64,000 nt of DNA from an uncultured Acidobacteriia bacterium. Its GTDB lineage: Bacteria > Acidobacteriota > Terriglobia > Bryobacterales > Bryobacteraceae. The notes below the pieces were generated by a model. That model saw nothing but the letters and a program-made list of their open reading frames with translations, had not been told where the DNA came from and did no database searches. A program made the position numbers and the translations under genes. The DNA lies in NCBI GenBank assembly GCA_903828455.1, contig CAIKMJ010000046.1, positions 62,001-126,000 of the forward strand, given 5' to 3'. Of this stretch, positions 1-64,000 are shown in pieces (position 1 is the stretch's first letter; each line of letters begins with the position of its first letter).

Positions 1-477
1 GTGCGACTGGCTGCCCGACGTGGTGCCCTGATCCGGCGTAAAGCCGGTCTGACAGAAAATCAGCCGGACGTTGCTGAGCGGCACGGAGAGCTCTTCGGCA
101 GCGAGCTGAATCTGGACGGTCCGGATGCCCTGACCGAATTCGCATTTGCCGGAGTAGACAGTGACGATTTCATCGGCGCCGATGGAAACCCAGGAATCGA
201 CCTTCGATGCGTCTACCAGCCCGGTGGGCTGGAGCGGATCGATCGGAGTCGGCGGAGTGGTGGTTTGAGCCGAGGCATGAGTCAGTGAACCGGCGGCGCT
301 GAATCCCACGACGAGAGCTCCGGCAGCTTTGGCGGCGGTCTTAAAGAAGTCACGGCGCGAAGGTGCATTTTCATTCAACGCGGCCAACGCATCGGGCGTC
401 ATGTTCGACTGGTCGAACTGGCCGACGGAACCGGCAAGTTTATCCATTGCGCGTTTTCCAAAGATTGCGGATTTCAT
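1..477 (-). CDS. Molybdopterin-binding large subunit of a xanthine dehydrogenase/IorB-like molybdenum hydroxylase (partial, N-terminal 159 residues)
   Basis: The reading frame runs off the left edge, so only the N-terminus is present. It carries a twin-arginine signal (SRRDFFKTAAKAAGALVVGF, about residues 40-59), then a segment with GKCEFGQGIRT and a PDQGTTSG-like motif typical of the molybdopterin large subunit of aldehyde oxidase/isoquinoline 1-oxidoreductase enzymes. Folded export through Tat fits a cofactor-loaded periplasmic hydroxylase. Its ATG overlaps the stop of the upstream 2Fe-2S subunit gene (ATGA), so the two are translationally coupled. The substrate cannot be told from this fragment. 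Confidence 0.85.
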   Translation of the reverse strand, partial: MKSAIFGKRAMDKLAGSVGQFDQSNMTPDALAALNENAPSRRDFFKTAAKAAGALVVGFSAAGSLTHASAQTTTPPTPIDPLQPTGLVDASKVDSWVSIGADEIVTVYSGKCEFGQGIRTVQIQLAAEELSVPLSNVRLIFCQTGFTPDQGTTSGSQSH

Positions 478-950
478 TGAGTTTTCCCCTGTGCGTAGAG
501 AGAAAGCGCATTCAGCATGCGCGGGTGCGAGTGGCAGCGGCAGAGCAGCGGAGTCTGGCCCAGAGCATTCAGAATCTGCGCGCTGGTGGCGCCGGGATTG
601 GCGTCAATGAAAGCCTTTCCGTAAAGCATGGGGCCGCTCAGACAGAATCCGCACTGCATCGCCTGCTGAGAAATGAAAGCCTGCTGGATCGGATGGGGAT
701 TGGCAAGAGTGCCAAGGCCTTCGATCGAGACGATCGTGCCGCCGGCGGCAGCAGCGATGCCGGTTGTGCAGGAACGGATGGGAGCACCGTTCAGAAGGAC
801 CGTGCAGCAGCCGCATTGACCGAGGCCGCAGCCGAACTTGGGTCCCTGCAGATGGACGTTCTCCTGCAATATGTAGAGCAGTGGTGTGTTGGGGTCGTCG
901 ACGTTCACCGAAACGGAGGCGCCGTTCACGGTCATGGTGTATGTGGCCAT
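474..950 (-). CDS. (2Fe-2S)-binding small subunit of the molybdenum hydroxylase (IorA/CoxS-like)
   Basis: 158 residues, the usual length for this family. The N-terminal plant-type ferredoxin site is C41-x4-C46-x2-C49-x11-C61 (CGLGQCGCC...C). The C-terminal helical domain has the second cluster site C100GFC103 and C137RC139. It passes electrons from the molybdopterin centre of the partner subunit (1-477) to an acceptor. The partner has a Tat signal and this subunit has none, so it is probably carried out as a complex. No FAD subunit is visible in the window, which fits IorAB-type two-subunit enzymes that use a cytochrome acceptor. Confidence 0.92.
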   Translation of the reverse strand: MATYTMTVNGASVSVNVDDPNTPLLYILQENVHLQGPKFGCGLGQCGCCTVLLNGAPIRSCTTGIAAAAGGTIVSIEGLGTLANPHPIQQAFISQQAMQCGFCLSGPMLYGKAFIDANPGATSAQILNALGQTPLLCRCHSHPRMLNALSLYAQGKTQ

Positions 951-1308
951 TCACAATCTCCTTGAAGACAAAAGCAACGGAACTGACTGTCCGGGGAATT
1001 CCCGGGACATGGCATCCCTCCTGAGAGTTAAGGAAGAAAAGACTGCGGTAATCATATCCCCGGGTAAAGTCTTCGTCAATGATGCATTTATAAGGGGCAA
1101 GGACACGTTTAAAATTCAGACAATCACCGCGCTTCCCCCGCTTGCGGCGTCATCGAACACGGCATGGCACGGCCCTTCCGAAGCCAAAACTGCACACGCA
1201 CAACAATCTGCGCCGAGGTGTGTTCAAGCGGTCGGGAAACATAAGGATCGGGAAGTATGATACGCTCCTTCCTAATCGGGGTACCAGAAATTTATTACGG
1301 GACAATTC
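951..1308. other. Divergent intergenic region between hydroxylase and cytochrome cluster
   Basis: 358 bp without a convincing gene. It must hold promoters in both directions. A perfect 10-bp palindrome GGGAATTCCC lies at 994-1003, about 45 bp before the small-subunit start, and could be an operator, but I have no second copy to support that. No riboswitch consensus (for example GEMM) was recognised. Confidence 0.35.
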
Positions 1309-2682
1309 ATGCGGAACTTTAAAAAGACAGTCATCCGGGTTGCGCTCGTCGCAGCAGCTATTGCCACGCCGATCATCTATGCGTATGAATACGGGCCGGA
1401 TCCTGGATATACCGGGGCTCCTGGCGACAACAAGAACGGATGTGTCGCCTCCGGATGTCACGTCGGCACGCCGAATTCGGGGCCCGGTTCGGTGACTATC
1501 ACGGCTTCGGGCGGAACCACTTACGTACCGGGTGGGCCGGCCCAGACAATTTCGGTGAAAATCACCGACGCAACCGAGAAGAAATACGGCTTTGAGCTTA
1601 CCGCGCGAGTGGACAGCAACCCCACAACGCTCGCGGCCGGAGTTCTGGCGTCCACGGATGCACTCACACAGGTGGTCTGCACCGACGGTTCCATTTCACC
1701 GGCAGCCGGCTGCCCGGCAAAATCGGGCGGTACCCTGCAATGGATCGAGCATACGCTCGCGGGCTACAACAAAAGCGCCACGTCGCCGAGCTATACGTAT
1801 ACGTTCAACTGGACTCCGCCCGCAACGAACGTGGGCACTGTTACGCTTTACGCCGCAGGGAACGCTGTGACGGGCGCGCTGGTGGTAACCGGAACGCACG
1901 ATTATCTGACTTCGCTGAAGCTCTCGCCGGCAGCTGCGAATCCGAATGCTCCGACGATTTTGTCCGGTGGCGTCAATCCACTGAACAGTTCCGCGACAAC
2001 CATCCAGCCCGGCGCATGGACACAGATATTCGGGACCAACCTGGCGTCGGCGCTCACGCTCTGGAAGGGAGACTTCGCGACCACGCTCGGTGGCACCACG
2101 GTGTCGGTGAACGGCAAGCCGGCGTCGCTGTATTTTGTGAGCCCCACGCAGATTAACTTCCAGGCGCCCAACGATACTGCGACAGGCAGTGTGCCGGTGG
2201 TGGTTACAACGCCGAACGGCACAGCGACATCGACGGTGACGCTGGGAACGGTCGGGCCGTCGTTTCTTCTGCTGGACAACAAGCATGTGACCGGAATTAT
2301 TTTGCGCAGCAACGGGTCGGGCGCGTACGGTGGCGGAGGTTACGACATCATTGGCCCCACAGGAAGCTCGCTGGGATTCGGCACGGTCGCGGCAAAAGCG
2401 GGCGATGTGGTGGAGCTTTATGCGGTCGGCTTCGGCCCCACGAATCCGGTGATGCCCTCCGGCCAGGCGCTGGCAGCCGGCCAATTCGGGACGGCGACGA
2501 GCCCAATCACAATTCTGATAAACAACAAGCCAGTGACGCCGTCATTTGCCGGCATCACGCTGGCTGGCTTGTATCAGATCAATCTGACGATTCCCAGCGG
2601 GCTGGGCACCGGCGATGTTCCGATCGTCGGCAGCGTGGCTGGCGTGCAGACCCCGTCGGGCTTCGTGATCAGCCTGCAATAA
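1309..2682 (+). CDS. Secreted CX4CH-motif protein with Reeler/choice-of-anchor-V-like N-domain and TIGR03437 C-terminal domain
   Basis: 457 residues. A signal peptide ends near residue 25, followed by GYTGAPGD and a single C45-VASG-C50-H51 motif, then a beta-rich domain resembling choice-of-anchor V/Reeler-type domains. The C-terminal half (about residue 222 onward) matches the Solibacter C-terminal domain TIGR03437 (PASLYFVSPTQINFQAP). Choice-of-anchor-V proteins usually carry CxxCH; here four residues separate the cysteines, a spacing known in some c-type haem sites, so it may bind one haem or a metal. A paralogue with the same motif at the same residue numbers lies at 3078-4457, next to a decaheme cytochrome. 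ATG chosen with GGGA seven bases upstream. Confidence 0.8.
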   Translation: MRNFKKTVIRVALVAAAIATPIIYAYEYGPDPGYTGAPGDNKNGCVASGCHVGTPNSGPGSVTITASGGTTYVPGGPAQTISVKITDATEKKYGFELTARVDSNPTTLAAGVLASTDALTQVVCTDGSISPAAGCPAKSGGTLQWIEHTLAGYNKSATSPSYTYTFNWTPPATNVGTVTLYAAGNAVTGALVVTGTHDYLTSLKLSPAAANPNAPTILSGGVNPLNSSATTIQPGAWTQIFGTNLASALTLWKGDFATTLGGTTVSVNGKPASLYFVSPTQINFQAPNDTATGSVPVVVTTPNGTATSTVTLGTVGPSFLLLDNKHVTGIILRSNGSGAYGGGGYDIIGPTGSSLGFGTVAAKAGDVVELYAVGFGPTNPVMPSGQALAAGQFGTATSPITILINNKPVTPSFAGITLAGLYQINLTIPSGLGTGDVPIVGSVAGVQTPSGFVISLQ

Positions 2683-3077
2683 ATTAAACGCGGGCGGACC
2701 GGCATTCTCCGCTTCCGAAGGCTCTCCTCGCGATGCAGCATCGCGGCCCGGAGTCGAACGCGGAAGTTGAACTTGCCGGTCCGCCGCATTTGCGCGGTCG
2801 AGCTTTTCAGGACGATTCCGTGCGAGCCCGCCGCGCAGGAATTCGTGGCCGGAAGAGCAACAGCCCCGGGCCGCGACGGCCGCCGGGATTCGTCGCCGAA
2901 ACAGCCTTATTACACTAAACAAATGTCTGGCCCCTCATGGGGACAGGACTGCGTCCGGCTGCGAGACAACTGAATCCTGCTCGATCTTCAGAACCGGGAA
3001 ACCCATCTTCAGCTGCGTTCGTCGGTCATAGATAACTCCAACACAACAATGGGAAGGAAGGTCCGTTCGGAATTTTG
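2683..3077. other. Intergenic spacer between the two CX4CH paralogues
   Basis: 395 bp with no convincing gene. The first third is taken up by the inverted-repeat element at 2693-2785. The rest (2786-3077) must hold the leader and probably a promoter for the three-gene cytochrome operon starting at 3078. GGGAAGGAAG at about 3051-3060 is purine-rich but 17 bases from the ATG, so it is a poor ribosome-binding site. Confidence 0.35.
2693..2785. repeat. Nested inverted-repeat element (about 93 bp)
   Basis: Outer arms GGCGGACCGGCA (2693-2704) and TGCCGGTCCGCC (2774-2785) are perfect 12-bp complements. Inside them is a perfect hairpin CGCGATGC-A-GCATCGCG (2729-2745). A shorter CTTCCG/CGGAAG pair lies between arms and centre. 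It starts 11 bp after the stop at 2682. It could be a factor-dependent terminator, an mRNA-stability structure or a small non-autonomous mobile element; no U tract follows. Confidence 0.6.
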
Positions 3078-4457
3078 ATGAGGCGCGACAAGAAAGTATT
3101 TCTGCGTTTTTTGCTGGCTGCAGGCGCGATTGCGACGCCAATCGTTTATGGATACGAGTTTGGACCGCCTCCCGGATATTCCGGCGCTCCCGGCGACAAT
3201 GCCAGCGGCTGCGCGGCAAACGGCTGCCACGGCGGGGCGATCAGTCCAAAATTTACGGGCTCGGTCTCGATCACCGCTTCCGGCGGTACCAACTACATCC
3301 CGGGGCAGGCTCAGACGATCACCGTAACGGTTACGGATTCCGCCCAAAAAGGTTATGGCTTCGAGATGACGGCAAAGGCCACCGGAACGAATTCGGCCGG
3401 ACTGCTGACCGCCGGCAGCGACGGCTATACCCAGGTGATCTGCGCGGATGGTTCAGTGTCGCCGGCAGCCGGATGTCCGGCATCCCGCGGCAGCACCCAG
3501 CAGTGGGTCGAACACACCCTGGCCGGCTGGGAGAGCAGTGGCACTCCGCCAAGCCACTCGTTTAAGTTCACGTGGACACCGCCGGCTACCGCTTCCGGCA
3601 CCATTACTTTCTACGCAGCCGGTAATGCCGTGGCGAATGCCGCGCCACCTGCCAATGATAAGGGCGCTCACACGTATTTCACGAACCTCGCGCTGACGCC
3701 GGCCGCGGCCAACCCGAATGCGCCGGCAATTACGCCGGGCGGCATCAATCCGCTGTACAGCACGGCGACGACGATTCAGCCCGGCGCGTGGGCGCAGATG
3801 TACGGCACGAACCTGGGTCCCACCGGAACCACGTTGTGGAAAGGCGATTTCGCCACCACACTCGGCGGCACTTCCGTAACGGTGAACGGCAAACCCGCAT
3901 CCCTTTACTTCGTCAGCCCCACGCAGCTGAACTTCCAGGCGCCAAACGACACGGCAACGGGCAGTGTCCCGGTGGTTGTCACAACGCCGAATGGAACGGC
4001 AAGTGCGATCGTTACGCTTGGCGCCGTGGCACCGTCATTTCTCGTGCTGGACGGCAAGCATGTCACCGGAATCATTTTGCGCAGTGACGGCTCGGGCGCA
4101 TACGGCGGCGGGAGCTATGACATTATTGGCCCCACCGGAAACTCACTCGGGTACGCCACCGTGGCAGCCAAAGCGGGCGATTCGGTGGAGTTGTTCGGCG
4201 TTGGCTTTGGTCCCACCAACCCCGCCCTGCCTTCCGGACAGGCTCTGGCCGCGGGCCAGTACGGCACAGCGACGCTGCCGCTCACTCTTCTGATCAACAA
4301 CCAAAATGTGATACCTTCTTTCGCAGGTGTCACGCAGGCCGGTCTGTACCAGATCAATCTGACGATTCCAGGCGGCCTGGGAACGGGAGACGTTTCGCTG
4401 GCCGGGACAGTCGCGGGCACTCAAACGCCGGCGGGGGTTGTGATCAGCCTGCAATAA
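3078..4457 (+). CDS. Secreted CX4CH-motif protein, paralogue of 1309-2682, with TIGR03437 C-terminal domain
   Basis: 459 residues from the ATG at 3078 (a TTG directly before it at 3075 is an alternative). Same architecture as the paralogue: signal peptide ending near residue 25, GYSGAPGD, C45-AANG-C50-H51, a beta-rich Reeler-like domain, and the TIGR03437 domain over roughly the last 230 residues. The C-terminal halves of the two are close to identical over long stretches, the N-domains less so. The stop lies 6 bp before the decaheme cytochrome gene, so this copy is in one operon with the cytochrome and porin. I infer a surface or periplasmic partner of the electron conduit; haem binding by CX4CH is not proven. 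Confidence 0.82.
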   Translation: MRRDKKVFLRFLLAAGAIATPIVYGYEFGPPPGYSGAPGDNASGCAANGCHGGAISPKFTGSVSITASGGTNYIPGQAQTITVTVTDSAQKGYGFEMTAKATGTNSAGLLTAGSDGYTQVICADGSVSPAAGCPASRGSTQQWVEHTLAGWESSGTPPSHSFKFTWTPPATASGTITFYAAGNAVANAAPPANDKGAHTYFTNLALTPAAANPNAPAITPGGINPLYSTATTIQPGAWAQMYGTNLGPTGTTLWKGDFATTLGGTSVTVNGKPASLYFVSPTQLNFQAPNDTATGSVPVVVTTPNGTASAIVTLGAVAPSFLVLDGKHVTGIILRSDGSGAYGGGSYDIIGPTGNSLGYATVAAKAGDSVELFGVGFGPTNPALPSGQALAAGQYGTATLPLTLLINNQNVIPSFAGVTQAGLYQINLTIPGGLGTGDVSLAGTVAGTQTPAGVVISLQ

Positions 4458-4463
4458 AAACTT

Positions 4464-5429
4464 ATGCTCAAGTGGATTGGCATTCTCGCGCTTCCGCTCG
4501 CACTGTGCGCGCAGGCAACTGCGCCACAGGCGGCGGCGCCGCAGACTGCAGCGCCTCAGGCTGCGGCCAGCGGACCGAATCATTATGTCGGGTCGGCAGT
4601 TTGTAAAACCTGCCATCCCGACGTGACGCTGAATTTCTATAAGAACCCGCACTACAAGAGCGTCGCGTCGGGGAAGGAAGCGCCGGAAAAGACCGGCTGC
4701 GAGGGATGCCACGGAGCGGGCGGAAATCATGTTGCGGCGCGCGGCGGCAAGATGACCATTCCACACGCGTTTTCGCAGATGACGCCGAAGCAGGTGCTGG
4801 ACGACTGCCTGCAGTGCCATTCGAAGGATATCTCGAAGGCCAACATTCAGCGTTCGATTCACACCGAATCGGATGTGGTCTGCAGCAACTGCCATTCGAT
4901 CCACAAGCCGGCCACGCCGAAGTTCCTGCTGACGAAAGTGCAGCGCGAGCTTTGCTACGACTGCCACCAGTCCGTACGGGCACAGTTCGATATGCCGGTG
5001 AAGCACCGGGTGAACGAAGGCGCGGTGCAGTGTTCGGACTGCCACAATCCGCACGGAACTTTTGCGTCGACCTGGTCGACCGGCCTGAATTCCCGCATGG
5101 TGGATCAGAGCCCCGGGGGCGAAGAGGCATGCGTGAAGTGCCATCAGGAAAAGCGCGGGCCGTTCGTCTACGAACACGCGGCGATCCGGGTGGGCGGTTG
5201 CGAGACCTGCCATTCGCCGCACGGCTCCATGTACAGCAAATTGCTGCGGCGGCCGGTGGTTTACACGCTCTGTCTTGAATGCCACAACGGCGCGGGCAGC
5301 GGCGTTTCGGCGGCGGGCGTGCTGGGGCAGTCGAGCGCGCACAACATGCTCGATCCGCGCTTCCAGAACTGCACTCTGTGCCATTCGCGTATTCACGGCT
5401 CGAATTCAGACGCAAACCTGCTGAGGTAA
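4464..5429 (+). CDS. DmsE/MtrA-family decaheme c-type cytochrome
   Basis: 321 residues with a signal peptide (cleavage probably near residue 17-18) and an Ala/Pro/Gln-rich linker to about residue 36. Ten CxxCH haem sites begin at C47, C79, C115, C140, C164, C190, C223, C246, C270 and C303. Extra histidines between motifs can serve as distal ligands, giving a bis-His wire. Size and haem count match periplasmic MtrA/PioA/DmsE decahemes, which plug a porin and move electrons across the outer membrane. The gene sits 6 bp after a CX4CH protein gene and 7 bp before the porin gene. The Cys in LALC of the signal is not a good lipobox. Confidence 0.92.
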   Translation: MLKWIGILALPLALCAQATAPQAAAPQTAAPQAAASGPNHYVGSAVCKTCHPDVTLNFYKNPHYKSVASGKEAPEKTGCEGCHGAGGNHVAARGGKMTIPHAFSQMTPKQVLDDCLQCHSKDISKANIQRSIHTESDVVCSNCHSIHKPATPKFLLTKVQRELCYDCHQSVRAQFDMPVKHRVNEGAVQCSDCHNPHGTFASTWSTGLNSRMVDQSPGGEEACVKCHQEKRGPFVYEHAAIRVGGCETCHSPHGSMYSKLLRRPVVYTLCLECHNGAGSGVSAAGVLGQSSAHNMLDPRFQNCTLCHSRIHGSNSDANLLR

Positions 5430-5436
5430 GAACAGA

Positions 5437-7455
5437 ATGAGAAGACTTCTGATTCCGGTACTGTTCTCGGTCTGCGCCGCTGCGTACGTGCAGGAACTGG
5501 CAGCACAGGAGACCATTGCGCCCACCACGGGCGAGCGGGTGGGAAGTGCGCGCGGCGAAAACGTCGGCGCCTACAACGTGGTGCAGTCGTGGGAATTCGG
5601 CTACCGCTATGCGACGGTCGGCGGCGACGACGGCAAGTACCGCAGCGACGTAAACTACGGGCGCGGCGTTCGGCTGCTTTCCAGTTCACTGACCGTAAAC
5701 TCGAAGGACGGACACGGCAAGTGGTTCGACGAAATCGTCCTGACGACGCAGGGCCTCGGAAACGATCCCTATGAGTCGGCCATTCTGCGCGTGCAGAAGA
5801 ACCGGATCTATCGCTACGACATGACGTGGCGGCTCAACGATTACTACAATCCCGGGCTGACAACTGCGCTCGGTCTGCATCTGCAGAATACAAGCCAGCG
5901 CTGGCAGGATCATGAACTGACGCTTTTTCCGCAGAGCAAATTCCGGATTCACGCCGGATACGGACACAATAAAGAAGATGGCCCGGCGCTGTCCACCGTC
6001 AATCTTTTCGAGAATGAACGCGGCGATATTTTCACCCTGTTCAGCAACGTGCGGCGCGAATACAACTCCTACCGGATCGGCGTGGATGGCGAGTGGATGG
6101 GCATCCGCATGTCGGTCCTGCGTCGCTGGGAATTCTATAAGGAAGATACACCGTATTCGCTCGGCGGGCCGGGCGCGGGCCTGAACCCGACTGACGCCAC
6201 GACGCTGACGCAATATTATCGGTCTTCGCCCATTCATGGCGATACGCCTTCCTGGCTGGGAATCATTTCGAGCGAGCGCAGGCTTGTCGCCTTCAACGGA
6301 AGAATTTCCTACGCGGGTGGAACCCGCAACTTCGTTCAGAACGAATCCCCGGCGGGCACGGGACTCGGCGGAGCCGAAAGCTACGTGGTTCTCACCTACG
6401 GAAACGCAAAGCGTCCGACGCTGGTGGGCGATTTCAACGTCGCGGTGTTTCCTGCCGGGCGCTGGACGATCACGAATAATACGTCTGTCTCCAACCAGCG
6501 CATCGTCGGCGATTCGACCTACGAGCAGTTCAGCCTTTCCACTCTGAACGTGACGCTGCTGAATTTCCAGTTCCTCGGAGTCCGGCTGATTACGAATTCC
6601 ACCGACGTGCGTTTCCGCGCCACGAAGAAGTTGAGTGTTTTTGCCGGCTACCGCTATTCCAACCGTGAGATCCGCTCGATCCAATCGTCTTCAGATCCAA
6701 CTACGCCGTTTGAAAATACTCTGAACTCGCAGGTGAACATGATCCACGCCGGCGCGTTCGGACTGAACTGGACCATCGCCCAGCCCCTGCGGCTGCACGT
6801 TGCGGCGGAGGTCGGCCACAGCGACAATCCGTTCACGTCGATCGATCCGGCCAACTATCACACGATTGACGCGCGCCTGCAGTACCGCAAGAAGGCATTG
6901 TCCGGCGCGGCGGGATACAAGCAGAATTACAACAACAACTCGATGACGCTGACCTCCTACAGCTCTCACTCGCGGAACTATTTCGCGAATGGATCCTGGG
7001 CGGCGAACAGTTGGTTCTCCATCGATGCGGGATACAACAGGTTGCATCTCGATACGGCGGGCGGCCTGCTTTTCTTTGGCGGCCTGCCGCGCTCAACGCA
7101 GCAGACGGGCACATCGGTGTATCTGAGCAACATCCACGCTGGAAACCTCGGTGCGCGCGTGGCGATTCGCGGACGGGCTGACGTGTACGTGGGCTACAAC
7201 ATCACGCGGGACGCGGGCGACGGACGCGGCTCGCTGCAGACGCCGGGCACGGTATCGGCCCTGCTTTATAACGTGCAGACGTTCCCGCTGAGCTTTGAAT
7301 CGCCGATGGCGCGGCTGTCCATCCGGGTAACCGACAAAATCAAGTGGAACGCCGGATATCAGTATTACGGCTACCATCAGGACTTCGCGGTCAATTCGGT
7401 GCTGCAGAATTATCATGCCCACACCGGCTATACGAGCCTGCTGTGGGCGTTCTGA
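5437..7455 (+). CDS. MtrB/PioB-like outer-membrane beta-barrel porin partner of the decaheme cytochrome
   Basis: 672 residues: signal peptide (cleavage probably after LAAQ near residue 24), then alternating amphipathic strands rich in Tyr, Arg and Asn (for example WEFGYRYATVGGDDGKYRSD), ending in Phe as most outer-membrane barrels do (SLLWAF). The length fits the roughly 650-700-residue MtrB/PioB family that sheathes a decaheme cytochrome. The start lies 7 bp after the decaheme stop. The identification rests on length, barrel pattern and gene context; only a profile search would confirm the family. No N-terminal CxxC, which marks shewanella MtrB, is present. Confidence 0.8.
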   Translation: MRRLLIPVLFSVCAAAYVQELAAQETIAPTTGERVGSARGENVGAYNVVQSWEFGYRYATVGGDDGKYRSDVNYGRGVRLLSSSLTVNSKDGHGKWFDEIVLTTQGLGNDPYESAILRVQKNRIYRYDMTWRLNDYYNPGLTTALGLHLQNTSQRWQDHELTLFPQSKFRIHAGYGHNKEDGPALSTVNLFENERGDIFTLFSNVRREYNSYRIGVDGEWMGIRMSVLRRWEFYKEDTPYSLGGPGAGLNPTDATTLTQYYRSSPIHGDTPSWLGIISSERRLVAFNGRISYAGGTRNFVQNESPAGTGLGGAESYVVLTYGNAKRPTLVGDFNVAVFPAGRWTITNNTSVSNQRIVGDSTYEQFSLSTLNVTLLNFQFLGVRLITNSTDVRFRATKKLSVFAGYRYSNREIRSIQSSSDPTTPFENTLNSQVNMIHAGAFGLNWTIAQPLRLHVAAEVGHSDNPFTSIDPANYHTIDARLQYRKKALSGAAGYKQNYNNNSMTLTSYSSHSRNYFANGSWAANSWFSIDAGYNRLHLDTAGGLLFFGGLPRSTQQTGTSVYLSNIHAGNLGARVAIRGRADVYVGYNITRDAGDGRGSLQTPGTVSALLYNVQTFPLSFESPMARLSIRVTDKIKWNAGYQYYGYHQDFAVNSVLQNYHAHTGYTSLLWAF

Positions 7456-7467
7456 GCGCACCGCCGG

Positions 7468-8517
7468 TTACTTCGCTTCGCCGAACAGAAACGACTGCGG
7501 GCCGCCGATCTGCAGCAGCAGTCCGAGGTCGTCGCCGAGAAACCAGGCCGACTTCCAGCGCTTGCCGTCGAATTCCATAAAGCCGATCTCCCACGAACTG
7601 ACCCGGGCGTTGGATGGCGGCATGCCGAACAGGCTTTTGGTGTTGGTGGCGGACAGGCGGAACTGCATCATCACGTTGTCACCCTCGGCAAGGGCGTAGC
7701 CGATACGATCGCGGCGGTCGGGAAATGCGTCGCCGAACTTCGTGGCCGTGCGGCCCAGTTCAACCGAGCGGTCGATCAGATGTTTGGCGCCGCTGCGCAG
7801 ATACTCATCGTAGGGCGCGCCGGGGCGGTCCGGCAGAATTCCCGCGGGACGGTTTGCCGATTTGTACGCCGCAACCATGACTTTGTTGTGATACGCCGGC
7901 GTGTCCGCCGGATGCGCGAGCAGTTCGTTCAGGACGTCGTTGCCGTCCCGGGTGTCGTCGAGAATCGGCGGAACGTTCATCCGCCCGTCGCTGCGGGCAG
8001 GCAGACGCGAACCGAGCTGCATCAGCAGTCCTGCTTCATCAGCCATGAACCAGCCTTCCACGATCTTCTGATTCGCCACGCGGAAGACGGCAACTTCGTT
8101 AATGTCGAAACTCTTGCCGGTAGCGGGGATGCCGAACAAATTCCCTTTATGCGTCCCCTGAATGCGGGTCACCGCGCCGACCAGGTCGCCGTCGGCGATC
8201 AGGTGCTCAATCGTATCCGTGCGGTCCGGAAACACAGTTCGCAGCGGCTGCCCGAGCGCGGCGAGTTGCGAACCGGCGGCATTGCTTTCAAGATTCTGAA
8301 ACTCGGCCCGCAATTGCTTGTACGCCGGAGCCTGCGACGCCTCGCGAACCGCGGCGAAGCCCGCCTTCCCCTGTTCTTCGAGGTAACGTTTCACAACCGC
8401 TTTATTGCGGGCCTGAACCGAGTCCTGTGCCCACGCACCGCGCGGAGTGCCCAGGACCAAGCCGGCTGCGGCTCCCGCGCCGAGGCTGCTTTTCAGAAAT
8501 GTGCGTCGTGTCGCCAT
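7468..8517 (-). CDS. Tat-exported protein with two tandem SnoaL-like (NTF2-fold ester cyclase) domains
   Basis: 349 residues. The N-terminus MATRRTFLKSSLGAGAAAG is a twin-arginine signal, with cleavage probably after AWA near residue 30. Two related halves follow: one with FPDRTDTIEHLIADGD...GIPATGKSFDINEV...GWFMADEAGLLMQLG, the second with FPDRRDRIGYALAEGD...GMPPSNARVSSWEIG...AWFLGDDLGLLLQIG. Both resemble SnoaL-like polyketide-cyclase/ester-cyclase folds, so this is a tandem duplication. Catalysis is unproven; such exported copies may bind small molecules. The gene converges on the porin gene with only 12 bp between stops. Confidence 0.75.
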   Translation of the reverse strand: MATRRTFLKSSLGAGAAAGLVLGTPRGAWAQDSVQARNKAVVKRYLEEQGKAGFAAVREASQAPAYKQLRAEFQNLESNAAGSQLAALGQPLRTVFPDRTDTIEHLIADGDLVGAVTRIQGTHKGNLFGIPATGKSFDINEVAVFRVANQKIVEGWFMADEAGLLMQLGSRLPARSDGRMNVPPILDDTRDGNDVLNELLAHPADTPAYHNKVMVAAYKSANRPAGILPDRPGAPYDEYLRSGAKHLIDRSVELGRTATKFGDAFPDRRDRIGYALAEGDNVMMQFRLSATNTKSLFGMPPSNARVSSWEIGFMEFDGKRWKSAWFLGDDLGLLLQIGGPQSFLFGEAK

Positions 8518-8625
8518 GGCGATCCCCCCTTACGGTCCGCGGCGAGCCAGCTCGCCAGCGTGTGTATTGTATTACAACTGAGCGGAGTGGAACGGGGTCG
8601 CGTGGCTGTTTGTCGGCACGGATAT

Positions 8626-8653
8626 TTATCGGCGGATGCTTATCGGCGGATGC
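8626..8653. repeat. 14-bp direct repeat, two exact copies
   Basis: TTATCGGCGGATGC occurs at 8626-8639 and again at 8640-8653, in the 178-bp gap between the SnoaL protein start and the Hsp70 stop. One of several short tandem duplications in the window. Confidence 0.8.
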
Positions 8654-8695
8654 TTCGCGCGCCGGCGCTCGATCGCGGCCAGCCGGACCGATGCC

Positions 8696-11317
8696 TCAGT
8701 TCGCGCTCAGGACAAGCCCCGAAGGCAAGTCCTCGCCGAAGATGCGGCCGAGTGAACGCTCATCGCGTTCGGTCGAACCTTCAAGCTGCGCGATGAGCTG
8801 CGGATCCGAAACGCGGGCGCGGACTGCGGCCGACGTGACAGCGGAGACATCGCGCACCGGGTCGCCCGTATGGCGCGCCAGCGAAATCAGAGCGTCGTCC
8901 GATTTCGGCACCTGCAGCAGCGCTTCGATCCAGCGGGTCGCGACTGACGGCGAGAGCACCTGATTGGCCGGCCCGTAGAACAACTGTCGCGCACCCAGAC
9001 GCGAGAGGCACCAGAGCACCACGTCGTTGTATCCCGATTCCTTGCCCTGCTTCAGCAATGCGTCGCCCAGCTGTGTGCGGTTGCCGGCCGGGATGAGTTC
9101 CATGCTCGAAGCCGTGCGCCACATCTCGCGCAGCAGACTGTTATTCACTCGCTGCGGCTTCTTTCCCGGCTTCGGCAGCAGCACGGGAAGGAGGCGCTGC
9201 ACTATGTCGAACTGCTGATTGCGGTTGAGTCCGCCGGCGACGCGTCCCCAGAAGATCCACCAGTCGATTTCGTTCTGCACCTGATTGGCGAACTGCGGGC
9301 CGGCGGCGTAAATGCGGCGGACCTGCTCGATGCGGAAGTCATCGCCTGGATAGCCGAACCCGGGCCGCAGACAGAAACCGGCCAGATTGAGCCAGCGGAC
9401 TTCGATCGCCGCCCCGCGTTTGCGGTTTTCGATCTGCTCGATGAAAACATCGGCAAGGCGACGCGCCACATCGACCGGCCAGGAGTTGCGGCCGAGACCC
9501 AGCGCGGCTTCGAGTCGCGACGGCAGCTCTTCCGGCGGAACTTCGCCTTTCGCAACGCAGCCGCGGACGAGTTCGCACGCAGCATCAGCGGCCTCCTGGC
9601 TGACCACGGCGGCCGGCCGTCGGGACGCAACGTCGGCTCGCGCCTTCTTTCTCAACTGGAACTGCAGACGCCAGCGATTGTCGCTGATTTTGGAATCGCA
9701 CCAGGTTTCGAGCGTGCCGATTTCCGTGAGACGCGCGCCGAGCTTGACCGGCACCAGGCGTTCGCCGCCTTTGCCGAAGCGGATCACGGCTTCGAGCGGC
9801 GCGTGCTGGTGCAGCTCTTCTCCTTCCGTGAACGTGACCACGTCACCGGGCTTGTCCTCCGAGCGTGTCAGCGAACTCAGCAGCCGGAACGCGACCGGCT
9901 TGTTGGCCACGAGCTGAAGATCGCCGCGGTCGACTTCGACCGAATCTCCCTCCTCGGCACCGCGCGGAACGAGGCAGACCGCAGAGGAATCATTCAGCCC
10001 GACGTAATAAGCGCGCGGAAGGCCGCCACGAACCAGGATGCCCGAACCGGTGGAGCGAACGTACGAATAGTAAGCAGCACCGCTGGCAACGGCGAGGTCC
10101 AGATCGCGGTTCTCAAAAATAGCGGGACGTTTGCCGTACCAGTTTTCCAGTACATCGGCCACGCGCTGACGGCAGATTTCCGGGATGAAGAAACCGCCGT
10201 TAAAAAGGATGGCGTCGGGCGCCTGCCCGGCAGACTCAAGGCCCGCGGATTCCAGAAACGCCGCCAGATGCCGGCTGATTGCGGGATCGGAGACGTAAGG
10301 CAGACCGAGTTCGCGGAAGAGACTGCGCTTCTCTTCCTTCGGCTTTTCACCTCGCGGCGAGAGCGGAAGAAAGCCCTCCAGCGTGAGTTCCAGAGCTTCC
10401 GCGCGTGTGATGGTGGTCTTCATCGTGCCGCCGATCATCGACGAGCCTCCGCCGAGCACGCTGATTTCAACGCTCTCGCGATTCGGGTCGCAGAGCAGCA
10501 ATTCCTTCGCCGCCGAACACTGTCGGCGCAATCCGCTGCGCTGGCGGATGGAAAGCTGCTTTCCGAGCTTCGATTCCGCGAGCCACGCGAGAGTGAGATC
10601 GAGGTTATCGCCACCGAGCAAAAGGTGTTTGCCGACGGCCGTACGTGTGAAATCGATGCGGTCGCCATCGCGCGAGACACGAATCAGCGAAAAGTCGCTG
10701 GTGCCGCCGCCGACGTCGCAGATCAGAACGATCTGACCGTCGAAAAGCAGTTTGCGGGAGCGCTCGAAGTTATTGGCGATCCAGGAATAAAAAGCGGCGG
10801 CCGGCTCTTCGAGTAGCGTGAGCTTCGGAATGCCCGCGTCGCCGGCAGCCTTGACCGTGAGTTCGCGAGCCTCTTCATCGAAGGAAGCCGGCACGGTAAG
10901 GACGACATCCTGCTCGGCAAGCGGCCCGCGGCCCGAAGCGTCCCAGGCCTCGCGAATGGTGCTGAGAAAACGCGCCGACACTTCCACGGGCGAAAGCACG
11001 CGGCCGCCCTCGCCCGCATCCCACGGAAGGATCTTCGCGGTGCGGTCCACATCAGGGTTGGAAAGCCAGGACTTCGCGCTGTGCACGAGGCGGGTGGGCA
11101 CAATAGCGCCCTGCTCGCGGGCGTAAGTTCCCACTGGCTGGCCGTCTTCGAGAAACAAAAACGACGGCAGCGCGCGGCGCGATTCCACGCGCCCTGGCGC
11201 CACTAACTGCGGAATATCGAAGACCTGAACGGGCGGGAAGCTGGTGTCTTCCGCGTCCGCGGGGTCGATCCACGCGAGCGCGGAGTTGGTGGTTCCGAGG
11301 TCGATGCCGATTTTCAT
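8696..11317 (-). CDS. Hsp70-family protein with C-terminal DUF3731-like region
   Basis: 873 residues, longer than DnaK (about 640). The Hsp70 ATPase domain is clear: phosphate-1 loop IGIDLGTTNSALAW at the N-terminus, phosphate-2 motif ICDVGGGTSDFSLI, and the adenosine-binding motif DAILFNGGFF. The last 300 residues (LGLGRNSWPVDVARRLADV, RPGFGYPGDDFRIEQV, NEIDWWIFWGRVAGG) resemble DUF3731 rather than a normal peptide-binding lid. It is third in an operon, 5 bp after a second Hsp70 gene. Such DUF2760-Hsp70-Hsp70 sets are found in several phyla, but their client is unknown. It is not the housekeeping dnaK. Confidence 0.88.
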   Translation of the reverse strand: MKIGIDLGTTNSALAWIDPADAEDTSFPPVQVFDIPQLVAPGRVESRRALPSFLFLEDGQPVGTYAREQGAIVPTRLVHSAKSWLSNPDVDRTAKILPWDAGEGGRVLSPVEVSARFLSTIREAWDASGRGPLAEQDVVLTVPASFDEEARELTVKAAGDAGIPKLTLLEEPAAAFYSWIANNFERSRKLLFDGQIVLICDVGGGTSDFSLIRVSRDGDRIDFTRTAVGKHLLLGGDNLDLTLAWLAESKLGKQLSIRQRSGLRRQCSAAKELLLCDPNRESVEISVLGGGSSMIGGTMKTTITRAEALELTLEGFLPLSPRGEKPKEEKRSLFRELGLPYVSDPAISRHLAAFLESAGLESAGQAPDAILFNGGFFIPEICRQRVADVLENWYGKRPAIFENRDLDLAVASGAAYYSYVRSTGSGILVRGGLPRAYYVGLNDSSAVCLVPRGAEEGDSVEVDRGDLQLVANKPVAFRLLSSLTRSEDKPGDVVTFTEGEELHQHAPLEAVIRFGKGGERLVPVKLGARLTEIGTLETWCDSKISDNRWRLQFQLRKKARADVASRRPAAVVSQEAADAACELVRGCVAKGEVPPEELPSRLEAALGLGRNSWPVDVARRLADVFIEQIENRKRGAAIEVRWLNLAGFCLRPGFGYPGDDFRIEQVRRIYAAGPQFANQVQNEIDWWIFWGRVAGGLNRNQQFDIVQRLLPVLLPKPGKKPQRVNNSLLREMWRTASSMELIPAGNRTQLGDALLKQGKESGYNDVVLWCLSRLGARQLFYGPANQVLSPSVATRWIEALLQVPKSDDALISLARHTGDPVRDVSAVTSAAVRARVSDPQLIAQLEGSTERDERSLGRIFGEDLPSGLVLSAN

Positions 11318-11322
11318 ACGGT

Positions 11323-13155
11323 TTATTGAGCGGCGCGGCCGGGATCAACCGATTCGCGCACGTTGAATTCCAGCTTCCAGCGCCGCGCATCGCGGGCCAC
11401 GCACCAGAGTTGCAGCATGCCGGTTTCGGTCACGATTGTTTCAAAGCTCACCGGCACGACTTCGTCGGACTGCTGCCCCGACGGCAACCGGACTTCGACC
11501 GGCGAGAGTTCATCCAGCTCGCCGGCAAAGTCGTCGATCATATCGCCAGGACGATCGTCCTTGCGCGAGGCCGAGCAGAAGAAGCGGAACTCGGCCGTGC
11601 GATCCACCGCAAGACCGAATTCACGATTCGGGATCGCGACCGACGTGCCCTCTTCCATGCCGAACGGCGCGACCGTCAGCGCCTTGAGCGGAGCCGGAAT
11701 GCCGGGCACCGCGGGCATGGCGGATTCGATTCCCACATAGTAAGTTCGCGCGATGCCGCCGCGGATGCGCACACCCTTGCCGTGCCGCGCCGCGCCGTAG
11801 TAAGCGGCGCCGGCCGCCACGGCCTGCATCAGATTTTCGCCGGAAAGCAATTGCGCGGCTCCGAAGCCTTCCTCCGCGAGCCAGCCGTTCAGCACGCCGA
11901 GCAAACGGTCGCGTACGAAGGGCGCATGCAGGACGCCGCCGTTGAAAAGGACGTGCGTTGGACAGGCGAGGCCGGTCGATCCGCGCCGCACGGAGTTGTG
12001 TTCGGAGGCTGCAGCCTGCTGGCGGAGAAAACGCGCGAGGTGACGCGTGATGGCCGCATCGGCCGCGTAGGGCAGACCCATTTCCTGCAGCCCGCCGCTG
12101 CGCGTGAGACGCGGCATTTCGGTGCTGGCCACGGGCGGCAGGAACGCATCGAGTACCTGTTCGATCTGTTCGCGATGCAGTTTGGCGCGAAGCGTACCCC
12201 CGATGAGACTGGAGCCTTTGCCCGGAATATTGACAGGAACTTCGTCTGCCTTCGAATCCGGATCGAGCAGCTTTTCCTTCGCGAGGCGGCAGTTATTCCA
12301 AAGGGTCTGCAGCTGAAACGCGTCGATCTTCGTTCCCTTTGCCGCCAGTTCGCCCGCCACGGTATGCGCCAGAGCGAGGTCGATATTATCGCCCCCGAGC
12401 AGGATATGTTCGCCCACGGCGACGCGTTCGAGTTGCAGCTCGCCGGCCTGTTCCGTGACGGTGATGAGCGTGAAGTCGGTGGTGCCGCCGCCAATATCGA
12501 TGACGAGCACGAGATCGCCCTTCGCCACGCGCTGGCGCCAGTCTGGATGCCGCTCGATCCACGCGTAGAACGCGGCCTGCGGCTCCTCCAGCATAGTGAC
12601 GGTCGGATAACCGGCGGCCTCGGCGGCCTTCAGCGTGAACTCGCGGGCAACGGCGTCGAAGGAAGCCGGGACGGTGATGAGAACTTCCTGATCGGCGAAC
12701 GGAGCATCCGGATGATGCAGGTCCCACGATGCGCGCAGGTGCTTCAGGTATGCCGCCGAAGCCTGCACCGGAGAGACTCGCTCAATTCCTTCGGCAGCTT
12801 TCCACGGAAGAATGGGCGCGGTGCGGTCTACCGCGGCGTAAGACAGCCAGCTTTTGGCCGATGACACCAGTCGGCTGGAGACTTCAGCGCCACGGCGCTG
12901 CGCGAGCTTGCCGGTGACGAGGCGCGCACTTTCATCCCACGGAAGCGCGGTCGCGCCGGCCGGAAAATCGCGCTCGGAAGGTATGTACAGAAAGGATGGC
13001 AGCAACGGCTCGGCGCTGAGTTCGCCCGGCGCAGTGAGCTGCGAAACCGGCTCCATCGCAACAACCGGAGCAACTGCAGCTTCTTCCGCCAGAGAAGTTG
13101 AGGCGACCGCGCAATTGGTGGTGCCGAGGTCGATGCCGATAGCGTACCGCGACAA
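11323..13155 (-). CDS. Hsp70-family protein (short orphan type)
   Basis: 610 residues. Phosphate-1 loop YAIGIDLGTTNCAVAS at residues 4-19, phosphate-2 loop VIDIGGGTTDFTLI, adenosine motif THVLFNGGVL. The remainder, with RFFCSASRKDDRPGDMIDD and a short beta region, is smaller than the DnaK substrate domain. The N-terminal half aligns in order with the 873-residue neighbour, so the two are diverged duplicates. The stop of the DUF2760 gene lies 3 bp upstream and the next Hsp70 starts 5 bp downstream, indicating one transcript. No DnaJ or GrpE gene is nearby. Confidence 0.88.
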   Translation of the reverse strand: MSRYAIGIDLGTTNCAVASTSLAEEAAVAPVVAMEPVSQLTAPGELSAEPLLPSFLYIPSERDFPAGATALPWDESARLVTGKLAQRRGAEVSSRLVSSAKSWLSYAAVDRTAPILPWKAAEGIERVSPVQASAAYLKHLRASWDLHHPDAPFADQEVLITVPASFDAVAREFTLKAAEAAGYPTVTMLEEPQAAFYAWIERHPDWRQRVAKGDLVLVIDIGGGTTDFTLITVTEQAGELQLERVAVGEHILLGGDNIDLALAHTVAGELAAKGTKIDAFQLQTLWNNCRLAKEKLLDPDSKADEVPVNIPGKGSSLIGGTLRAKLHREQIEQVLDAFLPPVASTEMPRLTRSGGLQEMGLPYAADAAITRHLARFLRQQAAASEHNSVRRGSTGLACPTHVLFNGGVLHAPFVRDRLLGVLNGWLAEEGFGAAQLLSGENLMQAVAAGAAYYGAARHGKGVRIRGGIARTYYVGIESAMPAVPGIPAPLKALTVAPFGMEEGTSVAIPNREFGLAVDRTAEFRFFCSASRKDDRPGDMIDDFAGELDELSPVEVRLPSGQQSDEVVPVSFETIVTETGMLQLWCVARDARRWKLEFNVRESVDPGRAAQ

Positions 13156-13158
13156 ACG

Positions 13159-13698
13159 CTACTCCACTTCGATTTCGGCCTGCGCCAGAATCCGCAGATC
13201 CTGTTTCGCATTCCATTTCGGCAGCGACGCCGACGTGGCGCGCCACCCGCGATGCCGCAGCACGCCCGACGAAGGCGCTCCCGTGGCCGGGACGTTGCCG
13301 ATGAATTTGACCTGCGCGGGGTCGGCCGGCGCAGTGGCCGTGCTGCCCTCCACCGCGTCGATCAACGGCACAGGCGCAAAGGCGCGCTTCAGGACTTCGC
13401 GCGTCTTCTCATGCACGTCCCGCGCGGCGCCGCCGACCTGTTCATCGGTGTAAGGCGCAATATCTTCCATGAAGAAATCGAGCACGCGCGCCTCGCGCTG
13501 GAGCATGCCGAGCAACTGCAAAGCGCCGTCGGCGGGCTGAATCTGTGGCGCCGCGGGCGCTGCGGGCGCGGGCTTCGCCGCTTCCGTTCGGGCGGCAGCT
13601 TTCGCCACGAGGCCGAGAGCTGCAACAAGGTCGTCAGGGAGCTTGCCGCTGAAAAGGAGCGCGAAAAACGCGCGAAAAGCCAGTACGATGCGATTCAA
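13159..13698 (-). CDS. DUF2760-domain protein, first gene of the Hsp70 pair operon
   Basis: 179 residues, starting at TTG (13698). A short hydrophobic N-terminus (IVLAFRAFFALLF) is followed by an Ala/Pro-rich linker and a conserved domain with LQLLGMLQREARVLDFFMED and a C-terminal HRGWRATSASLPKW. I recognise it as DUF2760, which usually sits beside Hsp70-family genes as it does here. Function unknown; a membrane-tethered adaptor for the two Hsp70 proteins is possible. Six bases before the TTG is TACATC, a poor -10 match, so a leaderless start is only suggested. Confidence 0.7.
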   Translation of the reverse strand: MNRIVLAFRAFFALLFSGKLPDDLVAALGLVAKAAARTEAAKPAPAAPAAPQIQPADGALQLLGMLQREARVLDFFMEDIAPYTDEQVGGAARDVHEKTREVLKRAFAPVPLIDAVEGSTATAPADPAQVKFIGNVPATGAPSSGVLRHRGWRATSASLPKWNAKQDLRILAQAEIEVE

Positions 13699-13829
13699 GG
13701 TAAGGATGTACTCCGATCATTCAGAATAGCAACGAACCTGAGCCCGGGTATGTTGCGCCACGCGATCTGTCGAGGCGCGGTTAACGTTGGATAACTTTGC
13801 GGAGAGTGCGGAGTGACGCCGAACTGGGC

Positions 13830-13835
13830 GATAAT
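13830..13835 (+). promoter_or_regulatory. -10-like hexamer GATAAT placed for a leaderless transcript
   Basis: GATAAT is followed by exactly 6 bases and then GTG at 13842, so transcription would begin on the start codon. No Shine-Dalgarno lies upstream. No good -35 is seen at 16-18 bp. Confidence 0.5.
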
Positions 13836-13841
13836 CGGAAC

Positions 13842-14744
13842 GTGAGAAGCCGCCATTTGATTGCCGTTTTCGTGCTTGCTGTCGCCTGTCTGGGACAACA
13901 GAACGGCGGCGCGCAGCAGAAGGGCGACAAGCAGAACGCCGCGCAGACCGCTGACAACGCGTGGAAGACCACCACTGAATTTCCCAACCTGGACTGGCAC
14001 AACCTGACCGGCGCCCGTAAGGAAGCCGCGCTCAACTTCCTTCGCACCGACAAATGCGCCTGCGGCTGCGCCATGAAACTGGCCGAATGCCGTATGAAGG
14101 ATCCGAACTGCGGCATGAGCCGGAAACTGGCCACCGCCGTCGTGCAGGGCTTCCTGCATAACGAGTCGCTGTCGCAGATCCGCGGAGATCTCCTGAAGCT
14201 GGCCGCCGAAGCACCGCCGCCCTTCGAAGACCCGGTGAAGCTTTCCATCGATGGCGACCCCGTACTTGGACCGGCCAATGCCCGCATCACCATCGTGGAA
14301 TTTTCCGACTTCCAGTGCCCCTACTGCATGAAGGCCGTCGCGCAGGCCAAGGAGCTTCTCAAGCGGAACCCCGCCGACGTCCGCCTGGTCTTCAAGCAGT
14401 TTCCGCTCGATTCCCACAATCAGGCACAGTTCGCCGCCGAAGCCGCCATGGCCGCCCACGCACAGGGCAAGTTCTGGCCGATGCACGATCTGCTTTACGC
14501 CGGATTCCCCGACCTCTCCCGCCAGACCGTTCTGCGCTACGCGCGTCAGATCGGCCTCAATGAAAAACAGTTCGTCGCCGATCTCGACAGCCACAAGTTC
14601 GCCAAGCGCGTACAGACGGAGGAAAAAGAGGGGGAACTGGCCGGAGTCGACGGCACGCCTTCATTTTTCGTCAACGGGCGCAAATACAACGGCCTGTTTG
14701 AAGTGGCGGTGCTCGAACCGTTACTGAAACAGTTCCGCCAGTAA
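13842..14744 (+). CDS. Exported DsbA-family thiol oxidoreductase with extra Cys-rich N-terminal region
   Basis: 300 residues from GTG 13842; an upstream ATG at 13797 would put 15 charged residues before the signal peptide, so GTG is preferred. Signal peptide or lipoprotein signal (LAVAC, C16), then a domain with C72AC74GC76, C83 and C90, then a thioredoxin-fold domain with the active site C159PYC162 in EFSDFQCPYCMKAV and the cis-Pro segment GVDGTPSFFVNGR near the end. It should oxidise or isomerise disulfides outside the cytoplasm. The five-cysteine N-region is not part of classical DsbA and may bind metal or accept the disulfide. Confidence 0.85.
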   Translation: MRSRHLIAVFVLAVACLGQQNGGAQQKGDKQNAAQTADNAWKTTTEFPNLDWHNLTGARKEAALNFLRTDKCACGCAMKLAECRMKDPNCGMSRKLATAVVQGFLHNESLSQIRGDLLKLAAEAPPPFEDPVKLSIDGDPVLGPANARITIVEFSDFQCPYCMKAVAQAKELLKRNPADVRLVFKQFPLDSHNQAQFAAEAAMAAHAQGKFWPMHDLLYAGFPDLSRQTVLRYARQIGLNEKQFVADLDSHKFAKRVQTEEKEGELAGVDGTPSFFVNGRKYNGLFEVAVLEPLLKQFRQ

Positions 14745-14745
14745 G

Positions 14746-15684
14746 TTACTTCGAACGCAGCGTTCGCTTGAGCCGTTCGAGTTGTTTGCGCGCCGTGCCG
14801 GCCCAGGCGCTTGCCGAATCCAGCTTCAGATAATTCTGCCAGTAACCGGCGGCCTGCAGCAGCTGATTGTTGCGTTCGCACAGCAGCGCCAGATTGAAGT
14901 ACGCATCGGCGTAGCGCGGATTGAGCCGGATCGCATCCAGATAATGCCGGCGCGCATCCTCGGTCAGGCCCTGCTCGTCGTAAAGATTCGCCAGATTGAA
15001 GTGCGCCAGCGGATAATTCGGATCCGCCGCCATAGCCCTCATGTAGAGCGCCGACGCTTCCTTCATTTTCCCCATGCGGAACGCAATCGTCCCCAGATTC
15101 ACCAGCGCGCCGGATGCCTTCGGGTTGTACTCCACGGCCTTCCGGTAGGCGGCCAGCGCCTGCTCCGGCGGCGCGCCTGTCTCTTCCAGCCGGAGTCCCT
15201 GACTGAAGTACTCTTCCGACAATCGCAGCTTCTCCGCTTCCCGCTCAGCTTCGGTCGGCTCCGGCGCTTTTCCCGCCACGGGAAACGAGCGGAGCTTTTC
15301 GATTTCCTTTTCATCGAAGTCCAGCAGCAACTGGCCGGTCACCGGTTCCATGCGGCTGTCGCCGATATGCACGGCGATCCGGCGTCCCTCGGCGGTAATG
15401 CGCAACTGGGAAAGCGGATGTTCGATATGCTGCAGCAGCCGCCGCAGCGAAGCGATGGCGCGCTGGATTTCCGCGGCCGGAATGCGCACCTGGCGCAGTT
15501 TACGCAGCGTCTGAATTGCCAGCAGGTCGGCGAAGCGGTAGACTTCCCGCGCGGCGATCAGCCCCTGCTGCTCCCAGCTTCGCAGTTGCCGCTCGGTAAT
15601 GCCCGCGATGCGCCGGATATCGGCGCGTTCATAAGAGCCCGCATCGAGCGTGCCTCTGGCCTGCGTCCCCCTCTTTTTCGCCAT
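14746..15684 (-). CDS. MerR-like HTH protein fused to tetratricopeptide repeats
   Basis: 312 residues from ATG 15684, which has GGAAAA just upstream; longer versions to 15963 would add low-complexity sequence. The N-terminus (residues about 15-75) is a MerR-type winged helix: YERADIRRIAGITERQLRSW, then a wing and a recognition-associated helix with FADLLAIQTLRKLRQ. A linker follows and then at least three TPR units (for example LAAYRKAVEYNPKASGALVN, ALYMRAMAADPNYPLAHFNL, HYLDAIRLNPRYADAYFNLA). The TPRs replace the usual effector domain, so it probably senses a protein partner. TACACT about 25 bp upstream may be its -10. Confidence 0.85.
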   Translation of the reverse strand: MAKKRGTQARGTLDAGSYERADIRRIAGITERQLRSWEQQGLIAAREVYRFADLLAIQTLRKLRQVRIPAAEIQRAIASLRRLLQHIEHPLSQLRITAEGRRIAVHIGDSRMEPVTGQLLLDFDEKEIEKLRSFPVAGKAPEPTEAEREAEKLRLSEEYFSQGLRLEETGAPPEQALAAYRKAVEYNPKASGALVNLGTIAFRMGKMKEASALYMRAMAADPNYPLAHFNLANLYDEQGLTEDARRHYLDAIRLNPRYADAYFNLALLCERNNQLLQAAGYWQNYLKLDSASAWAGTARKQLERLKRTLRSK

Positions 15685-15794
15685 TTTTTCCGCGCCGCTT
15701 CGCCAGCAGTGTAACAGCTTCGGCCCGTCTGGCCAAAGCATTTGCAGCCGACGAGCGAAAATCCTTGTTGGCCGGCCGGAGCGTGCGCCGAACC

Positions 15795-15832
15795 CGCACG
15801 GGCTTCCCGCGGGATTCGGAAATGCCCGTGCG
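15795..15832. other. Stem-loop in the aconitase leader/divergent promoter region
   Basis: CGCACGGGC (15795-15803) pairs perfectly with GCCCGTGCG (15824-15832) around a 20-nt loop that holds the palindrome CCCGCGGG. It ends 52 bp before the acnA start. If transcription starts at the TATAGT box downstream, it is DNA upstream of the promoter rather than mRNA, so an operator is as likely as a leader hairpin. Confidence 0.4.
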
Positions 15833-15867
15833 CCCTCCGCTCCTCCGGACCGCCGAAACCCGTTCGA

Positions 15868-15873
15868 TATAGT
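15868..15873 (+). promoter_or_regulatory. -10 box TATAGT for acnA
   Basis: TATAGT lies 11 bases before ATG 15885, predicting a leader of about 5 nt. No clear -35 at the usual distance. Confidence 0.45.
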
Positions 15874-15884
15874 GGAATTTACCC

Positions 15885-18557
15885 ATGAGTCAGAACAGCT
15901 TTGGCACTGCTTCCACCCTTTCCGTGGCCGGTGAGAAGTACCGCATTTTCCGTCTCGCCACACTTGAGGAAAAGGGCGTCGCCCAGGTTTCCCGGATGCC
16001 GTTTTCGCACCGCATCCTGCTGGAAAACCTCCTGCGCTGCGAGGATGGCCGCAAGGTCTCGAAAGCCGACATCGAATTCGTCGCCACCGGCGGTTCGGGC
16101 GACAAAGAGATATCCTTCATGCCGGCCCGCGTCCTGTTGCAGGACTTCACCGGCGTGCCCTGCGTAGTCGATATCGCCGCCATGCGCGAGGCTCTCGCGG
16201 CCATGGGCGCCGACGCCTCCAAGGCTAACCCGCTGATGCCGGCCGACCTCGTCATCGACCACTCCGTGCAGGTCGATGAATACGGCACCAAAGAAGCCTT
16301 CGGCGCCAACGCGCTGCTCGAATTCCAGCGCAACCGCGAGCGTTACATGCTGCTCCGCTGGGGCCAGACCGCGCTGAGCAACTTCCGCGCCGTGCCGCCG
16401 GACGTCGGCATCGTCCACCAGGTCAATCTCGAATATCTCGCCAGCGTGGTCTTCCAGGCCACCGGCGCGGACGGCGTTCTCACCGCTTATCCGGACACCG
16501 TCGTCGGCACCGACTCCCACACCACCATGATCAACGGCCTCGGCGTCGTCGGCTGGGGCGTGGGCGGAATCGAAGCCGAAGCCTGCATGCTCGGCCAGCC
16601 CATCTCCATGCTGCTGCCCCCGGTCGTCGGCTTCAAGCTGTTCGGCAAGCTGCCCGCCGGCTGCACCGCGACCGATCTCGTCCTCACCGTCACCCAGATG
16701 CTCCGCAAGAAGGGCGTCGTCGGCAAGTTCGTGGAATTCTACGGCGCCGGCCTGAGCGCGCTGAGCCTTGAAGATCGCGCCACCATCGCCAATATGGCTC
16801 CGGAATACGGCGCCACCACCGGCTTCTTCCCGGTGGATGACGGCACGCTCGCCTTCCTTCGCAAGTCCAACCGCGACGAGAAACTGGTTCAGCTGGTGGA
16901 AGCCTACTGCAAGGAGCAGATGATCTTCCGCACGGACGCGACGCCCGATCCGGTCTTCACCGACAAACTGGAACTCGATCTCGCCACCGTTGTGCCCTCC
17001 ATGGCCGGCCCCAAGCGCCCGCAGGATCGCCTCACTCTGCCCGAAGTTGCCGCCAACTTCCGCGAAGCCTTTAAGGACGCGCCGAAGAAGAGCGCCGCTG
17101 TGGAAGTCATGGGCGAAAAGGGCGAAATGACCAGCGGAGCTGTCGTCATCGCCGCCATCACAAGCTGCACCAACACTTCGAATCCTTCGGTGCTGATCGG
17201 CGCCGGTTTGCTCGCGAAGAAGGCCGTGGAAAAGGGCCTGAAGTCGAAGCCCTGGGTCAAGACCAGCCTCGCGCCGGGCTCCAAAGTCGTCACGGAATAT
17301 CTGGATAAGGCCGGCCTCACGCCGTACCTCGACGCGCTGCACTTCAACCTGGTCGGCTACGGCTGCACCACTTGTATCGGTAACAGCGGTCCGCTGCCCG
17401 ATTCGGTGACCGCCGCCGTGAAGCAGGAAGATCTGGTCGTCGCCGCCGTGCTCAGCGGCAACCGCAACTTCGAAGGCCGCGTCAATCCGCTGGTGAAGGC
17501 CAACTATCTCGCCTCGCCGCCGCTGGTTGTGGCGTACGCGCTCGCCGGCACCGTCGAAATCGATATCGCGAAGGACTCGCTCGGCACCGGCAAGGACGGC
17601 CAGCCCGTTTACCTGAAGGACATCTGGCCCACCACGGAAGAGATCGAAGCCGTGATGAAGGCCACCATCGACGCCGAAATGTTCCGCTCGCAGTACGAAA
17701 AGGCGTTCGCCGGCGACACCAACTGGCAAACGCTGCCGGTACCCACGGGCAACCTGTTTGTGTGGGACGAAAAGTCCACCTACATCCGCCGCCCGCCGTA
17801 CTTCGACAACATGGTGGATCCCTCAAAGCCCATCGGCGACATTTCCGGCGCCCGCGTGCTGGCGCTGCTCGGCGACTCCATCACCACCGACCACATTTCG
17901 CCCGCCGGCTCCATCGCCGTCAACAGCCCGGCCGGCAAGTATCTCATGAGCCTCGGCGTTCAGCCGGTCGACTTCAACAGTTACGGTGCCCGCCGCGGCA
18001 ACCATGAAGTCATGGTGCGCGGTACGCTGGCCAACGTTCGGCTGAAGAATCAGCTGGTCCCCGGCGTGGAAGGCACTTACTCGGTTCACCTGCCCGACGG
18101 CGAACAGATGTTCATCTATGACGCTTCCATGAAGTACCAGCAGGAAGGCACGCCGCTGATGATCATCGCAGGCAAGGAGTACGGCTCCGGTTCATCGCGC
18201 GACTGGGCGGCGAAGGGCGTCGCACTGCTCGGCGTGAAAGCGGTGATCGCGGAAAGCTTCGAACGCATCCACCGCACTAATCTGGTCGGTATGGGCGTCC
18301 TCCCGCTGCAGTTCGCACCGGGCGAAAGCCCTGCCACGCTCAAGCTGACCGGACGCGAAAAGTACTCTCTGTCCGGCGTTCGCGACGGCGTGGAAAAAGG
18401 CTCCCGCGTGAAGGTCACCGCGGTGGCCGAAGATGGTTCGGTGATCAGTTTCGAAGCCGTGCCTCGCGTCGATACCCCGCAGGAAGCCGAATACTTCCGC
18501 AACGGAGGCATCCTGCCCTACGTGCTGCGCCAGCTTGCCGGCCAGCCCACGGCCTGA
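15885..18557 (+). CDS. acnA: Aconitate hydratase, AcnA type
   Basis: 890 residues, the normal length of AcnA/IRP-type aconitase. It interconverts citrate and isocitrate in the TCA cycle using a [4Fe-4S] cluster held by C428 (TSCTNTSNP), C494 and C497 ([11 protein letters not shown]). Other family marks are [20 protein letters not shown], and the C-terminal swivel domain with [22 protein letters not shown] and [17 protein letters not shown]. Start ATG 15885 gives the expected N-terminus [18 protein letters not shown]. It is a single-gene transcript, divergent from the MerR-TPR gene and closed by a hairpin terminator. Confidence 0.97.
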
Positions 18558-18580
18558 TCGCCATCCAGCCTGCAAATACA

Positions 18581-18615
18581 AACGCCGCCTGCTCACGCGG
18601 GCGGCGTTCTTATTT
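18581..18615. terminator. Bidirectional hairpin terminator between acnA and the TlpA-like gene
   Basis: AACGCCGCCTGC (18581-18592) and GCGGGCGGCGTT (18597-18608) form a 12-bp stem with one G-T pair and a TCAC loop. On the plus strand CTTATTT follows; on the minus strand TGTATTT follows, so it can serve both convergent genes. Confidence 0.85.
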
Positions 18616-18642
18616 GCGGGCGCTTCTTTTTCCGTCTGTTCT

Positions 18643-19167
18643 TTACTTCAGCAGCTTATCGATCTGCGCCGACAGGCTCTCCACGCTGGCCGCGGCCTCT
18701 TCGCTTCCGTCGAAGTCGTTCCGGATCGTCCCCGCCGCGTCCACGATGAAGATGTGCGGAAAGTGAACGTTCATGTTGCCATCCGGCCGCATCTTCATGT
18801 ACGACATCATCATCTGGCCCGAATCGAACAGCACCGGCCAGTTCAGTTCGTGGCTCGACGCGAACGCATCGGCCGTCTTGAAATTATCCGGCAGCGTGAC
18901 GATGGAGATCACGCCAATCCGGTCTCCGTATTTGTCCTTCACCTTGACCAGCAGGTCGGCCACCTTATTGCACACCGGGCAGGTGGTCTGCATGAAGTCG
19001 ATCACCACAATCTTCCCCTGGTAATCCTGCAGATCGTGCTGCGTGAAGTTCGAATCCATCAGCGAAAAGCCGGGCGCGCGGCGGCCCGAAAGCTCGCCGG
19101 CGGCGAACAGGCTCGTCGCTCCCAGCAGCATTGCCAACAACGCGGGAATTGTCCGTTTCATGCGCAT
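18643..19167 (-). CDS. TlpA-like exported thioredoxin-fold protein
   Basis: 174 residues. Signal peptide over residues 1-23 (AMLLGATSLFAAG), then an AhpC/TSA-TlpA thioredoxin fold with APGFSLMDSN, VVIDFMQTTCPVC (active site C63PVC66) and the later FPHIFIVDAAG segment holding the cis-Pro. It is probably a periplasmic disulfide reductase of the kind used in cytochrome c maturation or oxidant defence; the exact partner is not shown. It is the last gene of the uvrA-to-mtnA minus-strand run, 23 bp after mtnA. MRMKR offers two ATG starts two codons apart; the difference is trivial. Confidence 0.85.
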   Translation of the reverse strand: MRMKRTIPALLAMLLGATSLFAAGELSGRRAPGFSLMDSNFTQHDLQDYQGKIVVIDFMQTTCPVCNKVADLLVKVKDKYGDRIGVISIVTLPDNFKTADAFASSHELNWPVLFDSGQMMMSYMKMRPDGNMNVHFPHIFIVDAAGTIRNDFDGSEEAAASVESLSAQIDKLLK

Positions 19168-19190
19168 GTCCTTACTTATATCTTTGCGAC

Positions 19191-20222
19191 TTAGACCTTT
19201 GCGGCCAGCTCGCTCAGCGATTCACCATACGGCGCGCGAGCCACGCCCTTTTCGGTAATGATAGCGGTCACGTAACGATTCGGCGTTACGTCGAAAGCGG
19301 GATTCTGCACCTCAGTGCCTTCCGGCGCGATTCGCGTCCCGAACACGTGAGTAACCTCCGCCGCCCCGCGCTGCTCGATCGGAATATGGTCGCCGTCCGG
19401 AATCTTCAGATCGAGCGTCGAGATCGGCGCGGCCACGTAAAACGGAATGCCGTTCTCCTTCGCCAGCACCGCCACCCCGTACGTGCCGATCTTGTTCGCC
19501 ACATCGCCGTTCGATGCGATGCGGTCCGCCCCCACCACCACACAGCCAATGCGGCCGGACTTCAGAAAGTGGCCTGCCATGTTGTCCGTGATGAGCGTCG
19601 CGCGGATGCCGTCGTGCTGCAGTTCCCAGACCGTGAGCCGCGCGCCCTGCAGAAACGGCCGCGTCTCATCGGCAAACACGTCGATGTCCTTGCCCGCCGC
19701 CACCGCCGCCCGCACCACGCCCAGCGCCGTCCCGTAGCCCGCCGTCGCCAGCGCTCCGGCATTGCAGTGCGTCAGGACAGTCTTGCCGTCCGGCACCAGC
19801 GGAGCGCCATGCCGTCCGATCGCTTCGTTGATCGCAATATCTTCCACGCGCACCAGCTTCGCTTCCTCAATCAGCCGAGCGCGGATCTCATCCACCGGCA
19901 GATGCCGAATCTCCGCAAAGAGCCGCTTCATCCGTTCAATACCCCAGAACAGATTCACCGCGGTCGGCCGCGTGGATGCCAGTTCCGCGCAAATCGCCTC
20001 GAACTGCGCATCGAGGTTCTCTTCTGCAGCATCCCTTGCGCCGATCGCCACGCCCATCGCCGCCGCCACGCCAATGGCGGGCGCGCCGCGGATGATCATG
20101 GTGCGGATGGCGTCGGCCACCTCCACATAGTTCCGGCACGTGACGTAGAGTTCTTCGTTGGGAAGGCGCGTCTGGTCAATCATGACGACGCCGTCGTCGG
20201 TCCACTGAATAGTTTCGATCAT
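19191..20222 (-). CDS. mtnA: S-methyl-5-thioribose-1-phosphate isomerase
   Basis: 343 residues, full length. MtnA converts methylthioribose-1-phosphate to methylthioribulose-1-phosphate in methionine salvage. It shows the substrate-loop motif [15 protein letters not shown], the catalytic Cys in [20 protein letters not shown] and the catalytic Asp in [18 protein letters not shown]. The ATG at 20222 overlaps the stop of the upstream CPBP protease gene (ATGA), which fixes the start. No other methionine-salvage gene is in the window, although the adjacent deoxyhypusine-synthase-like gene could relate to spermidine use, whose synthesis makes methylthioadenosine. Confidence 0.95.
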
Positions 20223-20971
20223 TTGGAATTGGGCGGCCCTGCGAAAAGCAAAATCAGAAACGGAATCGAGTTGTAAGCAACATGCGTGAGTGCGGAGGCC
20301 CGCGTGGAGCCCGTCACGTGGCGCACCAGACCCAGCACACAGCCGACCAGCGTGATCAGCACGCCGCTCTGCCAGATGAAATCGTTCTGCATCAGGTGCA
20401 TCGCGCCGAACAGCACGGAGGTCAGCAGAATCCCTGGCAGCACTCCCATCGCCTCCACCGCTACCGGCTGCAGAAAGCCCCGGAAAATCAGCTCTTCCAC
20501 AATCGGCCCGAGCGTGACGCCGAACAGCGAAATCGCAATGCGGCTTGGAACATCCACCAACAATTTGTCGAACTGCGTCTGCACATTGGGAATTCGTATG
20601 AGGTTGCCGAGAACCACCGTCGTCACCGCCAGGCCCAGCCCCAGCAGGATCAGCGTGCGCAGCTGAAACGTGCACTTGTGCCACGCCAGCGACGGCAGCA
20701 GCGGCCTGCTGTGACGCGCGAACATCGCCGCCATCACGGCAAACAGCATCAGGTACGCAATACTCTGCGCCAGCAGTTCCAGAATGCCGAGCTTCGGATC
20801 GAGCCCGTACTTCATCGCGACAATCTGCACCAGCCAGGCGCCCGCGCCCAGCGCCGGAATGAACATCGCCAGCGTGACCAGCACTTCGCCGAAGCCCCAA
20901 AACGGATAGTCCGGCTCAGCCAGAATTACAGGTGCGGCCTCTGTCGCGCGCCACTCGGTACCGGGGCTCAA
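20219..20971 (-). CDS. CPBP-family intramembrane metalloprotease
   Basis: 250 residues with about seven hydrophobic segments. The three CPBP (Abi/CAAX protease) motifs are all present: E159E160xxxR164 (EELIFR), FxxxH192 (FGAMH) and H230xxxN234 (HVAYN). Bacterial members cleave or bind prenylated or membrane proteins; the substrate here is unknown. It overlaps the preceding deoxyhypusine-synthase-like gene and the following mtnA gene by 4 bp each, so it is translated in a coupled operon. All key residues are kept, so it is probably active. Confidence 0.9.
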
Positions 20972-21969
20972 GCTGTCTTTCCCGCCGGCGCGTTGCCTGC
21001 GTGTTCGCGGCCGGCGCCCTCGATCAGAATCGCCGCCAGCAGCGGAATCATAATTTCGTGGTGTCCCGTGAGCGAGTATCCCTTGCCGCCAGCCTGCACG
21101 TGCGGTCTTTCCACCACATTCACACGCGGCCGGTAATGCTGGATGAAATCGAGATTCACCGTCGTGAAGTTACCGACCGTGCGACCCAGATTCCGCACAC
21201 AGGAAACGGCTTTCAGAAAGACTTCCGGCATCACCACCGCCGACCCGGCATTGATATAAACCCCGCCGTCGTTCAGCGACTCCACCAGGCTGCAGAACAG
21301 CCGGAAATCGTAATGCGTCGCGCTGCCGATCGCCTCGGGCTCGGCCGCCGGATGCGTGTGCGGCGTATCGGTGCCGATCGCCACATGCACCGTCACCGGC
21401 ACGCGCGCCCGCCACGCCTGCAGCAGAATACTCGACTCCGCATATTGCTCCGCGGCAAGCATCTCCAGCGAGCGCCCCAGCGCCTCGCCCGCGCCGAATC
21501 TTCCCACCATCGCCGCCGACATCGCCCGGTTCCACTCCCGCCCCGTCTCTTCCGCCGAACCGAACCGCCCGTCCGGCAGAACCGACTCCACATCTTCACT
21601 CGTGTGCCCGGCCACTGCGATTTCGAAATCGTGGATCGAACCCGAACCGTTCATCGCAAACGCCGTGGCCAGATTCCGCCGCATCAGGTCGAGCAGCACC
21701 GGCGCCAGCCCGCACTTGATCACGTGCCCGCCCATGCCCCAGATCACCGGCTTGCCCTTGGCGCGCGCCGCGAGGATCCTGTCAGCAACTGCCCGCAGCG
21801 TATCGGCCGCCAGAATCTTCGGCAGGCTGTCGACCCACCCGGCGACGCCGGTCTCCGGCGCCCACGGCCGCGCAAAATCAGCCGTCCGCACTTTGCCGCC
21901 CCGCTCCGTCAGCGAAACAGTCTTGAGCCCGGTCAGATCGATCGGCGGAATCCCGTAGCGTTCACTCAT
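20968..21969 (-). CDS. Deoxyhypusine synthase-like NAD-dependent family protein
   Basis: 333 residues from ATG 21969 (AGGAT just upstream). The run GKPVIWGMGGHVIKCG, then AMNGSGSIHDFEIAVAGHTS with EDV following, recalls the bacterial deoxyhypusine synthase-like fold, as do HVAIGTDTPHTHP and LDFIQHYRP later on. The true eukaryal/archaeal enzyme makes deoxyhypusine on eIF5A; bacteria lack that target, and bacterial relatives act on polyamines (for example homospermidine synthase) or are uncharacterised. I do not see the standard catalytic lysine motif of eIF5A-modifying enzymes. It overlaps the CPBP gene by 4 bp and follows uvrA by 10 bp. Family call is from memory. Confidence 0.6.
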   Translation of the reverse strand: MSERYGIPPIDLTGLKTVSLTERGGKVRTADFARPWAPETGVAGWVDSLPKILAADTLRAVADRILAARAKGKPVIWGMGGHVIKCGLAPVLLDLMRRNLATAFAMNGSGSIHDFEIAVAGHTSEDVESVLPDGRFGSAEETGREWNRAMSAAMVGRFGAGEALGRSLEMLAAEQYAESSILLQAWRARVPVTVHVAIGTDTPHTHPAAEPEAIGSATHYDFRLFCSLVESLNDGGVYINAGSAVVMPEVFLKAVSCVRNLGRTVGNFTTVNLDFIQHYRPRVNVVERPHVQAGGKGYSLTGHHEIMIPLLAAILIEGAGREHAGNAPAGKTA

Positions 21970-21979
21970 ATCCTGGCTC

Positions 21980-24724
21980 TCAAGCCGCGCGTCCGGCCCC
22001 GTTGAATTTGCGCAGCGCCTCGGCCGTATAGCTCTTCTTCGACTTCTGCACCTGCTCCGGCGTCCCCGCCGCAACCAGGCGTCCGCCGCCTTCGCCGCCA
22101 TCCGGTCCGAGGTCGATAATCCAGTCGGCGCTCTTCACCACGTCCAGGTTGTGCTCGATCACTAATACAGTATTGCCGAGATCGGTCAGCCGTTGCAGCA
22201 CTTCGAGCAGTTTTCGCACGTCTTCGAAATGCAGCCCCGTCGTTGGTTCGTCCAGCACATACAGCGTGCGGCCCGTCTGCCGCCGGCTCAGTTCCTTCGC
22301 CAGCTTGATGCGCTGCGCCTCGCCGCCCGAAAGCGTGGTTGACGATTGCCCCAGATGCACGTAACCCAGCCCCACATCCAGCAGCGTCTGCAGCTTCGGC
22401 CGGATCTGCGGATTCGTCTCCAGCAGCGGCAGCGCCTCTTCCACGGTTAGAGCCAGCAGATCGGCAATGGAATGGCCTTTGTACTTCACCTGCAGCGTTT
22501 CGTGATTGTAGCGGCGCCCCCGGCACACATCGCACGTCACGTAAACGTCCGGCAGAAAATTCATCTCGATGCGCTTCAGCCCGTCGCCCGTGCACGCCTC
22601 GCAGCGCCCGCCCTTCACGTTGAAGCTGAACCGGCCCGGCTTGTGACCACGTTCGCGCGACTCCGGCAGCAGCGCATAAAAGTCGCGAATCGGCGCAAAC
22701 AACCCCGTATACGTCGCCGGATTCGAACGCGGCGTGCGCCCGATCGCCGACTGATCGATGCGGATGATCTTGTCGATATGCTCCGCGCCTTCCACCGTTT
22801 CGTGATCGCCCGGCGCTTCGTACGAGCCGTAAATCTCCCGCGCCAGCGTCTTATAAAGGATGTCGTTCACCAGCGTCGACTTCCCGCTTCCCGAAACCCC
22901 TGTCACCACCGTCAGCCGCCCCAGCGGGAATTCCACGTCGAAACCCTTCAGGTTGTGCGCCCGCGCCCCTCGCACCCAGATCGATTGCCCGCTTCCCGCG
23001 CGCCGCTTCTCCGGTGCCGCTATCGACAGCGTCCCGGCCAGATAACGGCCCGTCAGCGACGCCGGATTGGCGCGAATCTCCGCCGGCGTGCCGCTCGCCA
23101 CCAGTTCGCCGCCCAGCCGGCCGGCAGCGGGCCCCAGATCGATCACGTAATCGGCCCGCTCAATGGTCTCCGCGTCGTGCTCCACCACCAGCACCGTGTT
23201 CCCCATGTCGCGCAGCGATTCCAGCGTATTCAGCAGCCGGTCGTTGTCTCGCGGATGCAGCCCGATCGACGGCTCGTCCAGCACATACAACACGCCACGC
23301 AGCTTCGATCCGATCTGCGTCGCCAATCGGATCCGCTGCGCCTCGCCGCCCGAAATCGTGGCCGCCGAACGATCGAGGCTCAGATAGTGCAGCCCCACCG
23401 ATTCCAGAAACTCCAGCCGCCGCCGGATCTCATCCACCACGCGCCCCGCAATGTCGCCTTCCCGCTGCGTCAGTTCCCAGCCGCGCGCCGTAATCAGCGC
23501 CCGCGAAATCGGCATCGACGTGAATTCGGAAATCGCGATGCTCTTCACCCGTACCGCCAGGCTCGACGGCCGCAGCCGCTTCCCCCCGCACGCGGGACAC
23601 GGCACCGGCGACATGTAATCGGTGAGCCATTCGCGATAATCTTCCGAAGCCTCCGCATACATGCCGCTCAGCGTTTCCACCGCGCTGTCGAGCAGGGCCG
23701 TCCGCGAAGCCAGTGGAATCTTCTCCCACGGCTGCTTCAGCTTCACCTTCAGCCGCTTCGCCTCATCCTGTACCTTGTGAATCACCAGACTCGAACCCGC
23801 CCCCGGCCCCAGCGCCCCTTCGAGCAGCGGCTTCGAAGCATCCACAATGATCTTGTCTTTGTCGAACGCCCACGTGCTGCCCAGTCCCGAACACTCTTCG
23901 CAGGCGCCGTACGGACTGTTGAACGAAAACGAACGCGGCTCCAGCTCCGGCACGCTGCTGCCGCACTCCACGCAGGCCAGCTTGCGCGAGTACAACCGCT
24001 CCTCGCCGTCCACCACGGAAATCAGCACCAGCCCGCCCGTCAGCTTCGTCGCCGTTTCGATGGAGGCTTCCAGCCGCTTTTCAATCCCCGGCTTCACCAG
24101 CAGCCGGTCCACAATCACTTCAATCGTGTGATTGCGCCGCTTATCCAGCGTGATGTCATCTTCCAGCGAACGGATCACGCCATCGATCCGCGCCCGCACA
24201 AAGCCCTGCCGCGCCAGCTTCTCCAGATCCTTCTTGAACTCGCCCTTGCGTCCCCGCACCAGCGGCGCCAGAACCAGCACGCGCTCCTCCGGCTTCAGTG
24301 AAAGTACCTGCCGCAGAATCTGCTCCGTGCTCTGCCGCGAAATCTCGCTCCCGCAGACCGGGCAATGCGGAATCCCGATCGAGGAATACAGCAGCCGCAG
24401 GTAATCGTAGATCTCCGTAATCGTGCCCACCGTGCTGCGCGGACTGCGGCCAGTGGTCTTCTGATCGATCGAAATCGAAGGGCTCAGCCCGTCCACCGAA
24501 TCCACATCCGGCCGCTCCATCTGATCCAGAAACTGCCGCGCGAACGTCGACAGCGTTTCCACATAGCGCCGCTGCCCCTCCGCGTAAATCGTGTCGAACG
24601 CCAGCGACGACTTCCCCGACCCGCTCAGCCCGGTAATCACCGTCAGCGAATTGCGCGGAATTCGCACGCTAATATTTTTCAGATTGTGCTGCCGTGCTCC
24701 CGAAACTGTAATTTCCTGTAACAT
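21980..24724 (-). CDS. uvrA: Excinuclease ABC subunit A
   Basis: 914 residues, within the UvrA range. Two ABC ATPase modules: Walker [20 protein letters not shown] near residue 32 and [16 protein letters not shown] in the second half, with signatures [18 protein letters not shown] and [17 protein letters not shown]. Zinc modules are CVECG...CEECSG and CEACTGDG...CDVCRGRRY. It scans DNA for bulky lesions with UvrB in nucleotide excision repair. It is the first gene of a five-gene minus-strand run ending at 18643. The sequence just upstream (GTTAAAAGCGATTAA) has no Shine-Dalgarno, so a leaderless or short leader is possible. Confidence 0.98.
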
Positions 24725-24796
24725 TTAATCGCTTTTAACGGTTCACCGGGACGTAACGCCGGAGCGTCGGATACCATAACAAAGTACGTTCTGATA

Positions 24797-25141
24797 ATGC
24801 AGGGTTGCATCAAATGTGGTCATCGCGCAATTCGGCGCCGGCGTGGTTTCGTGGAAAAAATCCTTTGCGAAGCCTCGTACTACTGCGACAATTGTGGCGC
24901 CCGCTGGAATGACTACAGGCCATTCTTCGCCATTTTCCAGCGTTATGCCCATTGCCCCCGCTGCCACACCCCGGACCTGACCAGGCTCACCCGCCGCGAC
25001 AAAATCGACAGCATGAGTTCAAACCCGCTGCGCTTTCTTCTTCTCTTCGTCGGCGCGCCCCTCTACCACTGTACATTCTGCCGGCTGCAGTTCCGCGACT
25101 GGCGCGGTCTGGACCCTGAACGCCCCGGCCGCCACCGTTAA
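24797..25141 (+). CDS. Small protein with four CxxC zinc-ribbon half-sites
   Basis: 114 residues, basic. The cysteines come as C4xxC7, C30xxC33, C53xxC56 and C92xxC95, enough for two zinc ribbons. A hydrophobic stretch FLLLFVGAPLYHC (about 80-92) precedes the last pair. I do not recognise a named family. It is divergent from uvrA with a 72-bp gap. A regulatory or nucleic-acid-binding role is possible but not shown. The minus-strand frames here lack such a pattern, which supports this frame. Confidence 0.6.
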   Translation: MQGCIKCGHRAIRRRRGFVEKILCEASYYCDNCGARWNDYRPFFAIFQRYAHCPRCHTPDLTRLTRRDKIDSMSSNPLRFLLLFVGAPLYHCTFCRLQFRDWRGLDPERPGRHR

Positions 25142-25182
25142 ATCGACCCGCCCGGCGCCCCCGCTCCGAAACATGCAAACGG

Positions 25183-25214
25183 GCGACAATGAAAGCCGGC
25201 GACCATGAAATCCT
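25183..25214. repeat. Degenerate 16-bp tandem duplication
   Basis: GCGACAATGAAAGCCG (25183-25198) and GCGACCATGAAATCCT (25199-25214) match at 13 of 16 positions and abut. They lie directly before the pseudouridine synthase start at 25218. Confidence 0.55.
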
Positions 25215-25217
25215 CCC

Positions 25218-26114
25218 ATGCTTCTGCACGCTGAAGCTTCCGACAGCGGCAAGCGGCTCGACGCTTTTCTCCACGACCGCCTGCCCGAATACAGCCGCTC
25301 CCGCCTCCAGCAGTGGATTCGCGACGGCCTGGTCCGGATCGGTGACGCGACCGCCAAACCCTCCACCACCATCCGCGGCGGTGAATCCGTCTCCGTCCAG
25401 CCCGCCCCCGCTCACCCTCTGCGCGCCGTTGCCGAAGACATCCCGCTCACCGCACTCTATGAAGATGCATCCGTCGTCGCCATCGATAAGCCCGCCGGCA
25501 TGGTCGTTCACGCCGGCGCGGGCGTCCATTCCGGCACCGTGGTCAACGCGCTGCTCCACCGCTTCGCCGCCCTGTCGTCGGTCGGCGGCGATCTCCGCCC
25601 CGGCATCGTTCACCGGCTCGACCGCTTCACCAGCGGCGTGCTTCTCGTCGCCAAAAACGACGCCGCTCACCTCGATCTCGCCACCCAGTTCTCGTCCCGC
25701 CAGGTGGAAAAAATTTATCTGACGCTCGTCCACGGCACCCTCACCGGCTCCGGCCGCATTGAAAAACCCATCTCGCGCGACCCCAAACATCGCGCCCGCA
25801 TGACCGCCCGTCTCACCACCGGCCGCAAATCGCTCACCGACTGGACCGCCGTGGAACACTTCGCCGGCTTCACCTTCCTGCGCGTCCGCCTCGGCACCGG
25901 CCGCACGCACCAGATCCGCGTGCATCTTTCTTCCATCGGCCATCCCGTGGCCGGCGACAAACTTTACGGTGCGGCGCCCTCGCCCTGGGACCGCTACTTC
26001 CTCCACGCCCACCATCTGGCTTTCCGCAGCCCGGCTACCGGCGAAACCGTTGTCGTGGAATCGCCGCTGCCGCCGGATCTTGTGGAATGGAAGGCTTCGC
26101 TCCGGCCCGCCTGA
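25218..26114 (+). CDS. RluA-family (RluD-like) 23S rRNA pseudouridine synthase
   Basis: 298 residues. An N-terminal S4 RNA-binding domain (GKRLDAFLHDRLPEYSRSRL, residues 11-30 on) precedes the catalytic domain. The signature RPGIVHRLDRFTSGVLLVAK carries the catalytic D135; the usual Lys-Asp-Thr after HRLD is Arg-Phe-Thr here. Further motifs are the KPAGMVVHAG strand and RTHQIRVHLSSIGHPVAGD. RluD makes pseudouridines in helix 69 of 23S rRNA; the exact target of this member cannot be read from sequence. The gene is followed after 49 bp by a VWA protein gene. Confidence 0.93.
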   Translation: MLLHAEASDSGKRLDAFLHDRLPEYSRSRLQQWIRDGLVRIGDATAKPSTTIRGGESVSVQPAPAHPLRAVAEDIPLTALYEDASVVAIDKPAGMVVHAGAGVHSGTVVNALLHRFAALSSVGGDLRPGIVHRLDRFTSGVLLVAKNDAAHLDLATQFSSRQVEKIYLTLVHGTLTGSGRIEKPISRDPKHRARMTARLTTGRKSLTDWTAVEHFAGFTFLRVRLGTGRTHQIRVHLSSIGHPVAGDKLYGAAPSPWDRYFLHAHHLAFRSPATGETVVVESPLPPDLVEWKASLRPA

Positions 26115-26148
26115 CGCCGCGCCTCGCCGGAACACCGCCGGCAAACGA

Positions 26149-26154
26149 TAGAAT
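26149..26154 (+). promoter_or_regulatory. -10-like hexamer TAGAAT near a start codon
   Basis: TAGAAT ends 9 bases before ATG 26164, predicting a leader of about 3 nt. No Shine-Dalgarno is visible. Confidence 0.4.
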
Positions 26155-26163
26155 GAGACGGAT

Positions 26164-27150
26164 ATGAGATTGTCGTCCCGGATGATTTGCGCGTTCGCGC
26201 TGAGCGCGTTGCTCGGCCTGGCGCTGTTCAACGCGGTGCCGCTCGTCATCGCGCAGCAGGCTCCGCCGCCGCGGCCAGGCTCGCTGCAGGCCGATGCCAG
26301 CGAATCCGACAATCCCTCCCGCATCGTGCTCGATGTGACGCGCGTCAATATCCTCTTTTCCGTCACCGACAAAAAAGGCCGCTTCATCAGCAATCTCACG
26401 CAGTCCGACTTCGAAGTCGTCGAAAACAAGAAGCAGCAGGCCATCCAGCAGTTCACCGCCGAATCCGACCTGCCTCTGCGGCTCGCCGTGCTCGTCGATA
26501 CCAGCAACAGCATCCGCGATCGCTTCCGCTTCGAGCAGGAGGCCGCCAACCGCTTCATCCAGGGCGTGCTGCGGCCGCGTCAGGACCGCCTCATGCTGGT
26601 GAGCTTCGACAGCGTCGCCGAACTGGTCAATGACCTGACCGACGACGTCCCCGCTCTCGAAAAAGGCATCAACAATCTGCGCCCCGGCGGCGGCACCGCG
26701 CTCTACGACGCCATCTACCTCGCCGCGAAAGAAAAGCTCATGATGGATCAGCCGCGCGACAAGTTCCGCCGCGCCATGATCATCCTCAGCGATGGCGCCG
26801 ACACCGAAAGCCACCACACGCGCGATCAGGCCCTCGAAATGGCGCAGAAGTCGGACACCGTGGTCTACGCCATCTCGACCAACATCACCCGCGAAGACAC
26901 CGACGGCGACCAGGTGCTCCGCTACTTCGCCGAAGAGACCGGCGGCCAGGCCTTCTTCCCCTTCAAAGTGGAAGACCTCGACCAGTCCTTCGAAAACATC
27001 GCCAACGAACTGCGCCACCAGTACAACATCTTTTATCGCCCTGAACCGCTGAAGGCCGACGGTCTTTATCACCCCGTCACCGTCCGCACGAAGAACCGCA
27101 AGGATCTCGTCGTCCGCGCGCGCAAGGGCTACTACGCGCCGAAATTCTAG
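26164..27150 (+). CDS. Secreted VWFA-related Acidobacterial protein (TIGR03436-like)
   Basis: 328 residues: signal peptide to about residue 30 (cleavage near VIA-QQ), then the beta domain that opens this family (RVNILFSVTDKKGRFISNLT, DFEVVENKKQQAI). The VWA domain has a MIDAS motif D112TSNS, T in GGGTALYD and the later Asp in ILSDGADTESH, so metal binding is intact. VWFA-related domains are expanded in Acidobacteria; their ligands are unknown. It is probably periplasmic or surface-exposed and binds protein. A second, longer member is at 44251-45822. Confidence 0.88.
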   Translation: MRLSSRMICAFALSALLGLALFNAVPLVIAQQAPPPRPGSLQADASESDNPSRIVLDVTRVNILFSVTDKKGRFISNLTQSDFEVVENKKQQAIQQFTAESDLPLRLAVLVDTSNSIRDRFRFEQEAANRFIQGVLRPRQDRLMLVSFDSVAELVNDLTDDVPALEKGINNLRPGGGTALYDAIYLAAKEKLMMDQPRDKFRRAMIILSDGADTESHHTRDQALEMAQKSDTVVYAISTNITREDTDGDQVLRYFAEETGGQAFFPFKVEDLDQSFENIANELRHQYNIFYRPEPLKADGLYHPVTVRTKNRKDLVVRARKGYYAPKF

Positions 27151-27170
27151 CCTCCCCGCGTGACAACCGC

Positions 27171-27497
27171 ATGTTCCACGACATGCTCGCAACCGTCCGC
27201 CGCATCCCGAAGGGCAAGGTGGCAACTTACGGCGAGGTCGCTGCGGCAAGCGGCCATCCCGGCGCCGCCCGTCAGGTCGTCTGGGCCCTGCGCGCCGCCG
27301 GCAAATCGGGACGCAGACCGGTACCGTGGCACCGCGTTCTCGGCGCCGGCGGAAAAATCCGCCTCCCCGGCGAAGCCGGCCTCGAACAGCGCCTCCTCCT
27401 CCGCGCCGAAGGCGTCGGCTTCAAAGGCGACCGCGTCGACATGGCCCTCTGCGGACACTCCTTCCCTGCTGCGCCCGCGCAATCCCCGCTAAACTGA
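27171..27497 (+). CDS. Alkyltransferase-like (ATL) DNA-binding protein
   Basis: 108 residues, the size of the DNA-binding domain of O6-alkylguanine transferases. The winged helix GKVATYGEVAAASGHPGAAR includes the arginine finger R34. The active-site motif PCHRV is PWHRV (residues 52-56), with Trp replacing the alkyl-accepting Cys, as in ATL/YbaZ proteins. Such proteins cannot repair but flag O6-alkylguanine for nucleotide excision repair, and uvrA is in this window. The stop is 4 bp before the polX start. The last 15 residues are Ala/Pro-rich and probably disordered. Confidence 0.92.
   Translation: MFHDMLATVRRIPKGKVATYGEVAAASGHPGAARQVVWALRAAGKSGRRPVPWHRVLGAGGKIRLPGEAGLEQRLLLRAEGVGFKGDRVDMALCGHSFPAAPAQSPLN
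27490..27495 (+). promoter_or_regulatory. -10-like TAAACT for a leaderless polX transcript
   Basis: TAAACT is followed by six bases (GAAGTC) and TTG 27502, putting +1 on the start codon. The same TAAACT-N6-start arrangement is found at dusB. It overlaps the end of the ATL gene. Confidence 0.5.
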
Positions 27498-27501
27498 AGT
27501 C

Positions 27502-29256
27502 TTGGAAAATCGCGATTTCTCCCGCATCCTCGCGGAAACCGCCGACCTGATGGAAATCGCCGGCGACGACGGCTTCCGCATCCGCAGCTACCGCAACGGC
27601 GCCGCCACCATCGAAAGCTACCCCGAGCGCATCTCCGATATTCTCGCCAGCCCCGAACGCAAAATCACCGACGTCCCCGGCATCGGCAAAGGTCTCGCCG
27701 TCGTCCTCCATGAAATCGAGACCACCGGCAGCTGCGAGCGCCGCGACGAACTCCTGCAAAAGTTCCCCGCCGCCGCCCTCGACTTCCTCCAGATCCAGGG
27801 CCTCGGTCCCAAGAGCGTCGCCCTGCTCTTCGAACACTTCAAAGTCCAGACCATCGACGATCTCGAAAAGCTCTGCCTCGAAAAGAAACTCCGCGAACTC
27901 CCCCGCATGGGCGCCAAACTGGAGGAGAAGGTTCTCCGCGGCATCGCCCAGTTCCGCGAACACAAAGGCCGCTTCCTCCTCAACGTCGCCGACGCCGCTG
28001 CTCAGGAAATCATCGCCTCTCTCGAAGGCATTGAAGGAATCGAGGCCGTCACCACCGCCGGCAGTCTGCGCCGCGGAAAGGAAACCATCGGCGACGTCGA
28101 CCTTCTCGTCACCGGCCCCGCCGCCGCCCTCGCGCTCGACCGTGTCGCCTCCGGCCCTCGCGTCTACGAAGTCCTCGGCCGCGGCTCCAACAAGACCAGC
28201 GTCAAGCTCGGCCGCGAAGGCCTGCAGGTCGATGTCCGCGCTCTCGACTCCTCCAGCTTCGGCGCAGCCCTGCAGTACTTCACCGGCAGCAAGGAACACA
28301 ACGTCGCCCTCCGCCAGCGCGCCGTCCGCATGGGCCTCAAGCTCAGCGAATACGGCCTCTTCAAAGTGGATGCCGCGACAGGCGCCGAAACGAAGATCGC
28401 CGGCGAATCCGAAGAAGGCGTCTACGCCGCGCTCGGTCTCGACTGGATCCCGCCGGAACTTCGCGAAAACAACGGCGAAATCGAACTCGCCGAGGCGCAC
28501 AAGCTTCCGAAGCTCATCCGCCTCGCCGACATTCGCGGCGATCTCCACATGCACACCACCTCCAGCGACGGCCGCGGCACGCTGGAAGAAATGGCCGAAG
28601 CCGCCCGCGCCCTCGGCTACGAGTACATCGCCATCACCGACCACTCCAAGGCCATGGCCATGACCGGCGGCCTCGACGAAAAGCGCGTCACCGATTTCGC
28701 CCGCGCCGTCCGCCGCATCAACGAAACCGGCGACCTCGGCATCCGCATCTTCTCCGGCCTCGAGTGCGACATCCTCAAAGACGGCGTCATGGATATCGCC
28801 GAAGACGCCCTCGCCGAACTCGACATCGTCATCGGCAGCGTCCACAGCCACATGAATCTCGAAGCCGCCGCCATGACGGACCGCCTTCTCGCCGCGCTCG
28901 AATCGCCGCACCTCACCGCGCTCGGCCATCCCACCGGCCGCCTGCTCCTGCACCGCGATCCGTTTCCCTTCGACTTCGACGTCGTGATCGGCGACGCCGT
29001 AAGCCGCGGCGTATGGCTCGAGATCAACGCCAGCCCCGAACGGCTCGACCTCAGCGCCGCCCACGTCCGCGCCGCGCGCGCCAGGGGCGCGAAGTTCCTC
29101 ATCGATACCGACGCCCACCATCCGAAGAGCCTCGCCAATATGCGCTACGGCATCCTCACCGCCCGCCGCGGCGGCCTCGAAGCTCACGACGTCGTCAATA
29201 CTTTCTCACTCAAACACTTCGCAGCCGCGCTGCGGCGGCACCAAACACACCAATGA
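27502..29256 (+). CDS. polX: Family X DNA polymerase with PHP 3'-5' exonuclease domain (PolX)
   Basis: 584 residues from TTG 27502; the N-terminus [20 protein letters not shown] matches PolX proteins, which fixes the unusual start. Order: helix-hairpin-helix DNA-binding region, Pol-beta palm with [14 protein letters not shown] (catalytic Asp pair), fingers/thumb, and from about residue 340 a PHP domain ([32 protein letters not shown]) that supplies Mn-dependent exonuclease. PolX fills short gaps in base-excision repair. The gene sits between atl and a NUDIX gene, whose ATG overlaps its stop, forming a DNA-maintenance group. Confidence 0.95.
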
Positions 29257-29768
29257 AAATCACATCGTCGAAGGAAATTTACAGCTGCGGCCTGTTTCGC
29301 GTAACGGAAGAAGTTGCCACGGGCAGCGCCGGCTTCACGGTCAAACGCAACGTGATTCGCCATTACGGTTCCGCCGTCGTGCTCGCCGCCGATGAGAAGG
29401 ACCGCGTCCTGCTCGTTCGCCAGTACCGCCTGCCCGCGGGCAAGGAGTTATGGGAACTGCCGGCCGGCAAAATCGACGACGGGGAAACGCCGCTCGCCGC
29501 CGCTCGCCGCGAACTGATCGAGGAAACCGGCCTCCGAGCGAAGCGCTGGAAGAAGCTCGTCGCCTTCCAGCCGAGCCCCGGTTTCCTTGACGAGAAGACC
29601 ACCGTCTACCTCGCCACCGGCCTCACCGAGGGTGACGCGCAGCCCATGGAGGATGAACGCATCGTCACCCGCTGGTTCGCGAAGAAGGAACTTCGCAAAC
29701 TGATTGCGGAGAACACCATCGTGGACGCCAAGACCATGATCGGCTTCCTCCACTGGGCGCGCCTCTGA
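29253..29768 (+). CDS. NUDIX hydrolase, ADP-ribose pyrophosphatase type
   Basis: 171 residues. The start ATG 29253 overlaps the polX stop (ATGA). The NUDIX box runs over residues 72-94 (GKIDDGETPLAAARRELIEE then TGL), matching GX5EX7REUXEEXGU; VRQYRLPAGKELWELPAGK just before it is typical of ADP-ribose pyrophosphatases. It should hydrolyse ADP-ribose or a related nucleoside diphosphate derivative. Coupling to polX suggests clean-up of nucleotide by-products of repair, but that is inference. No hairpin terminator facing this gene with a strong T tract is present. Confidence 0.92.
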   Translation: MKITSSKEIYSCGLFRVTEEVATGSAGFTVKRNVIRHYGSAVVLAADEKDRVLLVRQYRLPAGKELWELPAGKIDDGETPLAAARRELIEETGLRAKRWKKLVAFQPSPGFLDEKTTVYLATGLTEGDAQPMEDERIVTRWFAKKELRKLIAENTIVDAKTMIGFLHWARL

Positions 29769-29836
29769 CGCAACACCTCTCCGCGACCCAATAAAAATGC
29801 GCCTCCCGCGCACATCACGCATTTCGCCCCGCCAAT

Positions 29837-29862
29837 AAAAAACGCGGACCCGAAGGCCCGCG
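29837..29862 (-). terminator. Second of two tandem intrinsic terminators
   Basis: Read on the minus strand: stem CGCGGGCC with a TTCG loop and GGTCCGCG (29843-29862), one C-A mismatch, followed by TTTTTT (29842-29837). It backs up the terminator at 29866-29899. Confidence 0.85.
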
Positions 29863-29865
29863 CGC

Positions 29866-29899
29866 AAAAAAAAAGGGCGGACCCGAAGGCCCGCCCTTT
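29866..29899 (-). terminator. First of two tandem intrinsic terminators for the 29-residue gene
   Basis: Read on the minus strand: AAAGGGCGGGCC, loop TTCG, GGTCCGCCCTTT with one mismatch, then a run of nine T (29874-29866). It starts 15 bp after the stop of the 29-residue gene. The core GGGCC-TTCG-GGTCC is shared with the second terminator, suggesting duplication. Confidence 0.92.
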
Positions 29900-29913
29900 C
29901 CATCCGGCCCGAA

Positions 29914-30003
29914 CTACTTCTTCTTCGCGGCCTTCTTTACTGCTTTCTTCGCCGCGGCCTTCTTGGGGGCGGCTTTCTTTGCTGCTGCTTTCTTTGTAGC
30001 CAT
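29914..30003 (-). CDS. 29-residue Lys/Ala-rich peptide (histone H1-tail-like)
   Basis: The ATG at 30003 is preceded by AGGAAGGGAGAA with about 8-bp spacing, a strong ribosome-binding site. The product is almost only Ala and Lys, in units such as AAAKK (12 Lys, 13 Ala, one Pro), ending KKAAKKK. It is too short to fold and resembles the tails of bacterial histone H1-like nucleoid proteins, so it may bind DNA or RNA. It has its own AT-rich promoter region and two tandem terminators, which argues for a highly expressed short transcript rather than chance. Confidence 0.75.
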   Translation of the reverse strand: MATKKAAAKKAAPKKAAAKKAVKKAAKKK

Positions 30004-30027
30004 CGTAGTGATTCTCCCTTCCTGCAT

Positions 30028-30057
30028 TATGTAACGAAACGAGTTCAGTTACACCAA
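30028..30057 (-). promoter_or_regulatory. Promoter of the 29-residue gene
   Basis: Minus-strand TTGGTG (30057-30052), 18-bp spacer, TACATA (30033-30028). The leader would be about 18-20 nt and contains the AGGAAGGGAG ribosome-binding site. The surrounding 40 bp are much more AT-rich than the genome. Confidence 0.55.
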
Positions 30058-30146
30058 AAAAATGCAAAAATGTTTTAGGAATTTTTCGCCCCCCCGGCCA
30101 CCCCGCCGCCGCTCCTGGCACCGTGCGAATGGTAAAACGAGAGTCG

Positions 30147-30590
30147 GTGAAAAAAATCCAACTCATCACGGATGGCGCATGCCTGGGGAATCCGGGGCGT
30201 GGCGGCTGGGCCGCCATCCTTCGCTACGGCGACAAGACCAAAGAAATTTTCGGCTGCGAGCCGCACACCACCAACAACCGCATGGAGCTCAAAGCCGCGA
30301 TTGAAGGGCTCCGCATACTGCGCGAGGAATGCGAAGTCGAAATCATTACCGACTCCGAATACATGAAGAACGGCATCACCTCCTGGATCGCCGGCTGGAA
30401 AAAGCGCGGCTGGCTCACCGCCGCGAAGAAGCCCGTCGTCAATCGCGACCTCTGGGAAGAACTCGATTTTCAGAACCAGCGCCATCGCACCGTCTGGTCC
30501 TGGACCAAAGGCCACGCCTCGCACGACGACAACAATCGCGCCGACGAACTGGCCTCTCTCGCCGCCAAAGAGCAGCGCAACTCCGGCTAG
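30147..30590 (+). CDS. rnhA: Ribonuclease HI
   Basis: 147 residues if GTG 30147 is used ([20 protein letters not shown] matches RNase HI N-termini); GTG 30123 and ATG 30129 are alternatives. The catalytic carboxylates are the Asp in [11 protein letters not shown], Glu in NNRMELKAA, Asp in IITDSEYM and the late Asp in NNRADELA. It cleaves RNA in RNA-DNA hybrids, removing R-loops and primers. The handle region [10 protein letters not shown] of E. coli-type RNase HI is kept. TAAAAC ends 8 bases before GTG 30147, so a nearly leaderless message is possible. Confidence 0.93.
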
Positions 30591-30640
30591 CAGGCCCAGT
30601 ACCTCGCGCTCCCGTTTCGCCGCCGCGCCCCCGGCCCCGA

Positions 30641-30646
30641 TAAAAT
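30641..30646 (+). promoter_or_regulatory. -10-like TAAAAT for a leaderless cyclophilin transcript
   Basis: TAAAAT, then CGACGC, then ATG 30653. Transcription would start at the A of ATG. No Shine-Dalgarno is present. Confidence 0.5.
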
Positions 30647-30652
30647 CGACGC

Positions 30653-31141
<489 letters not shown>

Positions 31142-31146
31142 CCGCC

Positions 31147-31731
31147 GTGCCTCTCACCGCGCGCGTCGCGCTCTTCGGCGGCACCTTCGATCCCGTTCAC
31201 GACGCGCATCTGGAAATCGCGAGCGCCGCTCTTCACCGTTGCGGCCTCGCGAAAATCCTGTTCGTCCCCGCCGCCAATCCCCCGCACAAACCCAGCGCCG
31301 TCGTCGCGTCCTTTGACGACCGCGTCCGCATGCTACAGCTCGCCTGCGCCCCGCATCCCGCCTTCGAAGTCTCCCGCATCGAAGAAGGTTCCGCCTGCAG
31401 CTACTCCATCCTCACCATCGAAAAACTCCTCGCCGCCGGCACCGGCCCGCTTGCCTTCCTCATCGGTGCCGACGCCTTCGCCGAAATCCGCACATGGCAC
31501 CGCTGGCGTGAAGTCATCGCTCTCGTCGAGTTCATCGTCGTCACCCGCCGCGGCGCCGCATGGCACGCGCCCGAAGGTGCCGTGGTCCACGAACTCACCG
31601 GCATCGACGCATCTCCGTCTTCCTCCGCCATTCGCGCCGCACTCGCGTCGGGCGCTTCCGGCGTGCACGTCCCGGAGCCCGTCCTCGCTTATATTCACGC
31701 GCGCGGCCTGTACCAGTCACAGCGGTCGTAA
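31147..31731 (+). CDS. nadD: Nicotinate-nucleotide adenylyltransferase
   Basis: 194 residues from GTG 31147. It joins nicotinate mononucleotide to ATP in NAD synthesis. Motifs: nucleotide-binding ALFGGTFDPVHDAHLEIA (GxFxPxHxxH), FVPAANPPHKP that contacts nicotinate, LIGADAFAEIRTWHRW, and the C-terminal SSSAIRAAL (ISSTxIR-like). Length and motif order are normal. The start is 5 bp after the cyclophilin stop. No rsfS or obgE, common nadD neighbours, is adjacent. Confidence 0.95.
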   Translation: MPLTARVALFGGTFDPVHDAHLEIASAALHRCGLAKILFVPAANPPHKPSAVVASFDDRVRMLQLACAPHPAFEVSRIEEGSACSYSILTIEKLLAAGTGPLAFLIGADAFAEIRTWHRWREVIALVEFIVVTRRGAAWHAPEGAVVHELTGIDASPSSSAIRAALASGASGVHVPEPVLAYIHARGLYQSQRS

Positions 31732-31856
31732 ATATTTTCAAACCCCGTATTCACGGGCATTTAGACGCGTTTTCGTCCTTCCCGCCCAGCCGTTTTTCTC
31801 CCGCGTGGTGCTAAGTCTTTGGCCAGCAGACTATGCACTTTCTTCGGGAGGAATTC

Positions 31857-33173
31857 ATGTTGTGCCGAAAGCCGCTCCTCATCGCCACGCTTTGCGCGCT
31901 GGTCTGGAGCCAGACAGGATTGACCCAAACCGGGTTGACCACAATTCAGGACACGCTCTTCAACGCCGACGGGACCCGCTATAACGGTTCTCTCGTCATC
32001 AGCTGGAGCACATTCGATTCAACCAGCAACGGAACCATCGTTCAGCAAAGCCGCACCGTGCCGGTCGTAAACGGGAACCTGCTCGTGCAACTCGTGCCCG
32101 ATGCCGGCCAGCCGTCTCCGGCCAACGTTTACACCGTCCAGTACCAAAGCGACGGCATCAACCAGTTCACCGAAACGTGGACCGTGCCCGCCAGCACCCA
32201 GCCTCTTTCGGTCAGCCAGGTACGCACCGGCATCGTATCGAACAACAGCGGCGGCGGCAGCACCTCCGGCGGTGGCACCGGAAGCTCTTTGCCGATCGCC
32301 GAAACCGACGTCACCAACCTCACCGCCGACCTCGGCCAGCGTCCCGTCAAGGGCGCCGGCTTCGGCACCAACCGCGTCGCCATCGTCGACGGCAACGGCC
32401 TCATCGAAACCGCCGTCGGCAACACCAGCGATTGTGTTTTCGTCGACGGCACTTCGGGCGCCTGTCTCAGCACCTTCGCCGATGCCGAAGTTCCTTCCGG
32501 CAACATCGACGGCATGAACACAACCTTCACGCTCGCCAACTCGCCGCTCGGCTCCAGCCTTCAGTTGTTTCTCAACGGCCTCTATCAGACGGCTGGCGTC
32601 GACTACACACTCAGCGGAGCCACCATCCAGTTCTCCTCCGCCGCGCCTCGCCCCGGCGATTCGCTCGTCGCCAGCTACCGCGTCGACACCTCAAGCGTCG
32701 GCTCCGTCGTAGTCGGCGGTCCCGCCGTTCAGACCGCCTCGGCACAAGTCGTCTGCAGCGCCGCCGGCACCGTAAACGCCACCGCCGCGTTCACCACGCT
32801 CGGCACCTGCACCATTCCGTCCGGAGGACTGCATCCCGGCGACAGCATCGAGCTCCGCTTCACGCTCGAACACGCCGGAGCCGGCACCGGCTTCGAAGTC
32901 CAGGCGCTCTGGGGCACCGCAACCGTCCTCGACCGCACGGGCTCCACGGCCGACTCCGCCTTCGCCGTCAACGCCAGCGCCGCCATCTCCGCCAGCAGCG
33001 CCGATGTCAGCGTCCAGAGCTGGGGCACCGCGCTCCCGCTGCAGGCCGCCATCCGCACAATCGCTCTGCAGGCGCCCGTCGTCGTAACAGTGAAGGGCCG
33101 CCTCCTCAACGCCATCAGCAGCGACAGCGTGAAGCTCACCAACTACACCGTGCTGCGCTACCCGGCGAATTAG
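31857..33173 (+). CDS. Secreted beta-rich protein of unknown function
   Basis: 438 residues from ATG 31857, chosen because GGGAGG lies 6 bp upstream. The signal peptide covers about residues 1-20. Residues about 25-130 form an Ig/fibronectin-like beta region (FNADGTRYNGSLVISWSTFD); a Gly/Ser linker (SGGGSTSGGGTG) leads to TDVTNLTADLGQRPVKG and a tail-fibre-like FLNGLYQTAGVDYTLSG motif, then a C-terminal domain. The middle recalls phage or surface fibre proteins, but no phage gene is near. Probably a surface protein; function not recognised. Confidence 0.7.
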   Translation: MLCRKPLLIATLCALVWSQTGLTQTGLTTIQDTLFNADGTRYNGSLVISWSTFDSTSNGTIVQQSRTVPVVNGNLLVQLVPDAGQPSPANVYTVQYQSDGINQFTETWTVPASTQPLSVSQVRTGIVSNNSGGGSTSGGGTGSSLPIAETDVTNLTADLGQRPVKGAGFGTNRVAIVDGNGLIETAVGNTSDCVFVDGTSGACLSTFADAEVPSGNIDGMNTTFTLANSPLGSSLQLFLNGLYQTAGVDYTLSGATIQFSSAAPRPGDSLVASYRVDTSSVGSVVVGGPAVQTASAQVVCSAAGTVNATAAFTTLGTCTIPSGGLHPGDSIELRFTLEHAGAGTGFEVQALWGTATVLDRTGSTADSAFAVNASAAISASSADVSVQSWGTALPLQAAIRTIALQAPVVVTVKGRLLNAISSDSVKLTNYTVLRYPAN

Positions 33174-33184
33174 TCTGCTCGTTT

Positions 33185-33226
33185 CGTTGGGCGGCGCAGT
33201 TCTCCTGCGGATTGCGTCGCCCAACG
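33185..33226 (+). terminator. Strong stem-loop 12 bp after the secreted-protein gene
   Basis: CGTTGGGCG-G-CGCA (33185-33198) pairs with TGCG-T-CGCCCAACG (33213-33226): 14 pairs with one G-T, 14-nt loop. No T tract follows, so termination may need a factor; it may instead protect the mRNA end. Confidence 0.6.
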
Positions 33227-33243
33227 CCGCCGGCTCCCAACGC

Positions 33244-33249
33244 TAAACT
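33244..33249 (+). promoter_or_regulatory. -10-like TAAACT for a leaderless dusB transcript
   Basis: TAAACT, six bases (GAAATT), then GTG 33256. The CGCTAAACTGAA core is identical to that before polX. Confidence 0.5.
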
Positions 33250-33255
33250 GAAATT

Positions 33256-34347
33256 GTGAACTTCCCACGCGGCTTCCGGATCGGTAACGTCCCGATCGCC
33301 CCCGCCACTGTCCTCGCACCCATGGCCGGCGTCACCGACACGGTCTTCCGTCGCTTCATCCGCAATCTCGGCGGCTGCGGACTCATCATGACCGAGTTCA
33401 CCAGTTCCCACGGCGTCAGCGCCTCCGTTCGGGCGAAGAAGCCAACCAAAACCATCGAACGCTACCTCGCCTTCGACCCCGCCGAACATCCCATCTCCGC
33501 CCAGCTCTTCGGCTCCGACCCCGCCGTCATGTCCGAAGCCGCCCGCGTCTGTCAGGACCTCGGCTTCGACATCCTCGATATCAACTTCGGCTGCCCCGTC
33601 AACAAAGTCGTGAAGTGCAACGGCGGCTCCGGCCTCCTGCGCGACCTGCCTCTCGTCGACAACATCCTCCGCACCGTCCGCAAAGCCATCACCATCCCCT
33701 TCACCTGCAAGTTCCGCGCCGGCTGGAGCGATCAGGAACTCGTCATGATTGAAATGGCGCGCCTCGCCGAAGACAACGGCCTCCAGGCCATCGCCCTCCA
33801 TCCGCGTACCCGCGAACAGGGCTACTCAGGCCGCGCCGACTGGTCCCGCATCGCCGCCGTCAAAGCCGCCGTGAAGATTCCCGTCATCGGCAACGGCGAT
33901 ATCGTCACGCCCGAGGACGCCGTCCGCATGGTCGCCGAAACCGGCTGCGACGCCGTCATGATCGGCCGCACCGCCTCGTCCAATCCGTGGATCTTCCGCC
34001 AGCTCGAACAGTATCTCGCTACCGGCAGCTACCAGCAGCCGACCCATCGGGACCGTTACGAGATGATGCGAACTTACTACGCCATGCTGCTCAATAAATC
34101 GGATACGGCTAAATCAGATACGGCCAGATCAGATACAAAAGACGATGTCGTCGGCAAGATGAAGCAGTTCGCCACCTACTTCACGCACGGCATCCGTGGC
34201 GGCGCCGCGCTCCGCACGTCCATCTACCACGCAAAGGAAGCTGCCCTCATCGCCGATCTCGTCGATGAATTCTTCGCCGCCCCCGAACCCGCCGCCGCCC
34301 GCGAAGAAGCGCTCTTCGCAGCCGAAGAGTGCGCGATTAACGTTTAG
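33256..34347 (+). CDS. dusB: tRNA dihydrouridine synthase, DusB type
   Basis: 363 residues from GTG 33256. A TIM-barrel flavoenzyme that reduces uridines in the tRNA D-loop. Family marks: LAPMAGVTDTVFRRFIR, DINFGCPVNKVVKCNGGSGL with the catalytic C113, HPRTREQGYSGRADW, and phosphate-binding NGDIVTPEDA and MIGRTASSNPWIF. Residues 281-295 are a three-fold KSDTA-type repeat (see 34096-34140) placed between barrel and C-terminal helical domain, where family members have a plain linker; the reading frame is kept, so the enzyme is probably intact. fis, which follows dusB in enterobacteria, is absent. Confidence 0.95.
   Translation: MNFPRGFRIGNVPIAPATVLAPMAGVTDTVFRRFIRNLGGCGLIMTEFTSSHGVSASVRAKKPTKTIERYLAFDPAEHPISAQLFGSDPAVMSEAARVCQDLGFDILDINFGCPVNKVVKCNGGSGLLRDLPLVDNILRTVRKAITIPFTCKFRAGWSDQELVMIEMARLAEDNGLQAIALHPRTREQGYSGRADWSRIAAVKAAVKIPVIGNGDIVTPEDAVRMVAETGCDAVMIGRTASSNPWIFRQLEQYLATGSYQQPTHRDRYEMMRTYYAMLLNKSDTAKSDTARSDTKDDVVGKMKQFATYFTHGIRGGAALRTSIYHAKEAALIADLVDEFFAAPEPAAAREEALFAAEECAINV
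34096..34140 (+). repeat. Three 15-bp tandem repeats inside dusB
   Basis: Units at 34096-34110, 34111-34125 and 34126-34140 share the core ATCNGATAC and encode KSDTA, KSDTA, RSDTK. The period is a multiple of three, so the frame survives. Confidence 0.85.
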
Positions 34348-34358
34348 CGCGGAACGAT

Positions 34359-34793
34359 TCACGCGCGCCGCGCAATGTACCAGGCCCGATTCTGGTCCTC
34401 GCCCGACGCCATCTCTTCCCACCCCGCAAACGCCGCCCTGTAATTCGCCAGCGACGTCGCAAACCGCCCGCTCGTCTTCCCCGCCAGCGCCACCACTCCG
34501 CCCCGCCGCACCCCGCACGCAATCGCCGGGAGCAACTCCGCCTGCCAGTACAGCCAGCACACAATCGCGTCCCACGCGTCGGGCTCAACAACAAACTCGC
34601 CACGCTCCAGATCCGCCTGCGCGAAACGCACGCCCGCCAGTTCCGCCGCAATCTGATCGACCGCCATCACGCGCCATCCGCGCGCCGCCAGCCACTCCGC
34701 GTGACGACCCGCCCCGCACGCCAGATCCAGCGCATCCCCCGCCGCCAAACTCTGCAGCGCGCCCGTCACCAGCGGATCCGGCTCCCGCCTCAC
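34359..34793 (-). CDS. Small SAM-dependent methyltransferase (class I, truncated-type)
   Basis: 144 residues starting at GTG 34793, which overlaps the stop of the upstream channel gene (GTGA). Motif I is clear: ALDLACGAGRHAEWLAARGW followed by motif II VMAVD. It is short for a class I methyltransferase; after WDAIVCWLYWQAELLP and RRGGVVALAGK the usual final strands are brief (NRAWYIARRA). The substrate is unknown. Because it overlaps the channel gene, both are probably translated from one message. Confidence 0.75.
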   Translation of the reverse strand: MRREPDPLVTGALQSLAAGDALDLACGAGRHAEWLAARGWRVMAVDQIAAELAGVRFAQADLERGEFVVEPDAWDAIVCWLYWQAELLPAIACGVRRGGVVALAGKTSGRFATSLANYRAAFAGWEEMASGEDQNRAWYIARRA

Positions 34794-35812
34794 ACGGTCC
34801 CCTGAATCACCCGCGCCGGCGCCACCCGAATCCCCTCGCGCTTCAGCCGCAGATAGAGCCGCTTTCGCATTTCACTCATCGCCACCTGCTGCAGCTCGAA
34901 GCCCGCCACACTGAACGTCACCTGGAACCCCAGCCCCAGTTCGCCCGGCCCCGGCGTGAACATCACATACGGAGCCGGCTCACGCACCGCCCCCGCGATC
35001 TCCGCAACCCCGGCCAGCAGTTCCTCGCGCAGAACGCTCTCCACCCGCGCGATATCCGCATCGTGCCCCACCGTCACCGTCACATTCGTCGCCAGCCGCG
35101 GATCGGGCAGCCCGTAGTTCGTGTAGATCGCCTGCCCCAGCTTTGCGTTCGGAATCACCACCAGGCTGTTGCCCTGTGACCGCATCGTCGTGCAGCGCCA
35201 GTTGATGTCGGTGACGAATCCCTCCTGCCCCGCATCGAGCCGGATGTAATCGCCAATCCGCACCAGCCCCGAGATCGAAACATAAAATCCCGCGAACAGA
35301 TTCGACAGCGTATCCTGCAGCGCCAGCGCCACCGCCAGACCGCCCACCCCGAGTGTCGTCAGGATCGGCGTCAGGCTCAGGTCGAACACCACCTTCAGCA
35401 GCCACACCGTCCCGATCGCAATCACCGTCAGTTGCGCCAGCTTCTGCGTCAGGCTCGTCACCGCCTGCGCGCCCGTCGCCCGGCCACCATAGAACTTCAC
35501 CAGGTTGCCGGCCAGCCGGCCCATCGCGATCGTCAGCGACAGAATCCACAGCACCTCCAGCACCTGCGGCACGTACTTCAGATACTGTCGCGGCAACTCC
35601 GAATTCTGCAGCGCCAGATGCACGCCCAGAATCACCGCCCACAAAATCAGCGGCCCGCCCAGCGTCTCCTGCACAATGACGTCCAGGTTGCTGTTCACGC
35701 TCTTCGCCCACCCGCGGGCCGCGCGGAACAGCAGCTTGCGCACCACCAATCCCGCCACCACCGTCGCCACCAGCAGCAGCGCCGGCCAGATCGCGCCGAA
35801 CGGATCGCTCAT
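34790..35812 (-). CDS. MscS-family mechanosensitive ion channel
   Basis: 340 residues from ATG 35812 (AGGA 6 bp upstream). Transmembrane helices over about residues 8-25, 55-75, 85-110 and 125-150 are followed by the pore helix LTTLGVGGLAVALALQDTLSN and the beta domain (VRIGDYIRLDAGQEGFVTDI, SLVVIPNAKLGQAIYTNYG). The C-terminal alpha/beta domain is present. It opens under membrane tension to release solutes. Longer than E. coli MscS (286 residues), so a YnaI/MscK-like variant. It is divergent from the TPR-secretin gene. Confidence 0.92.
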   Translation of the reverse strand: MSDPFGAIWPALLLVATVVAGLVVRKLLFRAARGWAKSVNSNLDVIVQETLGGPLILWAVILGVHLALQNSELPRQYLKYVPQVLEVLWILSLTIAMGRLAGNLVKFYGGRATGAQAVTSLTQKLAQLTVIAIGTVWLLKVVFDLSLTPILTTLGVGGLAVALALQDTLSNLFAGFYVSISGLVRIGDYIRLDAGQEGFVTDINWRCTTMRSQGNSLVVIPNAKLGQAIYTNYGLPDPRLATNVTVTVGHDADIARVESVLREELLAGVAEIAGAVREPAPYVMFTPGPGELGLGFQVTFSVAGFELQQVAMSEMRKRLYLRLKREGIRVAPARVIQGTV

Positions 35813-35916
35813 CAGGTCCTGTAAAAATATCCGCAAGTCCCTATTGTGCCAACATCGGCGACCGAGGCGCCCGAATGGCCTGCACGCCCCGGAATGGCCG
35901 GGCGTCACTTATATGG

Positions 35917-37602
35917 ATGAGTCTGTCCGCCAAGGCCCGCTTTCTTCGCGCCCTCGCCCGCATAACCGCCGCGCTTCTGCTGAGCGGCGCCCTCGCGCCC
36001 GCCCAGCATCCGCCCGCCGCGGCGTCTGTCGACTCCCCCAAAGAGCAGGCCATGCTCTTCGCCCGCAAGGCCGCCCGCGCCGAAAAGGCCGGCCGCTTCG
36101 CCGACGCCTACGTCTTCTGGTCCGAAGCCGCCGCCCTCCAGCCCCGCAACCGCAACTACCAGGCCCGCATGGGCGCCACCCAGTCCCGCGCCGCGCAAAC
36201 CGCCCGCGCCACTCCCGCACCCGCGCCGCCCGGCACTGACGCTTCGCCCGCCCCCGCCGACCCGCCTCCCGGCGAAGCCTTCGACTCCCTCACCGCCCGC
36301 GAGTTCGACCTCGCCCGCCAGATGCAGGAGCCGCCCGTGCTGCGCGGCAAGCCCGGCAAATTCGACTTCGACCTCAACCTCCCGCCGCGCGAACTCTTCA
36401 CCAAAGTCGCCGAACGCTTCGGCATCGAACCCGTCTTCGACGGCGATTACCCCGCCACCGCCGCCCCCCTGCGCTTCCGCGTCGACGGCGTCGATTTCCG
36501 CGAAGCCCTCCGCGATCTCGAAGCCGCCACCGATTCCTTCGTCGTGCCGCTCTCCCCCGGCGTCTTCATGGTGGCCCGCGACACCGTACAGAAACGCAAC
36601 GACCTCGAACAGTTCCTCGTCGTCTCCGTCCCCGTGCCGGATGCCCTCACGGCGCAGGAACTCACCGAAATCGCCCAGGCCGTCCGCACCACCACGGGCG
36701 TTGAAAAACTGGCTCTCGACAATCCGCGCAACGCCATTGTCATGCGGGACCGCGTCTCCCGCATCCTCCCCGCCGAGGCCCTTTTGCAGCAGCTGTTCAG
36801 CTCCCGCCCGCAGCTAATGATCGAGGTGGAGCTTCTCGAAGCCACCGACAGCGACGTCGTCAGCTACGGCTTCACCCCCACGACGCAGATTCCCGCCGTC
36901 TTCCTCGGCAGCGTTCTCCGCAACGCCACCAGCGTGCCGTCCGGCGTCTCGAATCTCCTCACGTTCGGCGGCGGCAAGACCCTCATCGGCCTGGGCGTCG
37001 CCACCGCGCAGGCATCGTTCAACCAGACGCTGTCCCGCGAGAACACGCTCTACCACGCCGAAATCCGCTCCGTCAGCGGCCAGCCCGCCACGCTCCATGT
37101 TGGCGACAAGTATCCGATTCAGACGTCCGGCTATTTCGGCGGAACCACCACCACCAGCCGGGGCGCGGTCGCGCAGCCGCCGCCCGCCTACACCTTTGAA
37201 GACCTCGGCCTGCAGATCAAGGTCACTCCCCACATCCACATGGAAAATGAAGTCACCCTCACGCTCGAAACCAGTTTCGAACTCCTCACCGGCACGTCCA
37301 GCAATGGCATCCCCATTCTGGGCCGCCGTCAGTTCAACTCGGAAGTGCGTCTGCGCGACGGTGAGTGGGCCGTCGTCGCCGGCATCATGAGCGGCTCCGA
37401 TTCCAAATCGGTGAGCGGCTTCGCCGGTCTCGCCAGTCTGCCCTTCCTCGGCAACTTCTTCCGCCAGACGTCGAAAGATGTCGAGCACGACAACATCGTC
37501 ATCGCCATCCGCCCCCGCTTCCTCACGCTCGGCGCCGAGATGAATGTTCCGCGCCCGGTGCGCGTCGGCACCGAAACCCGCCCCTCCACTCCGCTGCTCT
37601 GA
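35917..37602 (+). CDS. Orphan TPR-secretin fusion
   Basis: 561 residues from ATG 35917 (ATG 35875 is an alternative). Signal peptide to about residue 30 (LLLSGALAPAQ), TPR-like helices (FARKAARAEKAGRFADAYVF), a Pro/Ala-rich linker, an STN/N0-type domain (FDFDLNLPPRELFTKVAERF), an N-domain (ELTEIAQAVRTTTGVEKLAL), and a C-terminal secretin domain with VEVELLEATDSDVVSYGF and VVAGIMSGSDSKSVSGFAGL, where GLASLPFLGNFF is the typical secretin end motif. No type II or IV pilus genes are adjacent, and the tad operon has its own secretin at 60757. Confidence 0.82.
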   Translation: MSLSAKARFLRALARITAALLLSGALAPAQHPPAAASVDSPKEQAMLFARKAARAEKAGRFADAYVFWSEAAALQPRNRNYQARMGATQSRAAQTARATPAPAPPGTDASPAPADPPPGEAFDSLTAREFDLARQMQEPPVLRGKPGKFDFDLNLPPRELFTKVAERFGIEPVFDGDYPATAAPLRFRVDGVDFREALRDLEAATDSFVVPLSPGVFMVARDTVQKRNDLEQFLVVSVPVPDALTAQELTEIAQAVRTTTGVEKLALDNPRNAIVMRDRVSRILPAEALLQQLFSSRPQLMIEVELLEATDSDVVSYGFTPTTQIPAVFLGSVLRNATSVPSGVSNLLTFGGGKTLIGLGVATAQASFNQTLSRENTLYHAEIRSVSGQPATLHVGDKYPIQTSGYFGGTTTTSRGAVAQPPPAYTFEDLGLQIKVTPHIHMENEVTLTLETSFELLTGTSSNGIPILGRRQFNSEVRLRDGEWAVVAGIMSGSDSKSVSGFAGLASLPFLGNFFRQTSKDVEHDNIVIAIRPRFLTLGAEMNVPRPVRVGTETRPSTPLL

Positions 37603-37608
37603 TTCCGA

Positions 37609-38226
37609 TTACGCTTCCGCCTGCCCCGCCGGCGGCAATTCCAGCAGATACCCGCGCGGCCCCACATTCATCGCCAGCGTCGAACCCAGCGACTCCGATG
37701 CGCCCGCCGCCTCATGGATGTGCCCGCAGAAAAAGTACGCCGGCTTCTCGCGCTGCAGAAACGTCCGCATCGCCCGGCTCCCGGCGTGCTTCAGATTCGT
37801 GATGCGGTCCAGCATTGTGCCGTGCGGCGGCACATGGCAGATCGCCACCATCGGCGTCAGTCCGTCGAACGCATGCAGACGGTCTTCCAGCTCCTCTTCC
37901 GAATACTCGCCCGGCGTCCCGAACGGCGTCGGATTCGAATACCCCAGCCCCGCCACCTGGTAGCCCGCGATCTCCATCTTCTGCCCGTGAAAATCATGCA
38001 GCCCGAACTTCGCACAAAACTCCGCAATCTGCCCGGCCGATTCGTGATTCCCCGGAATCACATACACCCGCTCCGCGCGCTGCCGCAGAATCTCACCCAT
38101 CGCATCCAGCCCCCGCGCCCAGCTCACCAGATCGCCCGCGCAGAAATAGTAATCGGCCTCCGTCGCCATCAGCCTCTGGAGGGCCTTCGCGTTGCCATGT
38201 ATATCGGAAAAAATCAGCAGCTTCAC
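37609..38226 (-). CDS. YfcE/MJ0936-type metallophosphoesterase
   Basis: 205 residues from GTG 38226. The two-metal phosphoesterase set is complete: FSDIHGN at residues 6-12, AGDLVSW, GNHES, the His in ICHVPPHGT, and CGHIHEA near the C-terminus. Family members hydrolyse phosphodiesters such as cyclic nucleotides, but natural substrates are poorly known. TAAGAT sits exactly 6 bases before the GTG, pointing to a leaderless message. It converges on the secretin gene with 6 bp between stops. Confidence 0.9.
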   Translation of the reverse strand: MKLLIFSDIHGNAKALQRLMATEADYYFCAGDLVSWARGLDAMGEILRQRAERVYVIPGNHESAGQIAEFCAKFGLHDFHGQKMEIAGYQVAGLGYSNPTPFGTPGEYSEEELEDRLHAFDGLTPMVAICHVPPHGTMLDRITNLKHAGSRAMRTFLQREKPAYFFCGHIHEAAGASESLGSTLAMNVGPRGYLLELPPAGQAEA

Positions 38227-38232
38227 GTTTTG

Positions 38233-38238
38233 ATCTTA
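38233..38238 (-). promoter_or_regulatory. -10-like TAAGAT for a leaderless phosphoesterase transcript
   Basis: Minus strand: TAAGAT, then CAAAAC, then GTG 38226. Four of six match TATAAT; spacing is the same 6 nt seen at polX, dusB, the cyclophilin and the DsbA-like gene. Confidence 0.45.
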
Positions 38239-38290
38239 GTCCGCTCCCCCAAACGCACTCGGCCGACCCTGCCGCCGACGCTCGCCATCA

Positions 38291-38338
38291 GTCGGCGCGA
38301 AGTTCAGTCAGCGCGAAGCTCAGTCAGCACGAAGTTCA
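38291..38338. repeat. Three 16-bp tandem repeats
   Basis: GTCGGCGCGAAGTTCA (38291-38306), GTCAGCGCGAAGCTCA (38307-38322) and GTCAGCACGAAGTTCA (38323-38338), in the 239-bp gap between phosphoesterase start and regulator stop. Nothing else recognisable is in the gap. Confidence 0.85.
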
Positions 38339-38465
38339 GCCGCCGCCGCGCTTCGTCCTCGCAGCGCCACGCCATGCAGGCCGAAACATCCAGCACAAAG
38401 GCACTCTTCAGTATTCACGTCCAGCATGCGCAAGCTCGCCGAGCGACTCTCCATTTCGGCCCACC

Positions 38466-39968
38466 TTACGGCCGCCCGCTCCCCATCTCTTTCACCAGCT
38501 CCTGAAACCCCGCCGTCCCCCGCATCGCATCCCACCGCGGCTCCACCCGCAGGAACAGCGCCGCTATCGCCCGGTCGTTCTGCGCCTGCTTCAGATATCG
38601 CAACGCCTCCTCCCTCCGCCCCAGCCCCTCCAGCGCCAGCGCCAGACTCACCGGCGTCACGTAACTGGTCTGCGCCCGCTGCTCCAGCCTCGTCAGCATC
38701 TGCCGCGCCCCCGCCGCGTTCCCGCCCAGCGCCAGCGCCGCCGCCTCCAGCCCTTCTCCCAGCGGATCCGGACTCAGCGTCGTCGCTCGCTCCAGTTCCT
38801 CCCGCGCCTTCCCGTACTTCCCCTGCGCCAGCAGCACCTTCCCCAGGTTCTCGTACGCACGGTATGAATAAGGATCCAGCTTCAGCGCCTCGTCCAGCTC
38901 CGCCTCCGCCTCTCCGAACCGCCGCGCATAATACAGCGCAATCCCCACATCCGTTGCCGCCCGGATCGACAGCGGATCCGCCGCCTTCGCCTTCCGCGCA
39001 TGCATCACCGCTTCATCGGTTCGCCCCGTCGCCACCAGACACAGCGCCAGTTCCCCCTCCGCCAGCGGGATCTTCGGATTCAGCGCGATCGCCCGCCGGA
39101 ACTCCGCCTCCGCCCGCCCGAAGTTCTGGTCCACGATCATCGCCACCATGCCGGCCGCAATGTGCGCGTCCGCCAGTTGCTCGTCCAGCTCCAGCGCGCG
39201 CGCCGCCGCCGCCCGCGCCTGGCTGAACTGCCCGTCATCCGGATGCGCCGAATACGAAGGCAGCGTCACGTACGCCTCCGCCAGCCCCGCATACGCCGGC
39301 GCATACTCCGCGTCTGCTTCAATCGCCTTCTGGTAATACTCGATGCTGCGCAGCAACCCCGCCGTCGTCTGCAGATTCCACGCGTAGTGCCCCTTCCCGC
39401 GCCACATCTCCGCATCCGCCCGGCCCGTTCCCCCGCGCGCCTCGCTCCAGATCCCCTGCGAAGCCGCCGTCACCGCGCCACCGGCACCGCCCGACCTTCG
39501 CGCCACCAGGATCGCCAGCACCACCGCGCACACCACCGCCACCCGGACCACGCCGGCCGCAAAGAATCGCCCGCCGTTTCGCGCCTTCACTTCCACGTGA
39601 GGCATCCGCGTTTCCGCTCCGGCCGCCGCCCGCCCCGCGCTCAGCTCGCGCACCTCGCCGACAAAACGGTACCCGCTTCTCGATACCGTCTGGATGTACC
39701 GCTGATGCCGCCCGTCGTCCCCCACCGCGCGCCGCACCGCCGACAGCAGCACCGGCAGATTCGATTCCTCCACATGCGCATCCGGCCACAACCGCTTCAG
39801 CAACTCTTCTTTGCTTACGGTTTCCCCGCGCCGCGCAATCAGCAGCAGCAGAGCGTCCATCGCCCGCGGCGGCACCGGCACACTTTCCCCGTTCCGCTCC
39901 AGCGTGTGCCGGTACGCGTCAACCCTCACCGATCCGAATTCGTAGATCACGTCCCCTGTTCCTTGCAT
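38466..39968 (-). CDS. CadC-like winged-helix regulator with membrane anchor and TPR sensor
   Basis: 500 residues from ATG 39968 (CAGGACCAA just upstream). Residues 1-105 are an OmpR/PhoB-type winged helix (LLLLIARRGETVSKEELLKR, RYIQTVSRSGYRFVGEV). A transmembrane helix at about 136-157 (FFAAGVVRVAVVCAVVLAIL) is followed by at least seven TPR units (for example SIEYYQKAIEADAEYAPAYA, EAEFRRAIALNPKIPLAEGE). This is the one-component membrane-regulator plan common in Acidobacteria: the outer TPR part senses a protein or peptide, the cytoplasmic domain binds DNA. A longer start at 40037 would run into the tandem repeats and is not chosen. Confidence 0.9.
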   Translation of the reverse strand: MQGTGDVIYEFGSVRVDAYRHTLERNGESVPVPPRAMDALLLLIARRGETVSKEELLKRLWPDAHVEESNLPVLLSAVRRAVGDDGRHQRYIQTVSRSGYRFVGEVRELSAGRAAAGAETRMPHVEVKARNGGRFFAAGVVRVAVVCAVVLAILVARRSGGAGGAVTAASQGIWSEARGGTGRADAEMWRGKGHYAWNLQTTAGLLRSIEYYQKAIEADAEYAPAYAGLAEAYVTLPSYSAHPDDGQFSQARAAAARALELDEQLADAHIAAGMVAMIVDQNFGRAEAEFRRAIALNPKIPLAEGELALCLVATGRTDEAVMHARKAKAADPLSIRAATDVGIALYYARRFGEAEAELDEALKLDPYSYRAYENLGKVLLAQGKYGKAREELERATTLSPDPLGEGLEAAALALGGNAAGARQMLTRLEQRAQTSYVTPVSLALALEGLGRREEALRYLKQAQNDRAIAALFLRVEPRWDAMRGTAGFQELVKEMGSGRP

Positions 39969-39994
39969 TTGGTCCTGGGCTTTCACAAGCGCAA

Positions 39995-40138
39995 CGTCTG
40001 GTGAGACCAAAGTCTGGTGAGACCAACGTCTGTTCATGACAACGCCTGTTCATGACAACGTCTGTTCATGACAACGTCTGTTCATGACAACGCCTGTTCA
40101 TGACAACGCCTGTTCATGACAACGCCTGGTCATGACAA
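39995..40138. repeat. Nine-unit 16-bp tandem repeat upstream of the TPR regulator
   Basis: Units start every 16 bp from 39995. The first two are [C/A]GTCTGGTGAGACCAA; the next seven are CG[T/C]CTGTTCATGACAA, the last with GGTC. Each unit holds a small hairpin: TGGT-GAG-ACCA in the first type, TGTT-CAT-GACA in the second, so paired bases change together. The period is not a multiple of three, so it is not coding. It lies 27-170 bp upstream of the regulator start. Confidence 0.93.
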
Positions 40139-40409
40139 CGCGGCAACTGCTCTGCAACAGGGAAGAACACCAACGAGAAAAAACTATGGAAGGATTTGCA
40201 AACGGGGCGAATCGCAATCGATTCTGGCAGGTCGCGCTGCTCGCATCGCAGCCGCTCTTTGACCCGATCCTACCACAACAATTCTTTGATACACATCCGT
40301 ATCCCGTCGCTGCAGTGAATTAGAAGGTTTTAGAACTCTTAAGATCTTTTGCCCGCTTCTCCGGTTATGCTCCCAATCAGAATCGCCGCCTCCGAACGGT
40401 ACTTGCGCC
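40139..40409. other. AT-richer intergenic region
   Basis: With the repeats to its left this makes a 441-bp gene-free gap (39969-40409). It includes an AT-rich stretch around 40270-40360 that probably holds promoters for the regulator (minus) and the small HTH protein (plus). A 45-codon frame at 40186-40323 has no ribosome-binding site and is not annotated. Confidence 0.3.
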
Positions 40410-40835
40410 ATGGACCTCTCCTTCCTCTCCAACCCCACACTCCGCCTCGCCGTCCAGCGCAACCTGGTCAGCTTCCCTTCGCAACTCCCGGCCTTCCCCA
40501 AGGGTGCCGACCAGCAGCGCCGCATCATCCAGCTCTACTTCGTCCGCGGCTGGCGCATCCGTGCCATCTGCGACCGCCATAAAATGTGCAAATCCACCGT
40601 CCAGCGCCTCATCTCGGAATGGAAAGTCCGCGCCGTCGCCGCCGGCTACATTCAGGAAATCGACTCCGAAGGCCTCGAAGAACTTGTCAGCGAGCAGGAA
40701 GCACGCGACCATCACTTCTGGAATTCCGCGCCCGGTGCCACGCGCGATCCGGACGAGGACGATCGCCCGGCCGCCACGCCCCGTCTCCCCGCGGCGGCGC
40801 TCCATCACGGGCTGCACTCGCGCCTCTCCGCCTGA
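40410..40835 (+). CDS. Small putative HTH protein of unknown function
   Basis: 141 residues. The segment QQRRIIQLYFVRGWRIRAIC followed by DRHKMCKSTVQRLISEWKVR reads as a helix-turn-helix of the kind found in sigma-like or resolvase/transposase-like DNA-binding domains. The rest is acidic and then low-complexity (PRLPAAALHHGLHSRLSA). No family recognised. The third codon position is strongly C/G, as in neighbours, which supports this frame over the opposite strand. It could be a small regulator. Confidence 0.55.
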   Translation: MDLSFLSNPTLRLAVQRNLVSFPSQLPAFPKGADQQRRIIQLYFVRGWRIRAICDRHKMCKSTVQRLISEWKVRAVAAGYIQEIDSEGLEELVSEQEARDHHFWNSAPGATRDPDEDDRPAATPRLPAAALHHGLHSRLSA

Positions 40836-40980
40836 CCCGGTCACAACACCCGCAAATTCCCCCCAAGCCGCTGATTCCGCACCCTTTCGCCTTCGCCTGG
40901 TGCCGCCTCGCCCGCCCGCTTTTTCGCCGCCCCCTGCTACACTCCGGTCGCAGCGCGAACCACGCGCCGAAAGGACTCCC

Positions 40981-41841
40981 ATGTCGACCGCCTCCCCTGC
41001 CATCGCCGCCGGCAACAACCTCTGCCAGGGCTTCCGCTCGCTCTCCGTTCTTCTCCCCGGAGACGACCCGGCCGAATACGCCGCTCTCCACGCCGAGCTC
41101 ACCCGCCACTTCACGCCCGCAGACCTCACCGAACTTCGCTGCGTCCGCGAAATGGCCGACGCCGAATGGCGGCTCCGCCGTCTCCGCCGCTACGCCGAGG
41201 AGTCCCTGACCCGCCGCATCGCCGCCCTCGCCCCGGACCATCCCGACGCCGACCCCGTCTCCCTCCAGCGCCTCGCCCTCGACACCCTCGGCCCGGCCAC
41301 CGGCACTTCTTACTCCGCCTGGCTTCGTTACGAAAACAAGTTCGAACTCCAGTACGAACGCGCCCACCGCGCCTGGTGCCGTTATCAGCAGTCCAGCCGC
41401 CTCGTCTCCGAAAAGGAGGCCGACATCTGGCTCAAACAGGCCCTCTTCTCCCCCCTGCCCCACGCCGCCCCCGCCGCCGCCCGCCCCGCCGGCGTCCACC
41501 CGGCCACCCAGTTCCGCGCCCTTGAATCGAAAGCCGCCACCGCCGCCTGCCCCGCGCCCGTTGTTTTCCCCGAACGCATGCCGTCGGCTCGCCCCAATGC
41601 CACTCCCGCCCCCGTCGTGCCGGACCTCGAACCCGCCTTCGTCCCCGATGACGAGGAGTCCGACCTCCCGCCCGCCACTCCCGCCCGCGACCCCCGTTCG
41701 ACCGCCGTGGCTTCGAACGTGCAAAATCACGCCACCTCGCTCCAAACCCCGCGCAACGCCCCCTGCCCCTGTGGCTCCCGCGAGAAATTCAAACGCTGCT
41801 GCGGCAAATCCGCCCCGCCCGTGCTCTGCCAAGCCGCCTGA
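40981..41841 (+). CDS. SEC-C motif protein of unknown function
   Basis: 286 residues from ATG 40981 (AAAGGA 5 bp upstream); a longer frame exists but lacks support. The N-terminal 150 residues are helical and charged (TRHFTPADLTELRCVREMAD, AHRAWCRYQQSSRLVSEKEA). A Pro/Ala-rich disordered stretch leads to a C-terminal SEC-C zinc motif, PCPCGSREKFKRCCG. SEC-C motifs bind zinc and are found in SecA and many unrelated proteins. The function is unknown. A 19-bp word inside this gene recurs in the next one (see 41708). Confidence 0.7.
   Translation: MSTASPAIAAGNNLCQGFRSLSVLLPGDDPAEYAALHAELTRHFTPADLTELRCVREMADAEWRLRRLRRYAEESLTRRIAALAPDHPDADPVSLQRLALDTLGPATGTSYSAWLRYENKFELQYERAHRAWCRYQQSSRLVSEKEADIWLKQALFSPLPHAAPAAARPAGVHPATQFRALESKAATAACPAPVVFPERMPSARPNATPAPVVPDLEPAFVPDDEESDLPPATPARDPRSTAVASNVQNHATSLQTPRNAPCPCGSREKFKRCCGKSAPPVLCQAA
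41708..41726 (+). repeat. 19-bp dispersed repeat, copy 1
   Basis: TGGCTTCGAACGTGCAAAA, here read as part of VASNVQN in the SEC-C protein. An exact copy is at 42044-42062, read in a different frame. Confidence 0.75.
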
Positions 41842-41872
41842 CGGCATCTCGCTCGTGCCAAACTGACGATGA

Positions 41873-42847
41873 ATGGCCCGCGCCACACCAGACGTGTCTT
41901 TGAACTCCGCTCCACGCCTGTACGCCGCCATCGAAGCCGGCGGCACCAAATTCATCTGCGCCCTCGGCACCGGCCCCGCCGACCTCATCGCCACCCGCAT
42001 CCCCACCACCACCCCGGGCGAAACCCTCGCCCGCGTCGCCGATTGGCTTCGAACGTGCAAAACGCAGTCGTTTAGCGAAAGCTCCCCCCTCGCCGCCGCC
42101 GGCATCGCCTCCTTCGGCCCCGTCGACCTCGACCCCGCTTCCCCCACCTACGGCCACATCACCACCACGCCCAAGCCCGGCTGGGCCAACTTCGATTTCG
42201 CCGGCGCCGTTCGCCGCGCCCTCAACGTCCCCGTCGCCATCACCACCGACGTCAACGCCGCCATCCTCGCCGAAGCCGAATGGGGCGCCGCGCGCGGCAT
42301 CGCCTCCAGTCTCTACCTGACCATCGGCACCGGCATCGGCGGCGGCGCACTGCTCAACGGCCGTCTGCTCCAGGGCCACCTCCATCCCGAGATGGGCCAC
42401 ATCCGCCTCCCTCGCGATCCCTCCGATCCCTTCCCTGGCCTCTGCCCGTATCACGCCGACTGCCTCGAAGGCCTCGCCTCCGGTCCCGCCCTCGCCGCCC
42501 GCTGGGGCGCGCCCGCCGAACAACTCCCGCCCGATCACCCCGCCTGGCTCCTCGAAGCCCGCTACCTCGCCCACGCCCTCGCCAACTTCGCCCACACCTT
42601 CTCGCCGCGCCGCATCATCCTGGGCGGCGGCGTCATGGAAAACCTCGCTCTGTTCGATCTCATCCGCCCGGAACTCTCGCGCCTGCTCGCCGGCTACATC
42701 CCCGCGCCCGACGTCCTGCCGCCCGCCCTCGCCCCGCGCTCCGGCATCCTCGGCGCTCTCTTCCTCGCTGAACAACTTAGCGCCAAACAAATCAGCGCTG
42801 AACAAATCAGCGCACCGCCCGCCGGCATCGTTCAGCCGTCATCATAG
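41873..42847 (+). CDS. ROK-family sugar kinase, fructokinase-like
   Basis: 324 residues. N-terminal ATP site YAAIEAGGTKFICALG; catalytic-Asp region ITTDVNAAILAEAEWGAARG; ROK zinc site HPEMGHIRLPRDPSDPFPGL then CPYHADCLEGLASGPA, with His and three Cys. This HPEMGH...CPxHxDCLEGLASGPA form is typical of bacterial fructokinases (ScrK/YdhR type), which phosphorylate fructose or mannose. The C-terminal tail carries a pentapeptide repeat (SAKQISAEQISA). The amidase gene starts 12 bp downstream. CAAACT ends 8 bases before the ATG, so a short leader is likely. Confidence 0.9.
   Translation: MARATPDVSLNSAPRLYAAIEAGGTKFICALGTGPADLIATRIPTTTPGETLARVADWLRTCKTQSFSESSPLAAAGIASFGPVDLDPASPTYGHITTTPKPGWANFDFAGAVRRALNVPVAITTDVNAAILAEAEWGAARGIASSLYLTIGTGIGGGALLNGRLLQGHLHPEMGHIRLPRDPSDPFPGLCPYHADCLEGLASGPALAARWGAPAEQLPPDHPAWLLEARYLAHALANFAHTFSPRRIILGGGVMENLALFDLIRPELSRLLAGYIPAPDVLPPALAPRSGILGALFLAEQLSAKQISAEQISAPPAGIVQPSS
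42044..42062 (+). repeat. 19-bp dispersed repeat, copy 2
   Basis: Same 19 bases as 41708-41726, here read as WLRTCKT in the ROK kinase, one frame shifted relative to copy 1. The next bases differ. Confidence 0.75.
42771..42815 (+). repeat. Three 15-bp tandem repeats in the kinase C-terminus
   Basis: AACAACTTAGCGCCA (42771-42785), AACAAATCAGCGCTG (42786-42800), AACAAATCAGCGCAC (42801-42815). They encode the LSAKQ-ISAEQ-ISAPP tail, beyond the conserved kinase fold. Confidence 0.85.
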
Positions 42848-42859
42848 GAACTGCAAGCC

Positions 42860-44242
42860 ATGAACCCGATCCTCGCCCTCTCCGGCACCCGCCAGGCCGA
42901 ACTCATCCGCACCGGCGTCATCTCCTCGCTCGAGCTCATCGACCTCCACCTCGACCGCATCGCCGCCATCAACCCTGCCCTCAACGCCGCCATCGACATC
43001 CTCGCCGTCTCCGCCCGCCGCGAAGCCGAAGCCGTCGACCGCCGCCGCGCCAGCGGCATCCCGCTCCGCCCGCTCGAAGGCGTGCCGTTCTCCGTCAAGG
43101 ACTCCATCGAAGTCGCCGGCACCATCTGCACCGCCGGCACTCTCGGCTTCCGGCTCAACCCACCTTCCACGCAGGACGCCACCCTCGTCGCCCGCCTCCG
43201 CGCCGCCGGCGCCATCCCGCTCGCCCGCACCAACCTGCCCGACCTGCTCTTCTCCTTCGAAACCGACAACCTCATCTACGGCCGCGCCAACAACCCCTGG
43301 AACCTCACCCGCACCCCCGGCGGCTCCAGCGGCGGCGAATCCGCCCTCATCGCCGCCTGCGGCTCACCCTTCGGACTCGGCTCCGATGCCTTCGGCTCCG
43401 TCCGCGTCCCGGCCCACTGCTGCGGCATCGCTTCGATCAAGCCCACGTCCGGACGCCTCTCCCGCGCCGGCCACGTCCCGCCCGCCGGCGGCTGGGGCGA
43501 AACCGTCTGGCAGATCGGCCCCATGGCCCGTCGCGTCGAAGACCTCCTCACGCTGATGCCTCTGCTGCTCGGTCCCGATGACCGCGACCGCACGCTCGTC
43601 CCCATGCCCTACCGCGCGCCCGAGTCCACCGGCAAGCTGCGCATCGCGTACTTCACCGACAACGGCCTCGCCACGCCCGATGCCGACACCATCGCCGCCG
43701 TGCGCGCCGCCGCCGCGGCCCTCGCCCCGCACGTCGCGCTCGTGGAGGAACGCACTCCGCCCTCCATTGAACGCGCCTACGATCTGGAAATGAAGTTCTT
43801 CGCGCCGGATGGCGCTGACGGCATGCGCGCGTACCTTAAGGCCATCGGCAGCCACCGCACCCATCCGCTGCTCGATGCCTGGCTCGCCAAACACGAAGCC
43901 TTCCGCACCGACCTCGCCGGCTTCGCCAACTGCTGGTCCGAACTCGACGCCTACCGCGACTCGATGCACGCCTTCATGCAGGACTACGACGCCATCCTCT
44001 CGCCCGCCGCTTCACTGCCGGCCGTGCCGCATGGAACGTCCGTCGACGACGCAACCTTCCTCGGCTTCAGCTACACCATGGCGCACAACCTCACCGGCTG
44101 GCCCGCCGCCGTGGTGCGCGCCGGCACGTCGCGCGACGGCCTGCCCATCGGCGTTCAGATTGCCGCCCGCCCGTGGCGCGAAGACGTAGCGCTGGCAATC
44201 GCCCAGGCGCTCGAGCAGGACTTCGCCCCGCCCGCCATCTGA
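42860..44242 (+). CDS. Amidase-signature family hydrolase
   Basis: 460 residues. The Ser-cisSer-Lys triad is visible: K80 in GVPFSVKDS, the cis-Ser S156 in TPGGSSGGES and the nucleophile S180 in GSDAFGSVRVPA (GatA proteins have GSDIGGSIR). It hydrolyses amides; the substrate cannot be told. It is not GatA by context, since gatB and gatC are absent and the C-terminal half (FFAPDGADGMRAYLKAIGSH) looks like fungal/bacterial acylamidases. It begins 12 bp after the ROK kinase, so the two are probably one transcript. Confidence 0.9.
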   Translation: MNPILALSGTRQAELIRTGVISSLELIDLHLDRIAAINPALNAAIDILAVSARREAEAVDRRRASGIPLRPLEGVPFSVKDSIEVAGTICTAGTLGFRLNPPSTQDATLVARLRAAGAIPLARTNLPDLLFSFETDNLIYGRANNPWNLTRTPGGSSGGESALIAACGSPFGLGSDAFGSVRVPAHCCGIASIKPTSGRLSRAGHVPPAGGWGETVWQIGPMARRVEDLLTLMPLLLGPDDRDRTLVPMPYRAPESTGKLRIAYFTDNGLATPDADTIAAVRAAAAALAPHVALVEERTPPSIERAYDLEMKFFAPDGADGMRAYLKAIGSHRTHPLLDAWLAKHEAFRTDLAGFANCWSELDAYRDSMHAFMQDYDAILSPAASLPAVPHGTSVDDATFLGFSYTMAHNLTGWPAAVVRAGTSRDGLPIGVQIAARPWREDVALAIAQALEQDFAPPAI

Positions 44243-44250
44243 CGTGTCGT

Positions 44251-45822
44251 CTACTTCTTGCCGAGGTGCAGCGTACCGAGCGCCCCGGACGCCGTGTCCC
44301 GCACTCCGAAATGCAGTTGCCAGCCAGCCAGCGCCTGCAGCCGCAGCGGCACAGTAATGCCGGCCACCCGCGCCTTCTCCCAGTCTTCGCGCTTCAGCCG
44401 GATGGTGATCGGCTGCGGCGCCATCGCGCGGGCATCCACCGGACCGGCCACGAACATCGCCTCCAGATCGCCCGACCACACGCCGTCCTTCTCCTCAACC
44501 GTGACGGTATTCAGGTCGATGTTGAGCGCGGCGTCGAAGGTCAGCATGCTGCTGCTCACGCCCGGCGCATTGTCCACCGGAGTCAGCTTCACGGTCAGCG
44601 CGATCGAGTTATACGGAATCGTGCCCGAAATCGCTTCCTTCAGCGTCGGCAGCGAGGGGTCGGGAAACGCCCCGTAGCTGTGGCGGTATTCGATCGTCAC
44701 GCCGGGCCGCTTCAGCTCCACCTTCAGCGTGTGGTACTTGCTGTCCAGCTCATCGGAGGGCAGCGTGAAGCCCAGCGTGTAGTTCACCTTCGAATCGGAA
44801 ATGGCATCGGTGATCGCGCCCGCAATATCGTTGGTGTTCCAGTACGCCTTGCCGCCCGTCGCGGTGGCCATGGCGACCGACGTATCCACGTTGCGCGGCG
44901 GCATCGGTATGGCATTCGAACCCTTGGTCATGGGCTGCGTGCGCAGTCCGCCCGGGTCCACCGGATACACGGCGATCCCCGCGTCGTTCAGCGCCCGCGT
45001 CGCCCGCTGGACTTCATCCGAATAGAGCATCCCCGTCATCGCGCCCGAACCGGACGACGTATCGAAGCCCGTCGAAATCGGGAACGCATTCGAGATCCAC
45101 ACCAGGTTCTTACGTCCCGGCACGCCGGTCAGGCGCTTGGCAATCGCTTCCATCGCCGACGCTGTCTGCGCCACCCGAATCTGCATCTGATAATCGGCGA
45201 ACTTGTCGTCAGCCCCGCTGGTGAAGGAGTTCAGCGACGTGACGTCGTCGGAAGCCGTACCCATCCCGAGGTCGGAGGGGCCACCCATCGGGCTTTGCTG
45301 CGTACCCAGCTTGTTGAGCGCATCGAGCAGGCTCCTGGTGTCGGTGGTGAAATCGTGAATCACCCGCAGTTCGGTGCCCAGCGAGAGCAGCGCCACGCGC
45401 GAGTCCGGATCGATGCCCTTGATCGCCTTCAGAACCTGCGTCCTTGACGAAGCCCGGTCCTGAAACGGCGTATTCAGCGCGTCCACCAGGATGATCGTCA
45501 CGGCCTTCGGCGTGGTCTCCTCCAGACGGTTGGTGAAAACGCCGACGGGCAGCTGCGTCGCCGCTTGCTGAGTCCGTGTGGTGGTGGTCGCGATATCCAG
45601 CGAGAACGAAGAGAGCGGCCGCACCTTGCCGTTATCCTTCACCACAAAGTCTTCCTTCTTCAGATCGGTGACGGGCTGGCCCTTCTTGTCGCGCGCCACC
45701 ACGTTGACCTGCACGAGCCGCACGCTGGTCCGCAGTGTGGCCGTGGGCGGCTCCGGCGCCGTCTGCGCTCCGGCAGTGAAGGCAATCAGCACAAGGATCG
45801 CAACGCGCTTTCGTATCGACAT
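44251..45822 (-). CDS. Secreted VWFA-related Acidobacterial protein (TIGR03436), long form
   Basis: 523 residues from ATG 45822; an upstream ATG at 45846 lies before the -10 box and is not chosen. Signal peptide to about residue 19 (VLIAFTAGAQ), then RLVQVNVVARDKKGQPVTDL and DFVVKDNGK, the beta domain that opens VWFA-related proteins. The VWA part has IILVDALNTPF where DxSxS is expected, so the metal site is degenerate, as in many members. A C-terminal beta domain (VEEKDGVWSGDLEAMFV) follows. Probably a cell-surface or periplasmic protein-binding protein. It converges on the amidase gene with 8 bp between stops. Confidence 0.88.
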   Translation of the reverse strand: MSIRKRVAILVLIAFTAGAQTAPEPPTATLRTSVRLVQVNVVARDKKGQPVTDLKKEDFVVKDNGKVRPLSSFSLDIATTTTRTQQAATQLPVGVFTNRLEETTPKAVTIILVDALNTPFQDRASSRTQVLKAIKGIDPDSRVALLSLGTELRVIHDFTTDTRSLLDALNKLGTQQSPMGGPSDLGMGTASDDVTSLNSFTSGADDKFADYQMQIRVAQTASAMEAIAKRLTGVPGRKNLVWISNAFPISTGFDTSSGSGAMTGMLYSDEVQRATRALNDAGIAVYPVDPGGLRTQPMTKGSNAIPMPPRNVDTSVAMATATGGKAYWNTNDIAGAITDAISDSKVNYTLGFTLPSDELDSKYHTLKVELKRPGVTIEYRHSYGAFPDPSLPTLKEAISGTIPYNSIALTVKLTPVDNAPGVSSSMLTFDAALNIDLNTVTVEEKDGVWSGDLEAMFVAGPVDARAMAPQPITIRLKREDWEKARVAGITVPLRLQALAGWQLHFGVRDTASGALGTLHLGKK

Positions 45823-45834
45823 GGAATTGCCCCG

Positions 45835-45840
45835 ATTATA
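45835..45840 (-). promoter_or_regulatory. Consensus -10 box TATAAT for the VWFA-related gene
   Basis: TATAAT on the minus strand, 12 bases before ATG 45822; the leader would be about 6 nt, too short for a Shine-Dalgarno. Confidence 0.55.
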
Positions 45841-45993
45841 GGTCATCTTCGGTCACCTCACTCCGAACTTTATTTGCCTTCCGCCATCAACAACATAGCC
45901 GCGCCGCGCGATCGCATCGCCCTTTCGCCGTGCTACTTCTGTGTGCGAAAGGAGGACACACACCAGCGGCAGAAATGCCGGGCTTTTCATATC

Positions 45994-46046
45994 CGGCTCA
46001 CCGGTACGGTTCCCATGAACGAGTGACGTTCCGTACCGGTGAGCCG
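45994..46046. repeat. Perfect 16-bp inverted repeat with 21-nt spacer
   Basis: CGGCTCACCGGTACGG (45994-46009) and its exact complement CCGTACCGGTGAGCCG (46031-46046). It lies between the VWFA promoter and the ppdK terminator, in a gap of about 300 bp with no gene. No T tract adjoins it. Confidence 0.85.
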
Positions 46047-46064
46047 TTCCTGCTTAAAATGCGT

Positions 46065-46095
46065 AAAAAAGGGGCGGCACCGTTGGCACCGCCCC
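46065..46095 (-). terminator. Intrinsic terminator of the recO-glyQ-glyS-ppdK operon
   Basis: Minus strand: GGGGCGGTGCC, loop AAC, GGTGCCGCCCC (two G-T pairs, 46095-46071) followed by TTTTTT (46070-46065). It begins 27 bp after the ppdK stop. Confidence 0.93.
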
Positions 46096-46121
46096 TCCGT
46101 ATTTCTACTGATCAGCCGCCG

Positions 46122-48857
46122 TTACGCCGTCTTTGAGGACTTCGTCTTGCCTTCGGCCTCGATCGCGCCCTGCGCCGCGGCCAGCCGTGCAATCGGCACA
46201 CGGTACGGCGAGCAGGAAACGTAATCCATGCCGATTTTGTGGCAGAACTGTACCGAACTCGGCTCACCGCCGTGCTCGCCGCAGATGCCCACTTCGAGCT
46301 CCCTGCGTGTTCCGCGGCCTGCCTTCACGGCCATCTCGATCAGCTTGCCGACGCCTTCCTGATCCAGCACGGCGAACGGATCGGCCTTGAAGATCTTCTC
46401 GCGCTCGTAGTCGCCCTGGAACTTCGTATAGTCGTCGCGCGAAAGTCCCATCGTGGTCTGCGTCAGGTCGTTGGTGCCGAATGAGAAGAATTCCGCCGCG
46501 GTGGCCACGCGGTCCGCCGTCAGCGCCGCGCGCGGAATCTCGATCATCGTCCCGACCATGTAGTGAACCGTCGTTCCGGCCTTCGCAAAAACTTCGTCGG
46601 CCACCCGGTTAACGATCTTCTTCTGATTTTCCAGCTCTTCGACGCTGCCAATCAGCGGGATCATCACTTCCGGAATCACCTTCACGCCCTTCTTCGCCAC
46701 CTGCACGGCGGCTTCGAAAATGGCGCGGGCCTGCATCTCGGTGATCTCCGGATAGCTGATGCCCAGGCGGCAGCCGCGGTGACCCAGCATCGGGTTGAAC
46801 TCGTGCAGTTCTTCCACCCGCTGCAGCAGTTCGGGAAGAGCCTTCTTCAGATCCTTCACCGCGATCTTGTAGTCTTCCGACATCCGCTTCTTCGTTTTCA
46901 GATCGGCGTGCGGAAGAATCGCAAGATCCACCAGCAGATGTTCCCGCTTGGGCAGGAACTCGTGCAGCGGCGGATCGAGCGTGCGAATCACAACCGGGAA
47001 GCCGTCCATGGCTTTGAACAACCCGGCGAAATCGGAGCGCTGCATCGAGAGCAGCTTGCCGAGCGCCTTGCGGCGGGTCTTTTCGTCGCGCGCCAGGATC
47101 ATCTCCTGCACGTGCGGCAGGCGGTCCTCGGCGAAGAACATATGTTCGGTGCGGCAGAGGCCGATGCCTTCGGCGCCGAACTGCCGGGCAACCTTGGCGT
47201 CGCGCGGAATGTCGGCATTGGCGCGCACGCCGAACTTGCCGCGGAACTCATCGGTCCAGCTCATGAACTTGCCGATGAAGTCGTGCTTCAGATTCGGCTC
47301 GATGGATTTGGCATGGCCCAGATAAACGTCGCCGGTGGTGCCGTCGAGCGAGATGAAGTCGCCTTGTTTAATGACGACCGGCTTGCCGCCGACGGGGATG
47401 GTCATCACCTTCTTCGCTTCGTCGATGCGAATGGCGCCGGCGCCGACGACGCAGGGGCGTCCCATGCCGCGCGCCACAACGGCCGCGTGGCTGGACTTGC
47501 CGCCGATGGCGGTGAGGATGCCCCTGGCGACATCCATCCCGTGGATGTCATCGGGAGTGGTTTCCTTGCGGACCAGCAGCACCGGACCGCCGGGAGCCAT
47601 TTCGATGGCGTCTTCCGCGGTGAAGGCGACGCGTCCCACGGCCGCGCCGGGCGAGGCTGAAATGCCGCGCGTCAGCAGTACCAGTTCTTTGAGAGTTTTG
47701 GGGTCGAACACCGGATGCAGCAGCTGATCGAGTTGCCCCGGCGCCACGCGCATGACCGCTTCCTTCTTCGTGATCATGCCTTCTTCCACCATGTCGACGG
47801 CAATCTTCACCGCCGCCGGACCCGTCCGCTTGCCGTTGCGGGTCTGCAGCATGTAGAGATTGCTTTCCTGAATGGTGAACTCGAAGTCCTGCATGTCCTT
47901 GTAGTGCTTCTCAAGGTTGGTCGTGATCTCCTTGAGCTGGGCGTAGGCCTGCGGCGAAACTTTTTCCAGTTCGGCGATCGGCAGCGGCGTTCGGATGCCG
48001 GCCACCACGTCTTCGCCCTGCGCGTTCATCAGGAACTCGCCGTAGAAGACCTTCTCGCCGGTGCCGGGGTCGCGCGTGAAGCCGACGCCGGTGCCGCTGG
48101 TGTCGCCCATGTTGCCGAACACCATGGCCTGCACGTTGGCCGCGGTCCCGATGTCGTCGGGGATCTTTTCCATCTTGCGGTAGTAGGCGGCCTTCGGGTT
48201 CCACCAGCTGCGGAACACGGCATCGCGGGCCATGGTCAGCTGTTCGAGAGGATCTTCGGGGAAGGGCTTGCCCTTTTCCCTGAGAACGAGCTTCTTGTAC
48301 TCTTCGATGATGACTTTGAGGTCGTCGGCGCTGAGGTCGGTATCGACCTTCGCCTTCACCTTGTGCTTGCGCGCGTCGAAGATATGGTCGAACTTCGCCA
48401 TGTCGATGTCGAGCGCCACTTCGCCGAACATCTGGATGAAGCGCCGGTAACAGTCGTAGGCGAAGCGCTCATTGCCGGTTTTGGCGGCGAGGCCCGCGGT
48501 GGTGGCGTCGTTCAGCCCGAGGTTCAGGATGGTGTTCATCATGCCGGGCATGGAGAACTTCGCGCCCGAGCGCACGCTGAGCAGCAGCGGATTCACGGGG
48601 TCGCCGAGCTTCAGGCCGATCTGCTTCTGCAGCTTCGTGGTGGCCTTGTCGATCTCCGCCTGAATTTCGGCCGGAATCTGACCGTTGTTATTGAAGTAGA
48701 TGTTGCAGACATCCGTGGCGATGGTGAAGCCCGGAGGCACGGGCAGGCCGGCACGGGACATTTCCGCCAGGCCGGAACCCTTGCCGCCCAGCGTATCCTT
48801 CATGCTGCCGTTGCCGTCGGCGGTGCCGCCACCGAACGAGTAAACGTACTTTTTCAT
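46122..48857 (-). CDS. ppdK: Pyruvate, phosphate dikinase
   Basis: 911 residues, full length. It interconverts pyruvate plus ATP plus phosphate with PEP plus AMP plus PPi. N-terminal nucleotide-binding domain (KYVYSFGGGTADGNGSMKDT, LGGKGSGLAEMSRAGLPVPP), central swivelling domain with catalytic His in GGKSSHAAVVARGMGRPCVV, and PEP-binding barrel (GIGLCRTEHMFF, GTNDLTQTT, CGEHGG). The residue two before the catalytic His, usually the regulated Thr, is Ser. Its ATG overlaps the glyS stop. Last gene of the operon, closed by the terminator at 46065-46095. Confidence 0.98.
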   Translation of the reverse strand: MKKYVYSFGGGTADGNGSMKDTLGGKGSGLAEMSRAGLPVPPGFTIATDVCNIYFNNNGQIPAEIQAEIDKATTKLQKQIGLKLGDPVNPLLLSVRSGAKFSMPGMMNTILNLGLNDATTAGLAAKTGNERFAYDCYRRFIQMFGEVALDIDMAKFDHIFDARKHKVKAKVDTDLSADDLKVIIEEYKKLVLREKGKPFPEDPLEQLTMARDAVFRSWWNPKAAYYRKMEKIPDDIGTAANVQAMVFGNMGDTSGTGVGFTRDPGTGEKVFYGEFLMNAQGEDVVAGIRTPLPIAELEKVSPQAYAQLKEITTNLEKHYKDMQDFEFTIQESNLYMLQTRNGKRTGPAAVKIAVDMVEEGMITKKEAVMRVAPGQLDQLLHPVFDPKTLKELVLLTRGISASPGAAVGRVAFTAEDAIEMAPGGPVLLVRKETTPDDIHGMDVARGILTAIGGKSSHAAVVARGMGRPCVVGAGAIRIDEAKKVMTIPVGGKPVVIKQGDFISLDGTTGDVYLGHAKSIEPNLKHDFIGKFMSWTDEFRGKFGVRANADIPRDAKVARQFGAEGIGLCRTEHMFFAEDRLPHVQEMILARDEKTRRKALGKLLSMQRSDFAGLFKAMDGFPVVIRTLDPPLHEFLPKREHLLVDLAILPHADLKTKKRMSEDYKIAVKDLKKALPELLQRVEELHEFNPMLGHRGCRLGISYPEITEMQARAIFEAAVQVAKKGVKVIPEVMIPLIGSVEELENQKKIVNRVADEVFAKAGTTVHYMVGTMIEIPRAALTADRVATAAEFFSFGTNDLTQTTMGLSRDDYTKFQGDYEREKIFKADPFAVLDQEGVGKLIEMAVKAGRGTRRELEVGICGEHGGEPSSVQFCHKIGMDYVSCSPYRVPIARLAAAQGAIEAEGKTKSSKTA

Positions 48858-50911
48858 TTCGTCTCCTGGGAGTTAGTTACGATTTCGGAAAAATCGGCGA
48901 TGGTCGAAAACTCGGCGAGCATCGTATGCAGCAGCGTGAGCCGGTTTTGCCGGACCGCGGGGTCCTGCGCGTTGACCAGAGTGCGGTCGAAGAAAGTATC
49001 CACTTTGGGGCGCAGCGTGGCAATGCGTTCGAGCCGGCTGCGATAGTCGGTCATTTCGCGGCAGGCTGCGCGCGTGGCGTCGAAGGCCTGGTAGAGTTCG
49101 GCCTCCGGGCCCGGTTCGAGCAGCTTCACGTTCAGCGAATCGCCGAGACCGGCAAAGTTCGCCTGGCGCAGGATGTTGCGAATGCGCTTGAAGCTGGCCG
49201 CCAGCGGTTCGAAGTCAGCAGTGGGCCGCACGGCGCGCAACGCTTCGAGACGGTCTTCCACGTCGACAAGGTCGTCCCAGCCCGATGCCAGCACGGCCGA
49301 GATCTCGTCGTAGGCGAAGTTGCGGATTTCGCGGAAATAGTGGCGCACGCGGTCGGCGAAGAACTCTTCCAGCTGGCGGTTGCCTTCGAGCAGCGTGAAC
49401 ACCGGCAGGCGCAGACGGCCTTCCACAACGATGCGCACGATGCCCTGGGCCGCGCGGCGCAGAGCAAACGGGTCCTTCGAGCCGGAGGGAATCAGGCCCA
49501 CCTGAAAGCAGCCGCGCAGCGTGTCGAGCTTGTCGGCGAGCGAAACGATCTGCCCCGGAAGCGAGCGCGGAATCGGCGCTTCCATGCTGACCGGCTTGTA
49601 GTGATCGTAGATCGCGATCGCCACATCGTCGGGTTCGCCCTGCACGTGAGCGTAGAGGCCGCCCACCACGCCCTGCAGCTCAGTGAACTCCTTGACGAGT
49701 TCCGTTGTGAGATCGGCCTTGCAGAGATGCGAGGCGCGAACGGTGCGGAACTCAATACTGGCGGGCTCGAAAACGTAGCGCACCTTGGCCTGTTTGAGTT
49801 CCTCTTCGCCCCAGGGCTTGCCGCCCGAAGCGACGTAGAGAAGCAGGTGCAGCGCGAGTTCATCCATGCGCTGCGTCTTTTCCAGATAGCTGCCGAGCTT
49901 CGCCTGGAACGTAACGCTGCCCAGATCGGCCACGCGCTGTTCGAGCGTCTTTTTCTGATCGGCGTCCCAGAAGAAGCGCGCGTCGTTGAAGCGGGCGCGC
50001 AGCACGCGTTCGTTGCCGTGGCGGATGAGGCCGTCGGGATCGCCATCGGTGTTGGTGACGGCCACGAACTGCGGCGCCAGTTCACCGTCGGCGCCGTCCA
50101 CCGAGAAGTACTTCTGGTGGTAGCGCATCACGGTGGACAGCACTTCCTTCGGCAGATCGAGGTAGCTTTCGTCGAAGGAGCCGGTGATCGGCGTAGGCCA
50201 TTCGGTGAGGTTGACGAGGGTGTTGAGCAGCGCTTCGTCGGGCCTGAACTTGGTCGTCACGGCGCAGATGCGCTCGCGGCGCTCGGCTGCCGAGAGGATC
50301 ACGTAATTCCGGCGCAGCGCCGCTTCGTAGTCCTCGTAAGTAACCGGGAAGCGCGCGGCGCCCAGCTTGCGGTGGCCGCTCGATTCATTGCCCGAAGAGA
50401 TACCGGCGATTTCCAGCGGAATCACGACGTCATCGAGCAGCGCCACGATCCAGCGGATGGGCCGGATGAAGCGCACGCCGCCCTTGCCCGTCCAGTACAT
50501 GGTCTTCGGGAAGGGCGTCCTGAGAACCAGGGCCGGCAGCGCGTCGGCGAGAATGGCCAGCGCCGTTTGCCCTTTGATCTGCCGCACGCAGGTGTACTTT
50601 TCGACCTTGCCGTCGGAAAGCAAACCGAGAGCTTCGGGCTCGACGCCCTGTTTCTTCGCAAAGCCCGCCACGGCCGCGGGGGGCGCACCTTTTGCAGGTC
50701 CCCACACACGCTCTTCGGTATCCTGCTGGCGCGGGGCGATGCCTTCGGCGCGCACCACAAGGCGGCGCGGCGTGGCGTCGGTGCGAATCTTTTCGCCGCC
50801 CAGCTGGTGTTGTTTGAACAGCTCGCCGACCGCCGCGCCCAGGTATTCGAGCGCGCCATTGAGCATGGAATCGGGAATTTCTTCGGCGCCGATTTCGAGA
50901 AGGAGGTTCAC
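48854..50911 (-). CDS. glyS: Glycine--tRNA ligase beta subunit
   Basis: 685 residues, the normal size of the beta chain of the bacterial alpha2beta2 enzyme. N-terminus [20 protein letters not shown] is diagnostic; further marks are [20 protein letters not shown] and the HD-like part ([28 protein letters not shown]). The C-terminal anticodon-binding helical domain is complete. It overlaps glyQ (4 bp) and ppdK (4 bp), so subunits are made in a coupled fashion. Confidence 0.97.
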
Positions 50912-51837
50912 GCGGCCTCCTTCACTGCGACTTCGAGCGCCTGCTGTGCAACCCAGGCCTCGGCAACCGCAACGGCATTGGTCCGCACGCGGCCGATGAC
51001 GCCGACGCGTTCGGTGACGCTGATGGCGCCGCGCGCATCGAGCGTATTAAAGAGATGACTGCACTTCAGCACGTGATCGTAGGCGGCTAGCAGGGGGAAG
51101 CGGCGCTGCGCGTCCACGCCTTCGTCGCCGGCCGCGGCATAGAGCCCGAGCAGCCGCTGCGCTTCTGCTTCGTGAATTTCAAACAGCTTCCAGAGTGTGG
51201 GCACGTCGGCAACTTCGAAGTTGTAGACAGAATACTGCAACTCGTCGGCATAGCGGACGTCGCGGTACTTCACGCCCTGGGTCCATTCGATGTCGTATAC
51301 GCTGTCAACACCCTGCAGAAAGGCGGTTAAGCGTTCGAGCCCGTAGGTGATTTCGGCGGGAACCAGTTCCAGATCGATGCCGCCGCACTGTTGAAAGTAC
51401 GTGAACTGAGTGATCTCCAGTCCATCGAGCATCACCTGCCAGCCGACGCCCCAGGCGCCGAGCGTGGGCGATTCCCAGTTGTCTTCCTCCAGCTTGAGGT
51501 CGTGCTTGCGCAGGTCGATGCCGATGGCTTCGAGCGAACCCATGTACTGCTCGATGACGTCGGCCGGAGTGGGCTTCAGGATCACCTGAAGCTGCATGTG
51601 TTTGTAGAGGCGGTTCGGATTGTCGCCGTAGCGGCCATCAGCGGGCCGGCGGCTGGGTTGCACATAGGCAGTGCGATAGGGCTTTGGACCAAGAACGCGA
51701 AGAAAGGTTTCCGGGCACATCGTGCCGGCGCCGACTTCGGTATCGAACGGCTCCTGAATGATGGCGCCGCGATCGCTCCAGTACTGCTTGAGTCTGAAGA
51801 CGATCTCCTGAAACGTTGGGGCGGTCGGTTGAGGCAT
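50908..51837 (-). CDS. glyQ: Glycine--tRNA ligase alpha subunit
   Basis: 309 residues. Catalytic class II core: [40 protein letters not shown] (motif with the ATP-binding region), [20 protein letters not shown] and [20 protein letters not shown]. With the beta chain it charges tRNA-Gly. The start is 6 bp after the recO stop and the stop overlaps glyS. The C-terminal 20 residues are Ala-rich and variable. Confidence 0.97.
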
Positions 51838-51843
51838 GTTGAT

Positions 51844-52617
51844 TTAGGCGGCTTCGAGAACGGGTACGGTGATGAGTCGGCGTTCGATGTGGGCTTCCAT
51901 CTGCTGGGCGAGGAAGCGGCGGAGGTCGGCCGCGGTGGCCTGCGTCCAGACGCGGTCGCACATCTTCGCCACGGGAGTGCGGAGGATTTCGTCGGCGATG
52001 AGGCGGGAGTCGGCGGTGAGCTCCCAGGCACCGCGGAGGTCGAGCGCGCGGCGGCAGCCGTCGCAATAAAGACCGGCCCGACCGCGCACGAAGAAGACGC
52101 GTGGCGGCGCTTCGCCGTCGACCGGGGCAAGCGATTCGGCGCAGCCGAGGCAGACATCGAGTTCGGGCATCATGCCGGCGAGCCGGACGGCCCAGAGACT
52201 AAAGTAAGTGACGGCGCGCCAGATGTTGGCAGACCCGGCCCGCAAATGTTCCAGCGTAGCGGCCATCAAACGGAAGTATTTATCCGAGGGTTCGCCGGCC
52301 GGGAGAAGCTGTTCGGAGACTTCGGCCATGAAATCGAGCGCGCAGGAGGAGTAGTAGTTGCCGGCGAGGGCGAACTGCGAGCCAATCAGCTCACAGGAGT
52401 CGATGTTGACCAGATCGCGGTTTTCCCGCTGAAAGTAAGACATCCTGACCTGCGAAAGACGTTCCAGACCCGAGCCGAATCCACTCTTCGGCCGCCGCGC
52501 ACGCCGCGCCACGCCGCGCAGTTTTCCCGCGTCGCGCGCAAGGAAACTGACGATCAGATCGCCTTCCCTGAATGGCCAGGTTTGCAAAACGAAGGCTTCG
52601 CTCACATGAGCGGGCAT
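51844..52617 (-). CDS. recO: DNA repair protein RecO
   Basis: 257 residues. N-terminal OB fold (SEAFVLQTWPFREGDLIVSF, followed by RDAGKLRGVARRARRPKS), a helical middle domain and a zinc site formed by CLGC and, further on, YCDGC. RecO anneals ssDNA and loads RecA with RecR. It is the first gene of recO-glyQ-glyS-ppdK; recO beside glyQS is a known arrangement in several phyla. No ribosome-binding site is obvious before its ATG. Confidence 0.93.
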   Translation of the reverse strand: MPAHVSEAFVLQTWPFREGDLIVSFLARDAGKLRGVARRARRPKSGFGSGLERLSQVRMSYFQRENRDLVNIDSCELIGSQFALAGNYYSSCALDFMAEVSEQLLPAGEPSDKYFRLMAATLEHLRAGSANIWRAVTYFSLWAVRLAGMMPELDVCLGCAESLAPVDGEAPPRVFFVRGRAGLYCDGCRRALDLRGAWELTADSRLIADEILRTPVAKMCDRVWTQATAADLRRFLAQQMEAHIERRLITVPVLEAA

Positions 52618-52862
52618 AATCAGACAGACGGGACGGCCGGAAATAACCAGAGTATCACGGGCGCCGGGCCTGAGTTGGCCGCGGAACCCTGCTTTTTGAG
52701 GGATAAGGCCCGCATTTCCACTGTGTTTACCTTTGAGAACAAGCCGAATGACGTCCGCTTATGCTAAACCGGAAGAAGAAGGAGAATCGAGAAGCCGAAT
52801 CTGACTTCCGGCGAATGCGGGTACCGGGCGCTAACTTTGGTTAGGGTTAACCGAAATCCTGT

Positions 52863-52890
52863 TTGCGGTGGTTAGAATCGCGCTTATACT
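52863..52890 (+). promoter_or_regulatory. Sigma-70 type promoter of the prepilin peptidase gene
   Basis: TTGCGG (52863-52868), 16-bp spacer, TATACT (52885-52890), 13 bases before ATG 52904. This is the clearest -35/-10 pair in the window. The 286-bp gap upstream also holds GGTTAGGGTTAACC (about 52842), a small inverted repeat that could be an operator. Confidence 0.65.
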
Positions 52891-52903
52891 CAAACTGTAA
52901 CTT

Positions 52904-53461
52904 ATGCTCAGTCAGCCTTTACTCCCGGTGGTCGGCCAGATCTTACTGGGAATTCTGGTAGCAGTGGCGGCGGCGTACGACATTCGCTTTCGCCGTATTC
53001 CCAACTGGCTTGTCCTGGCGGGCATAGTTGCGGGCATTGCCTGGAACTCTTATTCGGCAGGCAGTGCCGGACTCGGTCGCGGTGCGGCCGGGCTCGGGCT
53101 GGGTTTCATATTATATTTTCCTCTCTGGCTGGTGCGGGCGCGCGGCGCGGGCGACGTAAAGTTGCTGGCGGCGGTTGGCGCAATCACGGGACCAGGGAAT
53201 TGCTTCTGGATTTTCCTTCTTACCGCTATTTTAGGGGGCGTGATTGCCCTTGTTTTATTGATGTTCCGGGGTCGCGTACGCAAAACGTTTTTCAACGTGG
53301 CGTGGATTATGCGCGATCTTATGCACTTCAGAGCTCCTTATCAGAGCAGCGGCGAGCTGGACGTAACAACAACCAAGGGCATGCGATTGCCCCACGCAGC
53401 CATGATCGCGGTAGGCGCTGTTGCCTTCATGTACATGGTCCGCACCGGTTACCGGATCTGA
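52904..53461 (+). CDS. cpaA: A24 prepilin peptidase, CpaA/TadV type
   Basis: 185 residues with about six membrane helices. The two aspartates of the A24 aspartic protease site are seen in AAAYDIRFRRIPNW and ARGAGDVKLLAAVGA. The short form without the N-methylation domain is that of Flp-pilin peptidases. It should cleave the two Flp prepilins at 63370 and 63715. It faces the tad operon from the other end, so expression can be separate. The DUF5658 gene starts one base after its stop. Confidence 0.92.
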   Translation: MLSQPLLPVVGQILLGILVAVAAAYDIRFRRIPNWLVLAGIVAGIAWNSYSAGSAGLGRGAAGLGLGFILYFPLWLVRARGAGDVKLLAAVGAITGPGNCFWIFLLTAILGGVIALVLLMFRGRVRKTFFNVAWIMRDLMHFRAPYQSSGELDVTTTKGMRLPHAAMIAVGAVAFMYMVRTGYRI

Positions 53462-53462
53462 C

Positions 53463-53765
53463 TTGCTCACTATTCAGGTATTTGTCTACTTACAGGTTCT
53501 TGATTATCTGACCACTCTTGTGGGATTCCGGGTCGGCGCCAGCGAGGCCAGCCCGTTTATCGCCAAGATGATCCACCTGACTACGCCGGCTATCGGCGTG
53601 GCGATCTCCAAGTTCGCGGGCATCGGGATCGGCGCGGTCTGCGTCGCAACCAAACGCGGCAAACTGGTGAACTGGATCAACTACTGGTACGCGGGACTGG
53701 TGGTGTGGAACCTGAGCATCATCCTGATCGCGCTCGAGAAGTACATCGCCCGGCTCGGCCACTAA
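53463..53765 (+). CDS. DUF5658-like small membrane protein
   Basis: 100 residues from TTG 53463, placed one base after the cpaA stop; a longer frame would overlap cpaA. Three hydrophobic segments: IQVFVYLQVLDYLTTLVGF, a central one (VAISKFAGIGIGAVCVATK) and YAGLVVWNLSIILIALEK. The LDYLTTxxGF...EASPF pattern is typical of DUF5658. The function is unknown. Tight linkage to cpaA suggests co-expression. Confidence 0.75.
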   Translation: MLTIQVFVYLQVLDYLTTLVGFRVGASEASPFIAKMIHLTTPAIGVAISKFAGIGIGAVCVATKRGKLVNWINYWYAGLVVWNLSIILIALEKYIARLGH

Positions 53766-53860
53766 CCCGGCGGGGCGACTAACGAAGCCGCGGGCGGAGC
53801 GCCGCACCGCTGGTGTTTCCGCGTCCGCCGGCCGGCTGGCCGCACGCACTCCACGCCGCT

Positions 53861-54841
53861 TCAGGCGCGAATCATACCCTTCCACGGATCGACCAGTTCG
53901 AAGTTTGTGCGCACGTCCGCGATGCGCTCGCCTACCTGATGGAAGGCGGCTTCGCCGAGCTGATCTTCGCCGCGGGCGATGCGCAGATAGTCGATCTTCA
54001 CGGGATTGATCCCCATGATGCGGCAGCAGGTAGCATCCACCGCAACCACGTCGCTCCCGGCGATGAGCAGGCCGGCGTGCTTCGCGGTCCCCTGGATCGG
54101 ACCGTTACCTTCCATGCCGATGATGCCGTCGACGATGGTGAATTGCTTCGGGAAGAGGCGGTGGAGATCCACAATGGATTCCGGAATCCCCGCCCAGTGG
54201 AGCACGTTCTTGGGCCAGCCGTAGACGCCGCCGGGGACGAGTCCGAACAGGTTCTTCATGGCGAGCGTGGCGCCGGCCCAGTGGTGCGTCTTGAGCTTGG
54301 GCAGCGAGACCAGCAGGTCGCAGTCGAGCACGGTGTGCGGCAGGTAAAGCGACTTGAGGCCGGAGACGGGGGTGGCGATGTCGCGCTTGGCAACTTCGTC
54401 GAGATTCAGATCGGTGAAGGATTCTTCGAACTTCGGGATGGTGCCGAAGTAGCCGGCGGCGTCGGCGAGATCGAGCGTGCCGCGGCGGTGGCCGGGGCCC
54501 TCGGCGATGCGGACCGAAGCGGCGCCGAGGCGGCGAAACGCTTCGTACGCCGCATGCACGATCATCGGATGCGTATTGATCACCGTGTTGGCGTCGAACT
54601 CCACCAGGTTGGGCTTCAACACGACGCGCTTGCCGCGGACGTTGAGGTTGTGATCCGACACCATGCGGAAGACGGTGTCATAGACATCCATGTTGTAGGC
54701 GGGAGCCTTGACGATGGAGACGTTGGCAACAGGCGCGCGGGGCGGCGTGTAGGCGGACTTCTGCGGCGACTTCGAACAGCGCGTCAGAGTGAGGGCGGCG
54801 GCGCTGGCGGCCAGCATTTCGCGTCTGGTGAGTACGGGCAT
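53861..54841 (-). CDS. DUF362-domain exported protein
   Basis: 326 residues from ATG 54841. The N-terminus TRREMLAASAAALTLTRCSK is a twin-arginine-like signal that ends in a possible lipobox Cys. The DUF362 core follows: VVLKPNLVEFDANTVINTHP, RIAEGPGHRRGT, LVSLPKLKTHHWAGATLAMK, NLFGLVPG, and VDGIIGMEGNGPIQG. Many DUF362 proteins carry ferredoxin domains; this one does not. The function is unknown. It is last in the tad run, 7 bp after the cyclase-repeat gene, and the pairing of these two suggests a shared task. Confidence 0.85.
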   Translation of the reverse strand: MPVLTRREMLAASAAALTLTRCSKSPQKSAYTPPRAPVANVSIVKAPAYNMDVYDTVFRMVSDHNLNVRGKRVVLKPNLVEFDANTVINTHPMIVHAAYEAFRRLGAASVRIAEGPGHRRGTLDLADAAGYFGTIPKFEESFTDLNLDEVAKRDIATPVSGLKSLYLPHTVLDCDLLVSLPKLKTHHWAGATLAMKNLFGLVPGGVYGWPKNVLHWAGIPESIVDLHRLFPKQFTIVDGIIGMEGNGPIQGTAKHAGLLIAGSDVVAVDATCCRIMGINPVKIDYLRIARGEDQLGEAAFHQVGERIADVRTNFELVDPWKGMIRA

Positions 54842-54848
54842 TCGGTCC

Positions 54849-55697
54849 TTACGCTGCTTTGAGCAGAGGGTTGCGCGGCGCATCGGCCAGAGCGAGAAGC
54901 GCGCGGTCCACGGTTGTCCGCGGCACGAGCACGCGGGGAGATTCGGCCCTTTCGCCATGCGCGGCGAGCCCCATGCGGAGCCAGGCCACGCCTTCGGCGG
55001 TGCGGCACGAGGCGAGGTGACGGCGGGCGGCGGCTTTGGCCCGCTCCAGTTGCGGCGAAGCGGGCGCGCCATGCAGGGCGACCAGCGCGATGCCGGTGGT
55101 CTCGGGATAAGAATCGCCGTCGCGGCCGAGCGCACGGTTGGAACCGTGGTTCCAGCCGCCATCGGCGCACATGCGGTCGAAAAGAAATTCTTTGGCTGTG
55201 GAAACGCGGCCGCGCAGACGCGAGGAAGCGCCGCGATCGATGGCCCGTTCCAGAGCGAGGATACCGAAGGAGGTGGGGATGACCCACGCGGCAGCGCCGG
55301 GAAACCACGGCCAGGCCTCCGGGTAGGGTTCGTCATTGCCGCCGAGCCGCTGCTGCAGGCGGAAGGCCCAGCCGGATTCACGTCCGGTCTGGCCGCTGAG
55401 CCACGCGATGGCCCGTTCGGTACGCTGCTCGCCGATTGCTTTCGCCGGCAGAAGCGTTACAAGAGCTGTCACCCAGGTACTTTCGCTCACGCCCGGCTGC
55501 GGGCTCCAGCCACCGTCGGCGCGCTGGGTGGCGCGCAGAAAACGGAGGCCTCCTTCAAAGACGGCCTTCTCGTTATCGGTACTGATCCCGGCGGCAAGCT
55601 GAGCTAACAGAGCGTAAGCAGTAGGTTCGGTCCACGAACTGCCCCTTCCGTATGCCCAGCCGCCGTCGGGATTCTGGTTATCGTTCCAGCCGGTCAT
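54849..55697 (-). CDS. Squalene-cyclase/prenyltransferase alpha-alpha barrel repeat protein
   Basis: 282 residues. QW-like repeats NPDGGWAYGRG, RADGGWSPQPG and CADGGWNHGS, with helices such as GLRFLRATQ between, mark the terpenoid-cyclase/protein-prenyltransferase toroid fold. It is less than half the length of squalene-hopene cyclase and the DXDD catalytic motif is not seen, so cyclase activity is unlikely; a binding role is possible. It starts 97 bp after a tiny membrane-protein gene and lies 7 bp before the DUF362 gene. Confidence 0.8.
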   Translation of the reverse strand: MTGWNDNQNPDGGWAYGRGSSWTEPTAYALLAQLAAGISTDNEKAVFEGGLRFLRATQRADGGWSPQPGVSESTWVTALVTLLPAKAIGEQRTERAIAWLSGQTGRESGWAFRLQQRLGGNDEPYPEAWPWFPGAAAWVIPTSFGILALERAIDRGASSRLRGRVSTAKEFLFDRMCADGGWNHGSNRALGRDGDSYPETTGIALVALHGAPASPQLERAKAAARRHLASCRTAEGVAWLRMGLAAHGERAESPRVLVPRTTVDRALLALADAPRNPLLKAA

Positions 55698-55794
55698 TAA
55701 GAGAACCTGACTAAGTGACCGCGCCGCTGAGTTACCCGACTTATGCCGGATTCTTAGTCAGCGCGGCGACTTAGTAAATTTAATTCTCTCAAAT

Positions 55795-55899
55795 TTAGCT
55801 GCGCGGCGCAGCCTTGCGCTTGCTGCGGCGAAGAATGAGGACCGTGAGGAAAAATCCTGCCACAATCCAAAGCACTGCCTGAATAGCTGTTCCGTTCAT
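55795..55899 (-). CDS. Tiny single-pass membrane protein (34 residues)
   Basis: MNGTAIQAVLWIVAGFFLTV then LILRRSKRKAAPRS: one transmembrane helix with a very basic tail, predicted to face the cytoplasm. AAAAGGAGACC lies upstream with AGGAG about 9 bases from the ATG, a strong ribosome-binding site. A related 32-residue gene lies 165 bp upstream in transcription order; both share the order polar start, QA[VI][LF]W, hydrophobic helix, KRK tail. No family recognised. Confidence 0.75.
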   Translation of the reverse strand: MNGTAIQAVLWIVAGFFLTVLILRRSKRKAAPRS

Positions 55900-56064
55900 C
55901 GTTTTGGTCTCCTTTTCATGTCCTGACTTAACTTACTTGTACTTACCCTTGTTCGCGCAACCAGGCTCGCTGGTCATGTCACTTTCGCGCCAACCATGCG
56001 GCCGGCCTCCGTATTCCTGCACCCGGCGCACGGTTGCGCGCATACGCCGGAATTCCTTCAGAAC

Positions 56065-56163
56065 TTAGTAGGTGGTCTTGCGCTTCTTGCGACGCTGCAT
56101 GTAGAGGACGAGCACCGCGAGGGTGCCTACCCAGAAGATTGCCTGCATCATTGTTTGGTCCAT
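56065..56163 (-). CDS. Tiny single-pass membrane protein (32 residues)
   Basis: MDQTMMQAIFWVGTLAVLVL then YMQRRKKRKTTY. A helix of about 17 residues and a basic tail with six Arg/Lys. AAAGGAGC upstream gives a strong ribosome-binding site, about 9 bases from the ATG. It starts 36 bp after the tadC stop, so it is probably on the tad transcript. Paralogous in plan to the 34-residue gene at 55795. It may be a pilus-machine accessory or an independent small membrane protein. Confidence 0.75.
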   Translation of the reverse strand: MDQTMMQAIFWVGTLAVLVLYMQRRKKRKTTY

Positions 56164-56199
56164 GTTCGTTAAGCTCCTTTCGTTGTTTACCTGAGTTCG

Positions 56200-57135
56200 T
56201 TACTTGCCAAAGTTCTGCATCATCGGGAAAAGGTCCTGGAAGACCTTTAACAGCGCGGGTCCGGCCGCGACTAACATCATCGAGGGAAGAATAAAGAGAA
56301 AGATCGGGAATACGAGCTTGACGCCGACTTTGGCGGCGCGCTCTTCGGCCTCCTGCTTGCGGCGGAGGCGCATGAAATCGGAATGCGTCCGGAGGCTTTC
56401 GCCCATGCTGGTGCCGAAGCGGTCGGTCTGAATCAGGATGGCGACCAGCTTGCGGAGTTCCGGCTCGCCGGTGCGGTCCGCGAGGTTGCGAAGCGCTTCG
56501 CCGCGGCGTTTGCCGGCGCGCATTTCAAGGCCGACCAGGCTGAGTTCGTCGCTCAGTCCGGGGTGGTTCTGCTCGATTTCGCGGCTGACATACTGCAGCG
56601 CCTGATCGAGACCGAGGCCGGCTTCAACGGAAACAACCATCATGTCGAGCGCATCCGGCAGGGAAAGACGGAGTTCGGTCTGGCGCTTCTTCACCAGGCT
56701 CTCCAGATACAGGGCCGGCGCATAGTAGCCGAAACCGGTGGCGGCGACCAGGAAGACGATGCGCAGCACCGGGTTATCGGTGATGTGGCGGTGCAGGGTG
56801 AGGGCGAATAAGAACATCACCACGCAAAACATGACTTTGATGCCGTAGAACATCCGGATGGCGGCATCGGAGCGGAAGCCCGCCATGATGAGGTCGCGGC
56901 GGGTTACCGTCTGCTCCATGGGGCTGAGCGGAATCTGTTCGCCGATCTGCTCGAAGACCCGGACCACGACGTCGCGTGGTTTGACGGACACGGAGTCGGG
57001 ATCGACCGCGATATCCGCGACGCCGCCAACGCGATCGTAGATCCGGCTGGGGCGCACGTAGGCCCGGTAGCCGTAGACGGTAATCACCGTCAGCAGCAGG
57101 ATGAACAGGAATGACGAGAGTACGATTGGCAACAT
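56200..57135 (-). CDS. tadC: Tad inner-membrane platform protein TadC (T2SS F family)
   Basis: 311 residues from ATG 57135, which sits 4 bp after the tadB stop; the longer frame to 57183 is less likely. The F-domain (LPDALDMMVVSVEAGLGLDQ, HPGLSDELSLVGLEMRAGKR, RTGEPELRKLVAILIQTDRF) is flanked by N-terminal helices and a C-terminal helix (VFPIFLFILPSMMLVAAGPA). With TadB it forms the platform that extracts Flp pilins when TadA turns over ATP. Confidence 0.93.
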   Translation of the reverse strand: MLPIVLSSFLFILLLTVITVYGYRAYVRPSRIYDRVGGVADIAVDPDSVSVKPRDVVVRVFEQIGEQIPLSPMEQTVTRRDLIMAGFRSDAAIRMFYGIKVMFCVVMFLFALTLHRHITDNPVLRIVFLVAATGFGYYAPALYLESLVKKRQTELRLSLPDALDMMVVSVEAGLGLDQALQYVSREIEQNHPGLSDELSLVGLEMRAGKRRGEALRNLADRTGEPELRKLVAILIQTDRFGTSMGESLRTHSDFMRLRRKQEAEERAAKVGVKLVFPIFLFILPSMMLVAAGPALLKVFQDLFPMMQNFGK

Positions 57136-57139
57136 GGCG

Positions 57140-58108
57140 TCAGACCTTGATCTTGATGATCTTGCGGATGAAGAAATTGCCAATGATCTGAGCCATGATT
57201 CCGGCGGCCACCAGCTTGCGGCCGGTCGGATCGTTGAGCATCGGATCGAGATAGCCGGGCGACGTGAGGATCAGGCCTCCGAGAGTCGCGATCGGCAGCA
57301 GCGTAAGAATGGTGGCCGTGAGACGGCCATGGGCGCTGGAAGCCTTGACCTGGCCCTTCAGCCGGAAGCGTTCCCGGATGATGTGCGACAGGCGGTTGAG
57401 AATTTCGCTGAGGTTGCCGCCCGTCTGCCGCTGGAGAATCACAGCGGAGGAGAAGAAGCGGACGTCAGGAATCGGCACACGCTTTGAAAAGCCCGCCAGA
57501 GCGCGCTCGAGCGAGGCCCCGAGGTTCATTTCGTTAAACAGAGCGCGGAACTCCTGGCCGAGAGGCTCGTGGATTTCCTCGCCCACCATTTCGAGACTGA
57601 TCGAGAATGCATGGCCGGCCCGCATGGAGCGCGCAAGGAAGTCCAGCGCGTCGGGCAACTGCGTTTCGAGTTCGGTGAGACGCGTGCTGCGTTTTTTGCT
57701 GACGTACAGATACGGAAGAAACGCCGTACAGAAGCCGATCAGCATGAAGCGCACAATAAAAGGAGTGGCGATGGGCAGGCGCAGGCCGATAATGCCGCCA
57801 ATCACAAACGTCACGCCCATGGTGGTGAAGAGCCGGCTCATGGTCCAGTCGAGTCCGGATTCGCTCAGCAGCAGAGCGATGCGGCTGGTGATCCCGAGGG
57901 ACTGGAAGAGGCTTTCCGCACTGTCTTTTTTCTGCGATTCGTCGATGAGCACATCGACGTGCTGCTCTTCACCGTTTTCGGTAACGGTGCGGAGCATGGA
58001 CACCAGTTTCTTTTTGCGCTGCGTTTCATAGAACTTCAGCCCGAAGCTGATGGAGAACAGCAGCAGGGCGAGGATCGTCAGAAAGCTGAAAGAAACCAGG
58101 ACTGTCAT
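57140..58108 (-). CDS. tadB: Tad inner-membrane platform protein TadB (T2SS F family)
   Basis: 322 residues. N-terminal transmembrane helix (VSFSFLTILALLLFSISFGL), cytoplasmic stretch, two more helices around residues 95-135, then the T2SSF domain (LPDALDFLARSMRAGHAFSI, GASLERALAGFSKRVPIPDV, ILQRQTGGNLSEILNRLSHI) and two C-terminal helices. It abuts the tadA stop with no gap, and tadC follows after 4 bp. Paralogous to TadC. Confidence 0.94.
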   Translation of the reverse strand: MTVLVSFSFLTILALLLFSISFGLKFYETQRKKKLVSMLRTVTENGEEQHVDVLIDESQKKDSAESLFQSLGITSRIALLLSESGLDWTMSRLFTTMGVTFVIGGIIGLRLPIATPFIVRFMLIGFCTAFLPYLYVSKKRSTRLTELETQLPDALDFLARSMRAGHAFSISLEMVGEEIHEPLGQEFRALFNEMNLGASLERALAGFSKRVPIPDVRFFSSAVILQRQTGGNLSEILNRLSHIIRERFRLKGQVKASSAHGRLTATILTLLPIATLGGLILTSPGYLDPMLNDPTGRKLVAAGIMAQIIGNFFIRKIIKIKV

Positions 58109-59473
<1,365 letters not shown>

Positions 59474-59497
59474 TGTTTGTGTCCCGACCTTGTGTTC

Positions 59498-60760
59498 TTA
59501 AGCTCTCTGTACTTCGGCTTTTGGCGCTGCACTCCGCTGCAGGAACGAGAACCAGCTTTTTTTGCTGCTTCCGCTTCCCGCCGCGGCCGCGGCAGGTTTC
59601 TTTTCGGTCTCGGTCTCCCCGATAACCCGGCTGACAATCGTCCCGGAGAGATCTGAAATCTCCTTGCGAATCCGGGGGCCGGCGGGAAGCATGTGTCCTT
59701 CAGACCAGGCGTCGTAGAACGCCATAAAATCGCTGACGAAAGAGGCCGCCGGCGGACGCCCGAGTTGCTGCTCAATGGCGCGCATGTCAGGCGGGTTTTT
59801 CACGGACACACGATTCAGCAGAACGCTGATCCGGTTCCCGGAGAAGCCTCGTTCTTCGGCCATGCGGACGGTACGCGCGGCCTGCGCCAGCGTTGCCGTT
59901 TCCGCGGTGGTTACAACATAGAGCGTTTCCAGTTCGGGCAGCGCGTCGAGGGCCGGCAGGCTGATACTGCGACCGAAGTCGACCACGGTGGAGACGTAGT
60001 TGGAGCGGATGAACCGCATCATATGAGTCGTCTCTTCGGGCAGCGGGGCACGGCGCGCGGCCAGTTCTTCGGGCGCTCCGAGAAAATCCAGCTGGGCACT
60101 GTGGGTGGTGACGAGCGCCTTCCACAGGCTCAGGTCGATGCGGTGAAGATTGTCGATCGCCTCCCGCAGCGAATACGGGTTCTTGGTCTTCATCAGGAAG
60201 CGCAGCAGGCCCGCTTCGAAATCGAAATCGGCGAGCAGCGTGGGCTGCTTCAGGCGGTGGGCCACATCGTGGGCCACGTGGATGGCGAAAGTGGAAGCGC
60301 CGCAGCCACCGCGCGCGGAGATGAAGCCGAAGATCTTGCCGAGAGTGTGCGAGGCTCCGGCGCCGCCCTTCGAACGGGAGGCGGAAAGCGTCTCAAATGC
60401 CGTGCGCAGCGTTTCGGCGAGCGGCGGATGGAGAAATTCGTTGGCACCGGCGCGCAGGGCTTCGAGAATCATCTGCGGCGAGGCCTCGGTGTGCAGCACG
60501 AAGACGGCCGGCTGCGATGTGGTTTCCTTCAGCCGCGCCACAAAGGCTTCGAGCGGCATGGGGACGCGGCTGGCATCGACCAGCACAACGTCGACGCGGT
60601 GGCGCTCAATGCGATCGAGCAGCAGATCCGGATCGTTTTCATCGTGCTCCTTCTGCTCGACGGCAACGCGTACCGGCAGGTTCTGAATGCAGGCCTGGGC
60701 CTGATCCCCGAGGATGCGGGTGGGGAGAATCAGAGCCGCGGTGAGAGGCATCATGCTCAT
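59498..60760 (-). CDS. tadZ: TadZ/CpaE-type localisation ATPase
   Basis: 420 residues. A receiver-like N-terminal domain (about 1-120, without clear phospho-acceptor set) precedes a MinD/ParA-type domain beginning KIFGFISARGGCGASTFAIH. The deviant P-loop is RGGCGAST: the usual Walker lysine before Ser/Thr is Ala, as in many TadZ/CpaE proteins. Later LLADFDFEAGLLRFLM and VDFGRSISLPALDALP fit the fold. TadZ marks the cell site for pilus assembly. Start ATG 60760 overlaps the secretin stop. Confidence 0.92.
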   Translation of the reverse strand: MSMMPLTAALILPTRILGDQAQACIQNLPVRVAVEQKEHDENDPDLLLDRIERHRVDVVLVDASRVPMPLEAFVARLKETTSQPAVFVLHTEASPQMILEALRAGANEFLHPPLAETLRTAFETLSASRSKGGAGASHTLGKIFGFISARGGCGASTFAIHVAHDVAHRLKQPTLLADFDFEAGLLRFLMKTKNPYSLREAIDNLHRIDLSLWKALVTTHSAQLDFLGAPEELAARRAPLPEETTHMMRFIRSNYVSTVVDFGRSISLPALDALPELETLYVVTTAETATLAQAARTVRMAEERGFSGNRISVLLNRVSVKNPPDMRAIEQQLGRPPAASFVSDFMAFYDAWSEGHMLPAGPRIRKEISDLSGTIVSRVIGETETEKKPAAAAAGSGSSKKSWFSFLQRSAAPKAEVQRA

Positions 60761-62343
60761 TGGCCGGTCCTCTGCTGGGTGGTCTGCGACTGCTGGAAGA
60801 CTCCGGTGACGACACCGCTGGCAGCCGGCGAGCCGGTGCCGCCACCGCCGGTACCGTTCGGATTCTGGGCGTTGGCGCCGGCGCCGTTCGGGTTCAGAGT
60901 GTTGGTGGTGTCGAAGTTGTTCTGGGTGCCGCCGGCCTTGAGGTCGCGCTCCAGCTTCTCCATTTCCTGCACAGGAACTTCGCTGCGGCGCGGCTTGGTC
61001 TGCGGCGGACCGGTGACGTCGGTGCCCGGGGTGCGCGGCGCCTGCGTCAGGACACCGGGGCCTTCGAGGAAGGAGGTGGGACGCGGCAGGTCCGGCAGCG
61101 GGCGGCCTTCCTGAATCGGGGCCACAATTTCCGGCGTCACGATGATCAGGAGTTCCGAGTTGTTCTTGGTGGTGGAACGGGTCTGGAACAGTTTGCCGAA
61201 CAGCGGGATGCCCGAGAGCCCGGGAATCTTGCTGAGCGATTCGGTCGTCTTGTTGTCGAGCAGACCGGCGATGGCGAAGCTTTGGCCGCTTTCCAGTTCG
61301 ACTTCGGTATCGACCCGGCGGGTGGCCATGGCGGGCACCGTGAAGCCGGAGACGGAGAGCGAGTTGGAGTAGTCGAGGGAGCTGACCTCCGGCGTGACGT
61401 GAAGGCGGATGGTGCCGCGCGGAGTCACGGTCGGAAGGAAATGGAGGCGCACACCGTATTCGCGGAACTGAATGGTGACCTGACCGACACCGCCGCCGCC
61501 GCCCTGCAGCGTGGGGAAGGGAAATTCGCCGCCCGCCACGAAGCTTGCTTCCTTGCCGTTGATGGCGAGGACATTGGGTTCGGCGAGGATCTGCAGGAGG
61601 TTTTCGTTTTGCAGGGCCTTAATGGTGGAGCCGATCTGCAGGTGCGGATCGAACAACAGCAGGTTCAGCGAATCGCTCAGCGAGTAGCCGGCGGACCCGG
61701 CGGACAGGCTGGTGATGGTGGTCGGCGAATAGGTGCCGACGGTGGCGTTGAACGGATAGCCGCTCGGGTTGCCGAAGAAGTTTATTCCGAGGTCGCTGGC
61801 CCGCGAACGATCCACGTCGGCGAAGCGAACCTTCAGCAGAATTTGCTGGGCGGCCGGCGGGACATCGACACGGAGCAGGTTGACCACCTTGCCCATAGTG
61901 CTGCCGATGGAGACGGCGCGTTCGGAGGCGAACAGATCGGCCACATGTCCGGCGAGGTAAACAGAACCGTTGTCAACGGTGATGTGGACGGCGTCGCCGA
62001 ACTCGGTGGCGAGCTGTTCGCGGACGGCGACGAGGCGCGCGGGGGAGATCTCCACATTCACGTCGTATTCGCGACGGGTGCCGTCGGCCAGCCAGATCAC
62101 GAGGCTGGTTTCACCGGGCAGATGGCCGTTGACCATGAGGCTGCGGGCGCTGACCGGTACCGCTTCGGCGGTTTCCGGAGCAGCCACCGAGACGCGCTCA
62201 ATGTTGACCGGCATATCGAGCAGGTGCGTCTTGCCCGCTCCCACCACCAGCTTTTCCGCGGGCGGGAGAGTCGCCGAGCGCAGCGAGTTGGCGCAGAGGG
62301 CGAGCGAGAGCAGCAACAGGATGTCGAACAGACGGCGTTTCAC
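60757..62343 (-). CDS. cpaC: Tad outer-membrane secretin CpaC/RcpA
   Basis: 528 residues. Signal peptide to about residue 24, a pilus-formation N-domain (LVVGAGKTHLLDMPVNIERV), a BON-like domain (EFGDAVHITVDNGSVYLAGH) and the secretin domain (VRLHFLPTVTPRGTIRLHVT, followed by PEVSSLD; SGQSFAIAGLLDNKTTESLS, GLSGIPLFGKLFQ). A Gly/Asn/Pro-rich tail of about 70 residues (NTLNPNGAGANAQNPNGTGG) follows and looks disordered. It forms the outer-membrane channel for the pilus. It overlaps both neighbours by 4 bp. Confidence 0.95.
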   Translation of the reverse strand: MKRRLFDILLLLSLALCANSLRSATLPPAEKLVVGAGKTHLLDMPVNIERVSVAAPETAEAVPVSARSLMVNGHLPGETSLVIWLADGTRREYDVNVEISPARLVAVREQLATEFGDAVHITVDNGSVYLAGHVADLFASERAVSIGSTMGKVVNLLRVDVPPAAQQILLKVRFADVDRSRASDLGINFFGNPSGYPFNATVGTYSPTTITSLSAGSAGYSLSDSLNLLLFDPHLQIGSTIKALQNENLLQILAEPNVLAINGKEASFVAGGEFPFPTLQGGGGGVGQVTIQFREYGVRLHFLPTVTPRGTIRLHVTPEVSSLDYSNSLSVSGFTVPAMATRRVDTEVELESGQSFAIAGLLDNKTTESLSKIPGLSGIPLFGKLFQTRSTTKNNSELLIIVTPEIVAPIQEGRPLPDLPRPTSFLEGPGVLTQAPRTPGTDVTGPPQTKPRRSEVPVQEMEKLERDLKAGGTQNNFDTTNTLNPNGAGANAQNPNGTGGGGTGSPAASGVVTGVFQQSQTTQQRTGQ

Positions 62344-63257
62344 TGGCGTGCTCCCGTGGCGCTGCCGGGATCGGTGAAGGCGGATTCGGTGCGCTTGGAT
62401 CCCTGAAAGACTTCAATCGTGACGGTCTGCGGGCGGGCCGGAGCAACCGGGGCAGCCGTGGCCGCGGCGGGCGGCGCGTAGACTCTGGGACGGGGAGCCG
62501 GCTGGTCGTTCATCACGACGGGTCCGGCGGCTTTCTTAATCGTCATGCCGGAGAAGAGATTGCTGGTGGCCGCGCCGTCGGTGGCCACAACTTCCTGGTC
62601 ACTCGGGTTGCGCAGCACGAGCTGGATGGATTGTTCGCTGGCCAGATTGAGCATTTCGGCCTGCGCCGGCGTGACGAGCAGATTGACGACCTGCACGAGC
62701 ACGGGCTTGCCTTCGGCATCCTTCTGGTAGTTCTGGCCGGCGGAGAGAACCTGAATGTTTTGCAGCATGGTGCGCGTGACGGCGCCGGTGGTTTCGCGCG
62801 AGGCGCCGGGCGGCGAGCCGGAGACGAGCACATCGACGCGCATACCGGCAACGGCGAAGCCGGCGACACCGACGACATCGTTCACGTGAACGGCGAAGGC
62901 GCGCATGCCTTTGGGGATTGTGGAAGCGAAGCCGGCGCCGGCACCCTTGGGCGCCAGGGAGGCTTCGTAAAACGTTGCGTCCTGGTGGATCGGCGTGGTG
63001 ACGCCGCGATTGAGAATGTCTTCCTTTTTCATGATGGCGCCGGCGGGCGGCATCAGAAATTCCTGCGTCGCGATATCTTTTTCCTGAATCAGTGCGCCGA
63101 GTTCAAGATCATGCGCCGCGACGAAGACTCTTACCGTCTGCGGCTTGGTGGAAGCGCCGACACTCACTTTTGACGCGATCAACTGATACAGCACGAACGC
63201 GGCCCCGGCCGACACGGCCAGAGCGAACGCGAGCACGCTGAGTAATCGCTTTTTCAT
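62340..63257 (-). CDS. cpaB: Tad pilus assembly protein CpaB/RcpC
   Basis: 305 residues. N-terminal membrane helix (LLSVLAFALAVSAGAAFVLY), then a SAF domain (VRVFVAAHDLELGALIQEKD, GMRAFAVHVNDVVGVAGFAV) and the RcpC/CpaB beta region. It stabilises the secretin. The C-terminus is Pro/Ala-rich. ATG 63257 is 112 bp downstream of the second pilin gene, with a hairpin and short repeats in the gap. Overlaps cpaC by 4 bp. Confidence 0.95.
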   Translation of the reverse strand: MKKRLLSVLAFALAVSAGAAFVLYQLIASKVSVGASTKPQTVRVFVAAHDLELGALIQEKDIATQEFLMPPAGAIMKKEDILNRGVTTPIHQDATFYEASLAPKGAGAGFASTIPKGMRAFAVHVNDVVGVAGFAVAGMRVDVLVSGSPPGASRETTGAVTRTMLQNIQVLSAGQNYQKDAEGKPVLVQVVNLLVTPAQAEMLNLASEQSIQLVLRNPSDQEVVATDGAATSNLFSGMTIKKAAGPVVMNDQPAPRPRVYAPPAAATAAPVAPARPQTVTIEVFQGSKRTESAFTDPGSATGARQ

Positions 63258-63285
63258 TGTGAAGTCCGATTCCTTTCCTTAAGCT

Positions 63286-63330
63286 GTGACCAAAGAAAAT
63301 GTGACCAATGGAACTGTGAAGCGTGAAATG
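63286..63330. repeat. Imperfect 15-bp tandem repeat between pilin and cpaB
   Basis: GTGACCAAAGAAAAT (63286-63300), GTGACCAATGGAACT (63301-63315) and the weaker GTGAAGCGTGAAATG (63316-63330). Confidence 0.55.
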
Positions 63331-63332
63331 CG

Positions 63333-63363
63333 GCGGGGCGCGGCTGTTACAGCGACACCCCGC
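63333..63363 (-). terminator. Hairpin after the second pilin gene (attenuator-like)
   Basis: Minus strand: GCGGGG + TGT + one C-C mismatch + GCTG, loop TAA, closing through CAGC and CCCCGC; 13 pairs in 31 nt. It starts 7 bp after the pilin stop. The T tract is weak (ATTTC), so partial termination, giving more pilin than assembly proteins, is plausible. Confidence 0.6.
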
Positions 63364-63369
63364 TAAGTT

Positions 63370-63555
63370 TTAGCTGGCGGCGACGGCGGCGTTGCTGATC
63401 TGCGTGCTGCCCGACTGCCAGATCGTTCCCACGCTGTTTCCGGCCTGAAGAAAGATCGAAGCCGAAGCAAGCGCAACGAACGCCATGAGCAGGGTGTATT
63501 CGATCAGATCCTGTCCCGATTCTTCCCGCAGGAAGTTATTGAGCAGTGCTTTCAT
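63370..63555 (-). CDS. flp: Flp-family type IVb pilin (second copy)
   Basis: 61 residues from ATG 63555 with GGAGGA 5 bp upstream; a longer frame to 63591 has no such site. Short leader ending in Gly before QDLIEYTLLMAFVALASASI, so the prepilin peptidase should cut after EESG and leave Glu at position 5 and Tyr at 6. The mature protein is one hydrophobic helix plus a short polar tail (NSVGTIWQSGSTQISNAAVA). It is the main subunit of the Tad pilus, together with the copy at 63715. Confidence 0.95.
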   Translation of the reverse strand: MKALLNNFLREESGQDLIEYTLLMAFVALASASIFLQAGNSVGTIWQSGSTQISNAAVAAS

Positions 63556-63667
63556 GTTGTCCTCCACGTTTTCGTAATCGCCGGTTCCCACGCCGGCGAA
63601 AGGCTGCAGTTTGGCCCGGACTGCCGTTCCTGAATCAGGCGGCAGGCCTGGCCCCGAAAGCCAGCCT

Positions 63668-63694
63668 CCGGAGCGGTTTACTGGACCGCTCCGG
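63668..63694 (-). terminator. Hairpin between the two pilin genes
   Basis: CCGGAGCGGT (63668-63677) and ACCGCTCCGG (63685-63694) form a perfect 10-bp stem with a 7-nt loop, 21 bp after the first pilin stop. No T tract; it may act as an mRNA stabiliser or partial terminator that raises expression of the first pilin. Confidence 0.65.
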
Positions 63695-63714
63695 GGCCGG
63701 TTTAAGAGCCAGAG

Positions 63715-63900
63715 TTAGCTGGCGGAAACGGCGGCGTTCGAGAGCTGGTTGCTGGCGTTCTTCCAGATGGAGTTGACGCTGGAACCGGCCTGAATGAAGA
63801 TCGCGGCCGAAGCGAGGGCGATGAACGCCATCAGCAGCGTGTATTCGATCAGATCCTGGCCCTGCTCTTCTTTCACGAAACGCATAAACATGTTTTTCAT
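63715..63900 (-). CDS. flp: Flp-family type IVb pilin (first copy)
   Basis: 61 residues: MKNMFMRFVKEEQG then QDLIEYTLLMAFIALASAAI, with cleavage expected after the Gly, and a tail NSIWKNASNQLSNAAVSAS. About two thirds identical to the second pilin (63370-63555), so a tandem duplication. The ATG is preceded by AGAGGAAAAGG. It is the first tad gene inside the window; the promoter probably lies in the last 100 bp or beyond. Confidence 0.95.
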   Translation of the reverse strand: MKNMFMRFVKEEQGQDLIEYTLLMAFIALASAAIFIQAGSSVNSIWKNASNQLSNAAVSAS

Positions 63901-63948
63901 TGTGGTTTGGTCCTTTTCCTCTTATGTATTTGGTTGGGTGGTGGTTTT

Positions 63949-63966
63949 CGCGATCTTCCGATCGCG
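63949..63966. other. Perfect stem-loop upstream of the first pilin gene
   Basis: CGCGATC, TTCC, GATCGCG: seven pairs and a tetraloop, 49 bp upstream of the pilin ATG. No T tract on either side. It may be a leader structure of the pilin message. Confidence 0.5.
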
Positions 63967-64000
63967 GCTGCTTCCCTCGTTACTGGAAACGAAGGGAACT

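Follow-up and report, generated by a model that had tools for sequence, protein, structure and literature searches.

The locus described here raises the question of whether a soil acidobacterium can pass electrons through its outer membrane and, if it can, what stands at the outer end of the route. Acidobacteria are described as dominant in soils and as suspected iron reducers in the available text of PMC3669403. We analyzed a 64-kb stretch of DNA (the window) and found, on its forward strand, three open reading frames (ORFs) that a previous sequence-only reading had reported as a CX4CH protein, a ten-haem cytochrome, and a barrel protein with a terminal Phe; all three were found as placed. 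The first, R1 (3078 to 4457, with its ATG at 3078), has a choice-of-anchor-V (Reeler-like) domain with one CX4CH motif, followed by a TIGR03437 domain. After 6 bp comes a decaheme c-type cytochrome of the MtrA/DmsE family (4464 to 5429), and after a further 7 bp a large predicted outer-membrane beta-barrel (5437 to 7455) that ends in LLWAF. A tandem copy of R1, R0 (1309 to 2682, also forward), likewise carries CX4CH and lies 395 bp upstream of R1.

We found that the cytochrome is what the sequence-only reading took it for. It scored 262.7 bits against TIGR03508 (cut-off, 192.2), carries ten CXXCH motifs, and was matched by phmmer to chain A of the Mtr complex (6r2q; 8.4e-36). A profile of this decaheme aligned with 15 decahemes adjoining PF11854 barrels at a probability of 100%. 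When we shuffled its 321 residues 20,000 times, CXXCH occurred at most twice (mean, 0.09), so a chance origin of the ten motifs is excluded. Judged by eye, the protein has a predicted N-terminal signal sequence.

The corresponding HMM check of the barrel went the other way. We found no match to PF11854 (MtrB/PioB) at E 1, so that at the level of sequence the MtrB/PioB similarity on which the sequence-only reading had staked its claim is, taken literally, absent. PF11854 matched nothing in the whole genome of the window (G000), and searches of PDB sequences with the barrel, both as a single sequence and as a profile, gave no match at E 1. The absence of PF11854 and PDB sequence matches would suit an ordinary channel or a TonB-type receptor, with the decaheme serving a soluble periplasmic reductase. 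In the fold, there is evidence on both sides of that alternative. An AF2 model built from an alignment of the window barrel with 39 of 40 relatives (L029 was left out) had a pLDDT of 79.2 and a pTM of 0.71, with pLDDT below 70 at 162 of 672 residues, and we counted about 26 to 28 strands on it. The C-terminal Phe (F672) was invariant in 40/40 aligned sequences, and the window barrel contains no CXXCH. In a fold search of the PDB, MtrB (6r2q_B) was the top match among 781 (E, 1.6e-13; TM, 0.65/0.67; 12% identical in the fold alignment). Many of the next matches were TonB-dependent receptors, from E 1.6e-10, but the other 49 of the best 50 of the 781 matches had TM values of 0.48 or less.

Profile comparison pointed the same way as the fold. 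Using hhalign, we found that 96 of the 104 barrels of lineage A, to which the window belongs, aligned with 16 PF11854 barrels at 98% over 589 columns, and at 97% when the two profiles were swapped. As controls, the reversed profile gave 1.2% and two other barrel groups gave 3.9% each. One of these groups comprised 7 large, 1065-residue proteins that we take to be TonB-like from recognition of their N-terminus; the PF11854 barrels scored 13.9% against the same group. The link was weaker for lineage B (13 of 14 barrels), at 93% over 373 columns. Taken together with the tight pairing of decaheme and barrel described below, these data make an ordinary channel very improbable. By predicted fold and controlled profile comparison, the barrel is distantly related to MtrB/PioB despite the missing PF11854 match. 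The decaheme-plus-porin core of the MtrAB/PioAB kind proposed by the sequence-only reading is thus well supported by the TIGR03508 score, the modeled MtrB-like fold, and the 98% profile link.

We found that this pair is widespread among relatives. The 177 loci with a decaheme match reduced to 118 distinct loci, 104 of them in lineage A, and the tree comprised 95 lineage-A and 4 lineage-B rows. Among loci fetched by their decaheme, the cytochrome was followed by a barrel relative in 58 of 59. The barrel type occurred in 89 of 121 family genomes (rows of at least 38% identity, fragments included), and many relatives of the window's gene are titled Bryobacterales or Solibacter. The decaheme-barrel lineage is thus present in most sampled genomes of the Bryobacteraceae. 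At one locus (L138), genes for a Rieske protein, a cytochrome b/c fusion, the decaheme, and the barrel are consecutive, and the b/c gene overlaps the decaheme gene by one base. This suggests a quinone-linked inner partner in the L138 genome.

The claim that the locus lacks a known outer-surface multihaem cytochrome was borne out. No MtrC/OmcA-type cytochrome is encoded there, and the 64-kb window has no further ORF of at least 80 codons with two or more CXXCH motifs. An OmcA/MtrC-type ten-haem gene lay near the pair at 1 of the 104 lineage-A loci, some fetched stretches being short. That locus (L059, the same as L108) has the gene 300 bp after the barrel gene. We also found a second, complete cluster of OmcA/MtrC, decaheme, and barrel genes on another contig (C41) of the same genome, and it holds the only OmcA/MtrC match in G000. 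The window's conduit might then borrow the C41 OmcA/MtrC as its surface partner, an arrangement that the L059 gene order would also suit. However, the C41 cluster owns a decaheme and a barrel, and the two barrels are just 26% identical in the matching stretch (the decahemes are 41% identical). We consider such borrowing unlikely.

We next consider R1 and R0 as the proteins at the outer end. R1 scored 153.5 bits against TIGR03437 (cut-off, 29.05) and 76.5 bits against choice-of-anchor V (NF041895; cut-off, 42); its score of 15.6 against Pfam Reeler was under the cut-off of 21. It has a predicted signal sequence, judged by eye, and no CXXCH. Its predicted structure, from four sequences, was too poor to be of use (pLDDT, 54.3). 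R0 and R1 are 70% identical, a tandem pairing absent from the sequence-only reading, and they are the only two ORFs of at least 80 codons in the window with CX4CH. The motif varies elsewhere: the protein at L010 also has CX4CH, that at L023 has CX5CH, and those at L164, L166, and L177 have CXXCH. The 6-bp spacing between R1 and the decaheme suggests that they are cotranscribed, and R1 is a possible accessory or surface partner.

To count neighbors, we excluded 15 lineage-A loci with less than 2.5 kb of upstream sequence, leaving 89, and called genes with profiles built from the two halves of R1. A choice-of-anchor-V gene lay within 2.5 kb upstream at 5 of these loci (4 by script and L010 by hand), against 0.08 expected from a rough two genes per genome; 3 of the 5 are codirectional with the conduit pair. 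None was found at the other 84, yet such a gene scores over the cut-off somewhere in 85 of the 121 family genomes. The three-gene order that the sequence-only reading had put forward for survey is thus not conserved, and the neighbor table rules out R1 as an obligate partner. TIGR03437-type genes were far commoner, with one within 2.5 kb upstream at 26 of 89 loci (2.8 expected) and a codirectional one at 24 (1.4 expected), the window being included and the expectations taken from the density in one genome, with 57 genes assumed from 61 matches. Across the 104 lineage-A stretches, we counted 30 such genes in the 241 kb immediately upstream of the pairs and 5 in the remaining 1,123 kb, a difference in density of about 28 times. 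The loci are related to each other, so these counts are not independent trials. Some upstream genes were possibly missed, because ORF calling overlooked the L010 gene and left a 4.1-kb gap upstream in L142. In lineage B, a TIGR03437-type gene lay within 2.5 kb upstream at 0 of 10 loci with enough sequence. The proposal that a Reeler-like/TIGR03437 protein is the third partner thus has partial support: TIGR03437-type genes are enriched just upstream of the pair, and R1-like ones lie there at few loci.

These counts bear on a rival explanation, that the conduit is of the PioAB/MtoAB kind, with its outer haem exposed and no outside partner, R0 and R1 being unrelated neighbors. Such conduits are in print (PMC10654088 and PMC6831781, as far as their available text goes). 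The 84 loci without a choice-of-anchor-V gene favor it, as do two near relatives by tree path (L004 and L008) with neither a TIGR03437-type nor a choice-of-anchor-V gene upstream; L004 has GatB next, and a third near relative (L022) has too little upstream sequence. On the other hand, the choice-of-anchor-V rows are scattered on the tree, with 4 changes for 4 rows (L010 hand labeled), such genes are far commoner upstream than the rough background rate, and the 6-bp spacing speaks against unrelated neighbors. We put this explanation at slightly under even odds.

Other neighbors were dismissed as chance or as having another function: GatB and a peroxiredoxin (L004), a phospholipase B-like protein (L165), an outer-membrane efflux protein (L170), a sigma factor (L125), a terminase-like protein (L098), a glycosyltransferase (L043), and a CPBP protease (L061). 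The upstream TIGR03437-type proteins themselves vary in make-up between loci; the types include a beta-propeller with a small barrel, a Reeler-like domain with one putative haem site, and a cupredoxin. Beside the beta-propeller type, we regarded genes for a type II/IV secretion ATPase and F proteins (presumably Tad pilus genes), EPSP synthase, SIS, and rhodanese as stable synteny and not as partners.

Our preferred reading, to which we assign a probability of about 0.78, is that the genes at 4464 to 7455 specify an MtrAB/PioAB-type conduit for electrons through the outer membrane. In it, the ten-haem cytochrome would be threaded into the wide barrel, and electrons would pass, in a direction that we can only infer along with complex formation and the crossing itself, between periplasm and cell surface; the conduit would have no MtrC/OmcA cytochrome to itself. 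R1, with R0, would be secreted, probably with one haem each, and, at a guess from co-location, would serve the outer end of the conduit, or a position close to it, as a replaceable accessory; other TIGR03437 proteins may take that position in other members. The PioAB/MtoAB-like explanation shares this conduit core; the sole difference concerns the third step, the one given to R1 and R0. We consider it probable that the pair moves electrons through the outer membrane of this soil acidobacterium. We propose more tentatively, as a somewhat doubtful extension, a family-wide lineage in which exchangeable TIGR03437-tagged proteins replace the multihaem cytochrome at the outer end, fitting one wire to different extracellular donors or acceptors by species.

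Should the TIGR03437 proteins prove to be genuine partners, they would represent a surface terminus of a new class and could help to explain what a domain matched 61 times in this genome alone does. Since the Pfam MtrB/PioB model misses the barrel, surveys by PF11854 or by the presence of MtrC would undercount conduit capacity. We found no account of this changing TIGR03437 neighborhood in the available text of work on porin-cytochromes, GSU2203/DmsE, and acidobacteria (including PMC7399161, PMC4070692, PMC6295460, and PMC4245776), and a search for literature on TIGR03437 or choice-of-anchor domains found nothing.

Known systems place the locus as follows. Like MtrCAB of Shewanella (PDB 6R2Q), the window has an MtrA-type decaheme and a large MtrB-like barrel; unlike it, the window has no MtrC at the locus, and its barrel lies outside PF11854. 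Against GSU2203/GSU2204 of Geobacter, the window decaheme scored 202.6 bits (GSU2203; curated cut-off, 325) and the barrel a weak 24.8 bits (GSU2204; curated cut-off, 350), both far below; the lack of CXXCH in the window barrel is a further difference. MtrCAB Group 5 is described for Acidobacteriia/Bryobacterales in the available text of PMC8805035. The C41 cluster shares this gene make-up, which is in print, and may belong to the group; the window's lineage, in contrast, is separate, with no OmcA/MtrC-type ten-haem gene in the fetched stretches, some of them short, of 103 of 104 loci. PioAB (Rhodopseudomonas) and MtoAB (Sideroxydans) consist of a decaheme and a barrel without a surface multihaem cytochrome (PMC10654088, available text), as does the pair in the window. 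The window differs from them in its barrel outside PF11854, in its TIGR03437 neighbors, and in having no multihaem CymA-like ORF in its 64 kb, and its lineage, usually without the known outer cytochrome, often adjoins genes for an unstudied type of acidobacterial protein.

The sequence bears out the gene arrangement described in the sequence-only reading: R1 (3078-4457, +), a decaheme cytochrome (4464-5429, +), and an outer-membrane barrel protein ending in Phe (5437-7455, +) are spaced 6 and 7 bp apart. We also found that the decaheme is the ten-haem MtrA/DmsE-type cytochrome it was thought to be. It holds ten CXXCH motifs in 321 residues, where shuffled copies (n = 20,000) never held more than two, and it scored 262.7 bits against the DmsE model TIGR03508 (cut-off, 192.2). 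It matched one chain (A) of 6r2q at 8.4e-36; we take this chain to be MtrA, and the molecule name in the match table differs. The entry 6R2Q is given as the MtrAB of Shewanella baltica in PMC10654088. We compared a profile of 102 decahemes of lineage A, the window's conduit type, with 15 decahemes from other acidobacterial families that adjoin barrels called by PF11854, the Pfam MtrB/PioB model, and obtained a match at 100% probability.

By sequence, the barrel is nearly an orphan. It had no match in Pfam, PF11854 included, or in the PDB, and its sole family match, to GSU2204, was weak (24.8 bits). An AF2 model built from 40 sequences (pLDDT, 79.2; pTM, 0.71) has about 26 to 28 strands by our own count. 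Its best PDB fold match was chain B of the Mtr complex (E, 1.6e-13; TM, 0.65/0.67); the remaining fold matches listed had TM values of 0.48 or less and were mostly TonB-dependent receptors, plus the copper transporter OprC. When the profile of 96 lineage-A barrels was compared with that of 16 PF11854-called barrels, the probability was 98% over 589 columns (97% when exchanged), against 1.2% for a reversed profile and 3.9% each for seven TonB-like barrels and 25 small barrels. Thus, the proposed MtrB/PioB assignment fails as a Pfam match and stands on fold and profile comparison. Because the model matches Mtr chain B and the profile matches PF11854-called barrels with low controls, we conclude that the barrel is a diverged MtrB/PioB relative. 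Of 297 genomes sampled from the phylum, 68 scored above the PF11854 cut-off. None of the 71 matching genomes listed comes from the window's family, in a sample that may hold few family members: the only ones among the PF11854-negative genomes listed were G000 (the window's own), G024, and G089, and 206 negatives fell outside the listing.

In one decaheme scan, a barrel relative lay downstream of the decaheme on the same strand in 58 of 59 loci, the exception being a 25% match in Chloroflexi. We found two lineages among 118 distinct decaheme loci. The 104 lineage-A loci (103 by script, and L176 reassigned manually because of its barrel) have decahemes 48 to 69% identical to the window's. In the 14 lineage-B loci, identity is 36 to 41%, and the make-up is an OmcA/MtrC decaheme, a decaheme, a barrel, and a four-CXXCH cytochrome, joined in some loci by a pentahaem protein. 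The window's own genome carries one complete lineage-B cluster on another contig (L063, 4336-12012, -, contig C41), with an OmcA/MtrC decaheme, an MtrA-type decaheme, a barrel, a four-CXXCH cytochrome c, and a NapC/NirT-type pentahaem protein that exceeds the NapC/NirT Pfam cut-off. Its OmcA/MtrC decaheme (488 bits against TIGR03507) is the only such match in the genome. Across the family, TIGR03508 was above cut-off in 111 of 121 genomes, and A-type barrels occurred in 89 of 121 when we counted rows with at least 38% identity, including fragments.

R1 follows a tandem copy of itself. This copy, R0 (1309-2682, +), is 70% identical to R1 and has the same CX4CH, so that window positions 1309-4457 form a tandem duplication. 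Both matched choice-of-anchor V and TIGR03437 above curated cut-offs. The Pfam Reeler match is subthreshold and confined to R1. The genome has 61 TIGR03437 matches, whereas for choice-of-anchor V it has R0 and R1 alone. The structure model of R1 was unusable. Because its CX4CH aligns with a CXXCH in the related loci L164, L166, and L177, we favor a putative haem site there. Just upstream of R0, on the opposite strand, is a [2Fe-2S] small subunit (474-950, -), and with it goes a molybdopterin-binding large subunit of the aldehyde/xanthine oxidase type (L065, 7970-10477, -). Beyond the barrel, two adjoining large proteins (8696-13155, -) have N termini that look Hsp70 ATPase-like by eye (IGIDLGTTN).

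We called neighboring genes of both types with purpose-built profiles from the two halves of R1; NCBIfam itself confirms TIGR03437 for the window, L032, and L034. At least 2.5 kb of upstream sequence was available for 89 of the 104 lineage-A loci, a set different from the 89 genomes with A-type barrels. Choice-of-anchor V was found within 2.5 kb upstream in 5 of these 89 (expected, 0.08), and the three-gene order proved not to be conserved. The five are the window, L164, and L166 (co-directional), L023 (divergent), and L010 (divergent, by hand); in L177 the gene lies more than 7 kb downstream. A TIGR03437-type gene lay within 2.5 kb upstream in 26 of the 89 (2.8 expected from the density in G000) and was co-directional in 24 (expected, 1.4). 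Over all 104 loci, we counted 30 such genes per 241 kb just upstream versus 5 per 1,123 kb elsewhere; the corresponding counts for lineage B were 0 in 28 kb and 1 in 154 kb. The commonest form, within four genes upstream in 21 of 89, has about 1,000 residues and combines beta-propeller matches with a TIGR03437 end. Between this protein and the decaheme lies a small outer-membrane barrel, which occurs in 23 of 89, and a 103-residue protein, often accompanying the beta-propeller form, lies within four genes downstream in 36 of 104. In L034 (5791-7941; same locus as L096), TIGR03118, TIGR03437, and an amicyanin-like cupredoxin are joined in one protein 38 bp upstream of the decaheme.

In a quick FastTree tree of 99 rows, TIGR03437 neighbors were scattered over many branches and choice-of-anchor-V rows fell at four separate places. 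A TIGR03437-type protein is encoded close by in four of the 10 rows of the window's clade; in one of these, L005, its gene is divergent and sits at the end of a contig. In the adjoining clade of 24, none of the 20 with enough sequence has such a gene within 2.5 kb upstream; the other 4 are too short upstream. This pattern fits an old beta-propeller operon that was several times lost or replaced, in a tree that cannot separate gain from loss.

Other neighbors were single cases. A cytochrome P460 gene (L101, 5288-5824) precedes a decaheme-barrel pair by 44 bp. In L138 (4175-9128), a Rieske protein and a cytochrome b/cytochrome c fusion directly precede the decaheme and barrel, a row that possibly connects a bc-type complex to a conduit in the outer membrane. 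An OmcA/MtrC gene follows the barrel in L108 (same locus as L059). Among other open reading frames with at least three CXXCH motifs in the fetched stretches of the 104 loci, we found only one besides L108, in L140, where a frame with five CXXCH motifs lies at the far end of the stretch.

The best-supported reading is a conduit of the MtrAB type that lacks an MtrC of its own; on the inner side, its partner may be linked to quinones, as in L138. Published work already describes decahemes of acidobacteria, MtrCAB in Bryobacterales, PioA/MtoA homologues in Acidobacteriia, and porin-cytochrome complexes in Holophaga (PMC3669403, PMC8805035, PMC10654088, and PMC7399161). In the literature searched, which took in few subscription journals and no bioRxiv preprints, the TIGR03437/choice-of-anchor-V terms returned no paper, and no description of this TIGR03437 neighborhood was seen among the porin-cytochrome and acidobacterial papers listed. 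Compared with these known systems, the candidate TIGR03437-type surface partner is possibly new.
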